Made by a program: the position numbers and the translations under genes. A stretch of DNA of 45,911 nucleotides from Candidatus Moraniibacteriota bacterium. Lineage in GTDB: Bacteria > Patescibacteriota > Minisyncoccia > Moranbacterales > UBA1568. The notes below the pieces were generated by a model, which worked only from the letters and a program-made list of their open reading frames with translations, did not search any database and was not told where the DNA came from. The DNA is taken from contig JAGOTT010000009.1 in assembly GCA_018061645.1 (NCBI GenBank), positions 1 to 45,911 of the forward strand, written 5' to 3'. The stretch's first letter is position 1. Every line of letters starts with the position of its first letter. Of this stretch, positions 1-45,911 are shown piece by piece.

Positions 1-126
1 AAGCAGGGAGACTCCTTCTATGTCATTCCCGGCACGCTCCCGTCCGGGAGGTATACTCTCTCCGTGAAGGTTCTGGACAAGGCGGGGAATACGGCGGCAC
101 AGGCGGTTTCGGTGCGGGTGTGGTGA
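1..126 (+). CDS. C-terminal end of a surface/secreted protein (partial)
   Basis: An open frame enters from the left edge in frame 1 and stops at TGA 124-126, leaving 41 residues. The end has alternating hydrophobic and polar residues, including YTLSVKVLDKAGN and a terminal VSVRVW. That pattern is typical of the last strands of a bacterial Ig-like or cadherin-like beta-sandwich domain in extracellular proteins. The start and most of the gene lie outside the window, so family and function cannot be fixed. Confidence 0.55.
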   Translation, partial: KQGDSFYVIPGTLPSGRYTLSVKVLDKAGNTAAQAVSVRVW

Positions 127-157
127 GGGGAGATCGGCTGACGAAGCGAGTCTCGAC

Positions 158-186
158 TTGGGAAGGGTTTTCGCGTATGCTATTCG
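158..186 (+). promoter_or_regulatory. Possible promoter for the DUF475 gene
   Basis: TTGGGA (158-163) lies 17 bp before TATTCG (181-186), which is preceded by TGC as in extended -10 promoters. The -10 is a poor match, so this is a weak candidate. Transcription would start about 20 nt upstream of ATG 215. Confidence 0.3.
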
Positions 187-214
187 GTGTAATGCGATTA
201 CGCGGCACCGCCCT

Positions 215-1159
215 ATGGATATTCTCTCCGCACTGCTCATCGTCGTCGGACTCATCGTGTTCGAGATCGTCTCGAGCATCGATAACGCCGTCATCAACGC
301 AGAGACGCTCTCGACCATGGGCGCGAAGGCGCGACGGTTCTTCCTCACGTGGGGAATCTTCTTCGCGGTGTTCGTGGTGCGCGGATTCCTGCCGTGGCTC
401 ATCGTCTGGGCGACCGTCCCGACACTCGGTTTTTTCGGCTCCTTCACGGCGACATTCTCGAACGATCCGAAGGTATCCGAGGCGATTCAGATGTCGGCGC
501 CGATCCTCCTGCTCGGCGGAGGTGTTTTTCTCCTGTTCCTGTTCTTTCACTGGCTGTTCATCGAGGAGAAGCACTTCGGCTGGCACCGGGTCGAGCCGTT
601 CTTTCTCCGGCAGGGGGCGTGGTTCTATGCCACGATCTCGCTCCTGCTTACGGTCATCGTTTGGTTCGCGCTCAAGGAAAGCCCGATGCTCGGGTTCGGT
701 GCGGTCGTCGGCTCGACGGCGTTCTTCATTACGCACGGATTCCGTCAACATGCGGAAGCGATGGAAAAGCGGCTCGCCGGGAAAGATTCCGGATTGTCCG
801 ATATCAGCAAGATCCTCTATCTCGAAGCGATCGACCTTTCGTTCTCGATTGACGGCGTGCTCGGTGCGTTCGCGTTCACTCTTTCGGTGCCGCTCATCCT
901 GCTCGGAAACGGAATTGGCGCGGTCGTGATACGGCAGCTTACGGTCGCGAACATCGACCGGATCAAGAAATATCTCTATCTCAAGAACGGGGCGATGTAT
1001 TCGATCGCCATCCTCGGGTGCGTCATGGTCGGGCACGCGTTCCGTATCCATATCCCTGAGTGGTTCGCTCCGCTTTCGACCATGCTCATCATCGGCTACT
1101 TTTTCCGCCGATCGCTTCGGATCGCTCCCGATGCGGATCTCAGGGCGACGCATGCATAA
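215..1159 (+). CDS. DUF475 family integral membrane protein (TerC-like)
   Basis: This 314-residue protein has about eight hydrophobic segments. Its N-terminus contains FEIVSSIDNAVINAETL, and a second FSIDGVLGAFAF motif follows in the C-terminal half. Acidic SxDN/SxDG motifs inside paired membrane segments are characteristic of the DUF475/TerC superfamily, whose better-known members are linked to metal-ion homeostasis. The ATG at 215 was chosen because the open frame upstream of it (from 158) is hydrophilic and lacks protein-like character, while MDILSALLIVVGLIVF begins a good membrane segment. glyA follows 18 nt downstream, so the two may be co-transcribed. The family is fairly certain. The transported ion is unknown. 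Confidence 0.85.
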   Translation: MDILSALLIVVGLIVFEIVSSIDNAVINAETLSTMGAKARRFFLTWGIFFAVFVVRGFLPWLIVWATVPTLGFFGSFTATFSNDPKVSEAIQMSAPILLLGGGVFLLFLFFHWLFIEEKHFGWHRVEPFFLRQGAWFYATISLLLTVIVWFALKESPMLGFGAVVGSTAFFITHGFRQHAEAMEKRLAGKDSGLSDISKILYLEAIDLSFSIDGVLGAFAFTLSVPLILLGNGIGAVVIRQLTVANIDRIKKYLYLKNGAMYSIAILGCVMVGHAFRIHIPEWFAPLSTMLIIGYFFRRSLRIAPDADLRATHA

Positions 1160-1177
1160 ACGGCCATCAATACCATC

Positions 1178-2413
1178 ATGATGGAGACACTCACGCAGAC
1201 GGATCCGGCGGTCGCGGAGATCATCGGAAACGAAACGCGACGACAATCGGAAGGACTCGAGATGATCGCGTCAGAAAACATCGTTTCCGGTGCGGTTCTT
1301 GCCGCACTCGGGTCGGTGTTCACGAACAAATATGCCGAAGGGTACCCCGGGAAGCGCTATTACGGCGGGCAGGAGTGGACGGATGCCGTCGAAACGCTCG
1401 CGATCGACCGGGCGAAGGAACTTTTCGGAGCGGAGCACGCGAATGTTCAGCCGCATTCGGGGGCGCAGGCGAATCTTGCCGCCTACATGGCGATACTGAA
1501 CCCTGGGGACACGGTGCTCGGCATGGATCTTTCGCACGGAGGACACCTGACGCATGGGCACCCGGTGACGCTTCCGGCGAAGATCTACCGGTTCGTCCGA
1601 TACAAGACGGAATTGGACGGAAGTATCGATCATGAAGAATTGGAGAGACTCGCAGAGACAGAACAGCCGAAACTCATGCTCGCAGGGTTCTCCTCGTATA
1701 CCAGGGAAATTGACTATGTGCGATTCGCCGCTATCGCGAAGAATGTCGGCGCGGTCGCGATGATGGATATGGCGCATATCGCCGGACTCGTCGCGGGAAG
1801 TGCGCTTCCCTCCCCCGTGCCGCACTTCGATATCGTCACGGCGACCACGCACAAGACGCTCCGCGGTCCGCGCGGGGGACTCATCCTTTGCAAGGAATCG
1901 TTCGCTGAGAAAATAGACAAGACGGTATTCCCCGGAACGCAAGGGGGGCCGCACATGCATACGATCGCGGCCAAGGCGGTCGCCTTCGGCGAGGCGCTCC
2001 GTCCGGAATTCGGGGAGTATGCACGACAGGTATTGAAAAATGCGAAGACACTCGAACGAGTGTTCGTGGAGCGGGGTGTGAAGCTTGTCTTTGGCGGGAC
2101 GGACAATCACATGCTGCTCATCGACACGGTCGCATCATACGGTATTCCGGGAAAGGAGGCGCAGGAGATCCTCGACCGGATCGGTATCTCCGCGAACAAA
2201 AACGTCATCCCGGACGACCCGCGGGGACCGTCGGACCCGTCGGGTCTCCGTATCGGCGTTCCTGCCGCGACGACGCGCGGCATGAAGGAACCTGAGATGG
2301 AGCGTATCGCCCTATGGATCGATTCGGTGTTGCGCTCGCGCGACGACGGAACGACCTCGGAGGATATTGAAAAAGAAGTGAGAGTGCTCTGCAAAAAATT
2401 CCCAATCGTCTGA
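1178..2413 (+). CDS. glyA: Serine hydroxymethyltransferase
   Basis: SHMT converts serine and tetrahydrofolate to glycine and 5,10-methylene-THF in the cytosol, feeding one-carbon metabolism. The 411-residue length is normal for the family. Family signatures are present: EMIASENI near residue 30, NKYAEGYPGKRYYGG, the PLP-contacting DMAHIAGLVA, and TTTHKTLRGPRGG with the Schiff-base lysine at residue 226. Two ATGs are adjacent (1178 and 1181), and either could be used. The next gene begins 5 nt after the stop, so the two are probably one transcript. No folate genes are next to it. Confidence 0.97.
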   Translation: MMETLTQTDPAVAEIIGNETRRQSEGLEMIASENIVSGAVLAALGSVFTNKYAEGYPGKRYYGGQEWTDAVETLAIDRAKELFGAEHANVQPHSGAQANLAAYMAILNPGDTVLGMDLSHGGHLTHGHPVTLPAKIYRFVRYKTELDGSIDHEELERLAETEQPKLMLAGFSSYTREIDYVRFAAIAKNVGAVAMMDMAHIAGLVAGSALPSPVPHFDIVTATTHKTLRGPRGGLILCKESFAEKIDKTVFPGTQGGPHMHTIAAKAVAFGEALRPEFGEYARQVLKNAKTLERVFVERGVKLVFGGTDNHMLLIDTVASYGIPGKEAQEILDRIGISANKNVIPDDPRGPSDPSGLRIGVPAATTRGMKEPEMERIALWIDSVLRSRDDGTTSEDIEKEVRVLCKKFPIV

Positions 2414-2418
2414 TCCGT

Positions 2419-3216
2419 ATGAAAGGCATCATCCTTGCTGGCGGTACCGGGACACGGCTTCTTCCGCTCACCTCCGTGCTCTCCAAGCAGCTTCTCCCGG
2501 TCTATGATCGGCCGATGATTTTCTATCCGCTCAACACGCTCATCGCGGCGGGTATCCGGGATATCCTCCTCATCGTGGCGCCGGAGTACTCGGGGGCGTT
2601 CCTGAACCTGCTCGGTTCCATGTTCCGCAAACACGGCGTGAATCTCTCGTTCGTGGTGCAGAAGGAGCCGCGCGGACTCGCCGACGCGTACCTCCTTGCG
2701 GAGGATTTCCTCGACGGCGGACCGTCGGCGCTCATCCTGGGCGACAACATCTTCGAGGATGATTTCACCGAGGCTATCGGTGGTTTCGAGAAGGGTGGGC
2801 GGATCTTCGCGAAGCGCGTTTCCGACCCGGAACGCTTCGGGGTGGTGGAATTCGACGAGGAGACAGGGAAGGCGGTATCGATCGAGGAAAAGCCGGAGAA
2901 GCCGAGAAGCGCGTACGCTATCCCAGGCCTCTACCTCTTCGACGGTCGGGCGACGGAAGTGGCGAAACGGCTCGTTCCCTCCGAGCGGGGCGAGCTCGAG
3001 ATCGTCGATATCCATCGGGCGTATCTCGCGTGGGACGAGCTCGACGTCCGCGTGCTCGAGGGCGCATACTTCGATACCGGGACGCACGATTCGCTCCTTG
3101 CGGCGAGCCTCTATGTGAAGGAAAAGCGGTTCAAGGACCGGTTCGACCCGCTCGTGAACGAAGCGATCGCGGATTTCAATACCGAATACAAGCGGCTCGT
3201 TTCACTCCGAAGATAG
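2419..3216 (+). CDS. rfbA: Glucose-1-phosphate thymidylyltransferase-like nucleotidyltransferase (RmlA type)
   Basis: The protein begins MKGIILAGGTGTRLLPLT, the nucleotide-binding loop of sugar-phosphate nucleotidyltransferases, and continues with KQLLPVYDRPMIFYPL, typical of RmlA/RfbA, which makes dTDP-glucose from glucose-1-phosphate. Later motifs ALILGDNIF, VEFDEETGKAVSIEEKP and YFDTGTHDSLL also match. At 265 residues it is shorter than typical RmlA (about 290) and lacks part of the C-terminal region. No rmlB, rmlC or rmlD is in the window, so the exact nucleotide preference is inferred. It starts 5 nt after glyA and is followed by a terminator. Confidence 0.8.
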   Translation: MKGIILAGGTGTRLLPLTSVLSKQLLPVYDRPMIFYPLNTLIAAGIRDILLIVAPEYSGAFLNLLGSMFRKHGVNLSFVVQKEPRGLADAYLLAEDFLDGGPSALILGDNIFEDDFTEAIGGFEKGGRIFAKRVSDPERFGVVEFDEETGKAVSIEEKPEKPRSAYAIPGLYLFDGRATEVAKRLVPSERGELEIVDIHRAYLAWDELDVRVLEGAYFDTGTHDSLLAASLYVKEKRFKDRFDPLVNEAIADFNTEYKRLVSLRR

Positions 3217-3230
3217 ATGGTCTGAAAAGA

Positions 3231-3275
3231 AAAAACCCGTAGGCGCTCGTTTTATGAGGCTACGGGTTTTATGCT
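3231..3275 (+). terminator. Rho-independent terminator after the glyA-rfbA unit
   Basis: An 11-bp perfect stem pairs AAAACCCGTAG (3232-3242) with CTACGGGTTTT (3260-3270), with a 17-nt loop and flanking A and T runs. It ends the upstream unit and could work in both directions. Confidence 0.8.
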
Positions 3276-3330
3276 TTTATATTGTACGGATTGAATGACA
3301 ATTATACATCTTTTAATGTATTTTGTCAAG

Positions 3331-3359
3331 TGTCAGAGAGACGTGAATCCTGTTAGAAT
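3331..3359 (+). promoter_or_regulatory. Promoter of the galU envelope operon
   Basis: A TG-extended -10, TAGAAT (3354-3359), sits 17 bp after a weak -35, TGTCAG (3331-3336). The surrounding AT-rich stretch between the terminator and galU stands out in this GC-rich DNA. Transcription would begin about 27 nt upstream of ATG 3393. Confidence 0.55.
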
Positions 3360-3392
3360 ATGGACATATGTGACTCGTAACGGGCGACGACT

Positions 3393-4283
3393 ATGACTCA
3401 GGAATTGGGACGGAAGGTGAAGAAGGCGATCTTTCCGGTGGCGGGGTTCGGGACGCGGTTCCTCCCGGCGACCAAGGCGCAGCCCAAGGAGATGCTCCCG
3501 GTCGTGGATAAGCCGGTGGTGCAGTACCTGGTCGAGGAGGCGGTCGCTTCCGGTATCGAGGAGATCATCTTCGTGACGGGGCGCGGCAAACGGGCGATCG
3601 AGGATCACTTCGATGTGTCCTATGAGCTCGAGACGACGCTCGTCGAGAAGAACAAACACGACCTTCTCGAGGTGGTGAAGAATATTTCCGGACTCGCGAA
3701 GTTCTCATATGTGCGGCAGCCCATCCCGCTCGGGGACGGGCACGCGCTTCTTCAGGCGGCACACCTCGTGGACGACGATGAGAGCGTGCTCGTCATTTTC
3801 GGTGACTGTCTTTATGACAGCGCGGTTCCGGCATCGAGACAGCTCATCGAGGCATATGAAGAGTATCATGCTCCGATCATCGGACTTTCGGAAGTGGCGC
3901 TCGAGGACGTGTCGAAATTCGGCGTGATCGGAGGCGATCGGCAAGGGGAACGGGATTGGAAGGTGACGCACATCGTCGAGAAGCCGAAACCGGAGGATGC
4001 GCCGAGCCGTGCGGTCGCGGTCGGGAAGTATATCATCACGCGCGAAGTCTTTGCGGCGCTTGCGGGTATGGACTCCGGGAAGTCCGGGGAGATCCGTCTC
4101 GCGGACGCGTTCGACGCGATGCTTGGGAACGGGAAACCTCTCTATGGGCGTATGCTCGAGGGGGAGTGGCTCGATACGGGTGACAAGTTCGGATTTCTCC
4201 AGGCGACCATCCATTACGGATTGAGACACCCGGAAGTCGGTGGAAAGCTGCGGAAGTATCTCGAAAGCCTCCATATCTCATAA
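3393..4283 (+). CDS. galU: UTP--glucose-1-phosphate uridylyltransferase
   Basis: GalU makes UDP-glucose from UTP and glucose-1-phosphate, supplying glycosyltransferases for surface polysaccharide. The 296 residues are standard length. Diagnostic segments are AIFPVAGFGTRFLPATKA (nucleotide binding), PKEMLPVVDKPVVQYLVEEA, IIFVTGRGKRAIEDHFD and the later EWLDTGDKFGFLQATI. It is the first gene of a run that continues with a membrane protein, a GT4 glycosyltransferase, DUF4012 and murJ, all envelope-related. The ATG at 3393 follows a recognisable promoter. Confidence 0.96.
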   Translation: MTQELGRKVKKAIFPVAGFGTRFLPATKAQPKEMLPVVDKPVVQYLVEEAVASGIEEIIFVTGRGKRAIEDHFDVSYELETTLVEKNKHDLLEVVKNISGLAKFSYVRQPIPLGDGHALLQAAHLVDDDESVLVIFGDCLYDSAVPASRQLIEAYEEYHAPIIGLSEVALEDVSKFGVIGGDRQGERDWKVTHIVEKPKPEDAPSRAVAVGKYIITREVFAALAGMDSGKSGEIRLADAFDAMLGNGKPLYGRMLEGEWLDTGDKFGFLQATIHYGLRHPEVGGKLRKYLESLHIS

Positions 4284-4294
4284 ACGGATACCTC

Positions 4295-5014
4295 ATGTAT
4301 TGGATTTATCTCGCGCTGTTCGTCCTTGCCGTACTGACGCCCGAAGTGGTCACGGGAAAGGTGTTCATGATTCCTGAAGAGGAGACCGAGGCACTTCTCG
4401 TACTTCTTTTCGGTTCGACGGGCTTTCTTATTTACTTTGCCAAGGAGAAGGCGCTCATCCGGCATATCCGGGAGAAACTCCGGCTTCAGCAGGAGAAACA
4501 CGACATCACGCGAGACCTCTCCGATTCCTATTCGTATATCGGCGAGGCGAACCGGAAGATGGATTTTCTCAAGGGGCTCGTCACGTCGCTTCCCGTGACG
4601 CTCGACCGGTTCCGGAAGGGAGAGAAGAAGAACGCGTATGAAGGTCTTTCGAAAGCGATACTGCTCTTCGCGAAGACGGAGTCGTTTTCGCTCCGTATCG
4701 TCGATCGGGAACGGAAACGCGTCGAAAAGGAGATACGTGAAGGGAAAGGGGATCCATGCTTCTCGCTCGCTGTCCCGGTGCTTCTCGGTTCCGACCGCGT
4801 GTTCCGGGAGGAGGACGGGTGCGTCATCGTGCGGTCGCCATCGTCGGTTGGTCCGTATGTCGCCTATCTTTCCTTCGGGAAATCCGCGAACCATATCGAG
4901 GATAGCGGAATATTCGAGGCATTCGCCGCGGAGGGACTCGCGCTTTTCTTTCTTGAGAAGAGCTGTGACGGTCTTCGTGTCGTGAAATCGGGGGAAAACG
5001 AAACGGTATCATGA
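4295..5014 (+). CDS. Membrane-anchored protein with coiled coil and GAF-like C-terminus, unknown function
   Basis: I do not recognise this 239-residue protein. Two membrane segments are visible near residues 2-19 and 32-49, followed by a charged probable coiled coil (about 50-95) and a globular soluble domain to the end. The domain's alternating strands and helices, including CFSLAVPVLLGSDRVF and GPYVAYLSFGKSANHIED, look like a GAF/PAS-type sensor fold, but that is an impression only. Its stop overlaps the start of the glycosyltransferase (ATGA at 5011), so the two are translationally coupled. A role in sensing or regulating envelope polysaccharide synthesis is inferred from position. Confidence 0.65.
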   Translation: MYWIYLALFVLAVLTPEVVTGKVFMIPEEETEALLVLLFGSTGFLIYFAKEKALIRHIREKLRLQQEKHDITRDLSDSYSYIGEANRKMDFLKGLVTSLPVTLDRFRKGEKKNAYEGLSKAILLFAKTESFSLRIVDRERKRVEKEIREGKGDPCFSLAVPVLLGSDRVFREEDGCVIVRSPSSVGPYVAYLSFGKSANHIEDSGIFEAFAAEGLALFFLEKSCDGLRVVKSGENETVS

Positions 5015-6132
5015 GGATAGGGATCGATGCGCGCTTCTACGGATCCGTCGGGAAAGGACTCGGGCGCTATACCGAAAAACTCATCGAACACCTTGAGAAG
5101 ATCGCGCTTCCCGGGGACGAGTTCGTCGTATTTCTTCGGAGGGAGAATTTCGACGATTATGTCCCGGCTCGGCCGATGTTCCGGAAGGTACTTGCGGATT
5201 ATCCGTGGTACGGATTCGGGGAGCAGGTCGTTTTTCCCTGGATACTTCTCCGTGAGCGGCTCGATCTCGTGCACTTTCCGCATTTCAACGTGCCCGTTTT
5301 CTATCGTCGACCGTTCGTCGTGACGATACATGACCTCATCCTGTTGCGCTATCCGACGACCCGGAATACGACCCGGAGCATTCTCACCTACTGGATCAAG
5401 TTTCTCGCGTATCGGTTCGTGATCGCGAGGGCGGTGCGGCGCGCGAAACGGATCCTGACCGTATCGCATTTTACGGAGGCGGATATCCTGAAGGAATATC
5501 CGTGCGCTTCGGGTAAGATCGTCGTGGCATATGAAGGATGCGAGCTTCGGAACGCCGCTCCGGAACGCGCGAATCATCCGGATGGCGGATGCCCGCCGCA
5601 TGGTATACTGTCTCCGTACTTCCTCTATGTCGGGAACGCCTATCCGCATAAGAATCTCGAGGCGTTCATTCCGCTTGCCGGACGGTTCCCGGAGGTACGG
5701 TTCGTACTCGTCGGAAGGCAGGATTTTTTCTATCGGAGACTGAATCGGAAGGTCGAGGCTGCAGGTGTCGGGAATATCGTTTTTCGTGGGTTCGTCCGGG
5801 ATGACGAACTCGCTACGCTCTATCGCGATGCCAGAGGATATGTATTCCCGTCGCTCTATGAGGGATTCGGGCTGCCGCCACTGGAGGCGATGCGCTTCGG
5901 TACGCCGGTCGTCGCGTCTTCCCGGGGTTCGCTTCCGGAAGTGCTCGGGGATGCCGCACTTTTTTTCGATCCCGAGAATGCGGATGAGCTTGCTGATCGT
6001 GTCAGGACGATCCTGTCCGATGAAGCGCTCGTCCGGACTCTTTCGGAGAAAGGATACGTGCGCGCGAAAATGTTCCGATGGGAAGCCATGGCGGAAGCAT
6101 CGCTTGAAACATATCGGGAAGCGGTAGGATAA
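5011..6132 (+). CDS. Glycosyltransferase family 4 (GT-B fold)
   Basis: This 373-residue enzyme begins MRIGIDARFYGSVGKGLGRYT, the N-terminal pattern of GT4 retaining glycosyltransferases. It has VTIHDLILLRYP and LTVSHFTEADI in the first Rossmann half. In the second half, YFLYVGNAYPHKNLEAFI and the donor-binding EX7E region around FPSLYEGFGLPPLEAM follow. Such enzymes move a sugar from a nucleotide or lipid donor onto a glycan at the cytoplasmic face of the membrane. The acceptor is unknown. It overlaps the preceding membrane protein by 4 nt and precedes the DUF4012 gene by 6 nt. galU upstream could supply its donor. Confidence 0.92.
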   Translation: MRIGIDARFYGSVGKGLGRYTEKLIEHLEKIALPGDEFVVFLRRENFDDYVPARPMFRKVLADYPWYGFGEQVVFPWILLRERLDLVHFPHFNVPVFYRRPFVVTIHDLILLRYPTTRNTTRSILTYWIKFLAYRFVIARAVRRAKRILTVSHFTEADILKEYPCASGKIVVAYEGCELRNAAPERANHPDGGCPPHGILSPYFLYVGNAYPHKNLEAFIPLAGRFPEVRFVLVGRQDFFYRRLNRKVEAAGVGNIVFRGFVRDDELATLYRDARGYVFPSLYEGFGLPPLEAMRFGTPVVASSRGSLPEVLGDAALFFDPENADELADRVRTILSDEALVRTLSEKGYVRAKMFRWEAMAEASLETYREAVG

Positions 6133-6138
6133 AACGAC

Positions 6139-8328
6139 ATGCGACCTTCGAAGAAAAACGTGATACCGCAGATGTTCGATGTCCGTCCTATCGACCGGAC
6201 GGGCGGTTTGGATTGGCGACGCATACGTTCCGTCGGCGAATCCGGTGCCTTTCCGGAACCGGCGGCACGGGAATCGGTCCGTGACGATACCGCTCCGGAG
6301 CGGCAAGTTCCCTTTCCGGATCCCTTGCCGGATTTCAGGGAAGAAAGACCTTCTTCTCCCGTCTCTCGTTCGCGACGTGGCATCCCGTTTCGCATGCTCG
6401 CGTTCGCGGCGCTTTCGATTCTCTTTCTTGTCGGGGGCGTATTCGGCGCGATCCAGATATTTTCCATCAAGGGTGACGTGCTCGGTGAGAGTTCCGCGGG
6501 AATTTCGTCCGTCGATAGCGCTCTCCGGGAACTTTCTTCCGCGCGATTCGGGAATTCTGTCGATCGCTTTGCCGAGGCGTACGCGTCTTTTTCCGCCGCC
6601 TCAGATTCGCTTGGAACGATAGGAAACGAACTCGCGAAAGCTACGAGATTCGTTCCGGGTCTGTCGATGTTCTCTTCGGGCCAGGGCGTCATCGAGGCAG
6701 CGAAGCATCTTTCGAGCGCCGGGATTTCGATGAGCCGGATGCTCGCGCTCCTTCCGGTCTCTCCGGGGGATGTCCGCGTATCCGAAACGTCGCTTCTCGC
6801 TGTCCTTCTGGAGGCGGAAAAATTTTCCGAGGCGGCGCTCTCGGATATTTCGCTCGCCGAGGAGAGTCTGTCGCGTGTCGAAGAGGATGATATCCCCGAA
6901 GAGAAACGGGAGTCGTTCCGTCTGCTCCGGGAGAAGCTGCCGATCGCGAAATCGCTCCTGTCCGGCTTCGACCATCACGCGCTGCTTCTCCGTGAACTGC
7001 TCGGCGAAAACGGGCCACGCGTCTATCTGCTCCTGTTCCAGAACAACCACGAACTCCGTCCGACCGGCGGATTCATCGGAAGCTATGGATTTCTCGAAGT
7101 GACCCATGGACATGTCCGAAAATTCCTCATCGACGGCATCTTCAATCCGGACGGACAATTCAAGGAGAACATCGTTCCTCCCGGTCCGATCCGGAAGGTG
7201 AGCGCGGGGTGGAGTCTTCATGACAGCAACTGGTGGCCCGATTTTCCGACCTCGGCCGAGAAGGCGATGCTTTTCTACGAGAAGACGGGCGGACCGACGG
7301 TTGACGGGATCATGACGATGACTCCGTCCGTGGTAGAGAAGCTGCTCGCCGTGACCGGACCGATTCCGATGCCGGAATACGGAGTGACGATCGATGCGGA
7401 AAATTTCATGGCGGCGGTTCAGGAAGAGGTCGAGGTGAAATATGACAAGGAGCTGAATCAGCCGAAGAAGATCATCGCCGACCTTGCGCCGCTTCTTCTT
7501 GACCGGCTGCTCCAGTCGAAAGATAAGACGGTCGCGCTTGCCGCCGCCGAAGCGCTTTCGAAAGGACTCGACGAGCGGCACATCCTCCTGTATTCTCGGA
7601 ATGTCGAGGCACAGAGACTGCTTGACGATGCCGGGTGGTCCGGCCGGTTGCTTCCGACCGAAAAGGACTATCTTTCCGTGGTGCACACGAATCTCAACGG
7701 ATACAAAACCGACGGCGTCATCAAGGAAGAGATCGAACATAAGGCGGATATCCGGGCGGACGGTTCCGTCATCGATACCGTCCGGATCACCAGGCGGCAC
7801 GAAGGAGGAGAGACACCGAACGAGTGGTGGAACAAGGTGAACTCGGATTATCTGCGGGTGTATGTCCCGGAGGGATCGGAGCTCCTTTCTGCGAAAGGGT
7901 ACACGTACGAATTTCCGGTCGACCCGCTCGACTACGATGCGCTCGGGTTCCGACGCGACCCGGACGTGGAGCGCGAGGAACGTCTGACGACGATCCATGA
8001 AAGCGGAACGAGAGTATCCCGGGAATCCGGAAAAACCGCATTCGGAAACTGGGTGTATGTGAGTCCGGGCGAGAGCGTGACGGTGGAATATTCATATCGA
8101 CTTCCGTTTTCCGTTTCGCCGACGGAGACGGAGCCCGTTTCGTATTCCGCGCTGTTTCAGAAGCAGTCGGGTAGTCCGGGAAGCGCGCTTTCGCATACAC
8201 TCTCGTTTCCGGAGTCGTTTTTTCCGGTATGGAATACGTCGGGGAGCCAGCTTGTCCGGAAGGATCTCTTGTCCCGCGCGGAACTCTCGACTGATGCGTT
8301 CTTCGGCGCGGTATTCATGAAACGATAA
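6139..8328 (+). CDS. DUF4012 domain-containing membrane protein
   Basis: The 729-residue protein has a cytosolic N-terminus of about 84 residues, one membrane helix (about 85-107) and a long extracellular part. The DUF4012 core is recognisable from LLLFQNNHELRPTGGFIGS through LHDSNWWPDFPTSAEKAM to GGPTVDGIMTMTPSVVEKLL. This family is common in CPR and Gram-positive bacteria near surface polysaccharide and peptidoglycan genes. Its biochemical role is not established to my knowledge. Here it sits between a glycosyltransferase and murJ, which fits a part in cell-surface assembly. Spacing is 6 nt upstream and 21 nt downstream. Confidence 0.9.
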   Translation: MRPSKKNVIPQMFDVRPIDRTGGLDWRRIRSVGESGAFPEPAARESVRDDTAPERQVPFPDPLPDFREERPSSPVSRSRRGIPFRMLAFAALSILFLVGGVFGAIQIFSIKGDVLGESSAGISSVDSALRELSSARFGNSVDRFAEAYASFSAASDSLGTIGNELAKATRFVPGLSMFSSGQGVIEAAKHLSSAGISMSRMLALLPVSPGDVRVSETSLLAVLLEAEKFSEAALSDISLAEESLSRVEEDDIPEEKRESFRLLREKLPIAKSLLSGFDHHALLLRELLGENGPRVYLLLFQNNHELRPTGGFIGSYGFLEVTHGHVRKFLIDGIFNPDGQFKENIVPPGPIRKVSAGWSLHDSNWWPDFPTSAEKAMLFYEKTGGPTVDGIMTMTPSVVEKLLAVTGPIPMPEYGVTIDAENFMAAVQEEVEVKYDKELNQPKKIIADLAPLLLDRLLQSKDKTVALAAAEALSKGLDERHILLYSRNVEAQRLLDDAGWSGRLLPTEKDYLSVVHTNLNGYKTDGVIKEEIEHKADIRADGSVIDTVRITRRHEGGETPNEWWNKVNSDYLRVYVPEGSELLSAKGYTYEFPVDPLDYDALGFRRDPDVEREERLTTIHESGTRVSRESGKTAFGNWVYVSPGESVTVEYSYRLPFSVSPTETEPVSYSALFQKQSGSPGSALSHTLSFPESFFPVWNTSGSQLVRKDLLSRAELSTDAFFGAVFMKR

Positions 8329-8349
8329 CGACGTATTTCTTCGAACCGT

Positions 8350-10011
8350 ATGGATTTTCTGGGGAAAATGCTTTCATCCGTCCGTGCTTTCGCGAGCATT
8401 CCCGCGAAAACGATCGGCGGTGCGGCGCTTGTCATCGCGATCGCGGGCGTCGCGAGCCGGTTGCTCGGATTCCTTCGCGACCGTCTGCTCGCGTCGCAAT
8501 TCGGTGCGGGCGATACGCTCGACGCGTACTATGCGGCGTTCCGCATCCCGGACACTCTCTATAATCTGCTCGTGATGGGTGCGCTTTCGGCGGCATTCGT
8601 TCCGATCTTCACCGATTTCCTTTCGGAAAAGAAGGAGAAGAAGGCGTGGGAGCTCGCATCCGCGATGCTGCAGTGGCTCACGCTGTTCCTGGGCGCTCTT
8701 TCCGTTCTTGCCGCGATTTTCGCTCCGGCGCTTGTCTCCGTCGTCGCTCCCGGATTTTCGGAGGAAAAGCAGGCGCTTACGACCGAACTTACCCGGATCA
8801 TGCTCCTGTCGCCGATATTTCTCGGTATCAGTGCGGTGTTCGGTGGTGTGCTCATCTCGTTCCGCCGATTCGTCGCGTATTCGCTTGCGCCGCTTCTTTA
8901 TAATCTTGGCATTATCCTGGGAATCATACTTCTGGTTCCGTTGTTCGGCATATCAGGTCTTGCCTGGGGTGTCGTCGCTGGGGCCGTGCTCCATATGCTC
9001 GTCCAGATTCCCGCTATCCGGGATTCCGGGTTCCGTTCGGCATTGTTCCGGGTCGGTCTCCCGTTCGACAGCTCGGTCCGTCGTGTCGTGAAACTCATGA
9101 TCCCGCGCTCCATCGGTATGGCGGCGAACCAGGTCGGATTGCTCCTGACGACCGTGTTTGCCTCCTCGCTCGTCTCGGGAAGTCTCGCCGTCTTTACGCT
9201 CGCGTGGAATATCCAGAGCATCCCGCTCGGGCTCTTCGCGGTCGCGTTCTCTCTTGCTGCGTTTCCGGCGCTTTCAATTTCGGTATCGAAGAAAGACGAT
9301 CGAGAATTCTTTCTCACTCTCTCGCGGACGGTCCGTCGCATCCTCTTCTTCGTCGTGCCGCTCTCGCTGTTTTTCATCATTTTCCGGGCGCAGTTCGTCC
9401 GTGTCATTCTGGGATCCGGGCAGTTCGATTGGGCGGATACGATCGCCACGTTTGGGGTGCTCGGGTGGCTGTCTGCGTCGCTCTTCGCGCAGGGACTTAT
9501 TCCGCTCTTCGCACGCGGGTTTTATGCGAAACAAGATACGAAAACCCCGCTTTCCATCGCACTCATCGCCGAAGCGGTGCATATCGCGCTCATCCCGCTT
9601 CTTTTGCCACGGTTCGGTGTCGATGCGCTCGCGATCGCCTTCTCGGTCGGAAGCGTCGTCAACTTCTCACTGCTCTTTCTTTCGCTTCGGAAGAAGGTTC
9701 CGGGCTGGAATGACCGGGAAATCCTCTCCGGGAGCGCACGGATACTTTCGGCGGCGCTTCTGGCGGGGCTGGTCGCGCAGTTCTCGAAATCGGCCTTCAT
9801 TCTTGCGCCGTCGCCGCTGGACACGTTCGCGGAAGTCTTTCTCCAGCTGATCTTCGGTCTTACGGTCGGATTCGGCTCCTTTTTCCTCGCGAGCGCGTGG
9901 TTGCGGATAGAGGAATTCCACGCGATGAAACGCTGGATCTTCTGTAAGGTGCTCCGACTCCCCGAAGCCGCATCGAGCGTCGAGGGGCACCCGGAGAAAG
10001 GGGAATGGTAG
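8350..10011 (+). CDS. murJ: Lipid II flippase MurJ (MviN family)
   Basis: MurJ moves lipid-linked peptidoglycan precursor across the cytoplasmic membrane. The 553-residue protein has the expected 14 or so membrane segments. Family motifs include ASRLLGFLRDRLLASQFGAG near residue 37, LDAYYAAFRIPDTLYNLLV, and the repeat unit ending SLAAFPALS. It is slightly longer than the E. coli protein (about 511), with a charged C-terminal tail. It is the last gene of the galU-GT4-DUF4012 run, followed by a perfect hairpin. Confidence is high from motifs and topology. Confidence 0.95.
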   Translation: MDFLGKMLSSVRAFASIPAKTIGGAALVIAIAGVASRLLGFLRDRLLASQFGAGDTLDAYYAAFRIPDTLYNLLVMGALSAAFVPIFTDFLSEKKEKKAWELASAMLQWLTLFLGALSVLAAIFAPALVSVVAPGFSEEKQALTTELTRIMLLSPIFLGISAVFGGVLISFRRFVAYSLAPLLYNLGIILGIILLVPLFGISGLAWGVVAGAVLHMLVQIPAIRDSGFRSALFRVGLPFDSSVRRVVKLMIPRSIGMAANQVGLLLTTVFASSLVSGSLAVFTLAWNIQSIPLGLFAVAFSLAAFPALSISVSKKDDREFFLTLSRTVRRILFFVVPLSLFFIIFRAQFVRVILGSGQFDWADTIATFGVLGWLSASLFAQGLIPLFARGFYAKQDTKTPLSIALIAEAVHIALIPLLLPRFGVDALAIAFSVGSVVNFSLLFLSLRKKVPGWNDREILSGSARILSAALLAGLVAQFSKSAFILAPSPLDTFAEVFLQLIFGLTVGFGSFFLASAWLRIEEFHAMKRWIFCKVLRLPEAASSVEGHPEKGEW

Positions 10012-10037
10012 CTTCTTGGCGGAAAACCGCCAAGAAG
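10012..10037. repeat. Perfect 11-bp hairpin after murJ
   Basis: CTTCTTGGCGG (10012-10022) and CCGCCAAGAAG (10027-10037) form a perfect stem with an AAAA loop, starting one base after the murJ stop. No T-run follows on the plus strand, so it is not a classical terminator, though it may protect the 3' end. The rest of the gap to 10254 is AT-rich, simple-sequence DNA of the 'CCAAAT' type plus a second inverted repeat; I see no gene in it. Confidence 0.7.
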
Positions 10038-10140
10038 AAATTCCAAAGATCAAATTCCAAATACCAAACAAATCCCAAAATACAAATCACAAACAATACG
10101 GCAGTTGCAAAAAAAACGATAGTGGGATAATGATGGGAGA

Positions 10141-10199
10141 ATTGCAGAATGAAGAATGATGATTGAAGAATTGAAGACTCCTATTTTAAAATCTGCAAT
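10141..10199. repeat. ATTGCAGA-type interspersed inverted repeat, copy 1
   Basis: ATTGCAGA (10141-10148) is answered by TCTGCAAT (10192-10199). The interior has repeats of GAAGAATGATGATTGAAGA style and partly complementary CATTCATCATT sequence just downstream. The same vocabulary recurs at 35577-35665 and 41024-41147, each time immediately upstream of a gene start. Confidence 0.6.
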
Positions 10200-10254
10200 C
10201 CGCAATCCTCATTCATCATTCCGCGTAAACCAAAAACAGTCTAACCAAACGTCT

Positions 10255-11703
10255 ATGCAGAAAGACAACACGCTCCTCTATTGGGTGAAGATCGTCTCCC
10301 TCGGTCTCATCCTCGGACTCGGACTCCAGCTCGCGGAGGCCTGGACCGCTCCATCCGCCCTTCCTCCCGGAGGCAATGTCTCGGGGCCTGTCACCGTCGG
10401 TGATGTCGGGCAGAGCAAGGCTGGAAACCTCGCACTGAACACGAGCGGGATATACGCAAACGGACTTCTTGTCCCGAACGGCAATGTCGGCATCGGCACC
10501 GTGGCTCCGAACAAGAAACTGCACATCGTTTTCAACAATCCGAACACCGACGGAACCAACGGACAGCTCGTCGTCGAGAATACCGCCAACAGCGCGAACG
10601 GCGTCGCGGCGATGAATATTCGGGTCGGGAATGCCGGCGCGATGGGCAATCTCCAGTTCAGCGTCGGCAACTGGCAGGGAAGCGCAAACAAGGCGGCATT
10701 CGGCTATGACCACGGAGGACAGGAATTCGAGTTTTGGACCCTGAACGGAACCTGGTCACCGAAACTCTTCATCGGTCAGACGGGAAATCTTGCCGCCAAC
10801 GGCAACATCGCGTCCGGCACCAGTGTTACCGCGCCGCAGTTCTGCATCGGCGCAAGCTGCATCAATAGCTGGCCGAGCGGAGGGAGTGACAACCTCGGCA
10901 ACCACACCGCGACGCAGAATCTTGCCATGGGAGGCTTCAATATCTCCAACGCCGGATCCGTCTACGCCAATACCTTCTATGACAACAACAACGTCGGTTA
11001 CTATCTCGATCCCGCAAGCACGAGCTTCGTCAATGGCATCGCGGCCGTCGGGAACTACACCACGGTGAACGGGAATATCACCACGACGAACGGGGACGTT
11101 TCCGGCAAGAGAGTGTGCATAAACGGCGTGTGCCAGGGGAGCTGGCCGGCCGGCGGGTCGGGGACGGTGACATCGCTCTCCGCGGGGAACGGCATCACGC
11201 TTTCCCCGAATCCGATCGTGGGAGCGGGGACGATTTCCTGGAACCACACCGCGACGCAGAACCTCAACATGAATACCACGAACAGGATCATCAATCTTGC
11301 TGCTCCGACCGATAATAATGATGCGGCGACGAAGGGGTATGTTGACTCAAAAGCGCCAAACGGTAAAGCGTGTCCAAACGGTCAATTTGTGACGGGGATA
11401 CAAGTAAACGGTAATCTCATATGCGCTCCGACTCCTAGCGGAAGTGGGAACATTGTAGCGGGATGTGGGGCGCCGTCTGGTTTCCCTGGATTTGTCCTCG
11501 GAGGGTCAGGATACTATTCTTGTTACGGTGGTGCAAGTATAAGTTACTCTTGTGGTTCAGCAGAGGCCAGTTCTTGTAGTTTAGCCTCAACATCATGTCC
11601 ACCATCAACAACCAAACAGATGACTGGCACATACTCATTCTGCACAATTGGAGGAGATGGATCCTGCGGAACTGGGCATAGTTTTATTTGTATCCAAAAT
11701 TAA
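10255..11703 (+). CDS. Secreted phage-tail-fibre-like protein with Cys-rich C-terminus
   Basis: This 482-residue protein starts with a short charged N-terminus and a hydrophobic signal segment (WVKIVSLGLILGLGLQLAEA, about residues 8-28). Fibre-type modules rich in Gly, Asn and Thr follow: GNVGIGT, NNNVGYYLDPASTSFVNG, and NAAATKGYVDSK-like DNNDAATKGYVDSK, a motif of tail-fibre and pilus-tip adhesins. The last 120 or so residues are Cys-rich (ten cysteines by eye) and their DNA from about 11320 is clearly more AT-rich with different codon use, suggesting exchange of the tip domain. A surface adhesin or receptor-binding role is inferred. ATG 10255 was chosen because it starts the signal segment; the open frame upstream runs through repeats. 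Confidence 0.7.
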   Translation: MQKDNTLLYWVKIVSLGLILGLGLQLAEAWTAPSALPPGGNVSGPVTVGDVGQSKAGNLALNTSGIYANGLLVPNGNVGIGTVAPNKKLHIVFNNPNTDGTNGQLVVENTANSANGVAAMNIRVGNAGAMGNLQFSVGNWQGSANKAAFGYDHGGQEFEFWTLNGTWSPKLFIGQTGNLAANGNIASGTSVTAPQFCIGASCINSWPSGGSDNLGNHTATQNLAMGGFNISNAGSVYANTFYDNNNVGYYLDPASTSFVNGIAAVGNYTTVNGNITTTNGDVSGKRVCINGVCQGSWPAGGSGTVTSLSAGNGITLSPNPIVGAGTISWNHTATQNLNMNTTNRIINLAAPTDNNDAATKGYVDSKAPNGKACPNGQFVTGIQVNGNLICAPTPSGSGNIVAGCGAPSGFPGFVLGGSGYYSCYGGASISYSCGSAEASSCSLASTSCPPSTTKQMTGTYSFCTIGGDGSCGTGHSFICIQN

Positions 11704-11728
11704 AAATGCTGCACCCAGATTGCTAGCC

Positions 11729-11752
11729 GAACACTTATACGTTCAAGTGTTC
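11729..11752. repeat. 8-bp perfect inverted repeat after the fibre-like gene
   Basis: GAACACTT (11729-11736) and AAGTGTTC (11745-11752) pair perfectly around an 8-nt loop, 25 nt after the stop. No T-run follows. It could be a 3'-end hairpin or a recombination site next to the exchangeable tip domain; the sequence does not decide. Confidence 0.5.
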
Positions 11753-11756
11753 ACCA

Positions 11757-11936
11757 ATGGAACAAAGAAAATACACAAGAATCAGTGAAACTGAACTTGA
11801 CCAGGCAGCTCTCCTCCGCGCACAAAGGGGTACGTATCAGCGGCATCGCGCGGGGAAGAAAAGGGATCAGTACCTTTTCTCGAATACGGACAGAAAACGG
11901 AAGCATGCGCTTCCGTTTTTTCGTTTTTTGCGCTAG
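11757..11936 (+). pseudogene. Possible small ORF or gene remnant, 59 codons
   Basis: An ATG at 11757 opens a 59-residue frame with a plausible basic, helical N-terminal half (MEQRKYTRISETELDQAALL) but no Shine-Dalgarno sequence. Its last third reads through the terminator hairpin before lepA, giving an unnatural FFRFLR tail. This looks like the head of a truncated gene, not an intact one. No family is recognised. Confidence 0.2.
11894..11923 (+). terminator. Rho-independent terminator upstream of lepA
   Basis: ACGGAAGC (11897-11904), loop ATGC, GCTTCCGT (11909-11916), flanked by AAA and followed by a T-rich tract to 11927. It probably ends transcription from the fibre-like gene before lepA. 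Confidence 0.75.
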
Positions 11937-11960
11937 GCTGGGAAAAGCTTTGGAAAGCCT

Positions 11961-13772
11961 ATGAATCAGGAGAATATCCGAAATTTCTGCATCATCGCTC
12001 ACATCGACCACGGGAAATCGACCTTGGCCGATCGGTTGATCGAGCTTACGCATACCGTCGAGAACCGCAAGATGAAGGAACAGCTTCTCGATCAGATGGA
12101 TCTTGAGCGCGAGCGCGGCATCACTATCAAGCTTCAGCCGGTGAAAATGCTGTATTCGGAAGGCGGGACCGAATACGAACTGAACCTGATCGATACTCCG
12201 GGGCACGTGGACTTCCATTACGAGGTGTCGCGGTCTCTGGCAGCGGTCGAGGGGGCGATACTCCTCGTCGATGCTACCAAAGGCGTGCAGGCACAGACGC
12301 TCGCCAATCTCTATCTCGCCATCGAACAGGGACTCGTCATCATTCCGGTCGTGAACAAGATCGACCTCCCGAACGCCGAAGTCGAGAAGACGAAGAAGGA
12401 AATCGTGCATATTCTCGGCTGCGAGGAACGAGATATCCTCGAGGCGTCGGGGAAAACCGGGCTCGGGGTCAAAGAGGTGCTCGAACGGGTAATCGAACGG
12501 GTTCCCGCGCCGAAGGGCGATCGGGAGCGGCCGCTTCGCGCGCTCATTTTCGATTCGGTCTATGACACCTACAAAGGGGTCGTCGCGTACGTGCGGGTCG
12601 TCGACGGTGCTGTCTCCCGGGACGTGCCGCTCCGGATGATCGGGACGGGACAGGAGAGTCTGACGATCGAGGTCGGGACGTTCGCTCCGCAACTGTTTCC
12701 GGTGAAGGAACTTTCGGCCGGTGATATCGGCTATATCGCGACGGGGCTCAAGGACGTATCGCACTGCCGGGTCGGTGATACGATCACGCTCCGCCCGAAG
12801 GAGCGCGAGGAAGTGACCGCGCAGCCGCTCCCCGGATACAAGGAAATCAAGCCGGTCGTTTATGCGAGTCTCTATCCGGTCGATGGCGGCGAATACGGAC
12901 TCATGCGCGACGCCTTGGAGAAGCTCAAGCTCAACGATGCCGCGTTCACCTTCGAACCGGAAAGCAACCAGGCGCTCGGACGCGGGTTCCGGTGCGGATT
13001 CCTCGGGCTGCTCCATATGGAGATCATTCAGGAGCGTCTGCGGAGGGAATTCGATATGGATCCGACCATCACGACGCCTTCGGTCGTGTATGAACTCGAG
13101 CTCCGTGGGAAATCCGATCGCGTCTTGATGTACTCGCCGGTGGATATGCCGGATCCGGCCGGCGTCGAGAGGATATACGAGCCGTATGTCGATCTGTCGA
13201 TCGTTGCCCCCGGGGAGTTTCTCGGCAATATCATGAATCTGTCGCAGTCGATCCGCGCGGAGTATAAGAATACGGAGTACTTGGATGCGGATCGTGTGCT
13301 CCTCTCTTTCGAAGCGCCGCTCATGGAAGTCATCGTCAATTTCCACGATGAGCTCAAGAGCGCGACGTCCGGATACGCGTCGATGAACTATGAGCCGATC
13401 GGTTACCGCCCGAGTGACGTCGTGAAACTCGATATCCTCGTCGCGGGCGATCGGGTGGACGCGTTCTCGCGCATGATACCGAAGGCCAGGGCGTATGACG
13501 AGGGGAAACGGACGGTCGAGAAACTCAAGGAAGTCATTCCTCGGCAAAACTTCGCCGTGGCGATCCAAGCGGCGATCGGAAGCACGGTCATCGCGCGCGA
13601 GACGATTGCGGCGTTCCGGAAAGACGTGACCGGTAAGCTTTATGGCGGCGACTTCTCCCGGAAGAAGAAGCTCCTCGAGAAACAGAAGCGCGGCAAGAAG
13701 AAGATGGAAGCGCTCGGACAAGGAAAAGTCTCCATCCCATCCGACGCATTCCTCGCGATTTTGAAAAAATAA
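11961..13772 (+). CDS. lepA: Elongation factor 4 (LepA) GTPase
   Basis: EF4 is a ribosome-associated translational GTPase. The 603-residue length fits the family. The protein begins NQENIRNFCIIAHIDHGKST (G1 P-loop), then DQMDLERERGITIKLQPVKM (the LepA form of the switch I/G2 region), DTPGHVDFHYEVSRSLAA (G3) and NKIDLPNAE (G4). The LepA-specific C-terminal domain is present up to RGKKKMEALGQGKVSIPSDAFLAIL. It stands alone between a terminator and a repeat-bearing gap. Confidence 0.98.
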   Translation: MNQENIRNFCIIAHIDHGKSTLADRLIELTHTVENRKMKEQLLDQMDLERERGITIKLQPVKMLYSEGGTEYELNLIDTPGHVDFHYEVSRSLAAVEGAILLVDATKGVQAQTLANLYLAIEQGLVIIPVVNKIDLPNAEVEKTKKEIVHILGCEERDILEASGKTGLGVKEVLERVIERVPAPKGDRERPLRALIFDSVYDTYKGVVAYVRVVDGAVSRDVPLRMIGTGQESLTIEVGTFAPQLFPVKELSAGDIGYIATGLKDVSHCRVGDTITLRPKEREEVTAQPLPGYKEIKPVVYASLYPVDGGEYGLMRDALEKLKLNDAAFTFEPESNQALGRGFRCGFLGLLHMEIIQERLRREFDMDPTITTPSVVYELELRGKSDRVLMYSPVDMPDPAGVERIYEPYVDLSIVAPGEFLGNIMNLSQSIRAEYKNTEYLDADRVLLSFEAPLMEVIVNFHDELKSATSGYASMNYEPIGYRPSDVVKLDILVAGDRVDAFSRMIPKARAYDEGKRTVEKLKEVIPRQNFAVAIQAAIGSTVIARETIAAFRKDVTGKLYGGDFSRKKKLLEKQKRGKKKMEALGQGKVSIPSDAFLAILKK

Positions 13773-13958
13773 ACGTCCGTCCGGGTGAAACGAGCCAAGC
13801 TTTCCTTCGAAGAAGGAGGAGCTATCCGAACAGAATGTATTTCCGGGACACGAATTTTTCCTGCTGGAAAAATTCTCTGTTCACGCCAGTCGCGCTTCAC
13901 AAGCTCCCGGAAACACATGTCCGTCCGAATAGCTTGAGGATTTATGAGGCTGCTTCCG

Positions 13959-14016
13959 TTGTCATTGCGTCGCGTCTGATTCCTAACAAACGTCTCGCTC
14001 GTACTCGGAATGACAA
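13959..14016. repeat. Palindromic element in the lepA-M3 peptidase gap
   Basis: TTGTCATT (13959-13966) and AATGACAA (14009-14016) bound a 58-nt element. Its ends resemble the GTCATTGCGA and TGTCATTCC repeats at 20814 and 22122, so it looks like a decayed member of that group. The rest of the 258-nt gap (13773-14031) holds a small GCTTTCCTTCGAAGAAGGAG-type hairpin and no convincing gene. Confidence 0.5.
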
Positions 14017-14031
14017 TAAAGCGATATTACA

Positions 14032-16029
14032 ATGAAACTCTATAACCATGAAGTCATGAACCATATCCGATATTCTAAAAAAGATTTCGTGTGGACGAGG
14101 TGGGCACCGGAGGAGATCGGGGCGGCGGTGAAGCGTGCGGTCGCCGAGAAACGGAAGATATATGAGGCGGTGAAACGGATACCCGCCGGGGAGCGGACAT
14201 TCGAGAATACCGTCGCGGCGGTGGATGCCTCGAATCGTCCGCTTTCCGAAACATTGAAGGCGGCGCTCCTCATGAACGTGTCCTCGGATCCGAAAGTCCG
14301 GGAAGCGGCGCAGAAGGCGACGGAGTATGCCGATCGGGCGATCATCGGACTCGAATACGACGAGACGCTCTATCGTGCGCTCGTGGAGTATGAGGCGAAA
14401 CAGGAGAAGCTTCGCGGCGCGGAGAAGAAGCTGCTTGGTGATTTCCTTCGGAGTTTTCGGCGGCGCGGGTTCGATCTTTCGGAGGTGTTGCAGGAGAAGC
14501 TGCGATCCAATCTGAAGGAACTTTCGAAGCTCGGGAGTGCGTTTTCCAGGAACCTCAATGAGTATCATGATGCGATCGAAGTGGAGGCGGGGGAACTCCG
14601 GGGACTCTCTCCGGAATACGTGAAGAGTCTTCCGCGGAGGGATGGAAAATGTATCGTGACACTCGATTACCCGTCGCTCGTCCCGTTCATGGAGAATGCG
14701 GAGAGCGAGGAGCGGCGCCGCGAACTGTCCGAGAAGAATTGGCGGAAGGGCGGGAAGAAGAATGTCGCGTTGCTCGAGAAGATGATCCGACTTCGCGAGG
14801 AGAACGCGAAGCTTCTCGGGTATCCGACGCATGCGGACTTCCGGACGGAGGACCGCATGGCGAAGGACGCCGAGACCGTGTTCCGGTTTCTCGGGAAGAT
14901 CATGAAGTCGCTCTCGAAACAGGCGGAAAAGGATGCGGAGGAATTGCTTGTGTTCAAGGAAGGAGGGAAAGGACAGTCCTTGACGAGCGGATTGCAATCC
15001 CATGATGTCGCGTATCTTTCGAACCGGCTCAAGAAAAAGAAATATGCCGTCGATGACGATCTGATGCGGGAATACTTCCCGATCGATCATGTCCGTGAAG
15101 CGATATTTTCACTCTTCGGAAATCTCTTCGGTATCTCATTCGAACGGCTTCCGTGGAAGCTGTGGTACAAGGACGCGGAGTTGTATGTCATCAGGAACAC
15201 GGGATCCGACGAGCACATCGCCTATTTCGCGTTCGACCTCTACCCGCGGGAAGGAAAGTACGGTCATGCCGCGGTGTTCAACGTGATTTCCGGGCACGAA
15301 ACGGACGATGGTTTCATTCCGCCATTTGCGACGCTTGTGACGAATTTCCCGAAGCCTTCGAGAAATAGGCCTTCGCTCCTTTCGCATGACGAGGTGGTGA
15401 CATTTCTCCATGAGTTCGGGCACCTCATGCATGAGTCGCTCTCGGAGGCACGATATGTCTCGCAGGCGGGGTTTTCGGTCGCGTGGGATTTCGTCGAGGC
15501 GATGTCGCAGATGTGTGAGTTCTTCGCGTGGGACGAGAGGGTGCTCCGGAAGATATCGAGACATTTCAAGACCGGGAAACCGCTCCCTCCGGCGCTCATC
15601 CGGAAGATGCGCGAGTCGAAAAAGCATCTCCTCGCCTATGATACGAAGCGACAGGCGATGCAGGCGCTCTTCGACATGATGGTACATTCCGGAAATCTCC
15701 GAGGGACGCTTCCGGAGTATTTCCGCGTGCTTTCCGAAGTGCATCTTTCCGTGAAGATCCCGGAATCATCGCTCTACCCGGCGGGATTCGGGCATCTCGC
15801 GGGCGGATATGATGCCGGGTACTACGGATATCTGTGGTCGCGGGTCTATGCGGCTGATTTTTTCACGAAGTTCCGCGAAGCCGGTGTCATATCGCCGCTC
15901 GTCGGTATGCGATACCGGAAGGACGTGCTCGCAAAGGGATCAAGCGAGCCGGAAACGAGAATCGCGAAATCATTCCTCGGCCGGAAACTTTCGGACAAGG
16001 CATTTCTCGAGGATATCGGTATAGATTAA
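14032..16029 (+). CDS. M3 family zinc metallopeptidase (oligopeptidase)
   Basis: The 665-residue protein has the M3 active site HEFGHLMHE with zinc ligands His460 and His464, catalytic Glu461, and the third ligand Glu489 in WDFVEAMSQM, at the spacing seen in thimet oligopeptidase/oligopeptidase A/PepF enzymes. The all-helical N-terminal half is also typical. These enzymes hydrolyse short peptides, usually in the cytosol, and no signal peptide is seen. GYDAGYYGYLWSRVYAADFF near the C-terminus matches the substrate-contacting Gly/Tyr loop of the family. PepF and Dcp/OpdA subfamilies cannot be separated by eye. Confidence 0.92.
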   Translation: MKLYNHEVMNHIRYSKKDFVWTRWAPEEIGAAVKRAVAEKRKIYEAVKRIPAGERTFENTVAAVDASNRPLSETLKAALLMNVSSDPKVREAAQKATEYADRAIIGLEYDETLYRALVEYEAKQEKLRGAEKKLLGDFLRSFRRRGFDLSEVLQEKLRSNLKELSKLGSAFSRNLNEYHDAIEVEAGELRGLSPEYVKSLPRRDGKCIVTLDYPSLVPFMENAESEERRRELSEKNWRKGGKKNVALLEKMIRLREENAKLLGYPTHADFRTEDRMAKDAETVFRFLGKIMKSLSKQAEKDAEELLVFKEGGKGQSLTSGLQSHDVAYLSNRLKKKKYAVDDDLMREYFPIDHVREAIFSLFGNLFGISFERLPWKLWYKDAELYVIRNTGSDEHIAYFAFDLYPREGKYGHAAVFNVISGHETDDGFIPPFATLVTNFPKPSRNRPSLLSHDEVVTFLHEFGHLMHESLSEARYVSQAGFSVAWDFVEAMSQMCEFFAWDERVLRKISRHFKTGKPLPPALIRKMRESKKHLLAYDTKRQAMQALFDMMVHSGNLRGTLPEYFRVLSEVHLSVKIPESSLYPAGFGHLAGGYDAGYYGYLWSRVYAADFFTKFREAGVISPLVGMRYRKDVLAKGSSEPETRIAKSFLGRKLSDKAFLEDIGID

Positions 16030-16055
16030 CAGGAGATCCTTCACTCCGGACTTCC

Positions 16056-16180
16056 CTTCCCGGGGTCGGGATTTCTTTGCTAAGAAATCCCTTATAAATC
16101 CGCCAGTCGCGGATTAGAAACCCCGGAAAGGAAAGGCCCGGGGCTCGGATACGAGAGGATAATCTCCAGGAGTGTATCCG
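16056..16180. other. Structured intergenic region: three-way junction and hairpin
   Basis: An 11-bp outer stem (16056-16066 with 16120-16130, one mismatch) encloses two hairpins: a 10-bp perfect stem, GGGATTTCTT with AAGAAATCCC (16068-16091, loop TGCT), and a 7-bp perfect stem, AATCCGC with GCGGATT (16097-16115). A further hairpin pairs CGGATAC (16146-16152) with GTATCCG (16174-16180). It lies between the M3 peptidase and the trxA promoter. It could be a non-coding RNA, an unusual terminator or a palindromic repeat element. No coding potential is seen. Confidence 0.5.
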
Positions 16181-16190
16181 ACGGCTCGTT

Positions 16191-16219
16191 TTGATTCTTT
16201 CCATTTTTTGGGGTATCAT
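16191..16219 (+). promoter_or_regulatory. trxA promoter
   Basis: TTGATT (16191-16196), a 17-bp spacer and TATCAT (16214-16219) form a good sigma-70-type promoter. The predicted start of transcription is only about 7 nt upstream of ATG 16233. Confidence 0.65.
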
Positions 16220-16232
16220 GGAGGCATAATCA

Positions 16233-16595
16233 ATGAAGAAAAGTCCCGTGCCGATGGAGGCGGTCCTGGGGGCTGAAGAACATATGGCGATGCAATTCAC
16301 CGACGAGAATTTCGAGGCGGAAGTCATGAAGAGCGACAAGCCGGTCCTGGTCGATTTCTGGGCGCCGTGGTGCGGACCGTGTCAGATGATGGGGCCGGTC
16401 ATCGATGCGCTTGCGACCGAGGTGACGACCGTGAAGATCGGCAAGCTCAATGTCGATGAGAATCCGGATACGGCGAGCGAGTTCGGTATCATGTCGATTC
16501 CGACGATCAAGGCGTTCAAGGGCGGTCAGGTCGTGAAGGAATGGATGGGCGTGCAGTCGAAGGATAAGCTCAAGGAGGAACTTTCCACTTTATAA
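16233..16595 (+). CDS. trxA: Thioredoxin
   Basis: Thioredoxin reduces protein disulfides in the cytosol. The 120-residue protein has the active site WCGPC (Cys47 and Cys50), the preceding VLVDFWAPW strand, and the cis-proline segment IMSIPTIKAFKGG. About 17 extra N-terminal residues precede the usual thioredoxin start. ATG 16284 (MAMQFTDENF) is the alternative start and gives a normal-length protein of 103 residues. The promoter at 16191-16219 lies just before ATG 16233, so that start is listed, but the choice is uncertain. Confidence 0.95.
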   Translation: MKKSPVPMEAVLGAEEHMAMQFTDENFEAEVMKSDKPVLVDFWAPWCGPCQMMGPVIDALATEVTTVKIGKLNVDENPDTASEFGIMSIPTIKAFKGGQVVKEWMGVQSKDKLKEELSTL

Positions 16596-16618
16596 GATCC
16601 CGGGGAGGGAAAACGGAT

Positions 16619-17059
16619 ATGAAAATACATCGCGAACGCATCGAATTCGAAACGAAGACACAGATCGAATTCGTCGACATCACCGATCGGATGGAGGAGA
16701 TTCTTGAGCGATCCGGAATCCGCGAAGGGCAGGCCGTCGTGTTCGTTCCGCACACGACCATGGGAGTGGCGATCAATCATAACGAGCCGATGCTTCTTCA
16801 GGATTTCATGCGTGTCCTGTATAAGGCTGTGCCGGTGGATGATCAGTACTCGCACGACCTTTTCGAGCTGTCCCGGAACACCAAATCCGACGGGCGGTCG
16901 AACGGACATGCGCACTGCAAGCAGCTCCTGCTTGGTTCGAGCGAGACCGTGCTCGTCGAGAGGGGGAAGCTTGTCCTGACGGAGCTCCAAAGCGTGTTCG
17001 CGGTCGAGTTTGACGGATCCCGAAAGCGCGATGTCATCGTGCAGATCATGGGAGAGTAG
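16619..17059 (+). CDS. YjbQ family (UPF0047) secondary thiamine-phosphate synthase-like protein
   Basis: The 146-residue protein matches the YjbQ/UPF0047 family along its length: FVPHTTMGVAINHNEP, DLFELSRNTKSDGRSNGHAH, and CKQLLLGSSETVLVERGKLV. Members form trimers and have been reported to have weak thiamine-phosphate synthase activity; the true function is unsettled. It starts 23 nt after trxA and ends 4 nt before pcm, so trxA-yjbQ-pcm looks like a single unit. Confidence 0.9.
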   Translation: MKIHRERIEFETKTQIEFVDITDRMEEILERSGIREGQAVVFVPHTTMGVAINHNEPMLLQDFMRVLYKAVPVDDQYSHDLFELSRNTKSDGRSNGHAHCKQLLLGSSETVLVERGKLVLTELQSVFAVEFDGSRKRDVIVQIMGE

Positions 17060-17063
17060 GTGT

Positions 17064-17693
17064 ATGAGTAGGCTCATAAACACGCTCATCACGCAGGGGT
17101 ACCTCAAGTCCGATTCCGCGATCGAGGCGTTCAGCGCCGTTCCGCGGGAAGATTTCGTTCCTGCGGAATTCGAACGGCAGGCGGATACCAATATCCCGCT
17201 TCCGATCGGGTACGGACAGACGGTTTCACAGCCGCTTACCGTAGCGGTGATGCTTGAGCTTCTCGATATCAAGCCGGGACTTTCCGTCCTCGATGTCGGT
17301 TCCGGATCCGGTTGGGCCTCGACACTACTCGCGCACATGGTAGGTGAGGACGGTTCGGTCACGGCGATCGAGCGGATTCCGGAGCTGTACGATTTCGGGA
17401 AGAAAAATATCGACAAGTTCGGATATGTCGGCATGGGGCGGGTGAAATGCGTTCTCGGCGACGGAAGCGAGGGGTATCCCGACGGTGCGCCGTATGACCG
17501 GATCCTCGTTTCCGCATCCGTGGAGGAGATCCCGGTAGCGCTCAAGGCGCAGCTCAAGATCGGCGGAAAGATGGTCATTCCCATTTATAATGCGCTCGCC
17601 TATGTCGAGAAGCGCGGGGAGGACGACTTCTATATCGAACGGTTCCCGGGATTCCTCTTCGTGCCGCTCATAGAAAAGTCCGTGAATTTCTGA
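17064..17693 (+). CDS. pcm: Protein-L-isoaspartate O-methyltransferase
   Basis: PCMT methylates isoaspartyl residues in damaged proteins using S-adenosylmethionine. The 209-residue protein contains AVPREDFVPAEF, the substrate-binding PIGYGQTVSQPLTVAVMLEL, and SAM motif I VLDVGSGSGWASTLLA. The post-I region (VTAIERIPEL) and the later RILVSASVEEIP also fit. ATG 17064 was chosen because it follows a GGAGAG ribosome-binding site overlapping the end of yjbQ; the longer open frame overlaps the previous gene. Protein repair beside thioredoxin fits a stress-maintenance operon. Confidence 0.92.
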   Translation: MSRLINTLITQGYLKSDSAIEAFSAVPREDFVPAEFERQADTNIPLPIGYGQTVSQPLTVAVMLELLDIKPGLSVLDVGSGSGWASTLLAHMVGEDGSVTAIERIPELYDFGKKNIDKFGYVGMGRVKCVLGDGSEGYPDGAPYDRILVSASVEEIPVALKAQLKIGGKMVIPIYNALAYVEKRGEDDFYIERFPGFLFVPLIEKSVNF

Positions 17694-17771
17694 ACGTCGT
17701 TCAGGATTCCGTGACCTTCGGCATCCGCCCGTTCGGTGAAATTCGAGTAATTGCTGATAAGGAAACCGGAT

Positions 17772-18839
17772 ATGTCGGAACAAGCGGAACAGGTTGCACG
17801 ACTGGATAGTGGAACGATCCGGAGGATTACGCGGTTCGTCGTTTTTTTCGTATCCATAGCCGTCATTGTCGCGGTGATCGCATTCCTTGTCATCCGCTCC
17901 GAGTCCCGACGAGCGGGCGGAAGCGAGCATGGGGAAGTCCGATTCACGTTCGAAAAGAACGAGGAAATTCCCTCCCTTGCCGGTCGTCTCGAGGAATCCG
18001 GTCTCATCCGGTCGGAATATGCCTTCCTCTATTTCCTGTGGAGTGAGGATGCCTGGAAAGGCTTGCAGGCCGGCGAGTATCTTCTGAGCGGAACCATGAC
18101 CATTCCGGAGATCGTCGGGAAACTCTCGCGTGGAGAAACGGTTCAAAAGGGGATCAAGGTGACGTTTCCGGAAGGCTGGACGGCCGCGGAAATGGCGGAT
18201 CGGCTTTCGAAAAGCGGGCTCTCTGGGGAAGACTTCCTCGTGCTCGTCAAAAAACCGAAGCCCGAGTGGCGCTCGGAATATCCGTTTCTCACGGATATTC
18301 CCGAAGGAGCCTCGCTTGAAGGCGTGCTGTTTCCGGACACTTATTTTTTCAGTCCCGAACTCGGCGCGGAATCGATCGTCGTGAAAATGCTTGCGAATTT
18401 TGAGGAACGGATGCAGGTAGTCCCGGATTTTTCCGGGAAACGAGGTCAGCCGTGGTATGAGTCGCTCGTTCTTGCGAGTATCATCGAGGCGGAGGTGAAG
18501 ACGGAAAACGATCGCGGGATGGTCGCGGATCTGTTTCTCCGGAGAATAGAGGCGGGGATGCCTCTCCAGAGCGATGCGACGGTGCGGTATGTGCTCGGCG
18601 CGACGAAGGTGCAGCATTCGCTCGACGACATCGCCATCGACTCTCCCTACAATACCTACAAATACAAGGGACTGCCGCCGGGGCCGATCGGGAATCCGGG
18701 GATCGTATCGATGCGTGCGTCGGTGTCTCCGCGGGTCAACCCGTACTGGTATTTCCTCAACAATCCGGAGACCGGAGCGACGGTGTTCTCTGTCACGTTC
18801 GAGGAGCATGTCGCGAACAAGGCGAAGAACGGGCTTTAA
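17772..18839 (+). CDS. mltG: Endolytic transglycosylase MltG
   Basis: MltG cuts nascent glycan strands at the membrane to terminate peptidoglycan polymerisation. The 355-residue protein has a short cytosolic N-terminus, one membrane helix (about 20-43), a LysM-like region (FTFEKNEEIPSLAGRLEESG, about 57-77) and the YceG catalytic domain. The likely catalytic Glu239 lies in LASIIEAEVK, and the family motifs PLQSDATVRY and SPYNTYKYKGLPPGPI follow. ATG 17772 is preceded by AAGGAAA and was preferred to the upstream frame opening at 17751. It is followed 12 nt later by a membrane protein gene. Confidence 0.95.
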   Translation: MSEQAEQVARLDSGTIRRITRFVVFFVSIAVIVAVIAFLVIRSESRRAGGSEHGEVRFTFEKNEEIPSLAGRLEESGLIRSEYAFLYFLWSEDAWKGLQAGEYLLSGTMTIPEIVGKLSRGETVQKGIKVTFPEGWTAAEMADRLSKSGLSGEDFLVLVKKPKPEWRSEYPFLTDIPEGASLEGVLFPDTYFFSPELGAESIVVKMLANFEERMQVVPDFSGKRGQPWYESLVLASIIEAEVKTENDRGMVADLFLRRIEAGMPLQSDATVRYVLGATKVQHSLDDIAIDSPYNTYKYKGLPPGPIGNPGIVSMRASVSPRVNPYWYFLNNPETGATVFSVTFEEHVANKAKNGL

Positions 18840-18851
18840 ATAGAGCGCGCT

Positions 18852-19817
18852 ATGCAGGTTTCACCGAGGAAAGCCGTCGAACTGACATTATTGTTTTTTG
18901 CACTCGGATTTTCTTCGCTCGGATTCGCTTCCGTCGCGTCTTCCGTCTCGGCGGATGACGGGCGGTGGGGCGTGTCTTTGCTGTGGTTCTCGCTCCTCTC
19001 GATCTGCTTCCTGTCGGCCGGCGTTCTCTACCGGAAACGTTCCATGAGCGTGACCTTCATCGTCTGCTCAATCGGACCGAGTCTTTTCTTCGCGTTTACG
19101 TTCGCGCATCTCTTTCTTGTCGCGCTCTCCGTTCTTCTCATGTCGGTCGGATTTCGGAAAATAGGGGACGATATCCGCTCAAGACTCTTGATCTCGTTCC
19201 GGAGAAGCATGGGCGTTGGCGCGTTTTTTTTCGCGCTTCCTTTATCCTTGCTGATCGCGAGCCAATATTATATGGAGATACGATCGGATTCTTGGCAGGA
19301 TCTCGTGCCGCGGTTCTCTCTCGCCGAAGGGAGCGGCGATCTGATTCTTCGCGCCGCCGGGAGCATTTCTCCGGAAATCGGAAAAATCAGGGACGAGCGG
19401 ATGACGGTCGATTCGTTTCTCTCTACCGTGCGAGGAACAGGCGGATATTCCGGAGACGGTATGGATGCATTCATGGATGATGTGGTCGCGTCGCTTTCGC
19501 TTGAGGCGGGGAGGATGGAACTCGGGGAACTTGTCGGGCGCGACCTTTCGGGAGATGAACGCATGGCCGATGTGCTTTCGGAAGCCCTGCGGAACAAGAC
19601 GATCGCCTTTCTTTCCGGCGCGAAGGCGGAGCGGAACCTCCCGAACGGCGCACTGCCCTTTTTCCTCGCGCTCCTCCTCTTCATCACGATTCTTTCGCTG
19701 GCGTCGCTCCTCCGGGGCATCTGGGTCCTGCTCGCGTCCTGGTTCATCCGGCTCCTTATCCGTTCCGGCGCGCTCTCTATCGAAAAAGTCCCTGCCGAAC
19801 AGGAAACCCTGCACTGA
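18852..19817 (+). CDS. Multi-pass membrane protein, unknown function
   Basis: I do not recognise this 321-residue protein. It has a block of about four to five hydrophobic segments in the first 140 residues, a soluble helical middle part (about 145-260, with regularly spaced Glu and Asp) and one or two segments near the C-terminus (about 265-300). The middle part probably faces the outside if the N-terminus is inside. It follows mltG closely and ends 19 nt before the first DGR target. Its stop codon lies just before that target's promoter. Confidence 0.65.
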   Translation: MQVSPRKAVELTLLFFALGFSSLGFASVASSVSADDGRWGVSLLWFSLLSICFLSAGVLYRKRSMSVTFIVCSIGPSLFFAFTFAHLFLVALSVLLMSVGFRKIGDDIRSRLLISFRRSMGVGAFFFALPLSLLIASQYYMEIRSDSWQDLVPRFSLAEGSGDLILRAAGSISPEIGKIRDERMTVDSFLSTVRGTGGYSGDGMDAFMDDVVASLSLEAGRMELGELVGRDLSGDERMADVLSEALRNKTIAFLSGAKAERNLPNGALPFFLALLLFITILSLASLLRGIWVLLASWFIRLLIRSGALSIEKVPAEQETLH

Positions 19818-19821
19818 TTCA

Positions 19822-19830
19822 TGCTATACT
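19822..19830 (+). promoter_or_regulatory. Extended -10 promoter of DGR target 1 (leaderless)
   Basis: TGC followed by TATACT (19825-19830) ends 6 nt before ATG 19837, so transcription should begin at or near the start codon. No Shine-Dalgarno sequence is present. DGR target 2 has the same arrangement with the same spacing. Confidence 0.6.
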
Positions 19831-19836
19831 TCCCTC

Positions 19837-20760
19837 ATGCCTGAATCCTTCCCCATCCCGCAACCAAAGCAAGAACAAGTCCCGTCTCCCTTCGAGATGT
19901 GGCTTGAAACGGAGTTTCCGAAACAATACGAATCTCGAGCGAAAACGCTCGACCGTCTCGGTCTCCTTCGCATCCTTCCCGAATCAGGAATGTATGGAAT
20001 CGTCGATGTTCTCGGGAAGGAATGTTCGTTTCCGGAGATGGAGGATATCAAGGCGAAACTGCTCGAGAACAGGGAATTCTTCGAAAAGAAAGGTGATCAG
20101 GGATTCACGAGACTCGCTATCACTCCCTTCGGAATTCCGACCGCACGTCTCTTCGACACGATGAAGAAAGCCATCCTCAAACATAAGAAAGAAGGAACGC
20201 TTCTTTCCACGAACGGGGATCCGCTCGATCTCGATGAAAACGACCCCTTGTATACCTGGGACGGATACGAGAACCAGGAGATCTCGTATTTCCCCGAATC
20301 ATTCGACCAAGCGAGTCACGGAGGAAAAACAAAGGAGCAGATACTCGAAGAAGAACAACCCTTCCCCGGGTTCCTCGTCTCCTTCATCGAAGAAGACCTC
20401 GAGATCCCAAGACAAGGACAAGAAGAAACGAGGAGCGGGCGGACACGGATCGGAACGAACAAGACTCCGAAAGAATATCTGGAGCTTCTGAAACAGGAAC
20501 CATACCGAGGAGAGTCCGGCACCACCATCGAAGAGTGGACGACCCTCTTCCTCACCACGCTCGAGGAAGAAAACAAAGTCATCGACGACTACGGAAACAA
20601 GAAAAGCTCCGTCAACTGGAACCTTGGGACGTATTTTCCGGCCGGCGGGAGTGTCTCTTGCGCGAACTGGAATCGTGACGGCCGTCGGGTGAGCGTGGAC
20701 TGGGACGATGCGAGGGGTCGGGGCGAGAACGGCGGTTCTCGCGTCGCGGTGAGGGTGTGA
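19837..20760 (+). CDS. DGR variable target protein 1 (C-type-lectin-like C-terminus)
   Basis: This 307-residue protein is the first target of the retroelement. Its last 39 residues are encoded by the variable repeat at 20640-20755 (from about residue 269). The region preceding it, NWNLGTYFPAGG, and the end GGSRVAVRV fit the CLec/FGE-type fold that displays diversified residues in DGR targets. Residues 1-200 are highly charged, contain KALDRLGLL-like KTLDRLGLLRILPESG and HKKEGTLL, and match no family I know. There is no signal peptide or membrane segment, so a cytosolic location is likely. It is homologous end to end with the protein at 25820-26746. The start is supported by the leaderless promoter; the longer open frame overlaps the preceding gene. 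Confidence 0.85.
   Translation: MPESFPIPQPKQEQVPSPFEMWLETEFPKQYESRAKTLDRLGLLRILPESGMYGIVDVLGKECSFPEMEDIKAKLLENREFFEKKGDQGFTRLAITPFGIPTARLFDTMKKAILKHKKEGTLLSTNGDPLDLDENDPLYTWDGYENQEISYFPESFDQASHGGKTKEQILEEEQPFPGFLVSFIEEDLEIPRQGQEETRSGRTRIGTNKTPKEYLELLKQEPYRGESGTTIEEWTTLFLTTLEEENKVIDDYGNKKSSVNWNLGTYFPAGGSVSCANWNRDGRRVSVDWDDARGRGENGGSRVAVRV
20640..20755 (+). repeat. DGR variable repeat VR1
   Basis: This 116-nt segment aligns without gaps to the template at 21191-21306. Counted by eye there are 17 differences; 16 are at template adenines (15 A to G, 1 A to T) and one is C to T. The 3' block TCTCGCGTCGCGGTGAG is unchanged and would serve as the initiation-of-mutagenic-homology site. The stop codon of the target follows 2 nt after the repeat. 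Confidence 0.92.
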
Positions 20761-20813
20761 GATTTCGAAATTTGTTTCTTGTCTTTTCTTTCTCCTTTTT
20801 CTTTTTTTCTTCT

Positions 20814-20903
20814 GTCATTGCGAGCAAAGCGAAGCAATCCAGGGTTTTCCGGCTCACGAATCCATGGATTGCCACATCCTCGCAGATTCGGATTCGCAAT
20901 GAC
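20814..20903. repeat. GTCATTGCGA palindromic element (MITE-like)
   Basis: GTCATTGCGA (20814-20823) and TCGCAATGAC (20894-20903) are perfect inverted ends. A nested pair, GCAATCCA (20834-20841) and TGGATTGC (20865-20872), is also perfect. This matches a type of small palindromic repeat common in diverse bacterial genomes. It lies between VR1 and the template repeat, in a gap that holds no gene. Confidence 0.75.
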
Positions 20904-20963
20904 GAGAGCGTGCGGTGAGAAGCCACCTCCCATCTGAAGATGCGGGGCTGCCGCACATTGCTT

Positions 20964-21021
20964 CTGTCTAGACAGGCGCTTTACCCCGGGCTCCGCATGC
21001 GGAGCCCGGAAGCGTGGACAG
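20964..21021 (+). other. Strong hairpin in the DGR leader upstream of the template
   Basis: A 24-nt perfect palindrome at 20986-21009 (arms CCGGGCTCCG and CGGAGCCCGG, loop CATG) is extended by CGCTT (20977-20981) with AAGCG (21010-21014) and by CTGTC (20964-20968) with GACAG (21017-21021). It may fold at the 5' end of the template RNA or end transcription from target 1; no T-run follows. Confidence 0.55.
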
Positions 21022-21071
21022 ACCCAGCCATCGCGATTGACCTTGGCGGGTACGCAAGAAAATACATACAC

Positions 21072-21120
21072 CCTCACGAATGAGGAAAATGCATCCCTTA
21101 CCACGGAATAGTGAGGGATG
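21072..21120 (+). other. Two short hairpins just upstream of the DGR template
   Basis: CCTCA-CGAA-TGAGG (21072-21085) and CATCCCTTA with TGAGGGATG (21092-21120, one G-T pair) sit in tandem 70 nt before the template repeat. They are candidates for structured parts of the template RNA. The plus-strand frame through them is open but not protein-like. Confidence 0.45.
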
Positions 21121-21190
21121 AAACAGGCAAGCCAATGTATCCGATCGCTACCGTGGTTCCGATCGGGAAACGGACGCATTTTCTCATTAT

Positions 21191-21306
21191 GGCCGACGGG
21201 AATGTCTCTTGCGCGAACTGGAATCGTGACAACCGTCAGGCGAACGTGAACAGGAACGATGCGAGGAATCGGAACGAGAACAACGGTTCTCGCGTCGCGG
21301 TGAGAG
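21191..21306 (+). repeat. DGR template repeat (TR)
   Basis: The 116-nt template has 31 adenines by my count and eleven AAY codons when read in the target frame, as expected for a template built to diversify at AAY. It shares ungapped homology with VR1 (20640-20755) and VR2 (25825-25940). Homology to both begins at GGCCG(A)CGGG and ends at GTGAGAG, where TR diverges from the shared VR end GTGAGGG. TR lies in the same orientation as VR1 and the reverse transcriptase. No clear promoter was found; a TTGACC at 21037 is the best -35-like match. Confidence 0.92.
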
Positions 21307-21307
21307 C

Positions 21308-21649
21308 CTATGTATTGAGACTCCTGAGCCAGCCGCCCTGCATCCGTCCGATCTCGGCGAGCTTGGCTTGGGTCTGGAAAATCCGCGTCTCATTCGCGAG
21401 CTTGAGCTCGAGGAGGAGACGGAGCTTGAAGGCGGTCACCTCGAGGTGACTTCCGGCGCGGATGAGATAGCCGGATTTCATTGGTTTCGGGGCATTTTTC
21501 GCCATGATGAGTTCTTGGAGAAGCGCGAGTATCGACGATTCGAGGCTCTCGCCGAGCGAGTAGCGGAACCGCTTCTCGATATGACCGTTTGTTTCGACGG
21601 CGAATTTGTAGACTTCATACGTTCTGTTTATGATCGGCAATGTGTCCAT
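21308..21649 (-). CDS. avd: Avd-like accessory protein of the DGR (four-helix bundle)
   Basis: This 113-residue protein resembles the bAvd/S23-type four-helix proteins of DGRs, which bind the reverse transcriptase and template RNA and are needed for mutagenic retrohoming. Supporting segments are LPIINRTYEVYKFAVE (helix 1), FRYSLGESLESSILALLQEL (helix 2), IRAGSHLEVTAFKLRLLLEL (helix 3) and ETRIFQTQAKLAEIGRMQGG with the family end GGWLRSL (helix 4). Unusually it is on the minus strand. Its stop codon lies 1 nt beyond the template repeat and its start overlaps the 5' end of the reverse transcriptase frame by 20 nt. The DGR RNA spacer downstream of the template is therefore antisense to this gene. 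Confidence 0.82.
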   Translation of the reverse strand: MDTLPIINRTYEVYKFAVETNGHIEKRFRYSLGESLESSILALLQELIMAKNAPKPMKSGYLIRAGSHLEVTAFKLRLLLELKLANETRIFQTQAKLAEIGRMQGGWLRSLNT

Positions 21650-22121
21650 AGACGTAAGTGTGGAAAATATATGGAAGTGCTGGTTTCTCTTCCGGAAGGG
21701 GAAGAGATCGTCATGTGATATCGATGCGTTCGAGCGTTCTCTTGAGATGAATCTTTCGTCGCTCCATGCCGATATCGCGAACGGTCGCTACCGGCACGGC
21801 GGATATCGTTCGTTCATCGTGTCCGATAACAAGAAACGGGAGATTTCCGTAGCAAGCGTCCGAGACCGGGTCGTGCACCGACTGCTGTACGAATATCTCG
21901 TTCCGATCTATGACCAGACGTTCATCTTCGATGTCTGGTCGTATCGGAAAGAGAAGGGTCTCCTTGGTGCGATCGAACGGACGGAACATTTTTTCTCACG
22001 ATACCCGCGTTCGTTCGTTTGGCGCGCGGATGTGCGGAAGTTCTTCGATAATGTGGATCATCGGATACTGCTCGGGTTGTTGCGGAAGAAAGTATGGAAA
22101 ATTGATCAAAATTTTTTTCTG

Positions 22122-22199
22122 TGTCATTCCGAGCGAGTCCTCGAGTCGAGGAATCTGCCTTTTCATGCTGGAGATTCCTCGGCTATGCTCGGGATGACA
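22122..22199. repeat. TGTCATTCC palindromic element inside the reverse transcriptase
   Basis: TGTCATTCC (22122-22130) and GGGATGACA (22191-22199) are the ends, with one mismatch; internal AGGAATCT and GAGATTCCT also pair. At 78 nt it keeps the reading frame and translates as CHSERVLESRNLPF and so on. Elements with these ends are widespread intergenic palindromes, so this one looks inserted into the gene. Confidence 0.75.
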
Positions 22200-22260
22200 G
22201 AGATGGGACGAGCGACGACACTTCTCGAAGAGGTGATCGGGAGCTATCACGCATCGAATC

Positions 22261-22277
22261 GAGAGAGAGAGAGAGAG
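22261..22277. repeat. (GA)8G microsatellite in the reverse transcriptase
   Basis: Seventeen bases of alternating GA mark the frame change of the reverse transcriptase. Such tracts are prone to replication slippage. Nine or six GA units would restore one continuous frame; eight do not. Confidence 0.8.
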
Positions 22278-22717
22278 TACGGAGGCACGTCAAAAAGGCA
22301 TTCCGATCGGCAATCTGACGAGCCAGATTTTCGCCAATATCTATCTGAATGAGTTGGATCGGTTCGTGAAGCATGTGCTGAAGCCGAAAGTATATCTTCG
22401 CTACGGGGATGATTTCTTTATCATAACAGACGACCGGGAAACGGCAGTCGCCTTTCGTGAACGGATTACCCTTTTTCTTCTCCGTGAGCTTCGGCTGGAA
22501 ATCAACCCGAAGCATGATATACTGATTCCAGTGAAGAAGGGGCTTCGGTTTCTCGGTGTGGAGATTTTTCCGGGCGGACGGAGAATGAACAAGAGGAATC
22601 GGAAACGCATCATTCGGAATCTCGATCGGAAGAATATCGCGAGCTATCGGGGACTCGTCGCGAAGCACGAGAAAAAGAAGCGGATAAAGTTTTTCGATTG
22701 GACGGTACTTGATCGAT

Positions 22718-25700
22718 ATGATGAATTTTGAACGGCGGATAGGAAATATCGTCGGGAGTGCGCGGCGACAGGAGGCGCCGAAAGCGGTTCCCTTCGAGGG
22801 GCGTGCGGCGGTTTCGGCGCGAGCGGATCTGCGGAAGCGCGGACAGGAATTCCGCGTGCGCGTGCTCAATATGGAACGGCCGAAAGACGCATCGTCGGAG
22901 GAATACGACCGGAGCCTCGGGCTCGTCTTCCGCGAATCGAAAGGGGAGGCGGCGCTTGATCTGAATACTTCGTCTCTGGAGGATTTTGAACATGAGGCGG
23001 AGCGGTTCCGGGGACTGGCGGAGGCGAAGCGGGACGTTTTCCCGAGGTACGCCGCGTTTCTTTCGGCGCGAGCGGCGAAATGTGCCGAAGCGACGGGCGC
23101 GGATACCGCTCCGGATATCGTTTCCGCGGGAGCGTGTCTTGATACGATCCGCGACATCGACCCGAACACGCCGGCGAATCTCCTGCCGGATGCGATGATT
23201 CTTGGCTTGCGTGCGCGTGAAGCGTTGCGACTTCCGATGCCGGACATGAAAGCGGTCACGGAGGCCGCCCTCGACGACCCGTCGCTTCTCGTCGATTACG
23301 CGCTCGCGCTTGCGGAAAGCGACCGGAATGATTTTCTGGATCTCCTTCCGGAGGAGAAGCGCCGCGCGGTGTCCGTCGCGCTCGACGCGTCGGTTTCGCG
23401 CGTGCTCCACCAGTCGATCGTCGAGAAGGGGAGTGACGAGGAGGGGCAGCGATCCCGCGTCCGGCTTCGTCTCTATAACGGACTCCGCGAAACGCTTGAA
23501 CGCGGCGGAGCGGACGAAAAGGCGATCGCAAAGATCCTTGCGGAATCCATCGGTTCGCTCGGTGAGGATACGCGGCAGCTTCTTCTTGAGATTCTCCGCG
23601 ACGAATATGAGGCGGAGAATGATGATGCGGAAGAAGGGCAAGCCGATCATGCGCCACGCGTGATGAAAGTGTTCCTCGACCATTTCGATGATTTCCGGGG
23701 GAATGATATCGCGCTCCAGGTTGCCGGAAGCGCGGAGACGAATCGGCACCTCTCGATATTCATCCTCGGGAAGCTCATCAAAAACGGGTATCTTTCACCG
23801 GAGGTGAAACAGTGGTGGAGCGAGGAAAAAGCGGTGAAGGGGAAGGGACTCGATACGGAAAAGGCGCGGCTTGAAGTCATCAAGCGGACGATATCCGATC
23901 TCGGTGTCGTGCCGAGTCGGGAGATCCTTTCATTCCTTGCCGATGATCGGCAGTGGGAAGGGGTGACGCTCGAGGAGCGCATCGCGAAAATCCGCTCGAG
24001 CCAGGAGGAATTCTCCGGCATCACGGACAATCACGAGCTTGCGGCGGTGCTTTCGCAGGATGAACGAAAGGCGATGGTCTACTATCTCCTCCACGGAGGA
24101 GACGACCGGTTCAACCTCATCAACAGCTACGGGTTCGGAAAATTCAAGGAGATGGTCGGACTCATGAACGACCTGACGATCCACGAGCAGCCGATGCGGG
24201 TCTTTGAAAAGACGCTTCTCTCCGGTGGGATATCGGAAGATGCCGCGAAGATGATCGCGGATCGTCTCCGTTCGGGGCATCATCCGATCGGTGGCGCGCA
24301 GAGGCACGTCGACGTGAGTTTCGATGTGAGCGAGAACGCACTCGTGAAGAATGCCAATCTCGAGATCGGTCGCGTGCTCGGTCGGGAGCAGCTCGGCATC
24401 GCCATGCTTTTCCCGATGTATCGGGAATTCCTGGAGAGCGAGGCGGACGGGATGGGTGGGGAGGCGCTTGAGCGTATGAAGGGTGCGGATACGCTTGCCG
24501 ACCGGCTTGTGCTTCTCGGGGAAATCGAAACAGCGTATCCCGATTTCCGTTCACGTGCGATCGCGGAGCTTTCGGAAAATTGGCGTGCGTTCGGTGAGAA
24601 GATGATTCTTGAATTCCCGCTCGAGCAGGTGTTCGGTGAGCGGAGCGTTCCAGTGCGCGGGGAAGAGCTGCTTCCCCGGCTCGATACGAAGCGCGTGGAT
24701 TTGAAACGCATGAAGAAGGATCTTCTCGTGATCCTTCGGGGCGGGGATAAGAAACTCGCTGCGCTTCAGCGCGACATCCAGAAGAAACGGAAGGCGCGCG
24801 CGAATCTGCTCTCGGGGCTCGATCGGCAGGAGGATGGCCCGGGACGTGACGCACTTCAGGAAAAAATCCGCGGTGTCGAGGCGGAGCTTCGCGTCCTTGA
24901 AGCCGAGAAGGCGGCGCTCGGCGACCGAAAATCGGTCGATCGGTTCGCGCACATGAGCGAAGAGGAGCGGAAGGCGGAAGTCGAACGGATCGGGAGCGAG
25001 ATCCTCGCGCTCACCGAGAAGTCGCCGAGCGCGATCTTCACCTATATCACGATGCAGGTTTTGGGCGAAGATCGCCTCCGCGAGAGCGATATCGCACTCG
25101 TGCAGGAGATCGAGAGCCATCTTCAAGGACCGTTCCAGGCGATCGCCGACGCCGCGGCGTATCGGAAACCGCTTGCGGACAAGACTGAAAAGAAACGTAT
25201 GCGGGTAAGGCTCGAGTATCTCGACAAGACGGACCGGTTCATGAACATGGTGCGGTTCGCGGACAGCAAGATCTGCTGTTTCTCGAGCAGTAACTACGAG
25301 CAGACGATCCAGCACGGAACCCAAAACAAATATTGGGTCGCGTCCATCAATGCCGACCCGCTCTCGTTCGTCATCTCGATAGAGTCACCTCAGGAAGAGA
25401 CCGAGGACGCCGCTCATGCGAAACGACCGACGCCGAAAGAGAATCTCGGATTCATCTTCGGGAGCTTCGGGGCGGACGAGGAAGGAAAGCCGGCGATTCT
25501 TCTCAATGGTATCTACTACGCACCGGGGCTCGAGGACAAGGCGCAGATGGAGTCGATGCTTTCCGGCGTCGAGCGGATATTCGACGGACTGCCGATTCGA
25601 ACGGTCGCCCTTGCGGGGCGGTATGGCGGGTCTTTCGGTGAGAACGCGGTTCCGGATGGGTATTCGAAAGACGCCGTGCGGCTCACGCGGCTCCGTGCGC

Positions 25701-25819
25701 TCGACGACGGACAGGGCGATCCGGAGACCAAAGTTTACGACGACCTCGCGACGGGGGAGGATCTCAATCGTCCGCATTGGTATGGCGGGGACGATGTGAT
25801 CTGGCACAAGACCAAATGA
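22718..25819 (+). CDS. Large soluble protein of unknown function inside the DGR cassette
   Basis: I do not recognise this 1033-residue protein. It is hydrophilic without a signal peptide or membrane segment. Residues 1-650 are mostly helical and charged. A strongly coiled-coil-like stretch (about 660-770) contains LAALQRDIQKKRKARANLL and VEAELRVLEAEKAALGDR. A more globular C-terminal domain (about 840-1030) contains FADSKICCFSSSNYEQ, ENLGFIFGSFGADEEGKPAI and IRTVALAGRYGGSFGENA. ATG 22718 overlaps the reverse transcriptase stop by 14 nt, suggesting coupling, and its own stop directly abuts the stop of target 2. The position between reverse transcriptase and target suggests a DGR-linked role or cargo; this is inference only. 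Confidence 0.8.
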   Translation: MMNFERRIGNIVGSARRQEAPKAVPFEGRAAVSARADLRKRGQEFRVRVLNMERPKDASSEEYDRSLGLVFRESKGEAALDLNTSSLEDFEHEAERFRGLAEAKRDVFPRYAAFLSARAAKCAEATGADTAPDIVSAGACLDTIRDIDPNTPANLLPDAMILGLRAREALRLPMPDMKAVTEAALDDPSLLVDYALALAESDRNDFLDLLPEEKRRAVSVALDASVSRVLHQSIVEKGSDEEGQRSRVRLRLYNGLRETLERGGADEKAIAKILAESIGSLGEDTRQLLLEILRDEYEAENDDAEEGQADHAPRVMKVFLDHFDDFRGNDIALQVAGSAETNRHLSIFILGKLIKNGYLSPEVKQWWSEEKAVKGKGLDTEKARLEVIKRTISDLGVVPSREILSFLADDRQWEGVTLEERIAKIRSSQEEFSGITDNHELAAVLSQDERKAMVYYLLHGGDDRFNLINSYGFGKFKEMVGLMNDLTIHEQPMRVFEKTLLSGGISEDAAKMIADRLRSGHHPIGGAQRHVDVSFDVSENALVKNANLEIGRVLGREQLGIAMLFPMYREFLESEADGMGGEALERMKGADTLADRLVLLGEIETAYPDFRSRAIAELSENWRAFGEKMILEFPLEQVFGERSVPVRGEELLPRLDTKRVDLKRMKKDLLVILRGGDKKLAALQRDIQKKRKARANLLSGLDRQEDGPGRDALQEKIRGVEAELRVLEAEKAALGDRKSVDRFAHMSEEERKAEVERIGSEILALTEKSPSAIFTYITMQVLGEDRLRESDIALVQEIESHLQGPFQAIADAAAYRKPLADKTEKKRMRVRLEYLDKTDRFMNMVRFADSKICCFSSSNYEQTIQHGTQNKYWVASINADPLSFVISIESPQEETEDAAHAKRPTPKENLGFIFGSFGADEEGKPAILLNGIYYAPGLEDKAQMESMLSGVERIFDGLPIRTVALAGRYGGSFGENAVPDGYSKDAVRLTRLRALDDGQGDPETKVYDDLATGEDLNRPHWYGGDDVIWHKTK

Positions 25820-25824
25820 TCACA
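25795..25824 (-). other. Hairpin abutting the 3' end of VR2
   Basis: TGTGATC (25795-25801) and GATCACA (25818-25824) pair perfectly; inner TGG (25802-25804) and CCA (25812-25814) extend the stem around a CACAAGA loop with a 3-nt bulge. It begins exactly where VR2 homology ends. In the Bordetella phage DGR a hairpin a few bases after VR promotes retrohoming, so an analogous role is possible. Confidence 0.45.
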
Positions 25825-26746
25825 CCCTCACCGCGACGCGAGAACCGTCATTCCCGCCCCGATCCCTCGCACCGTACCTGCTCACGTACGCCCGACGGTA
25901 GCCGCGACGCCAGCTCGCGCAAGAGACATACCCGTCGGCCGGGAAGTATGTCCCGAGGTTCCAGCAGATGGAATCCTTGCCGTTTCCGTAGTCGTCGGTG
26001 ACTTGGTTTGTTTCCTCGAGATTGGTGAGGAAGAGCGTCGCCCACTCTTCGATGGTGAGCCCTGATTCTCCCTGATACTGGGGATTCTCTTTCAGAAGTT
26101 TCAGATACTGGAGCGGCGTCTTGTTCGTCTCGATCCGTTTCCGTCCACCCTTCGTTTCTCCTCGGCCTTCCCGTGGGATATCGAGGTTGTCCTCGAGAAA
26201 CGAGACGAGGAACCCGGGGAAGGATTGGGTTCCTTCGAGCATCTGTTGTTTGGTTTTTCCATTGTGGTCCGTCCGGTCGAAGGATTCCGGGAAGCACGAG
26301 ATCTCCTGGTTCTCGTATCCCTCCCAGGTATACAGAGGATCGTTCAGGTCGAGATCGAGCGGTTTCCCGTCCGTGTCGAGAAGTGTTCCTTCTTTCTTGT
26401 GCTTGAGGATAGCTTTCTTCATCGTGTCGAAAAGACGTGCGGTCGGAAGTCCGAAGGGAGCGATCGAGAGTCTCGTGAATCCCTGTTCCGCCTTTTTTTC
26501 GAAGAATTCCCTGTTTTCAAAAAGCTTCTTCTTCACATCTTCCATCTCCGGAAAGGGACACTCCTTCCCGAGGGTATCGACGATGCCATATGTCCCCGAT
26601 TCGGGGAGGATACGGAGGAGACCGAGACGATCAAGGGTCTTGGCTCTCTGCTCGTATTGTTTCGGAAACTCGGTTTCAAGCCACGTCTCGAAGGGAGAGG
26701 GGGCGTGTTCGTGTATTTGTTGTGGGGTTGGGAAGGATTCGGGCAT
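25820..26746 (-). CDS. DGR variable target protein 2 (C-type-lectin-like C-terminus)
   Basis: This 308-residue protein is homologous to target 1 along its full length: both start MPESFP, share KTLDRLGLLRILPESG and DTMKKAILKHKKEGTLL, and end GSRVAVRV. VR2 encodes the region from about residue 270. Diversified positions that are Asn in the template appear here as Tyr, Ser, Arg, Gly or Asp, for example GYRRAYVSRYGARDRG. There is no signal peptide. The gene is inverted relative to the rest of the cassette. It converges stop-to-stop with the 1033-residue gene and diverges from dnaJ. Its promoter is a leaderless extended -10 beside a CIRCE-like operator. Function of the conserved N-terminal 200 residues is unknown. 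Confidence 0.85.
   Translation of the reverse strand: MPESFPTPQQIHEHAPSPFETWLETEFPKQYEQRAKTLDRLGLLRILPESGTYGIVDTLGKECPFPEMEDVKKKLFENREFFEKKAEQGFTRLSIAPFGLPTARLFDTMKKAILKHKKEGTLLDTDGKPLDLDLNDPLYTWEGYENQEISCFPESFDRTDHNGKTKQQMLEGTQSFPGFLVSFLEDNLDIPREGRGETKGGRKRIETNKTPLQYLKLLKENPQYQGESGLTIEEWATLFLTNLEETNQVTDDYGNGKDSICWNLGTYFPADGYVSCASWRRGYRRAYVSRYGARDRGGNDGSRVAVRV
25825..25940 (-). repeat. DGR variable repeat VR2
   Basis: Read on the minus strand, this 116-nt segment aligns without gaps to the template. Counted by eye there are 19 differences: 17 at template adenines (12 A to G, 4 A to T, 1 A to C), one T to C and one C to T. The invariant 3' block and the following GTGTGA stop context match VR1. 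VR2 lies about 4.5 kb from the template and in the opposite orientation. Confidence 0.92.
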
Positions 26747-26752
26747 GGGGGG

Positions 26753-26780
26753 AGTATAGCATGATTTTGATCATTTGCAA
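26753..26780 (-). promoter_or_regulatory. Promoter of DGR target 2 (leaderless)
   Basis: On the minus strand TTGCAA (26775-26780) precedes TGC-TATACT (TATACT at 26753-26758) with a 16-bp spacer. The -10 ends 6 nt before the ATG at 26746, as for target 1. The -35 directly touches the left arm of the CIRCE-like repeat. Confidence 0.55.
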
Positions 26781-26807
26781 TTGGCACTCTTGATCGAAGA
26801 TTGCCAA
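26781..26807. promoter_or_regulatory. CIRCE-like operator (HrcA site) between DGR target 2 and dnaJ
   Basis: TTGGCACTC (26781-26789), exactly 9 nt, then GATTGCCAA (26799-26807). The consensus CIRCE is TTAGCACTC-N9-GAGTGCTAA; the arms match at 8 of 9 and 7 of 9 positions with the correct spacer. The right arm overlaps the dnaJ -35 and the left arm abuts the -35 of target 2. Confidence 0.65.
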
Positions 26808-26829
26808 TTTTTTCATTGTACGGTAGAAT
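26801..26829 (+). promoter_or_regulatory. dnaJ promoter
   Basis: TTGCCA (26801-26806), a 17-bp spacer and TAGAAT (26824-26829). The -35 lies inside the CIRCE-like right arm, so a repressor bound there would block transcription. Confidence 0.65.
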
Positions 26830-26854
26830 CGTATGGAAACAGTATTGAAACGAT

Positions 26855-27943
26855 ATGGCACGCGATTACTACGATATTCTCGGCGTTCCGAAGACCGCGT
26901 CGCAGGACGAGGTCAAGAAAGCATTCCGCAAACAGGCGCACAAGCTGCACCCGGACAAGAGCGGCGGTGATGAGGCGAAATTCAAGGAGCTCAACGAGGC
27001 ATACCAGATCCTCTCCGATCCGGAGAAGCGGAAACGGTATGATCAGTTCGGGCATGCCGGAGCGCAGAACGGGTTCGGCGGCGGGCAGGGTTTCGGCGGA
27101 TTTTCGTCGCAAGGCGGATTCAATCCGAATGATTTCCAGTTCAACGGTGATTTCGGCGATATCTTTTCCGATATCTTCGGCGGCGGGTTCGGGGGTCGCG
27201 CGTCGACGCAGGCGGCTGCCGGCATGGATATCGAGACGGATATCGAGATCACCTTCGAGGAGATGGTATCCGGCGTGAAGCGGACGCTCGGGTTGCGGAA
27301 ACCGATCCTGTGTTCCGCGTGTGACGGGACGGGCGGGGAGCGGGGGTCGAAAGAGGAATCGTGTTCGGAATGCGCCGGATCCGGTCGTGTGGCGCGGACG
27401 GTTCGAAGCGTCTTCGGAACCTTCTCGCAGATGCAGGTCTGCACAGGCTGCCATGGAAAAGGAAAGCGGTATGCGAAGAAATGTCATGCGTGCCAGGGAG
27501 TCGGTCGGACGACCGGCGAGGATCGGATCGATGTCGAGATTCCCGCCGGTATCGGCGACGGGCAGACGATATCGATTTCCGGAAAGGGCGCCGCGGGGGA
27601 GTACGGCGCGCCGGCAGGCGACCTCTTCGTGACCGTGCATGTCCGGCCTCATCCGTCTTTCGAACGTCGGGGAGAGCATATTCTCTCGAAAATCGATATC
27701 ACGTTTCCGGTTGCCGCCCTCGGCGACTCGGTGACAGTGGATACCGTCCATGGGTCGGTAAAGATGAAGATTCCCGCGGGAACTCAGTCCGGTGAGGTGT
27801 TCCGGATAAAAGGAAAGGGACTGAAATCGGTCCGTGGTTGGGGGACGGGCGATCACCTTGTCACCGTGAATGTCAGAATTCCGAGGAAACTGTCGCGGAA
27901 TGAGGAAGCGCTTATACGGAAACTCGGTGAGGTCGGTCGCTGA
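26855..27943 (+). CDS. dnaJ: Chaperone protein DnaJ
   Basis: DnaJ delivers substrates to DnaK and stimulates its ATPase. The 362-residue protein has a J-domain (about 1-70) with the HPD motif at residues 32-34. A Gly/Phe-rich linker follows (about 75-130). Then come four CxxCxGxG zinc-binding repeats: [24 protein letters not shown] and CHACQGVG. Two C-terminal beta-domains include [15 protein letters not shown]. It is transcribed alone; no dnaK or grpE is in the window. The CIRCE-like operator and promoter immediately upstream suggest heat-shock control by HrcA. Confidence 0.97.
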
Positions 27944-27950
27944 ATCCTGT

Positions 27951-27979
27951 TTGTGATGCCGAGAATTTCAGTGTATACT
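27951..27979 (+). promoter_or_regulatory. Promoter of the degenerate receiver gene
   Basis: TTGTGA (27951-27956), a 17-bp spacer and TATACT (27974-27979) preceded by TG two bases upstream. The start of transcription would be about 20 nt before ATG 28008. Confidence 0.65.
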
Positions 27980-28007
27980 GGGTCTGACCTATTTTTAGTG
28001 TTCTCAT

Positions 28008-28559
28008 ATGGAAAAGAAACAGTATAGCGTCGTTCTGGTCGACGATGACGCGGATACTCGGGCGCTCTATGCCGACGTGCTCCGTGAGGCCGGATTCGAT
28101 GTCCGTGAAGCGGTCGACGGGCTTGAAGGACTCGAAAAGATAAACCAGATGATTCCCGATATCGTCGCGACCGGAATCATCATGCCGCGGATGGACGGTT
28201 TCATGCTCGCGGAATCCCTGAAAAAGAACGTGGGAACCATGAGTCTTCCGGTCATGTTCCTCTCTCACCTCGGGCGCGAGGAGGACGAGGCACGGGCGAA
28301 GGTGCTCGGTGTCAAGGATTTCTTCGTGACGACCATGACGCCGCCACACGAGATCATCGGTCGCATCAAGAGTCTTCTTACGAGTTCGGATTATCTCATC
28401 ATCCCGAACCCGTACGAGCTCGATGCACAGCGACTCGCGCAGGATTTCGGTCTCAATCGGGACTTTCTCTGTTCGGATGGCGGTGAAAAGTTGGCGATCA
28501 GACTTCGTCTCAAGGATACCAGGAACAAGCGGTTCGAAGCGGAAATCGTCTGTATCTGA
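28008..28559 (+). CDS. Receiver-domain protein lacking the phosphoacceptor (pseudo-receiver)
   Basis: The first 120 or so of 183 residues have the response-regulator fold: VVLVDDDADTRALYADVL with the acidic pocket, GFDVREAVDG and IMPRMDGFML. Two key residues are changed. The aspartate normally phosphorylated is Gly56 (PDIVATGIIMP), and the conserved lysine is Thr108 (DFFVTTMTPP). Phosphorylation is therefore unlikely, and the domain probably works as a constitutive or protein-interaction module. The C-terminal 60 residues are not a recognised DNA-binding domain. It has its own promoter and no histidine kinase nearby. recJ follows 56 nt downstream. Confidence 0.8.
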   Translation: MEKKQYSVVLVDDDADTRALYADVLREAGFDVREAVDGLEGLEKINQMIPDIVATGIIMPRMDGFMLAESLKKNVGTMSLPVMFLSHLGREEDEARAKVLGVKDFFVTTMTPPHEIIGRIKSLLTSSDYLIIPNPYELDAQRLAQDFGLNRDFLCSDGGEKLAIRLRLKDTRNKRFEAEIVCI

Positions 28560-28615
28560 TTCCGGTCGATGATTCCGTCCGGTCGAGGCGGTGGTAAAGC
28601 TTTTTCGGATATCGT

Positions 28616-30307
28616 ATGTCGCGTCGATGGACGATCAGGGACAACGACGCATCAGCGGAGCCGGTCATCGACCGGCTTCTTTCGCTTCGTGGAATCGTGA
28701 CGGAAGAGGATCGGAAGCGGTTTCTCGAACCGGATTACGACCGGGATCTTCACGACCCATTTCTCTTTTCGTCCATGGACACCGTGATGGGACGGATTCG
28801 GATCGCATCGGATGCCGGGGAGCATGTCGGCATCTTCGGAGATTTCGATGCGGACGGAATAACTTCCTCTGTGCTGCTCCGCGAGGGGCTCGAGCGTGTC
28901 GGCATATCGGTTTCGGTCTACATTCCCGACAAGCACTCCGAGGGGCACGGATTATCCGTCAGTGCACTCGATTTTTTCTCGACCCAGGGATGCACGCTTG
29001 TTTTTACGGTTGATTGCGGCATGATGAACCATTCGGAAATCGCTGAGGCGAATGTCCGTGGCATGGATGTCATTGTCATCGATCACCACCATGTTCCGGA
29101 GACGCTTCCGGATGCGTTCGCGATCGTCAACCCGAAACTCCACGGCGAACCGTATCCTTTCAAGGAGCTTTGCGGCGCGGGAACGACATTCAAGGTGGTG
29201 CAGGCGATATACGGAACATTCCTTCCCGGGCATGAAGGCGAGCTCAAATGGATGCTCGATATCGCGGCGGTCGGAACGGTGGCGGATGTCATGCCGCTTA
29301 TCGGGGAAAACCGCGTCATCGTGGCCTATGGCCTTATCGTACTTTCGAAGACGAGGAGAGCCGGTTTTCAGGAAATGTTCGCGCTCGGTCGGATGCCTCT
29401 CAGAACCGGGAAAACACCGGTCGCGCGGGATATCGCGTTCCACATCGCTCCGCGGATCAATGCGGCGAGCCGGATGGCGCATGCACGGATCGCGCATGAC
29501 CTCCTGATGGAATCCGATGCGGAAAAGGCTCGGGAGTTCGCTCTCAGGCTCGAAGGATACAACGACGAGCGCCGGAAAGTGAGCGATTCCATATCGACAC
29601 TCGTCCGGGAGGAAGCGCTCCGATCGTCCGATCGCCGGATCGTCTTTGCGGCACGAGAGAACTTCCATTTCGGCGTCATCGGACTCGTCGCAGGTCGTAT
29701 CGCCAACGAATTCCGGAAACCGACGATCGTGCTGACAAAGGGTGAAACGGAGAGTCGCGGATCGCTTCGGAGCATTCCGGAAGTGAATATCATCGAGACG
29801 CTCGAGGAGTGCTCGGATCTCCTGCTCCGGTTCGGCGGCCATGCGCAGGCGGCGGGTCTGCTCGTGAAGAACTCGAATCTCGTGGAGCTCGAATCACGGC
29901 TCGATGAAATCGTGGAGCGACGGCTTTCCGGAAAGGAAATCGAGCCGGAAATCGTCGCGGATATGGCGATCCGACCCTCCGAACTTTCACTCGATCTCGT
30001 GCGTTCCATACGGAAACTCGCCCCCTTCGGGGAAGGAAACCCGGAGCCGGTCTTTTTCATGGGGAACGTGAAGGTCGAGGAGTTCCGTCCGGTCGGGGCG
30101 GACGGGAAGCATCTCAAGTTGTCGGTCTCGCTTCCCGGAGGGAGGCTCGTCGACGCTATCGGATTCTCACTTGCCGGACGGATTCCGGATTTGCGATCGG
30201 GGGATTCTCTTGATATCCTTTTCCAAGCCGATGAGAATGAATGGCAGAACAATGTCAGTCTGCAGATGAAGCTTGTCGACATGCGTCGTTCGGAACACCG
30301 GATCTGA
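28616..30307 (+). CDS. recJ: Single-stranded-DNA-specific exonuclease RecJ
   Basis: RecJ degrades single-stranded DNA 5' to 3' in recombination and mismatch repair. The 563-residue protein shows the DHH phosphoesterase motifs: GDFDADGITSSVLL (motif I), VDCGMMNHSEI (motif II), IDHHHVPE with Asp156-His157-His158 (motif III), and the later KWMLDIAAVGTVADVMPL. The DHHA1 domain contains RFGGHAQAAGLLV. The OB-type C-terminal part is present. The length matches RecJ rather than the short NrnA family. It is followed by a small gene with a strong ribosome-binding site. Confidence 0.95.
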   Translation: MSRRWTIRDNDASAEPVIDRLLSLRGIVTEEDRKRFLEPDYDRDLHDPFLFSSMDTVMGRIRIASDAGEHVGIFGDFDADGITSSVLLREGLERVGISVSVYIPDKHSEGHGLSVSALDFFSTQGCTLVFTVDCGMMNHSEIAEANVRGMDVIVIDHHHVPETLPDAFAIVNPKLHGEPYPFKELCGAGTTFKVVQAIYGTFLPGHEGELKWMLDIAAVGTVADVMPLIGENRVIVAYGLIVLSKTRRAGFQEMFALGRMPLRTGKTPVARDIAFHIAPRINAASRMAHARIAHDLLMESDAEKAREFALRLEGYNDERRKVSDSISTLVREEALRSSDRRIVFAARENFHFGVIGLVAGRIANEFRKPTIVLTKGETESRGSLRSIPEVNIIETLEECSDLLLRFGGHAQAAGLLVKNSNLVELESRLDEIVERRLSGKEIEPEIVADMAIRPSELSLDLVRSIRKLAPFGEGNPEPVFFMGNVKVEEFRPVGADGKHLKLSVSLPGGRLVDAIGFSLAGRIPDLRSGDSLDILFQADENEWQNNVSLQMKLVDMRRSEHRI

Positions 30308-30336
30308 GCCGTTCTTTTTCATGAGAGGAGAGGGAA

Positions 30337-30597
30337 ATGGAAATTTTTTCGTTGAAGAAAGGACAGATGGTGTCCGTGCTTCTGCCGTCCCGTTCGGATC
30401 GACATCCGTCGGGATCCGAAAAAGATCGTTCGTTCGTATGGACGTGGATGCCCGCGGAAGTGCTGGAAATCCGAAGCGGATCCATCAAGGCGGTCGTCGT
30501 CGATCCTACGACATGTGCCAGAGTGCAGATGATCGAATTAGCGATCGATGAGGGCTATCTCCGGACGCGGATTTCCATCGATTGTTTCCCTTATTGA
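30337..30597 (+). CDS. Small hypothetical protein, 86 residues
   Basis: No family is recognised. The start at ATG 30337 is supported by a GAGGAGAGGG ribosome-binding site ending 4 nt upstream. The protein seems to be a small beta-rich domain: MEIFSLKKGQMVSVLLPSR, then WMPAEVLEIRSGSIKAVVVD and LRTRISIDCF. This alternation resembles a compact SH3-like or KOW-like barrel, which is only an impression. It lies 29 nt after recJ and ends in a terminator, so it is probably the last gene of the recJ transcript. Confidence 0.6.
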   Translation: MEIFSLKKGQMVSVLLPSRSDRHPSGSEKDRSFVWTWMPAEVLEIRSGSIKAVVVDPTTCARVQMIELAIDEGYLRTRISIDCFPY

Positions 30598-30633
30598 GGC
30601 CGTTTCTGAAATATCGGAACCGGCCTTTTTCTT
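30597..30633 (+). terminator. Terminator after recJ and the 86-residue gene
   Basis: AGGCCG (30597-30602) pairs with CGGCCT (30621-30626), extended inward by TTTC with GGAA past a bulged C, followed by TTTTTCTTT. It overlaps the last base of the stop codon. Confidence 0.75.
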
Positions 30634-30639
30634 TATCCC

Positions 30640-30668
30640 TTTACATTTTTCGTAAAAGATGCTATAAT
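30640..30668 (+). promoter_or_regulatory. Near-consensus promoter of the 117-residue gene
   Basis: TTTACA (30640-30645), a 17-bp spacer and a perfect TATAAT (30663-30668) preceded by TGC. This is the best promoter match I found in the window and predicts strong expression, with a leader of about 35 nt before ATG 30709. Confidence 0.8.
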
Positions 30669-30708
30669 ATGTACCTCGTAAGTTCTTTTTGTGGAAAAGG
30701 AGGTAGTC

Positions 30709-31062
30709 ATGTACAAGAGACTGGTTTTCTTTGATCTGAAACGGAATGAGGCAGGAAAGGCCGTTTGCGGTTCCATCGTGACCCCGCATGGTATTTCCGA
30801 GGAATTTCTTATGATGGGAGATGCTTGCTCGGCTGTGGATGAGATGGAGCATTCCGGTCGCGTTTCTTCCGAGGAGGCGCTTCATCTCCGGGAAGAAATC
30901 CGGGGCTCCGGCTTGCCGGAAGACGGAGAAGCGATCCTCCATCGGTTGTGCGATTCGGGCGTTCTTGGTCGTATCGCGATCGCCGCCGCGAGTCGGAAGA
31001 TTCCCGCGGTATCCGGCGGACAGTCGGATCCGATTTATGATCGGAACGGGAAAATCATATAA
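30709..31062 (+). CDS. Small hypothetical protein with strong expression signals
   Basis: No family is recognised for this 117-residue protein. ATG 30709 was chosen because AAAGGAGG ends 6 nt upstream; a GTG at 30691 would place the ribosome-binding site inside the gene. The N-terminus (MYKRLVFFDLKRNEAGKAV) looks like a beta strand pair, followed by helical segments with SSEEALHLREEIRG, and the end IYDRNGKII is polar. A consensus promoter, an optimal ribosome-binding site and a strong terminator isolate it as a single highly expressed unit, which is unusual for a hypothetical gene here. Confidence 0.7.
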   Translation: MYKRLVFFDLKRNEAGKAVCGSIVTPHGISEEFLMMGDACSAVDEMEHSGRVSSEEALHLREEIRGSGLPEDGEAILHRLCDSGVLGRIAIAAASRKIPAVSGGQSDPIYDRNGKII

Positions 31063-31088
31063 TCTCGTCGGAGCATCGCTTCCGTGGT

Positions 31089-31119
31089 ATCCGGATCGTT
31101 CGTGATCCGGATTTTTTTT
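31089..31119 (+). terminator. Terminator after the 117-residue gene
   Basis: ATCCGGATC (31089-31097) and GATCCGGAT (31104-31112) form a perfect 9-bp stem with loop GTTCGT, followed by eight T. Confidence 0.9.
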
Positions 31120-31147
31120 GCAAAAAAAGCCCGGGAAGGGGTATAAT
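31118..31147 (+). promoter_or_regulatory. rnhA promoter
   Basis: TTGCAA (31118-31123), an 18-bp spacer and a perfect TATAAT (31142-31147). The -35 begins in the T-run of the preceding terminator. Transcription would start a few bases before ATG 31161, leaving almost no leader. Confidence 0.7.
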
Positions 31148-31160
31148 CAGATACAGACAT

Positions 31161-31598
31161 ATGGAAAAAATCATCATGTATACGGACGGCGGTTCCCGAG
31201 GGAATCCGGGGCCTGCCGCTCTCGGCGTGTTCATCGAGACGCTCGACAAACGATACGGGGAATATCTCGGGACGAAAACGAACAACGAGGCGGAATATGC
31301 CGCGATCGTCTCCGGCCTCCGGAAGATAAAGGCGCTTCTTGGGAAGGATCGCGCGAAGAAGGCTGCGGTCGAGTGCCGCATGGATTCGGAACTTGCCTGC
31401 AAACAGCTCAACCATGAGTACAAGATAGAGAACGCGAAGCTCCAACCATTGTTTCTCGAGGTCTGGAACCTTATGCTCGATTTCGGCGAAGTGCGGTTCG
31501 TGCATATTTTCCGCGAGAAAAATACCGCCGCCGATGCCGAGGCGAACAAGGCGATGGATGAGGCGAGCGCAGCGATGAACCAGGAAGCATTTTTATGA
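31161..31598 (+). CDS. rnhA: Ribonuclease HI family protein
   Basis: RNase H cuts the RNA strand of RNA-DNA hybrids. The 145-residue protein has the four catalytic acids of the fold: Asp9 in MYTDGGSRGNPGPAA, Glu43 in NNEAEYAAIV, Asp75 in CRMDSELACKQL and Asp125 in NTAADAEANKAMDEA. The KTNNEAEYAAI form is typical of the RNase H-like subgroup lacking the basic protrusion. It has its own promoter and a very short leader. Confidence 0.92.
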   Translation: MEKIIMYTDGGSRGNPGPAALGVFIETLDKRYGEYLGTKTNNEAEYAAIVSGLRKIKALLGKDRAKKAAVECRMDSELACKQLNHEYKIENAKLQPLFLEVWNLMLDFGEVRFVHIFREKNTAADAEANKAMDEASAAMNQEAFL

Positions 31599-31636
31599 CG
31601 ATGAACGGAGTTTGTGGGCAATAAATCGTGATACTC

Positions 31637-31966
31637 ATGGATTCAAATCAAGAAGCGAAGGAGGCTCTCGAGGGTTTGCGTGCGAACGCGAGAAAACTTG
31701 TCGTTCTTATGGAACGTTCGATGATGCCTGACGATATAAAGGCGTCGTGGATCGCGTTGCTTCCGACGATGTCCGTCAGTCAGCTGGACAGGTTCCTTTC
31801 CATGCTTGAGGCGAAGTATCTTGATGAGCAAACTCGGAATATCGATACCGAATACAAGGCTAAGATTCAATCGCTCATGGTTCGATTTGAACAGGAAAGA
31901 TCGGAGGAGGATAAAGAGGCGGAGAAGATGTTGGAGAACGTAAAAAGAGTGTCTGGGCTCCTATGA
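31637..31966 (+). CDS. Helical hypothetical protein, 109 residues
   Basis: No family is recognised. The protein is almost wholly helical and charged, with a conserved-looking middle (MMPDDIKASWIALLPTMSVSQL) and a coiled-coil-like C-terminal half rich in Glu and Lys. The ATG at 31637 was preferred to GTG 31628. Its stop overlaps the start of the next gene (ATGA at 31963), so the two are translationally coupled and probably act together. Confidence 0.55.
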   Translation: MDSNQEAKEALEGLRANARKLVVLMERSMMPDDIKASWIALLPTMSVSQLDRFLSMLEAKYLDEQTRNIDTEYKAKIQSLMVRFEQERSEEDKEAEKMLENVKRVSGLL

Positions 31967-33816
31967 ATGAAAATAATCTAGCCGGATCGGGAGCGGCTGT
32001 TGAGGTGACCTTGTCGACTCGGGAAACGACTCCCGTGGTCGCGGAAATGAATTCTGCGGAAGAAGTGGAAACTCCCGAGTCGCTTAAAGGCATTGAAAAC
32101 GAAGCCCCCGGTTTTTTTTCGAAGCTGAAGAATGCGGGGGGAAAAGTCGTGGATTTTTTTTCTCATGAAGAGGTGCGAAAACAGGTGGCGGAGTCGACGG
32201 TTTCCATGGTTGCTTCCGTTGCCGGCATGAAGAGTTTTTATGATGTTCCGAATTATCTTCACCAGCGGTTCATGGTGCGTGGAATCGACCTCGGACCGTT
32301 CGGGCAAGGGAAAGGGATGACCGGATCGGTAGAACGATTGATCGGCGCCAATCGTGAAATGCGGGGTGACTTCGGGGAGGATCCCGCCTTGGAGTCGTCA
32401 GAATCGAAATCTGATGAGGTCGAAGGTGAATCGCATTCGGTTCGGGATGCGATCAGGGACTTGAACGAGCGGCTCGCACTGACGAAAGAAGGAGACCGAA
32501 AGGGATCGGAACAGCGAAAAATGATCGCTAAGCTGCTCATGGAAAACAGAACCAGGGAGCGGATGAATGCCGAGGAACGAAGTGAGCGCATGACGACGAT
32601 TCTCGATGACTACACGACGACCAAAGTTACGGGTATGCAGGCGGCGAGAGAGACTTTGAATACGGCGCTTGTGGCATCCGGCGCAATGAGTCTCCGTGGG
32701 ATCTCATATAGCATGTTGGACGGCGTTGAGCGGTATCAGCGGTTGAGCAAAGAGGCGGGTGTCGATGGCGAGAATCCGGAAATATTCAAGGATGTGATTC
32801 TTGGTGGAATAAATGAAACATTGGAAGAAGCGACACTCAGGAACAGTGCGGATAAGGGCAGTCTTCGTGCCGGACTCGACTCAGTCAAGGCGTGGGGAAA
32901 AATTCTTCGGGCTGTCGGTATGGGTTCCACTCTGTCTATGCGTCCAGAGGCCATGGGAAATGATATGGAGAAAGTGTTGGATGCTTTTTCAGGGAAAACC
33001 TCCTTTGGTGATGTCGCGGAGAATTTCCAGGGGAATATCGATCGGACGATCGACGGATATAAGCGCGTGGCTGATGCGATCAACCCATTTCATGCTACGG
33101 ATGCAAACGCCGCCGATGTTCTCGTGTCAGGTCGCAGCGGAACTCCCGGTTCAATCATCGAAACCACAACGTCTCCTGCGGAAGAGTCAAGAACCGATGG
33201 AGATGGTAGGATCGTCGGCTTTGAACGACATTCAGGCGCTATGCGCGTCGGAGTGAGTGTGTCGGAAGTTGCACCCGATTCGGGCTCGGAGTATGGTGTC
33301 AAGGTGGACATGCTGAAATCGGCTATTCCTGACGGGGAATCGAAATCTATCGGCGGGCTTACTTTCGGTCGTGATGGAGAAAAGATTTATTTGGTTGATG
33401 CCAAGAGGGGTGAGGTGAAGTTGGTTACACAGGAAAATATTGCCGGAATACTGGCTGCGCAGTCATATAACTCCGGTGAAGTGTCAGGGTCAAAGGGCGG
33501 ACCGTCTCTCGCCGAAAGAGCCGCTGCCGCGCAGGCCGATCTCGGGAAAGGCGCTTCTGCCGTCGAAACTCTCCAAAAACCGGGCGTGGATTTTTCCGAG
33601 AAGATGAACTTACTCAAAGAAACTATTGAAGACGGTGAAACTGTGCATATGAACGGCCTCAATATGATGCGAAAAGGGAATGATTTCTTTCTTGTGTCAA
33701 ACGGAAAGTCTGTCCGTATAATGGAAGGAAATCTCAAGGATATCCTGAGAATCCGGGATAATGGACGCATGGATTTTCTCAATAAAGCACGAAAGATGCC
33801 GGGTTATGGATTATGA
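31963..33816 (+). CDS. Large hypothetical protein with a duplicated C-terminal domain
   Basis: I do not recognise this 617-residue protein. It has a disordered acidic N-terminus, a segment (about 44-110) with FFSKLKNAGGKVVDFFSHEE, then helices. Near the C-terminus a domain of about 50 residues occurs twice: residues 447-497 and 547-595 share the pattern LK..I.DGE....GL....G...LV...... L..IL. No secretion signal is obvious. The DNA is visibly less GC-rich and has more mixed codon use than its neighbours, suggesting a faster-evolving or acquired gene. It is coupled to the 109-residue gene upstream and ends 42 nt before the exporter genes. Confidence 0.7.
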   Translation: MNENNLAGSGAAVEVTLSTRETTPVVAEMNSAEEVETPESLKGIENEAPGFFSKLKNAGGKVVDFFSHEEVRKQVAESTVSMVASVAGMKSFYDVPNYLHQRFMVRGIDLGPFGQGKGMTGSVERLIGANREMRGDFGEDPALESSESKSDEVEGESHSVRDAIRDLNERLALTKEGDRKGSEQRKMIAKLLMENRTRERMNAEERSERMTTILDDYTTTKVTGMQAARETLNTALVASGAMSLRGISYSMLDGVERYQRLSKEAGVDGENPEIFKDVILGGINETLEEATLRNSADKGSLRAGLDSVKAWGKILRAVGMGSTLSMRPEAMGNDMEKVLDAFSGKTSFGDVAENFQGNIDRTIDGYKRVADAINPFHATDANAADVLVSGRSGTPGSIIETTTSPAEESRTDGDGRIVGFERHSGAMRVGVSVSEVAPDSGSEYGVKVDMLKSAIPDGESKSIGGLTFGRDGEKIYLVDAKRGEVKLVTQENIAGILAAQSYNSGEVSGSKGGPSLAERAAAAQADLGKGASAVETLQKPGVDFSEKMNLLKETIEDGETVHMNGLNMMRKGNDFFLVSNGKSVRIMEGNLKDILRIRDNGRMDFLNKARKMPGYGL

Positions 33817-33858
33817 TTCTTGGCGGTAAAGAAGTATTTATTCATTGGAATCCACAAT

Positions 33859-34854
33859 ATGAAAAAACGAACGAAAATCATCTCGGGGCTTTTGGCGGTC
33901 GCGGTGGTAGGCGGTGCGATCTGGTATGCGAACCGGAGCGATCCGGAAGCCGGAATCACGACTGACTCGGTGCGCCGGGGCGATGTCGCGCAGACCGTTT
34001 CCGTGACGGGGAAGATTGTTCCGGCGCTATATGCGGATCTTTCGTTCCTGCGGACAGGACGCATCGCGAACGTTTCCGTTTCGGAGGGCGACCGGGTGGC
34101 AGCGGATCAGGAAATAGCTTCGCTCGACGATGAATCGTTGCGATCGGAATGGAAAGCCGCGTTGATCGCTCTGTCGATCGCGGAAGAGAACGAGAAATTG
34201 GCGCGGCGGGATTGGGACGGTCTCAAGCTGGAGGAACGTGCCGCAAAGAAGCTCGCGACCGAACAGGCGCGTGAATCGGTCCGTTCGATCGGCATTTCGA
34301 TGAAGAATCTTTCGCTTGTCACGCCGATCGCGGGAACGGTGTCATCGTTGGATATCCGATCCGGCGAAACGGCGACAGTCGGAGTGGTGGTCGCGCGCAT
34401 TTCCGGCGACGGCGAGTCGATCATCGAATCCCAGGTTCCCGAATCCGATGTCGTGGAAATCGTCATCGGGATGAAAGCGAAGATAACGTTCGATTCGCTG
34501 TCCCAGGATGATGTCTTCGAGGCCGAGGTGACGGATATCGACAAAGCGGCGACCGTTTCACAGGGCGTCGTTTCCTATATGACGCGTTTCAGACTGTCGT
34601 CCGTTGACGACCGTCTCCGGGAAGGAATGACGGCGAATATCGATATCGAGACCGCAAGAGCAGGGAACGTTCCCATGGTTCCGTCCCGCGCGATTTCAAG
34701 AGAGGGAGCCAGATCGTTCGTCGAAGTGAAACGCGGTAAAGGCATCTTTGAGAAGGTCGAGATCATGACCGGTATCGAGGGTGACGATGGTCTGGTGGAG
34801 GCGAAGTCCGGATTGCGCGAAGGAGACGAAGTCGTGGTTTCGAGAAAGAAATAG
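33859..34854 (+). CDS. HlyD/MacA-type periplasmic adaptor (membrane fusion) protein
   Basis: The 331-residue protein has an N-terminal membrane anchor (KIISGLLAVAVVGGAIWYA, about 6-24). A biotinyl-lipoyl-like half motif follows (VSVTGKIVPALYADLSFLRTGRIANVSVSEGDRVAADQ region). A short helical hairpin (about 90-145), the second half motif (LVTPIAGTVSSLDIRSGE) and a C-terminal barrel complete it. ATG 33859 was chosen because it starts the anchor. It is followed 4 nt later by an ABC ATPase and then a MacB-like permease, the standard MacAB-type order. In a cell without an outer membrane it would act as an extracellular accessory part of the exporter. Confidence 0.9.
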   Translation: MKKRTKIISGLLAVAVVGGAIWYANRSDPEAGITTDSVRRGDVAQTVSVTGKIVPALYADLSFLRTGRIANVSVSEGDRVAADQEIASLDDESLRSEWKAALIALSIAEENEKLARRDWDGLKLEERAAKKLATEQARESVRSIGISMKNLSLVTPIAGTVSSLDIRSGETATVGVVVARISGDGESIIESQVPESDVVEIVIGMKAKITFDSLSQDDVFEAEVTDIDKAATVSQGVVSYMTRFRLSSVDDRLREGMTANIDIETARAGNVPMVPSRAISREGARSFVEVKRGKGIFEKVEIMTGIEGDDGLVEAKSGLREGDEVVVSRKK

Positions 34855-34858
34855 CTCT

Positions 34859-35578
34859 ATGTTGGTTTCTGTGCGGAATCTCGAGAAGACGTATGAGAAT
34901 GAGGGCGTGAAAACGCCGGCGCTTCGCGGTGTTTCCTTCGATATCAGCAAGGGAGAGTTTGTCTCGGTCATGGGCCCGTCAGGCTGCGGGAAATCGACCT
35001 TGATGCAGATCCTGGGCCTGCTTGATCGACCGACCGGCGGGACATATCTTCTCGACGGGAAGAACGTCTCGGAATACGGGGATGACGAGCTTGCGAGGCT
35101 CCGGAACCGGAAACTCGGGTTCGTGTTCCAAGCGTTCAATCTTCTCCCGAAAACGAGTGTCGCGGAAAACGTCGAACTCCCACTTCTCTATGATGATGAT
35201 CCAATCGAAAAAAACGAAGACAGAGTCATGGATGCGCTCCGCGCTGTCGGTATCGATCATCGCGCGGGGTATCTCTCGAGCCAGTTGTCCGGTGGAGAGA
35301 AACAGCGGGTCGCCATCGCCCGCGCGCTCGTGAATGACCCGGATGTCATCTTCGCGGACGAACCGACCGGAAACCTCGATTCGAAATCCGGACTCCAGGT
35401 GATGCGCATTCTCCAGAAGCTCAACGATGAGGGACGAACGATCGTTCTGGTCACGCATGAGACCTATACCTCTGAGCATGCCAAGCGCATCCTTACGATG
35501 AAGGATGGACAGATATTCTCCGATGAACCAGTGAGACACCGGCGGATCGCCACGGACGGAGAAGCGATTCTGAAATAA
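34859..35578 (+). CDS. ABC transporter ATP-binding protein (MacB/LolD type)
   Basis: The 239-residue ATPase has Walker [10 protein letters not shown], the Q-loop [13 protein letters not shown], signature [15 protein letters not shown], Walker [13 protein letters not shown] and the switch His in LVTHE. This sequence style is that of the LolD/MacB/FtsE class that works with FtsX-like permeases. It begins 4 nt after the adaptor gene. The permease follows after an 87-nt gap filled by an interspersed repeat. The substrate is unknown. Confidence 0.95.
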
Positions 35579-35665
35579 TTGCAGATTTGAGATTTCAGAT
35601 TGCAGAATGGAAATTCGGATCCAGACTTCTTATTCGTCAATCTTCAATCTGCAATCTTCAATTAC
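35577..35665. repeat. ATTGCAGA-type interspersed repeat, copy 2
   Basis: The gap between the ATPase and permease is made of ATTGCAGATTTGAGATTTCA-like sequence answered by CAATCTTCAATCTGCAATCT on the other side, forming an imperfect hairpin. It shares words with the repeats at 10141 and 41024 and ends at the permease ATG. Confidence 0.65.
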
Positions 35666-36907
35666 ATGAAGCTTTCTGACCCTCTCAAAATCGCCTATCG
35701 ATCGCTCGTTGCTGCGAAACTGCGATTCCTCCTTACCGTTCTCGGCATCGTGATCGGGGTCGCATCGGTCATTCTGGTCATGGCGATCGGCGCATCCGCC
35801 CAGGCGCTCATCGTCGCTCAGGTCGAGGGAGTCGGTTCCGATCTCGTCGGTATCCTTCCGGGAGCATCCGAGGAGGATGGTCCACCGGCTCAGGCATTCG
35901 GCGTGGTGACGACGACCTTGAAAAGCGACGACCTCGATGCGCTCCGTGAGCGTGGAAATGTCCCGCATCTTGTCGCGGCCTCCGGTTATGTCACCGGTTC
36001 GGCGCCGATCGAATCGCGGAGCGAGTCGATGGAGACGAGTTTCCAAGGGGTGTCATCGTCCGTACTCGAGATCGAAAACATGGGTATCGCGAAGGGGAGA
36101 TTCTTCTTTCCAGAAGAGGACAAGGATCTCTCCCGATCGGTCGTGCTCGGATCGACGCGCGCTGAGGAACTGTTCCCGCAGGGCGACTCCATCGGGGAGA
36201 TGGTGAAGATCCGTGACATCCCGTTCCGTGTGATCGGCGTACTCGAGGAACGGGGATCCGCGGCATTCTCGAACCCGGATACGCTCGTCTATGTCCCGCT
36301 TCTGACCGCACAGAAGCTCCTGCTCGGTATCGACTATCTGAATTTCGTCCGTGGAAAAGTCGATGGGTCCGGAAATATCGACCGTACCAAGGCCGATATC
36401 GAGGCATTGCTCCGCGATCGACACGATATCGAGGAAGGGGAAGAGTCCGATTTCTCGGTTCGGAGCACCGATGCGGCGCTCAATACGCTTACGACCGTCA
36501 CGGATGTCCTCAAATATTTCCTGGCGGCGATTGCCGGTATCTCACTCGTCGTCGGGGGAATCGGCATCATGAATTCGATGCTCATCTCCGTGTCGCAGCG
36601 TATCCGTGAGATCGGGCTTCGCAAGGCGGTCGGCGCGCGTCCTTCGCATATCATCATCCAGTTTCTCATCGAGTCCGCATTCATCACGCTCGCGGGTGGG
36701 TTGATCGGCCTCCTCTTCGGTGTACTTATCGCGTTTCTCGCTTCGATCGTCATCGGTGCGCTCGGGTATGAGTGGGAATTCATCGTTCCTCCGGCATCGA
36801 TAGGGCTTTCGTTGTCCGTATCACTCTTTATCGGGTTTCTGTTCGGTCTCTATCCGGCATGGAAAGCATCCCGCGTGCCTCCGATGGAGGCGCTCCGATA
36901 CGAATGA
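35666..36907 (+). CDS. MacB-like ABC transporter permease
   Basis: The 413-residue permease has the FtsX/MacB layout: one N-terminal membrane helix (LRFLLTVLGIVIGVASVILVM, about 20-40), a large extracellular MacB core (about 45-275) and three C-terminal helices. The conserved ISLVVGGIGIMNSMLISVSQ, REIGLRKAVGARPSHIIIQF and final KASRVPPMEALRYE are signatures. With the adaptor and ATPase upstream it forms a complete tripartite exporter. A paralogous permease occurs at 39761-41023. Confidence 0.94.
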   Translation: MKLSDPLKIAYRSLVAAKLRFLLTVLGIVIGVASVILVMAIGASAQALIVAQVEGVGSDLVGILPGASEEDGPPAQAFGVVTTTLKSDDLDALRERGNVPHLVAASGYVTGSAPIESRSESMETSFQGVSSSVLEIENMGIAKGRFFFPEEDKDLSRSVVLGSTRAEELFPQGDSIGEMVKIRDIPFRVIGVLEERGSAAFSNPDTLVYVPLLTAQKLLLGIDYLNFVRGKVDGSGNIDRTKADIEALLRDRHDIEEGEESDFSVRSTDAALNTLTTVTDVLKYFLAAIAGISLVVGGIGIMNSMLISVSQRIREIGLRKAVGARPSHIIIQFLIESAFITLAGGLIGLLFGVLIAFLASIVIGALGYEWEFIVPPASIGLSLSVSLFIGFLFGLYPAWKASRVPPMEALRYE

Positions 36908-36926
36908 TGCGACGTGGTTGGAAATA

Positions 36927-36935
36927 TGCTACACT
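36927..36935 (+). promoter_or_regulatory. Extended -10 promoter for the coiled-coil gene
   Basis: TGC followed by TACACT (36930-36935), 22 nt before ATG 36958. No good -35 is present. The element lies just after the permease stop codon. Confidence 0.4.
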
Positions 36936-36957
36936 GTTCAGGCGACAAAAGATTTTT

Positions 36958-37344
36958 ATGGACAAAACGAAAATGCGCATCATCGCGATACTTGTTTCCG
37001 CACTCGTCTTCAACGGAGTGCTCTTCGGAGTGCTCTATGCCGAGGAGCTTAAGCGGATCGCGAAGCGCGACGAGCAGATGAACGACGCTGTCGCGCGGGC
37101 TATGCAGGTCGACGAAGCCCGAAAACGGTACTACGAACAGATCGCCGAGGATCGTCGGAAGCTCCGTGAGCAGATGGAGATGTCCAAAGCCGATTATGAC
37201 GATCTCCTGGCAAGACAACCGGATCTCGTCGCCGAGCAGAAACAGACGGTGACCAAGGTGGTTCAGGAGGTCGTCCCGGTGACGACCAAGGAGACGGTTA
37301 CCGTTTCCAAACCGAAGAGTACCAAATCCACGAAGTCATCATGA
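36958..37344 (+). CDS. Membrane-anchored coiled-coil protein, unknown function
   Basis: The 128-residue protein has one membrane helix (IIAILVSALVFNGVLFGVLYA, about 8-28), then an extended charged helix (about 30-95) likely to form a coiled coil, and a low-complexity tail rich in Thr, Val, Lys and Ser. It is likely anchored in the membrane with the helix outside. No family is recognised. The stop overlaps the next start (ATGATG at 37341), linking it to the acidic secreted protein that follows. Confidence 0.6.
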   Translation: MDKTKMRIIAILVSALVFNGVLFGVLYAEELKRIAKRDEQMNDAVARAMQVDEARKRYYEQIAEDRRKLREQMEMSKADYDDLLARQPDLVAEQKQTVTKVVQEVVPVTTKETVTVSKPKSTKSTKSS

Positions 37345-37880
37345 TGGAATCCCGAACGGTGAATCCCGAACGGTGGGCATGGAAGATCCGAACCGGGATA
37401 TTCCTCGGTATGTTTTTGACTGCATCCTTCCTTTCCGGAGGCAAGGGTATCTATGCCGGCAACTGGATGTATCCGATCGTCGGGATGGCGTACGCCGATG
37501 ATGACGATGATGAGGACGAGGAAGATGAAGATGATGAGAAGGACGATGAGGACGAGGAAGATGAAGATGATGAGAAAAAGGAAGAAAAAACCACCGAGGT
37601 ACGGTATGTGACGCACTACGAAGTTCGGCAGGTGCCGAAGACGACCGTCGTCATCCCGGCCGAATACCGGACGGATACGGATGGCGATCAGCTGGTGGAC
37701 GCGCTTGATCCGGATCCGCGCGTGCATCAGCGGGAATACTGGAGCGACGTCGACGGTGACGCCGTCCCGAATGTGTTCGACCGACATCCTGACGAGGACG
37801 ACTTCGTTTATTTCGAAAGCGAATATGACACCAACGGTGACGGACTCGTCGATTCCTTCGAGGAGTTGGCGAGGCGCTGA
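37341..37880 (+). CDS. Secreted acidic protein with thrombospondin type-3-like calcium motifs
   Basis: The 179-residue protein has an N-terminal signal segment (GIFLGMFLTASFLSGG, about 19-34). A very acidic linker follows (about 52-80) built on a 12-residue tandem repeat, then VRYVTHYEVRQVPKTTVVIP. The C-terminal part has Asp-rich loops DTDGDQLVDALDPDP, DVDGDAVPNVFD and DTNGDGLVDSFEE, which match calcium-binding thrombospondin type-3/EF-hand-like loops. It would bind calcium outside the cell. It is followed 22 nt later by apbE. Confidence 0.65.
   Translation: MMESRTVNPERWAWKIRTGIFLGMFLTASFLSGGKGIYAGNWMYPIVGMAYADDDDDEDEEDEDDEKDDEDEEDEDDEKKEEKTTEVRYVTHYEVRQVPKTTVVIPAEYRTDTDGDQLVDALDPDPRVHQREYWSDVDGDAVPNVFDRHPDEDDFVYFESEYDTNGDGLVDSFEELARR
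37509..37576 (+). repeat. 36-nt tandem repeat in the acidic linker
   Basis: Two identical 32-nt blocks at 37509-37540 and 37545-37576 repeat with a 36-nt period and encode Asp/Glu runs. The period keeps the reading frame, so the copy number can change without frameshift. Confidence 0.75.
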
Positions 37881-37902
37881 GCGGGAGGTACCAGGGGAGA
37901 TC

Positions 37903-38808
37903 ATGAAGACGGACGTTTTCGTGAAGGTGCTCTCGGATACGGCGGGTGCGGCGGAAATGGAGGAGGCTCTCGATGAGGCCTTCCGGATGTTCCGTGCCTT
38001 CGAATCCCGGTTCAGCCGATTCCTTCCGGAGAGCGAACTTTCGCGGTTCAACGCTTCCGAGAAAATGGTTGTCTCCCCGGATTTTTTCTCGTTGCTTGAG
38101 TCCGCGAAGCGGCGATACGAGGAGACGGACGGACTCTTCGATCCGTCGATCCTCTCCGCTCTCAAGGCGGAGGGTTATGACGGAAGCTTCCTTACGGAAT
38201 CGTTCGGTATCCCTGGAGATTCGTTTGCCGAGAAGCACTTCTTCCGTGAACTTCGGATCGATCCGGTGTCACGGATGACTCGTAAGCCGATCGGCCTCAA
38301 GATCGATCTCGGCGGTATCGGGAAGGGATATGTCGTCGACCGGGTGGCGGAGTTTCTCAAAAGGGAGTACGAACACTTCTTCATCTGCGCCGGCGGAGAC
38401 ATCTGCGCCGGCGGTAAGAACATGTCGGCCGGCTACGATTATTGGGCGGTGGACGTGGAGGATCCGGTTTCCGACACGGCATCGATCGCGACACTCCTTC
38501 TCTCCGATCGTGCCGTCGCGACGTCCGGGGTCGATCGGCGAAGATGGGCGGTCGATGGGCGTGAAAGGCATCATCTCATCGATCCGCGGACGGGACGGAG
38601 TGCGGAGACGGATCTTGTTTCCGTCACCGTCGTGGGGGAGACGGTCGAGGCGGCGGAAGTCTGGTCGAAGTCGCTCGTCATTCTCGGTCTCGAGGAGGGG
38701 AGGGCGCGCGCGGAAGAGAAGCATATTCCGGCGTTGTTCGTGACGCGGGAAGGGAAAATGGAATATAATGGTCATATCGGGCCGTTTCTTTGGAAGGAGC
38801 GGGTGTGA
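37903..38808 (+). CDS. apbE: FAD:protein FMN transferase (ApbE)
   Basis: ApbE attaches FMN covalently to threonine or serine of extracytosolic redox proteins. The 301-residue protein has the family features FESRFSRFLPESELSRFN near the N-terminus, YEETDGLFDPSILSAL, KIDLGGIGKGYVVDRVAEFL (FAD and magnesium site region), CAGGDICAGG and HHLIDPRTGRSAETDLVSVT. No signal peptide is seen with the chosen start, which has GGGGAGA upstream. No clear flavinylation target motif was found in the window. The ferric-reductase-like membrane protein just downstream suggests a shared extracytosolic electron-transfer role. Confidence 0.9.
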   Translation: MKTDVFVKVLSDTAGAAEMEEALDEAFRMFRAFESRFSRFLPESELSRFNASEKMVVSPDFFSLLESAKRRYEETDGLFDPSILSALKAEGYDGSFLTESFGIPGDSFAEKHFFRELRIDPVSRMTRKPIGLKIDLGGIGKGYVVDRVAEFLKREYEHFFICAGGDICAGGKNMSAGYDYWAVDVEDPVSDTASIATLLLSDRAVATSGVDRRRWAVDGRERHHLIDPRTGRSAETDLVSVTVVGETVEAAEVWSKSLVILGLEEGRARAEEKHIPALFVTREGKMEYNGHIGPFLWKERV

Positions 38809-38852
38809 TGGTGCCTGGCAGGTGACGTTTGACGATGTTTCAATACTAGAGT

Positions 38853-39752
38853 ATGACAGTTTCGCAAAAGATGATTTTCATATCGGCCGCCCTTCTTCTT
38901 GCTGCTGCCGGTTCCGCCGTGGCGCAGGTCAAGGACACCGATGTGGATGGGCTCACCGATCAGGCTGAGACGGATGCGTACCATACCGACCCGGCGGTCG
39001 CCGATACGGACGGTGACGGAATCGGGGACGGTGAAGAGGTGGTCGACGGAACCGACCCGCTCGATGCGGCGAGTTCCCGGCTTGTCTCCTACCGGGTCGC
39101 GCCCGATCCGGGCATCCTCGGGGAGCGGGAAAAATTCGCCTGGTATTTCGGCCGGGCGACCGGCATTGCGGCGTTCGTTCTTCTTACGCTTGTCATGGTG
39201 TCCGGGATGACGGTGAGCTCGCGCGCGTTCATCCGTCGGCTCAACCTCGGTAACGCGCTTGAGTACCATCGGGTGTTCTCATGGCTCGCGTTCTCGACGG
39301 TCGTCCTTCACGCGGGAAGCTTCCTTTTCGATGATTTCATCCGTATGACGGTCTCCGAGATGCTCGTTCCGTTCCTCCTTGAGCGCGATTTCCCGACCGC
39401 ACTCGGGTTCGACCTCGGCAAGGCGACCGCGCTCGGCATCATCGCGTTCTACCTCATCCTCATGCTCATCCTCACCGCCGAACTCCGCACAAAGGCGACC
39501 GCGCGGTTCTGGCGTCAGCTCCACTACTTCAGCTTTCTCGCATACCCGCTCTTCCTTGCGCACGGGTTCATGGCAGGGACGGACAGCCGGGAGTGGTGGA
39601 TGCAGGCGATCTATGTCATTTCCGGGATTTTAGTTTGCATATTTATCGTCATCCGTGTCGTTTTTCGGAATATTCTTCCGAAAATCCGTCAGAGAAGAGC
39701 TACAGTACAGGCTGCATCCGACACCTCTTCTCATATCGGGACGATTTCATAA
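38853..39752 (+). CDS. Ferric-reductase-like transmembrane protein with extracellular calcium-binding region
   Basis: The 299-residue protein has a signal peptide (MIFISAALLLAAAGSAVAQ, about 7-25). Two thrombospondin type-3-like loops follow: DTDVDGLTDQAE and DTDGDGIGDGEE, the latter continuing to DGTDPLD. A multi-pass membrane domain (about 105-285) resembles the ferric reductase/MsrQ family. Candidate heme ligands are His in LEYHRVFSWLAF, VVLHAGSFLF, FWRQLHYFSFL and LFLAHGF, which suggests a b-type cytochrome. It would pass electrons across the membrane. No NAD(P)H-binding domain is present. apbE lies 44 nt upstream. Confidence 0.8.
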   Translation: MTVSQKMIFISAALLLAAAGSAVAQVKDTDVDGLTDQAETDAYHTDPAVADTDGDGIGDGEEVVDGTDPLDAASSRLVSYRVAPDPGILGEREKFAWYFGRATGIAAFVLLTLVMVSGMTVSSRAFIRRLNLGNALEYHRVFSWLAFSTVVLHAGSFLFDDFIRMTVSEMLVPFLLERDFPTALGFDLGKATALGIIAFYLILMLILTAELRTKATARFWRQLHYFSFLAYPLFLAHGFMAGTDSREWWMQAIYVISGILVCIFIVIRVVFRNILPKIRQRRATVQAASDTSSHIGTIS

Positions 39753-39760
39753 AAAACGGA

Positions 39761-41023
39761 ATGATGTCATTCTGGAAACATTTCATGCCGCTCGTCTTCG
39801 CGATCCGGACGATCCGGACGCACAAGGCGAGGACGTTTCTCGCTCTTCTCGGTGTCGTGATCGGGGTGTTTTCGGTCGTGGTCGTGCAGTCCCTCGGTGA
39901 CGGGGTGAAGCGGTTCATCCTGGGGCAGGTTGAGAGTTTCGGGACGGACGTCATCCAGGTCGAGGTCAAGGTTCCGAACACGGGAAAGATGTCGTCCGAG
40001 AACGCGACCGGTCGCGTGCAAGGGGTACAGATCACCACGCTCAAGACGTCAGATCGCGACGCCATCATGCGACTTCCGAACATTGAGGCCGCCTATGCCG
40101 GAACGATCGGACAGGAGCGCGTCACGGTCGGGAACATCGGGAAGCGGGTGCTTCTCTTCGGTGCGGGGGCGGAAGCACCGCTCGTGGACGGCGGGACGAA
40201 GGTGGTTGATGGGAGGTTCTATACCGAGGAGGAGGACGCGAGTCTCGCACGCGTCATCGTACTCGGCGCCGGCGTCAAGGAGACGTTCTTCGGCGAGGGG
40301 GACGCGGTCGGTGAGTCCGTCACGCTCCGCGGTGAAAAATATCGCGTGGTCGGGGTGCTCGAGCCGCGTGGAACGGTGGCCTTCTTCGACTTCGATTCGC
40401 TCGCCTATGTGCCGGTCAAGACGCTTGAGAAAAAGATCCTCGGCGTGGATTACATCCAGATGATTTCCGTCAAGATGGCGGATCCGACGCGGGAGGACGA
40501 AACGGTCGCTCTCGTGACCGATCTGCTCCGCGATCGGCACGACATCACGGATTCGGACCGGGACGACTTCGGCGTGACCTCGACACGCGAGGCGCAGGAG
40601 ACGCTGTCCGAGGTGTTCGGGACGATCACGATCCTTCTGCTCGCGCTCACGTCCATATCGCTCGTAGTCGGCGGCGTCGGAATCATGAACGTCATGTACG
40701 TCTCGGTCGCGGAACGGACGAGCGAAATCGGTCTCCGGAAGGCGGTCGGGGCGACGTCCGGAAGCATCCTCCGCCAGTTCCTGTCCGAGGCACTCATCAT
40801 CACGGGGCTGGGCGGAGCGATCGGTATCGTGCTCGGCGTGGCGTTCTCGTATGCGCTTTCGTCGTTTCTTTCCGGTTTCGGATATGCTATCGACCTCTCG
40901 TTCACGGCGCGTTCGCTCCTGCTCGGCGCCGTCTTCTCGATGATCGTCGGGGTCGCATTCGGTCTTTCACCGGCTTTCCGTGCGGCGAAACTGACCCCGA
41001 TGGAGGCCCTTCGAAAGGATTGA
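39761..41023 (+). CDS. MacB/FtsX-like ABC transporter permease (second copy)
   Basis: This 420-residue permease is a paralogue of the one at 35666. It has an N-terminal helix (RTFLALLGVVIGVFSVVVVQ, about 24-43), an extracellular MacB core, and three C-terminal helices with ISLVVGGVGIMNVMYVSVAE, SEIGLRKAVGATSGSILRQF and the ending AAKLTPMEALRKD. No dedicated ATPase or adaptor is next to it, so it may share the ATPase at 34859. It starts 8 nt after the ferric-reductase-like gene, with ATG at 39761 or 39764. Confidence 0.93.
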   Translation: MMSFWKHFMPLVFAIRTIRTHKARTFLALLGVVIGVFSVVVVQSLGDGVKRFILGQVESFGTDVIQVEVKVPNTGKMSSENATGRVQGVQITTLKTSDRDAIMRLPNIEAAYAGTIGQERVTVGNIGKRVLLFGAGAEAPLVDGGTKVVDGRFYTEEEDASLARVIVLGAGVKETFFGEGDAVGESVTLRGEKYRVVGVLEPRGTVAFFDFDSLAYVPVKTLEKKILGVDYIQMISVKMADPTREDETVALVTDLLRDRHDITDSDRDDFGVTSTREAQETLSEVFGTITILLLALTSISLVVGGVGIMNVMYVSVAERTSEIGLRKAVGATSGSILRQFLSEALIITGLGGAIGIVLGVAFSYALSSFLSGFGYAIDLSFTARSLLLGAVFSMIVGVAFGLSPAFRAAKLTPMEALRKD

Positions 41024-41147
41024 TGATTGCAGATCGGAGAATGCAGAATGAGAGGTATAAAAAATGAAATAAAATGATGCGTATTGCTTTTCTGCCAGTT
41101 TCCCATATCCTACAATCTGCAATCTGAGATCATAAATCTGCAATAAT
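41024..41147. repeat. ATTGCAGA-type interspersed repeat, copy 3
   Basis: The 124-nt gap starts with TGATTGCAGATCGGAGAATG-type sequence and ends with CTACAATCTGCAATCTGAGA and a second ATCTGCAAT, around an AT-rich middle. It shares words with the copies at 10141 and 35577 and again ends at a start codon. Confidence 0.65.
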
Positions 41148-41663
41148 ATGAAACTTCCTGTTTGGAAACCGCTCTGTCATCTTCTCAGGATCTTCGGTAT
41201 GCCTGTCGAGTGGGAGGTTTCCGTCGGTTCGGCGGTATTCCGACTCGATGGCGGGAGACGGACGTATCTCATTCTCCGGTACCCGAGCGGCCATTTCGAG
41301 TTTCCGAAAGGGCACATGGAATCCGGGGAAAGCGAGGAAGATACGCTTCGTCGTGAGACGGAGGAAGAAACAGGGATACGGACACTTCGGATCCTTCCGG
41401 ATCGGACGAGCATTCGCTATTTCTACATTGCCAAAGGAGGTGAGCGCGAGCGAAGGATCCGTGAGGGTCGGGGGCTCTGGATTTTCAAGGTGGTACACTT
41501 TTATCCTGCGGAAACGGACGAAACCGAGGTTCGCATCTCGCACGAACATACCGGATTCGAGTGGCTCTCGTATGAAGAGGCGCTTGAAAAACTTACGTTC
41601 GAGAACGCGAAAGAGGTGTTGCGCCGGGCGGAGGCCTGCGCGCGAAAGGAAACCCTTCCTTGA
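41148..41663 (+). CDS. Nudix hydrolase
   Basis: The 171-residue protein has a complete Nudix box at residues 55-77: Gly55, Glu61, and RRETEEETGI at its end supply the metal-binding acids. Nudix enzymes hydrolyse nucleoside diphosphates linked to another group, such as oxidised nucleotides, NDP-sugars or diadenosine polyphosphates. The PSGHFEFPKGH stretch before the box resembles the diadenosine/NTP-cleaving subgroup, but the substrate is not clear. An internal ATG at 41199 could be the true start, because residues 1-17 are poorly conserved in character. Confidence 0.9.
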   Translation: MKLPVWKPLCHLLRIFGMPVEWEVSVGSAVFRLDGGRRTYLILRYPSGHFEFPKGHMESGESEEDTLRRETEEETGIRTLRILPDRTSIRYFYIAKGGERERRIREGRGLWIFKVVHFYPAETDETEVRISHEHTGFEWLSYEEALEKLTFENAKEVLRRAEACARKETLP

Positions 41664-41689
41664 TTGTAGTAAGAGTGAAGGATAGTCTT

Positions 41690-41923
41690 ATGTTTTCGGA
41701 ACGACCCAAAAACAGCGAGGATTCGGTAAGGACGCTTTTCAATGAGGCGAGTCGTCGAGCGCACGACGAGGGGATAGAGACGTATGATGAATGGCGAGAT
41801 CTGGTGCAGGGACTGCTTCAGGAAAAGGTGAACGAGGGCATGTTCGATATCGATGAGGATATCCCGTCGATGGAGAAAGATCTCGAGATGATGTGGTCGG
41901 AGGCGGAGCGGACGCTCCAGTAG
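41690..41923 (+). CDS. Small acidic hypothetical protein, 77 residues
   Basis: No family is recognised. ATG 41690 lies 27 nt after the Nudix gene and was preferred to a TTG that overlaps it. The protein is helical and acidic, with YDEWRDLVQGLLQEKVNEGM in the middle and SMEKDLEMMWSEAERTL at the end. Helical register and lack of hydrophobic segments suggest a small cytosolic interaction protein. A terminator follows about 75 nt downstream. Confidence 0.55.
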   Translation: MFSERPKNSEDSVRTLFNEASRRAHDEGIETYDEWRDLVQGLLQEKVNEGMFDIDEDIPSMEKDLEMMWSEAERTLQ

Positions 41924-41997
41924 GGGTTTCCCGGTATGACTTCGTGACGGAATCGGTTCCGTTCCGAGGTCAGGATCGGGTGAGTCGGGTGAAGCGG

Positions 41998-42030
41998 AAA
42001 AGCCCTTCCTCAGGGGGAAAGGGCTTTTCC
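41998..42030 (+). terminator. Terminator after the Nudix unit
   Basis: AAAAGCCCTT (41999-42008) pairs perfectly with AAGGGCTTTT (42020-42029) around an 11-nt loop, flanked by A and T runs. Confidence 0.85.
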
Positions 42031-42139
42031 CTTTTCCACTGGTTGGAACCCTGTACATTTTCTTCGTTTTGTGGTATTTGTTTACTGTTCGCCGATATTC
42101 CGTTTCCTGTATTTCTTCCTGATCCGTGATTCATCGAAT

Positions 42140-43813
42140 ATGCTGACCGTCCAAAACATCCATAAGCGGTATGGCCCCGTGAAAGTTCTTCTTGGGGCCG
42201 GTTTTTCTATCGCCAAGGGACAGAAATTTGCGCTTGTCGGTCCGAATGGTGTCGGAAAGTCGACACTGCTTCGCATTCTTGCCGGCGTCGAAGAACAGGA
42301 TCGCGGTGTCATCGAACGGGGGAAGAATCTGCGCGTGTCGTATCTTCCGCAGGAATTCGTGACGGAATCGGCGGAAGAGACGGTCATCGATTATCTCCGT
42401 CGTGTGTCGGGCGTCTCCGCCCTTGAAGCGGAGCTCGAATCGCTCGAGAATCGGCTTGGCGACGAAAAGGCGCTCGTCCGATACGGGGAACTCCGCGATC
42501 TGTATGATCGTCTCGGCGGGTTCTCGTTCGACCGGAAAGCCCGCCATGCGGCGGACGGTCTCGGTCTCCGGCACATCGCATCCGATCGGAAACTTTCCGA
42601 GATGAGCGGGGGGCAGAGGCGTCGCCTGTCTCTTGCGGGTGCGCTTCTCGAGGAATCGGATCTGCTACTGCTCGACGAACCGACGAACGATCTCGATCTT
42701 CCGGCGATACTGTGGCTCGAGCGGTTTCTCCGCAAAACGGGGTCTGCGGTCATCGTCGCGTCCCACGACCGCGCATTTCTCGACGCCGTATCGGAGAAAG
42801 TGCTCGAGCTCGATTGGTATTTCCGTACGGCGCGTGTGTGGACGGGGAATTACAGCACCTATTTCAAGGAAAAATCCGAGGAGCTTCGACGCGAGCATGA
42901 CGAGCGTGCGCGAACCGACGAGGAGCGCATCCGTCTTCGTGAAACCGCGGAGGAAAAAATAGAATGGGCGAAGCTGGGGGCGGAATACAAGATGCCGGAC
43001 AAGGACAAGATGTCCCAAGGATTCCATCGTGACCGGTCGCAGCAGAAGCAGGGTGCCATGGCTCGTGCGCTCAATACGCGCGCCGATCATGTAAAAAAGG
43101 TGGTGCTCGCTCCGGAACGCGACCGACTTTCGATATTTTTCGATCCGGCGGATGGGGAGGAGCGGGGGATCGTGCTTTCGTCGGCGACCGCCGGATATGA
43201 CGGCGGATTCCGTGTCGGTCCGATAGATATGGATATTCCCTACCCGTCGCGCATCGGTATCTTCGGGAAAAACGGCGCGGGGAAATCGACCCTTCTCCGG
43301 TTGATTACAGGGGAATTGCCACCACTTTCCGGAACGGTTTCACGTGGTGAGTCGGTGCGGCTCGGGGTGCTTTCCCAGGGAAATGATTTCTTGCCGAAAG
43401 AAAAAACGGCCTATGAATGGTTCGCGGAAGCGACGCCGATCACCGAAGCTATCGACATCATACGCTTTCTTGACCGATTCCTTCTGAATGCTTCCGCACT
43501 TTCGTTTCCGATGGGTGAATTGTCCCCTGGTGAGCGTATGCGGCTCGCGCTCGGGTTTCTCATGGCGACGAAGGCGGATGTGCTTATTCTCGACGAACCC
43601 ACGAACCATCTCGACCTCGAGGCGGTTGCGGCGCTGTCCGACGCACTCCGGCTGTTTCCGGGGACGCTCATCCTGGTCTCGCATGACCGGGCGTTCCTTT
43701 CCGGCATCGAATTTTCGCAGGTATTTTCGGTCGACGACGGCGCGTGTGTCCGTGAAGAGGGTTATGCGCCATATCTCGAACGTGCGATGGAGGAGGCGCG
43801 TCGCGGGGAATAG
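42140..43813 (+). CDS. ABC-F family ATPase
   Basis: The 557-residue protein has two ABC domains and no membrane segment, as in ABC-F proteins, which act on the ribosome in translation and antibiotic resistance. Domain 1 has Walker A GPNGVGKST, signature MSGGQRRRLSL and Walker B LLLLDEPTNDLDLP. Domain 2 has GKNGAGKST, a divergent signature LSPGERMRLAL and VLILDEPTNHLDLE. The linker between them (about 245-330) is charged and helical, the expected P-site tRNA interaction motif region. The subfamily (EttA, Uup or YkpA type) cannot be set by eye. The ATG at 42140 matches the usual start; the upstream open frame is not protein-like. Confidence 0.93.
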   Translation: MLTVQNIHKRYGPVKVLLGAGFSIAKGQKFALVGPNGVGKSTLLRILAGVEEQDRGVIERGKNLRVSYLPQEFVTESAEETVIDYLRRVSGVSALEAELESLENRLGDEKALVRYGELRDLYDRLGGFSFDRKARHAADGLGLRHIASDRKLSEMSGGQRRRLSLAGALLEESDLLLLDEPTNDLDLPAILWLERFLRKTGSAVIVASHDRAFLDAVSEKVLELDWYFRTARVWTGNYSTYFKEKSEELRREHDERARTDEERIRLRETAEEKIEWAKLGAEYKMPDKDKMSQGFHRDRSQQKQGAMARALNTRADHVKKVVLAPERDRLSIFFDPADGEERGIVLSSATAGYDGGFRVGPIDMDIPYPSRIGIFGKNGAGKSTLLRLITGELPPLSGTVSRGESVRLGVLSQGNDFLPKEKTAYEWFAEATPITEAIDIIRFLDRFLLNASALSFPMGELSPGERMRLALGFLMATKADVLILDEPTNHLDLEAVAALSDALRLFPGTLILVSHDRAFLSGIEFSQVFSVDDGACVREEGYAPYLERAMEEARRGE

Positions 43814-43849
43814 AAAAACGGGCGATCATTCGATCGTCCGTCCGTGTAG

Positions 43850-44029
43850 CTAACCGACCGGAGTCGGTTTTTTTTGGTGAGGGTCCTTGTCACCCCCACT
43901 CGTGAGTTTGAAGACGACCCCATTCGGGAGTGCGTCCGCTCCGAGTACGAGATCTTCCTTCTCCGGTGTCTTGCTGAGTTTTCCTGCGATTTTTTTTGCC
44001 GCTCCTGCTACAGCGCTTCTGACATTCAC
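43850..44029 (-). CDS. Possible small gene antisense to the ABC-F/secD gap, 59 residues
   Basis: A GTG at 44029 (minus strand) follows an AAGGGG ribosome-binding site 7 nt upstream and opens a 59-residue frame beginning VNVRSAVAGAAKKIAGKL and continuing with DLVLGADALPNGVVFKLTSG. Composition is protein-like, with a basic amphipathic N-terminus. The last few codons run through the ABC-F terminator hairpin, which argues for caution. No family is recognised. The alternative plus-strand frame over the same DNA is less protein-like. Confidence 0.4.
   Translation of the reverse strand: MNVRSAVAGAAKKIAGKLSKTPEKEDLVLGADALPNGVVFKLTSGGDKDPHQKKPTPVG
43852..43876 (+). terminator. Terminator after the ABC-F gene
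   Basis: AACCGAC (43852-43858), loop CGGA, GTCGGTT (43863-43869), then a run of T. Another small hairpin, GGCGATC-ATTC-GATCGTC (43821-43838), precedes it. Confidence 0.85.
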
Positions 44030-44143
44030 GATTTTCCCCTTGAAATTGAAAAAAAGAACGAAAAATAAAAATCCCAATCGGCGATCGGAACTTCGATATT
44101 ATGGCATGAAAAAATGTTCGTGTCAAATATCGGCTCAGGCGGC

Positions 44144-44173
44144 TTGATTCTTTCCCGTTTCCCGATATATACT
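44144..44173 (+). promoter_or_regulatory. secD promoter (near-leaderless)
   Basis: TTGATT (44144-44149), an 18-bp spacer and TATACT (44168-44173). The -10 ends 7 nt before ATG 44181, so the mRNA should start at or next to the start codon. Confidence 0.7.
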
Positions 44174-44180
44174 GGGTCGT

Positions 44181-45881
44181 ATGAAACTCCGTGACCGGAT
44201 CCGCCTGCGTTTCGCGGGAGTACTCCTGCTCGCCCTTGTTTCGGGTATCCTCGCATATCCGAAGATCTTTTCACTTATCCCGAATTTTCCGGGTGCGGAG
44301 GATATAGAGGAGACGCTCGCCATAAACCTCGGGCTCGACCTGCAGGGCGGCGTGCAACTCGAATACAACGCCGATGTCTCACAGATCCCGGATGACAAGA
44401 GATCCGAGGCGCTCGAGGCGGCGCTTGCGGTCATCGAGCGGCGTGTGAACGCGTTCGGTGTCGGTGAATCCGTCATCCAGCTGTCCAAGTCCGGATCCGA
44501 GGATCACATCATCGTCGAACTTCCGGGCGTGGAGGACATCGATGAGGCGAAGAAGATGCTCAAGGATACGCCGTTCCTCGAGTTCCGTGAGGATGCCGCC
44601 GCCGACTTCGAGGAGCAGTTCGCGAAGGACAACGAGGAATCCAAGAAGAAGGCGGGGGAAACACTTGTGCTCGCGACGAAAAAAGAGAGCGATTTCGCCG
44701 CGCTCGCGAAACAATACAGCCAGGACCCGGGCTCCAAGGATACCGGTGGCGATCTCGATTTCGCGAAGAGAGGGATGTTCGTTTCCGAATTCGACGAAGT
44801 CATCTTCAAGGACGATTTCAAGACGGGCGAGGTATATCCGGAGATCGTCGAAAGCCAGTTCGGATGGCATATCATCAAGAAGCTCGAAGAGAGGGGCGAG
44901 GGTGACGAGAAAGAGGTCCGCGCCGCACACATCCTCTTCCCGAAACAATCGATCGAGATGCTTCCCGATTCGACGCGATTCAAGGCGACCGGCCTCTCCG
45001 GGAAAAACCTCAAGGATGCGTTCGTGGACTATCAGGGGCAGGGATTCGGTGCGCCGCAGGTCGGTCTTCAGTTCGATTCGGAAGGCGCGCAGCTGTTCGC
45101 GGATATTACGAAGCGGAATCTGCAGAAGCAGGTGGCGATTTTCCTCGATGACGAAATCATCAGTGCGCCGACGGTGCAGAACGAGATCGTCGACGGACGC
45201 GCGGTCATCACGGGGAGTTTCACGCTCGAAGAGGTGAAGTCGTTGGTCGGACGGCTGAACGAGGGTGCTCTTCCGGTTCCGATAGAGCCGGTCGGACAGA
45301 AATCCATCGGCGAGTCGCTCGGGGAAGGCGCGCTCCGTGAAAGCGTTTATGCCGGTGCGGTCGGACTGCTTGCGGTCTCCGTGTATATGATTTTCTACTA
45401 CCGCTTCCTCGGGTTCGGAGCCGTCTTCGCGCTCCTCATCTACAGCGCGATGCTCCTCGCCCTGTTCAGGCTTTCCGGATTCACGCCGTTTCCGATCACG
45501 CTTACGCTCTCCGGTATCGCCGGATTCATCCTGTCCATCGGTATCGCCGTCGATGCGAACGTGCTCATCTTCGAGCGGACGCGTGAGGAGCTCGCCTATG
45601 GGAAGAGTCCGGCGAAAGCGCTCGAGGAAGGGTTCCGGCGCGCGTGGCCGAGCATCCGTGACGGTCATGTCTCGACGCTCATCACGACCGTCATCCTCAT
45701 GATGCTCGGGACCGGATTCGTGAAGGGATTCGCGATCATCCTCGCGCTCGGCGTGCTTCTTTCGCTCTTCACCGCGGTCGTGCTCGTCCGGACGTGGCTC
45801 CGTTTCGTGGTCGGCGACTGGGCGGAGAAATATCCGTGGCTCCTCGTCGCACCGAAAAAGCTCCTCGACGACGAAAAGTAG
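44181..45881 (+). CDS. secD: Protein translocase subunit SecD with a parvulin-like insert
   Basis: SecD uses the proton gradient to help pull secreted proteins through SecYEG. The 566-residue protein has an N-terminal helix (about 10-28), INLGLDLQGGVQLEY, the P1 segment ending FLEFRE, and five C-terminal helices with LSGIAGFILSIGIAVDANVLIF and GTGFVKGFAIILALG. Between FLEFRE and the conserved LSGKNLKDAFVDYQ lies an insert (about 145-255) that looks like a PpiC-type prolyl isomerase: DFAALAKQYSQDPGS (from residue 171), GGDLDFAKRGMFVSEF, FGWHIIKKLEE (His230) and then VRAAHILF (246-253). In ordinary parvulins the VRAxHIL strand comes first. secF is not within the 30 nt that remain after the stop. 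Confidence 0.93.
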   Translation: MKLRDRIRLRFAGVLLLALVSGILAYPKIFSLIPNFPGAEDIEETLAINLGLDLQGGVQLEYNADVSQIPDDKRSEALEAALAVIERRVNAFGVGESVIQLSKSGSEDHIIVELPGVEDIDEAKKMLKDTPFLEFREDAAADFEEQFAKDNEESKKKAGETLVLATKKESDFAALAKQYSQDPGSKDTGGDLDFAKRGMFVSEFDEVIFKDDFKTGEVYPEIVESQFGWHIIKKLEERGEGDEKEVRAAHILFPKQSIEMLPDSTRFKATGLSGKNLKDAFVDYQGQGFGAPQVGLQFDSEGAQLFADITKRNLQKQVAIFLDDEIISAPTVQNEIVDGRAVITGSFTLEEVKSLVGRLNEGALPVPIEPVGQKSIGESLGEGALRESVYAGAVGLLAVSVYMIFYYRFLGFGAVFALLIYSAMLLALFRLSGFTPFPITLTLSGIAGFILSIGIAVDANVLIFERTREELAYGKSPAKALEEGFRRAWPSIRDGHVSTLITTVILMMLGTGFVKGFAIILALGVLLSLFTAVVLVRTWLRFVVGDWAEKYPWLLVAPKKLLDDEK

Positions 45882-45911
45882 CGTTTCCACTACCCCTGCT
45901 ACCTATTACCC

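Follow-up and report, generated by a model that had tools for sequence, protein, structure and literature searches.

Frame-shifting repeat tracts in Patescibacteria diversity-generating retroelements: a probable random switch for a targeted mutator

To our knowledge, the regulation of diversity-generating retroelements (DGRs) is poorly understood. About one seventh of the DGRs in the DiGReF survey carry several variable repeats (VRs), and the same study read frameshifted and interrupted reverse transcriptases (RTs) as recent inactivations, contingency loci being named there just as another route to diversity (PMC3521204). The DGRs of Patescibacteria/CPR (clade 2 of Roux et al. 2021, PMC8144416), as far as the searched passages of that paper describe them, resemble the locus studied here in RT family, in adenine-directed variation between template repeat (TR) and VR, and in targets without a recognisable domain, and their gene order VR-TR-avd-RT recurs in its relatives. 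Phylum and similarity suggest that the locus belongs to this clade.

The DGR described here was found in a window of 45,911 nt from a Candidatus Moraniibacteriota bacterium (GCA_018061645.1, JAGOTT010000009.1). As in the multi-VR DGRs of the earlier survey (PMC3521204), one TR is accompanied by two VRs in paralogous targets, but here the targets are inverted copies at both ends of a cassette that two congeners lack. Two-VR DGRs being already known, the locus in itself is a new DGR with two targets that is well supported but ordinary. A more interesting outcome appears to be that Patescibacteria DGRs as a group are, with a probability of about 0.8, phase-variable mutators in which targeted hypermutation is switched on and off at random by repeat tracts within the RT gene or at the avd/RT 5′ ends.

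The cassette and its adenine-directed repeats

The cassette spans ~6.9-7 kb (19818-26750), is bounded by the two targets and is ordered target 1 (+), TR (+), Avd (-), RT (+), 1036-aa gene (+), target 2 (-). Apart from the RT, its features are as follows:

19837-20760, + strand: ORF of target protein 1, 307 aa, with VR1 coding for its C-terminus
20640-20755, + strand: VR1, variable repeat of 116 nt, gap-free alignment with TR
21191-21306, + strand: TR, template repeat of 116 nt with 31 A
21285-21304, + strand: GC-rich IMH-like 3′ block GGTTCTCGCGTCGCGGTGAG, invariant and common to TR, VR1 and VR2
21308-21649, - strand: Avd, 113 aa, PF22296 bAvd, antisense to the TR-RT strand
22709-25819, + strand: 1036-aa protein with no family match, between RT and target 2
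25820-26746, - strand: ORF of target protein 2, 308 aa, with VR2 coding for its C-terminus
25825-25940, - strand: VR2, variable repeat of 116 nt, gap-free alignment with TR

An earlier note on this DNA had described one 116-nt template, two gap-free variable repeats of equal length and a shared GC-rich 3′ block, and re-alignment agrees with it on all of these. TR and VR1 differ at 17 positions, of which 16 are TR adenines (15 A->G, 1 A->T), and TR and VR2 at 19, including 17 TR adenines, so that the counts made by eye are reproduced; with 31 adenines in 116 nt, the hypergeometric p values for this bias are 2.5e-10 and 3.3e-10, respectively. Instead of an even spread over the four bases, which the note had held to be incompatible with its reading, the differences are strongly concentrated at adenines. 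Three non-adenine differences (one in VR1, two in VR2) nevertheless mean that the variation is not strictly adenine-only, as had been claimed. In the target frame, 30 of the 31 TR adenines fall at codon positions 1-2, and 11 of the 38 TR codons are AAY.

Outside the VR, the two target genes are 80.1% identical, a value that falls to 77.3% in the 150 nt directly upstream of it. VR1 and VR2 agree with each other at 82 of 85 non-adenine TR positions but at only 12 of 31 adenine positions. Agreement concentrated at non-adenine positions, together with diverged flanks, argues that both VRs were copied from TR long after the genes had diverged and were mutated separately; the note had likewise proposed independent rewriting. 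The sequence comparison supports a DGR with two paralogous targets whose VRs have been rewritten independently, and with adenine-biased TR/VR pairs, Avd and a DGR-type RT in place, the identification as a DGR stands. No VR beyond these two was found in the 1.0-Mb genome.

Both repeats encode the C-terminal end of homologous proteins, as expected, the VRs lying at the 3′ ends of ORFs whose products share 75% amino acid identity. A C-type-lectin-like end of the targets, also proposed earlier, was not confirmed: the target model is confident (pLDDT 93), and searches of PDB and BFVD with its fold gave no significant match, the weak top matches being EgtB/OvoA. Neither the target proteins nor the 1036-aa protein matched a family in Pfam, NCBIfam or PDB. 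Homologues of the latter (~40-46% identity) lie directly 3′ of the DGR RT in L046, L051 and L245, and the protein is perhaps a DGR partner. At least four genomes, the window's included, have a gene of this type directly after their DGR RT, in L051 with two further target paralogues behind it.

Avd matches the profile PF22296 bAvd above cut-off (E=4e-10) and the DGR Avd profile NF033474 below its curated cut-off (E=6e-15). Its 5′ end overlaps that of the RT by 20 nt, and avd is antisense and adjacent to the RT in 202 of 224 RT loci, the typical arrangement for the clade. Rfam found no RNA family over the cassette. A TGCTATACT box, possibly a promoter with a very short leader, stands ~10 nt upstream of the start codon of both targets (19815-19840; 26742-26772, minus strand).

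Within the genus, the DGR cassette was found in one of three species, that of the window. In both congeners (G001, G002) the gene for a 321-aa protein and dnaJ adjoin, ~105 nt apart and with no DGR between them, so the cassette is present or absent at a precise site. A CIRCE-like inverted repeat (TTGGCACTC...TTGCCAA) precedes dnaJ at 26780-26815 and is kept in both congeners (L387, L388).

The split reverse transcriptase and its GA tract

The earlier note had placed an RT and an Avd-like gene between the targets. Both are there, but the RT is split over two frames in the assembly and shares the interval with the 1036-aa gene; the split and its (GA)n tract had been missed. The RT features are the following:

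21630-22352, + strand: RT N-terminal half, reading frame 1, motifs up to and including FVWRADV
22110-22205, + strand: dispersed palindromic REP/MITE-like element, in frame in the RT, adding ~28 aa
22240-22731, + strand: RT C-terminal half, reading frame 2, with GIPIGNLTSQ and YGDD
22261-22277, + strand: (GA)8.5 tract, open in both RT frames, putative site of slipped-strand switching

The gene adjoins TR and has the motifs of a DGR-type RT, namely the SQ of motif 4 (GIPIGNLTSQ) and YGDD. Its profile finds as best solved match 8ub7 (E=8e-60; PDB title 'Reverse transcriptase'), which we take to be the BPP-1 DGR RT. The two halves, running from 21630 to ~22270 and over ~22258-22731, sit in different frames, and both are stop-free over the (GA)8.5 tract, which lies between motif 3 and motif 4; in a pattern search (GA)8 had no second copy in the 1.0-Mb genome. 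The assembled allele with its 8.5 units is best read as OFF. Since it is OFF, this copy may be inactive at present, and the adenine pattern in the VRs would be a record of past retrohoming only.

It is likely that the window holds a two-target DGR with its RT as a contingency locus, (GA)n slippage shifting the C-terminal half in and out of frame. The chief competing explanation, which we regard as unlikely, is that this DGR is dead: the palindromic insertion and a frameshift would have disabled the RT, the GA tract would be an incidental slip site, and the VRs would testify to former activity. The RT does contain the element and its frame is broken, and DGRs that lost activity recently but kept TR/VR intact have been described (PMC3521204). 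The element is 85-95 nt long, has 17 matches in its own genome, folds into a hairpin of -49 kcal/mol, is translated inside the RT as CHSERVLESRNLPFHAGDSSAMLGMTEMG and is absent from related RTs. An insertion of ~28 aa might leave the RT inactive even with the tract in frame, and there is a real chance that the copy in the window is dead for this reason. Against decay, however, both RT halves are stop-free, the insertion preserves the frame, and only 3 non-adenine changes are present in 232 VR positions. In the nearest relatives, L245 and L070, the RT is likewise broken at a GA tract in the same position, and in the even sample described below 16 of 17 split RTs, among the matches listed, break at the tract, a pattern not to be expected from random decay. 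In L058, similar DNA of palindromic or REP-like type lies close to avd/RT, and in L250 it lies within the RT loop.

Repeat tracts in Patescibacteria DGRs

Related RTs were collected from genome contigs, the window's relatives, the phylum at large (an even sample of 380 genomes) and phage contigs. Tracts were sought in the RT and 150 nt upstream, with thresholds of 9 nt for poly-G/C, 11 nt for dinucleotides, 14 for 4-nt units and 15 for 5-nt units, so that shorter ones such as (AG)5 in L070 are uncounted; genome-wide counts were made by pattern searches. Adenine-biased TR/VR pairs accompany 177 of 224 non-redundant Patescibacteria RT loci, which identifies these loci as DGRs. A frame-shifting tract (poly-G/C, di-, tetra- or pentanucleotide) was found in 137 of the 224 (61%), the remaining 39% having none at these thresholds, and tracts with 3- or 6-nt units in none. 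In the even sample the figure is 83 of 124 loci (67%) among the matches listed, which are the better-scoring ones, weak or short RTs being missing. Examples are (AC)13.5 in L048, (AGCC)12 in L052, (CAGT)18 in L053 and (CA)17.5 in L068. L052 and L053, whose tetranucleotide tracts measure 49 and 71 nt, belong to the Saccharibacteria, a group with some strains in culture.

General microsatellite richness was considered as a source of the tracts and rejected: RT regions hold 139 tracts in 252 kb and the flanks 19 in 1,209 kb, which makes the RT regions 35 times richer, and poly-G and GA tracts of whole genomes are largely at the DGR. In the 20 genomes with poly-G tracts at the DGR, a hand count placed 24 of the 52 poly-G runs of 9 nt or more there. 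Nor are the tracts a trait of all DGRs, only 1 of 65 phage-contig DGRs having one (Fisher p=1e-20 against Patescibacteria); this sole case, (AGAC)24.5 in L126, has the RT closest to that of the window. Many GA tracts follow a small hairpin ending in AATCGAGAG (L239, L246, L248, L249), as if the tract had been brought in by a small mobile element.

Two properties of contingency genes were found. A frame-shifting unit exceeds background, (GA)8.5 being unique in its genome and the family showing the 35-fold enrichment, and relatives differ in frame: among RTs with a common (AC)n site and conserved flanks, tracts of 15-28 nt are in frame in two cases (27 and 23 nt) and out of frame in four (28, 21, 20 and 15 nt). 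L252 and L289 are further relatives with differing tract lengths, the variation being between species and not within one. Internal tracts of the even sample are in frame in 6 cases and out in 16, among the matches listed, which fits the 1/3 expected from free variation. These figures are less biased than the wider set of internal alleles (16 ON, 16 OFF), for which split RTs were fetched deliberately. Overall, ~30% of tract alleles are in frame and ~70% out, the in-frame share being what chance predicts.

The divergent genes avd and RT overlap at their 5′ ends, and this is where N-terminal tracts lie; 29 of 98 such loci have Avd in frame, again ~1/3. In loci where avd and RT must both start beyond the tract, the two are in frame together in 12 cases and out of frame together in 28, with mixed states in 7 (p=8e-6); this excess of joint states suggests that a single tract moves both genes.

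An error of assembly or sequencing in tract length, with an RT intact in the cell, is a very unlikely source of these frame states. Repeats are the commonest site of such errors, the window's genome is a draft of 26 contigs, and draft assemblies may miscount long tracts. The 17-nt tract of the window is, however, well within a short read, out-of-frame tracts recur in many unrelated assemblies, and a (GA)n, (AC)n, poly-G or 4-5-nt tract, enriched 35-fold in this conserved gene, would stay hypermutable even if its length were miscounted.

Less likely still is a role of the tracts in RNA or protein, as priming site, flexible linker or programmed frameshifting signal, instead of as a switch. In its favour, the loop encoded by the tract in the L053 RT is modelled by AlphaFold with low confidence (pLDDT <50 at residues 182-193) and is probably flexible; this repeat-coded loop is 28 aa long in L053, against ~4 residues at that place in 8ub7. 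Unit, length and position of the tract vary between relatives, however, the 3- or 6-nt units that a linker would favour are lacking, ~70% of alleles are out of frame, and N-terminal tracts lie in the 5′ end of avd, where they move Avd and RT together.

A switch agrees with the low-confidence loop of L053, which is much shorter in 8ub7, and with the selection seen beyond the tracts. Between two out-of-frame alleles, dN/dS beyond the tract is ~0.07 (L237/L367) and ~0.11 (L238/L373), many other pairs being saturated at synonymous sites and without a usable ratio; judged by these values, purifying selection acts on the sequence 3′ of the tract even when both alleles compared are OFF. On a FastTree phylogeny of 223 RTs, in which many inner branches are weakly supported, tract type changes at least 57 times. 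Because tracts arose or changed type so often, stochastic shut-off of the retroelement mutator appears to be under selection.

The proposed switch and known systems

Briefly, the mechanism would run as follows. An RT-Avd complex, by analogy with the family, would copy TR with errors at adenines, and the mutated cDNA would replace VR1 or VR2 at the 3′ end of the respective target gene, the two targets being paralogous. Slipped-strand mispairing in (GA)n, between RT motifs 3 and 4, would alter the repeat number and put the C-terminal half, including the catalytic YGDD, in or out of frame, while in other loci a single tract at the overlapping avd/RT 5′ ends would move both genes. Bouts of target diversification would then alternate with stable inheritance of the chosen VR allele. 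Reversible switching in cells is what we infer from the tract, the split frames, the uniqueness of the tract in the genome and the phylum-wide recurrence of tracts in DGR RT and Avd genes.

Good variants would be lost if the mutator were permanently on. Should the reading be true, a hypermutable tract within the mutator would provide a random switch between exploring and keeping for cells without room for complex regulation. VR diversity in a metagenome would then be predicted to follow the share of tracts that are in frame, and many database DGR RTs that look 'broken' would be OFF alleles and not pseudogenes.

In BPP-1, avd is on the same strand as the RT. The bRT-Avd of BPP-1 (8ub7), the best solved match of the window's RT profile, shares its Avd family with the window, where avd is antisense to the RT. 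Tracts in RT or avd and out-of-frame alleles are absent from the searched passages of PMC8144416, and repeat tracts as a DGR switch occur neither in PMC3521204 nor in the searched passages of PMC8144416, PMC10053308 and PMC10907252; a search of the open-access literature found no published phase variation or slipped-strand switching of DGRs. The closest parallel is with the SSR contingency loci of Neisseria, Campylobacter and Haemophilus, which likewise have frame-shifting tracts inside genes or at their 5′ end and near-random frame states between relatives. Known SSR contingency loci mostly affect surface structures or DNA methyltransferases, whereas in Patescibacteria DGRs the gene that would be switched is itself a targeted mutator.

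Follow-up and report, generated by a model that had tools for sequence, protein, structure and literature searches.

The window, i.e. the whole stretch of DNA that was analysed, comprises 45,911 nt of contig JAGOTT010000009.1 (GCA_018061645.1, Candidatus Moraniibacteriota bacterium). A DGR spans about 19.8-26.7 kb of this stretch, with the following features:

19837..20760, plus strand: DGR target gene 1 (307 aa), with VR1 at its 3' end
20640..20753, plus strand: VR1; 15 of its 16 differences from the template repeat (TR) fall at TR adenines
20956..21190, plus strand: 5' leader RNA region (bounds approximate), apparently a divergent relative of the conserved leader and positioned as in relatives
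21079..21092, plus strand: 5' arm of a P3-like stem, AATGAGGAAAATGC, pairing with 21176-21188
21176..21188, plus strand: 3' arm of the P3-like stem, GCATTTTCTCATT, ending 2 nt before the TR
21191..21304, plus strand: TR, a 114-nt repeat block
21308..21649, minus strand: avd (bAvd family, matched by PF22296 and NF033474), inverted, between TR and reverse transcriptase (RT)
21630..22352, plus strand: N-terminal part of the DGR RT in a first frame, matching an RT profile and the RTs of relatives
22117..22203, plus strand: palindromic dispersed element with 13 sites in the genome, an in-frame insert in the RT
22261..22276, plus strand: (GA)8 microsatellite in the sequence, at which the RT changes frame
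22354..22731, plus strand: C-terminal part of the DGR RT in the other frame, with YGDD, and GIPIGNLTSQ just upstream in the same frame
25827..25940, minus strand: VR2; 16 of its 18 differences from the TR fall at TR adenines
25820..26746, minus strand: DGR target gene 2 (308 aa), with VR2 at its 3' end

The locus is a genuine DGR. The TR is paired with VRs that differ from it at TR adenines (15/16 and 16/18), mostly by A to G changes, and the RT carries GIPIGNLTSQ and YGDD, the corresponding motifs in relatives being LPLGNLTSQ and YADD. An LPLGNLTSQ-like motif 4 is a mark of DGR RTs. At the protein level the two targets share 75% identity. Target gene 2 lies inverted, together with its own VR, about 4.5 kb beyond the TR, and thus a single TR serves two targets on opposite strands.

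A preliminary description, made from the sequence alone, had taken the minus-strand gene between TR and RT for avd. The profile search agrees: the product of 113 aa matched Pfam bAvd PF22296 across residues 7-110 (E 4e-10, 40.5 bits, cutoff 40) and NCBIfam NF033474 with 55.5 bits (E 6e-15). The latter score is below the equivalog cutoff of 80 bits, which is missed by the Avd of most relatives, too. The inversion of avd relative to TR and RT and its head-to-head arrangement with the RT were likewise confirmed, both in the window and in related loci. The distances given for the gene need some adjustment. The avd stop does adjoin the TR, though not at the 1 nt reported: the stop codon (21308-21310) begins 3 nt beyond the end of the 114-nt repeat block, and the two figures differ only through where the repeat end is set. 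The reported 20-nt overlap of avd and RT holds if the RT starts at the ATG at 21630, and its exact length is uncertain because the conserved RT domain begins near 21654 and the RT start codon is unproven. We also encountered a weaker second Avd-like gene in the window's genome (G000:C3:105005-105301, 33.5 bits) that has no RT of the DGR type with it; its product is possibly a non-DGR four-helix protein.

In BPP-1 the TR RNA has the end of avd on its 5' side and, on its 3' side, a folded spacer that recruits RT-Avd and primes the cDNA; reverse transcription in the Bordetella phage is stopped by a motif at the avd end (PMC12875486). The window resembles BPP-1 (mtd-avd-TR-brt) in its RT, its bAvd-family helper, the adenine-directed TR/VR differences, the position of the VR at the 3' end of the target gene and a TR that lies upstream of the RT on the same strand. 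Unlike in BPP-1, there is a structured RNA 5' of the TR, relatives have a terminator after the TR, and avd, as had already been noted for this DNA, is inverted and placed between TR and RT. The window thus has neither an avd upstream on the TR strand nor a structured 3' spacer directly after the TR. In host group, DGR type and targets without recognizable domains the locus is similar to DGR clade 2, which Roux et al. 2021 describe as restricted to Patescibacteria/CPR (PMC8144416), and judged by these features the window DGR very likely belongs to this clade. The words 'avd', 'accessory' and 'orientation' are absent from the main text of PMC8144416, and we noticed no leader RNA there.

The layout was surveyed in two sets of loci. 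A search of relatives with NF033474 gave matches in 34 of 54 genomes, from which 40 loci were collected and parsed by scripts for A-biased repeats, RT and avd. The order VR-TR(+)-avd(-)-RT(+) was present in 28 loci including the window. Nine loci were canonical-like, and all seven of these that had a TR carried avd upstream on the same strand as the TR. Two canonical avd-TR pairs (L053:5501-7563 and L069:5713-8958) have the RT on the opposite strand, so RT inversion arises independently as well. The second set, in which a few loci overlap with the 28, consisted of the 80 best RT relatives in GTDB contigs. These mostly bear Patescibacteria names (Moranii-, Yanofsky-, Kaiser-, Nomura-, Falkow-, Azam-, Wildermuth-, Magasanik-, Buchananbacteria and others), and one record is labelled Planctomycetota. 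Every one of the 78 avd-bearing loci had avd inverted, the remaining two lacking avd at a contig edge, and TR(+)-avd(-)-RT(+) was found in all 66 loci with a detectable TR. This is the survey of CPR DGRs that the preliminary description had proposed, and as the same order recurs in every related locus of the RT clade that could be examined, the inverted layout is not a matter of chance.

Among 80 viral contigs 61 showed the canonical avd-TR-RT order and nine were inverted, the latter among those nearest the query. Where the same genomes, or phages, carry canonical DGRs, avd and TR share a strand. In the RT tree one branch splits the inverted from the canonical layouts with a support of 100/98; the exact place of the window RT is unsure because its branch is very long (the RT is interrupted). 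By sequence comparison this clade, which takes in a large group of ultra-small bacteria, has a fixed order of target/VR, leader, TR, avd(-) and RT(+). DGRs are numerous in Patescibacteria: among 383 genomes sampled from the class, 159 had an RT of this type. Small genomes can hold up to three DGRs: G010 (L044, L045, L046), G016 (L047, L048), G045 (L062, L063, L064) and G011 (L073-L075), and inverted and canonical types occur side by side in several single genomes (the G010, G016, G045, G011 group). At L045, L051, L056, L068, L070 and L078 the TR 3' end reads CCGAAA or similar and the VR CCGCAA, a recurrent difference that recalls IMH*/IMH of the Bordetella phage.

We then compared the flanks of the TR across 90 inverted loci that remained after de-duplication. 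On the 5' side we detected a leader of ~225 nt with three covarying domains, P1, P2 and P3, which ends at the 5' edge of the TR. In the P3 alignment (A3, 19 sequences) 97.5% of the cells were paired and 15 of 21 pairs showed double changes. The covariation of P3 was 0.656 compared to 0.280 when shuffled (0/500) and also far above slid controls; for P1 and P2 together we observed 0.561 compared to 0.269 (0/500). As drawn, the innermost pairs of P1 and P2 would leave a loop of 2 nt; they probably form a non-canonical motif, namely the repeated CGRYYANGRYT. This motif occurs in 67 copies in the 90 leaders versus 0.2 in shuffles, and downstream of the TR none was found in the 90 loci. Folding of the leaders against shuffles gave a mean z of -2.41, and -10-like boxes cluster 220-250 nt before the TR, near -240. 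On this covariation the leader is a conserved structured RNA.

A covariance model built from P3 (R1) matched 75 of the 80 named loci at about 650 nt before the RT, and the five misses are explained by contig edges. Across the phylum R1 matched 64 of 379 sampled genomes; in those that were also searched for RTs most matches, judged by eye, precede a listed RT on their own strand by about 550-700 nt. The distance from the end of the model to the TR start has a median of 1 nt, with 58 of 62 values within -4..+9. In the canonical loci tested R1 found nothing at E < 0.01, the two chance-level scores (E 0.5) coming from viral contigs. Searches of Rfam yielded no family at gathering score for the leaders of eight relatives and only a chance miRNA match for the window leader. 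Structured RNA 5' of a reverse-transcribed segment is also a feature of retrons (msr-msd-RT). Retrons, however, are not known to have adenine mutagenesis, a VR or an Avd, and the window DGR differs from them by its adenine-directed TR/VR differences, its VRs and its Avd. Pairing between the leader and the TR 3' end, in the manner of retron inverted repeats, was not found beyond chance: among thermodynamic duplexes, the cis ones were no stronger than those with the TRs of other loci (p 0.18).

On the 3' side a plus-strand hairpin with a T-run was present <=75 nt past the TR in 71 of the 90 inverted loci, starting at a median of 10 nt after the TR. Shuffled sequences gave 1.8, the minus strand 4/90 and the interior of avd 0/90, and the same scan gave 0/66 in canonical DGRs. 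By the strict scan 19 of the 90 loci, the window among them, have no terminator; a looser scan recovers some. Further downstream (60-260 nt past the TR) the plus-strand RNA of the clade folds like shuffles, with a mean z of -0.16. Because of the -10-like box ahead of the leader and the terminator just past the TR, we predict a template RNA of about 380 nt consisting of leader, TR and hairpin. Given how soon after the TR the hairpin starts, this RNA would overlap just the last few codons of avd. Conversely, the avd mRNA could run on into TR antisense, since minus-strand terminators are rare just past avd (the 4/90 above). The promoter scan also gave -10-like peaks near the RT and avd starts, which coincide with conserved coding sequence.

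The window copy itself looks damaged. R1 matched neither this copy nor any other place in the window's genome, and it also missed L047, L052, L062 and L078. The window leader has no CGRYYANGRYT and no clear -10 box, and the strict scan finds no terminator on the 3' side of the TR. Despite the missing R1 match the stem topology of the leader resembles that of the R1 family: the P3-like stem has 13 bp with one bulge and closes 2 nt before the TR, and the fold is stronger than that of shuffles (z -2.24 for 20990-21195 and z -5.26 for the 220 nt before the TR). A dispersed palindromic repeat, partially matched at about a dozen other places in the genome, lies at 20803-20905, between VR1 and TR and upstream of the expected position of the leader promoter. 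The RT, the sole one of its type in the genome, is not intact; it runs through 21630-22352 and then 22354-22731 in another frame, which the preliminary description had not noticed. The frame changes at the (GA)8 and the gene also contains the insert 22117-22203 (~87 nt, in frame, 13 places in the genome, fold -49.7 kcal/mol). Decay, phase variation and an assembly error are all possible causes of this break. Interrupted RT genes were also seen in four other inverted DGRs (L040, L043, L054 and L079). Since R1 match, motif, clear -10 box and terminator are missing and the RT is out of frame, the function of the window copy is doubtful. The few non-adenine differences between the TR and the VRs suggest that it was active until recently.

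We consider it likely that the window DGR, degraded or at any rate interrupted, belongs to a Patescibacteria type with an inverted avd and a free-standing, noncoding template RNA. The template RNA of this type is predicted to be a transcript composed of promoter, leader, TR and terminator, with leader and TR transcribed together. The leader would serve as a binding scaffold for the RT-Avd complex, in place of the Bordetella 3' spacer, and the P3 stem would halt reverse transcription at the 5' edge of the TR, similar to the Bordetella motif at the end of avd. The cDNA would begin at or near the 3' hairpin. We infer these roles of leader, P3 and hairpin solely from position and conservation. Avd and RT would come from their own divergent transcripts, and the template RNA would therefore be uncoupled from protein expression.

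The preliminary description had proposed a different use of the same region, in which the TR transcript runs through avd antisense, this part being the priming spacer, and pairing with the avd mRNA regulates either RNA. In the window the avd stop lies 3 nt from the TR and, as in 18 other loci, the strict scan gives no terminator, so that read-through into avd antisense is possible in this copy. We nevertheless regard the proposal as very improbable, as 71/90 loci have plus-strand terminators and the RNA downstream is unstructured, the covarying RNA being 5' of the TR. The fold of the plus-strand spacer, which had been suggested as a check, gave a z of only -0.78 in the window, and together with the clade mean this led us to reject a structured antisense spacer. 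A further reading concerns the leader, which could be a regulatory RNA instead of a scaffold. It would act in cis, like an attenuator or riboswitch, on the transcription of TR or RT; the 3' hairpin would be a weak or regulated terminator or a cDNA-initiation hairpin, and the substrate a longer read-through RNA. The order of promoter, leader and terminator would suit attenuation, and the RT has no clearly separate promoter, its -10-like peak being confounded by conserved coding sequence. However, P3 is locked to the 5' edge of the TR and not to the terminator, from which the ~120-nt TR separates it, and canonical DGRs showed no such terminator at all (0/66), which makes this reading quite unlikely.

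The inversion of avd may also be a founder event whose orientation as such means nothing for function, in contrast to leader and terminator. This agrees with the RNA part of the preferred explanation and denies only that the inversion serves the uncoupling. As a single branch separates the layouts, the fixed orientation of avd probably goes back to one event, and in the canonical L053 and L069 the RT is inverted with the avd-TR order kept. On the other hand, RNA model, terminator and inversion are found together throughout the clade and are missing outside it. We give the founder reading a minor, though real, chance. A stronger form of the scaffold role, in which the 5' leader fully replaces the 3' spacer and would bind RT-Avd as well as supply the cDNA primer (e.g. 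an internal 2'-OH), seems unlikely; if true, a DGR would here have a retron-like topology and would start its cDNA in another way than the Bordetella phage.

The mechanism of DGRs is known mainly from one phage, in which the spacer 3' of the TR recruits the enzyme and primes the cDNA. The free-standing template RNA that we favour makes this general model testable, because here it is the 5' side of the template that holds the conserved RNA, and the transcript seems to end right after the TR. In Patescibacteria DGRs the job of the spacer must then fall to the 3' hairpin or to the 5' leader, and a template RNA that is compact and self-contained would lend itself to reconstitution. In how they treat their template RNA, the elements of this clade probably depart from the textbook case of the phage.

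Follow-up and report, generated by a model that had tools for sequence, protein, structure and literature searches.

The chaperone SurA of E. coli is reported to bind the holo-translocon (PMC9987972). All five top AlphaFold models in that work seat SurA on the P1 head of SecDF through both of its parvulin units, P1 and P2, and the EM and AlphaFold work together puts the SurA parvulins on this head (PMC9987972). PpiD, another parvulin, is described as associating with SecYEG in E. coli, and PpiD–YfgM resembles the arrangement described here in that a parvulin is held at the Sec translocon (PMC9643414). PpiD, however, is a separate membrane protein with the canonical order of strands. PrsA, PpiC, Pin1 and Par14 share with the domain described below the core from α1 to β4 and the active-site residues, but in these proteins the first strand of the fold comes first. 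The SecDF proteins (family TIGR01129; solved structures 3AQP, 5YHF and 5XAN) have the same domain order, GLDLQGG motif and fold as the SecD analysed here, which differs from them by a parvulin that separates the halves of its P1 domain; the SecDF chains listed by our structure searches match around this parvulin. No description of a SecD–parvulin fusion or of a circularly permuted parvulin was found in our searches of an open-access library, which covers few subscription papers and preprints. The SecD variant with a parvulin is new, both of its component families being already known.

The window analysed is a stretch of 45,911 nt from a Candidatus Moraniibacteriota bacterium, forming positions 1 to 45,911 of contig JAGOTT010000009.1. 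G025 (L015), a relative from the family of the window, has the same SecD sequence as L080, a Candidatus Moranbacteria record, which sets the window within or close to that group, among the Patescibacteria of the NCBI taxonomy. The last gene of the contig, which ends 30 bases past its stop codon, is secD (44181–45881, forward strand, as are all features below). It encodes a complete SecD of 566 aa, scoring 367.4 bits against the NCBIfam secD model TIGR01129 (cut-off 244.4; E 1e-109), and the genome, of 1.0 Mb, has no second match to SecD. The three expected Pfam domains are each above cut-off, namely the first half of P1 (SecD_1st, PF21760; residues 79–137, 44415–44591), ending in the strand FLEFRE (residues 132–138 in the AlphaFold2 model of the whole protein), the P1 head (SecDF_P1_head, PF22599; residues 269–366, 44985–45278, E 1.2e-28) and the transmembrane C-terminal part (SecD_SecF_C, PF02355; residues 373–534, 45297–45782, E 1.6e-13). 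Directly downstream of secD, relatives show a weak match to the membrane part of SecD that is probably SecF (e.g. G001 C1 19927). The window protein is, in our view, likely to be a functional motor subunit of the translocon whose extracytoplasmic P1 domain contains a permuted parvulin isomerase, probably taken from a SurA-like tandem.

Pfam, alignment, the strand profile described below and a model of the isolated insert all place the inserted parvulin at residues 138–268 (44592–44984), between the two halves of P1 and just ahead of the P1 head. A first-pass annotation of the window had located a parvulin-like domain at 44600–44960, between FLEFRE and LSGKNLKDAF, and this placement is borne out by the profile search that it proposed: the core from α1 to β4 (residues 146–237, 44616–44891) matches Rotamase_3 (PF13616) with 77.6 bits against a gathering cut-off of 22.5 (E 1.5e-21) and Rotamase (PF00639) with 64.8 against 21.7 (E 1.5e-17). 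The PpiC motifs quoted in that annotation are all present, the one given there as 'MVSEF-like' reading GMFVSEF. The NCBIfam whole-protein models of PrsA and SurA give the window SecD only 51 and 42 bits against cut-offs of 361 and 394, so that the parvulin domain alone is common with these foldases. Along the insert, β2 (residues 191–196, 44751–44768), a strand in the isolated-insert model, carries Asp191 of the GGDL motif; the pocket motif GMFVSEF (residues 198–204, 44772–44792) ends in Phe204; and β4 (residues 228–238, 44862–44894), a strand in both of our models, carries His230. A linker (44895–44912) that aligns with the linker between the P1 and P2 units of SurA leads on to EVRAAHILFP (residues 245–254, 44913–44942), the moved β1 strand with His250, which is again a strand in the models and lies in blocks with a pLDDT of 94–96.

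The canonical order β1-α1-...-β4 is thus absent from the insert, where β1 comes after β4. Our main test of this order was a profile of the strand alone. Its 11 columns derive from 98 canonical parvulin regions found in other bacteria (loci L092 and up); the scan took in some 55 residues on either side of each parvulin core, and 422 SecD segments served as the null. In the window the profile scores −3.0 bits upstream of the core and 19.5 bits downstream, the maximum of the null being 8.1 bits; VRAAHILF (residues 246–253) indeed comes last, after FGWHIIKKLE, as the first-pass annotation had read it. Conservation of the permutation extends throughout the order. Of 59 SecDs with a single insert, 55 exceed 99% of the null after the core and none before it, a set that includes near-duplicates (the identical SecDs of L015 and L080, and L028 and L051 from the same genome). 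Stand-alone parvulins of other bacteria, which are largely the training set, score above 99% of the null before the core in 96 of 99 cases; the 31 that score after the core too would, judging by the rows read, be SurA-type proteins with a second unit. Among stand-alone parvulins of Patescibacteria, 6/9 pass the strand-profile test, L022 (itself a SecD) being left out. Within the moved strand, H250, I251 and L252 hardly vary among 27 SecDs of the order, and in this they resemble the core.

The strand profile replaced a whole-domain rotation as the main test, the rotation being the weaker of the two. Putting the downstream segment first raised the score of the window insert by 3.9 bits (0/20 shuffles as high), and over 75 proteins the mean gain was 3.5 bits against 0.2 for shuffles, with shuffles reaching the gain in many single rows; the smallness of the gains is probably due to the strand being placed beside α1 across a gap whose length is unnatural. 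The Pfam parvulin match begins at profile position 28 of 116, which by itself proves nothing about permutation, since stand-alone parvulins often begin there too. We conclude that the insert is a permuted relative of the parvulin fold and not a canonical member of it.

An AlphaFold2 model of the whole SecD, built with 13 sequences, has a mean pLDDT of 81.6 and a pTM of 0.52, a value that makes the placement of the parvulin relative to the P1 head unreliable; residues 228–238 and 245–254 are strands in it. The model matches 5YHF (Z 22.8, 411 residues, rmsd 6.4) and 5XAN (Z 22.8, 407 residues, rmsd 10.8), so that the SecDF fold is kept with the parvulin as a separate part. Because the full-length searches list only SecDF and other RND-type proteins, the insert was also folded alone. 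With 18 sequences the isolated insert reaches a pLDDT of 93.2 and a pTM of 0.85, with strands at residues 191–196, 228–238 and 245–254 (model numbering is shifted by 139, model strand 52–57 being residues 191–196). The top 22 rows of its structural search are all parvulins, with Z from 7.2 to 15.5, and the next row drops to 3.5. Single canonical parvulins align over about 80–94 residues and end at model residue 97–104, before the moved strand, as is expected of a sequential aligner. The best match is the PPIase of 8HM3/8HM4, which aligns over 107–119 residues, reaches model residue 122–129 and has a Z of 15. This reach suggests that a strand after β4 in 8HM3/8HM4 sits where the moved strand sits in the insert, and a permuted parvulin unit may already be present, unremarked, among solved structures. 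We take the species of this PPIase, from the ligand name BfUbb, to be Bacteroides fragilis; it is a free protein of 427 aa and, unlike the insert, does not form part of a SecD.

These models bear on two other readings of the region. That it is the ordinary P1 head of SecD or a long linker we regard as having next to no probability: no point in its favour was found, the P1 head is present separately at residues 269–366, the linker at the insert site of five SecDs without an insert is just 34–68 aa long (short, as the first-pass annotation had said of simple SecDs), and the folding of the isolated insert as a parvulin, along with the Pfam layout, refutes it. The order of the sequence is by itself silent on which sheet VRAAHILF joins, and the strand might instead be an unrelated SecD strand, or complete the parvulin of another SecD molecule by domain swapping, leaving the parvulin without a first strand of its own. 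We hold this to be quite improbable in view of the strand-profile score, 19.5 bits with a null maximum of 8.1, and of the near invariance of its H, I and L; moreover, no strand of this kind occurs in the SecDs without an insert (0.1 at best), and the isolated insert is confidently folded over the moved strand, with β2 assigned as a strand that needs a partner. A permuted parvulin complete within one chain is the reading that we carry forward.

The survey of SecD in CPR genomes that the first-pass annotation had suggested was made in two samples. The order sample comprised 54 genomes, namely that of the window and those of relatives from its genus, family and order (Candidatus Moranbacteria). 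A SecD match was found in 51, with the insert region readable in 50, and the parvulin lies within the SecD frame in 49 of these 50, the sole SecD without an insert being that of G035 (L041); G026 has a SecD fragment only, and G015, G043 and G051 have no SecD match. In the phylum sample, 227/286 genomes have a SecD match at 1e-20, and most of these SecDs are without the insert, judged by split matches and frames of about 400–510 aa. A parvulin occurs anywhere in 133/286 genomes and, by frame length among the matches listed, in SecD or SecD–SecF frames of at least 47: 7 single, 17 of 682–738 aa, 12 of 807–981 aa and 11 of 1025–1114 aa. A further parvulin-carrying SecD frame, of 608 aa, was found in G298. 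In the class of G058, a different lineage of the phylum, 19 of 20 genomes have a SecD, which among the matches listed breaks off and resumes around the insert site in the manner of insert-free proteins. Outside the phylum, the survey covered the best 80 matches of the genome scan, among which the insert-bearing SecDs belong to Patescibacteria records, together with L088 and L102. The former (L088:2187–3968) is a Lysobacteraceae-labelled record with a Patescibacteria-type SecD and insert, probably a misbinned contig, and the latter is labelled just 'bacterium'. A search of plasmids for SecD gave only matches of half-query coverage or below 34% identity.

The active site of parvulins we take, from the residues of PrsA and Pin1, to consist of His, Asp, Phe and His. 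All four are present in the window insert, as H250, D191, F204 and H230. Among 58 distinct rows, D191 is kept in 49 (with Glu in 4 more), F204 in 55 and H230 in 54, and H250 of the moved strand is kept in 51/57 inserts; position 200 is Phe in the insert and mostly Met in canonical parvulins. The insert is under purifying selection. Its dN/dS is 0.07–0.14 in 10 of the 12 printed pairs (those with computable dS) and mostly above that of the rest of SecD, these values being rough since dS exceeds 1 in all but one pair. Inserts without the β1 His and other motifs occur in L039 and L040 from the order and in the more distant L056 and L057; judging by these degenerate copies and by the insert-free SecD of G035, the inserted parvulin is not indispensable. 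Within the order, L041 (G035), L039 and L040 offer a natural test of the need for the insert.

Besides the insert, nearly all genomes of the order carry one parvulin as a separate protein, about 355 aa long (L031:400–1479 on contig C3 of the window's genome, G000; L032–L038; L190–L229). This stand-alone parvulin is permuted as in SecD, since in all 48 proteins read the core follows no first strand but is itself followed by a strand-like segment, and differs from the insert in its eroded site and its helical N-terminal part. F204 is missing in 48/48, the position of D191 is Asp in only 16/48, and the His of the strand is replaced by Gln in 46/48 (rows read by eye). The intact active site in this order is therefore that of the SecD insert and not that of the free protein. 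In L031–L034 the gene of the stand-alone parvulin lies directly upstream of a gene for an HtrA-like protease.

This permuted stand-alone parvulin in the same genome, the match to a SurA-like tandem and the two-unit SecDs of related lineages all lie beyond what the first-pass annotation had covered. Those SecDs of 682–738 aa that were read (L058–L071, about 690 aa, from G207, G265, G331 and others) have two parvulin cores, the first degenerate, in the order core A, strand, core B, strand. The equivalent of H230 is present in 1/13 of the A units and in 19/19 of the B units, which also keep F204 in 19/19; the His of the strand is retained in the middle one (SHILI or AHLLI) and mostly missing from the last. 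This order by itself fits two permuted units in tandem as well as one unit nested in the other. Nesting is favoured because the last strand shares the decay of unit A, and the middle strand the intactness of unit B, a pattern suggesting that the doubled SecD is probably an intact canonical parvulin nested within a decayed permuted one. Other arrangements were seen in the phylum: in L161 and L164, SecD frames that continue into SecF (about 1035–1056 aa) have a P1 domain with a parvulin of canonical order, and L174:856–2292 (G223) encodes a protein of 479 aa in which a lipobox-like N-terminus is combined with a part resembling SecD P1 and with two parvulin cores, the SecD membrane part being absent, possibly a free copy of the SecD–parvulin arm.

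As to the origin of the permutation, an insert profile was aligned with E. coli SurA. The alignment covers the first parvulin of SurA, crosses the linker unbroken and takes in EVHARHILLK, the strand with which the second parvulin begins; a single insert sequence gives the same alignment at low score. The linker and moved strand of the SecD read LEERGEGDEKEVRAAHILF, and SurA-like proteins of Bacteroidota show the same join of linker and strand. In terms of the SurA structure (1M5Y), the insert corresponds to α1-β4 of P1, the P1–P2 linker and the first strand of P2, and both proteins are extracytoplasmic; SurA, however, is a free chaperone with two units and the SecD insert is one permuted unit. 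On the simplest account, the insert would be an out-of-register slice of a SurA-like tandem, its source probably having been a two-parvulin protein cut one strand out of register (α1-β4 of unit 1, the linker and β1 of unit 2). A tree of 121 rows and 87 columns groups 24/26 single inserts with weak support (85/84) and all 13 unit A cores (99/96); the donor of the insert does not emerge from it.

Instead of being made in SecD from a SurA-like tandem, the permutation could have come down from a stand-alone parvulin of the phylum that was permuted already, a possibility to which we give somewhat less than even weight. Permuted forms make up 12 of the 20 stand-alone parvulins among 30 loci across the phylum, besides the 48/48 of the order, and they occur in Pyrinomonadaceae too, in 3/3 proteins read. 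Seven of the stand-alone parvulins of the order, however, form a clade of their own in the tree (99/98) apart from the SecD inserts, the tree being poorly resolved, and the linker matches that between P1 and P2 of SurA, although a permuted stand-alone ancestor could share it. The Pyrinomonadaceae (Acidobacteriota) proteins are encoded at L095:7074–8597, L095:8710–10326 and L120:7185–8588. A further reading concerns function: the parvulin fold might be kept for binding only, as a substrate clamp or docking site with no catalysis, like E. coli PpiD, whose parvulin is called inactive in the title of a reference cited in PMC9643414. Several inserts have lost the β1 His, and the doubled SecDs retain their unit A although it is degenerate. 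Yet D, F, H and H are kept by most inserts, whereas the stand-alone parvulin of the order has lost F204 in every protein read, and where unit A decays, unit B keeps its H and F throughout. We therefore think binding without catalysis unlikely, and return to a prolyl isomerase with a probable SurA-like source.

We infer that the insert is most likely a prolyl isomerase tethered at the exit of the translocon. Our current working model is that the parvulin runs from α1 to β4 and then to β1, so that both of its ends would face SecD, with β1 closing the sheet beside β4. The insert would bind chains emerging from SecYEG and, as isomerase or holdase, would isomerize their prolyl bonds or keep them unfolded, riding on the movement of the P1 head during the SecD cycle. 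The observation made in the first-pass annotation is confirmed and its structural reading is supported; its suggestion that such a foldase would meet substrates as they emerge is plausible. The parvulin belongs to the same P1 domain. The fusion fits the published docking of SurA on SecDF, and it supports the reported contact of SurA parvulins with the P1 head; if the reading is true, a natural fusion would show that the SurA–SecDF contact of E. coli is old and useful. It is about an even question whether a CPR lineage has made the Sec motor itself a foldase, by setting a recut SurA-type permutant beside the substrate-handling P1 head; this permutant would then be the cell's parvulin with intact catalysis, the free one having lost its active site.

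Such a protein suggests that some bacteria fold proteins right at the exit from the cell membrane. At the outer face of the translocon, where secreted chains are received, free chaperones need to be recruited, whereas a chaperone domain fused to SecD would make the hand-over direct, and a motor and an isomerase in one polypeptide form a ready experimental object. The system is also a clear case of circular permutation in nature, for which living relatives offer likely intermediates (units in tandem, nested units and permuted free forms).

Isomerase activity outside the cell membrane would not be unique to SecD, as the window's genome also encodes an FKBP with a hydrophobic N-terminus, a putative anchor or signal. 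A cyclophilin is present in 30/54 genomes of the order. Within the family of the window, genomes tend to have either cyclophilin or a small FKBP: G000–G002, G006, G008, G011, G014, G017 and G019 have the FKBP without cyclophilin, and most other members of the family show the reverse.
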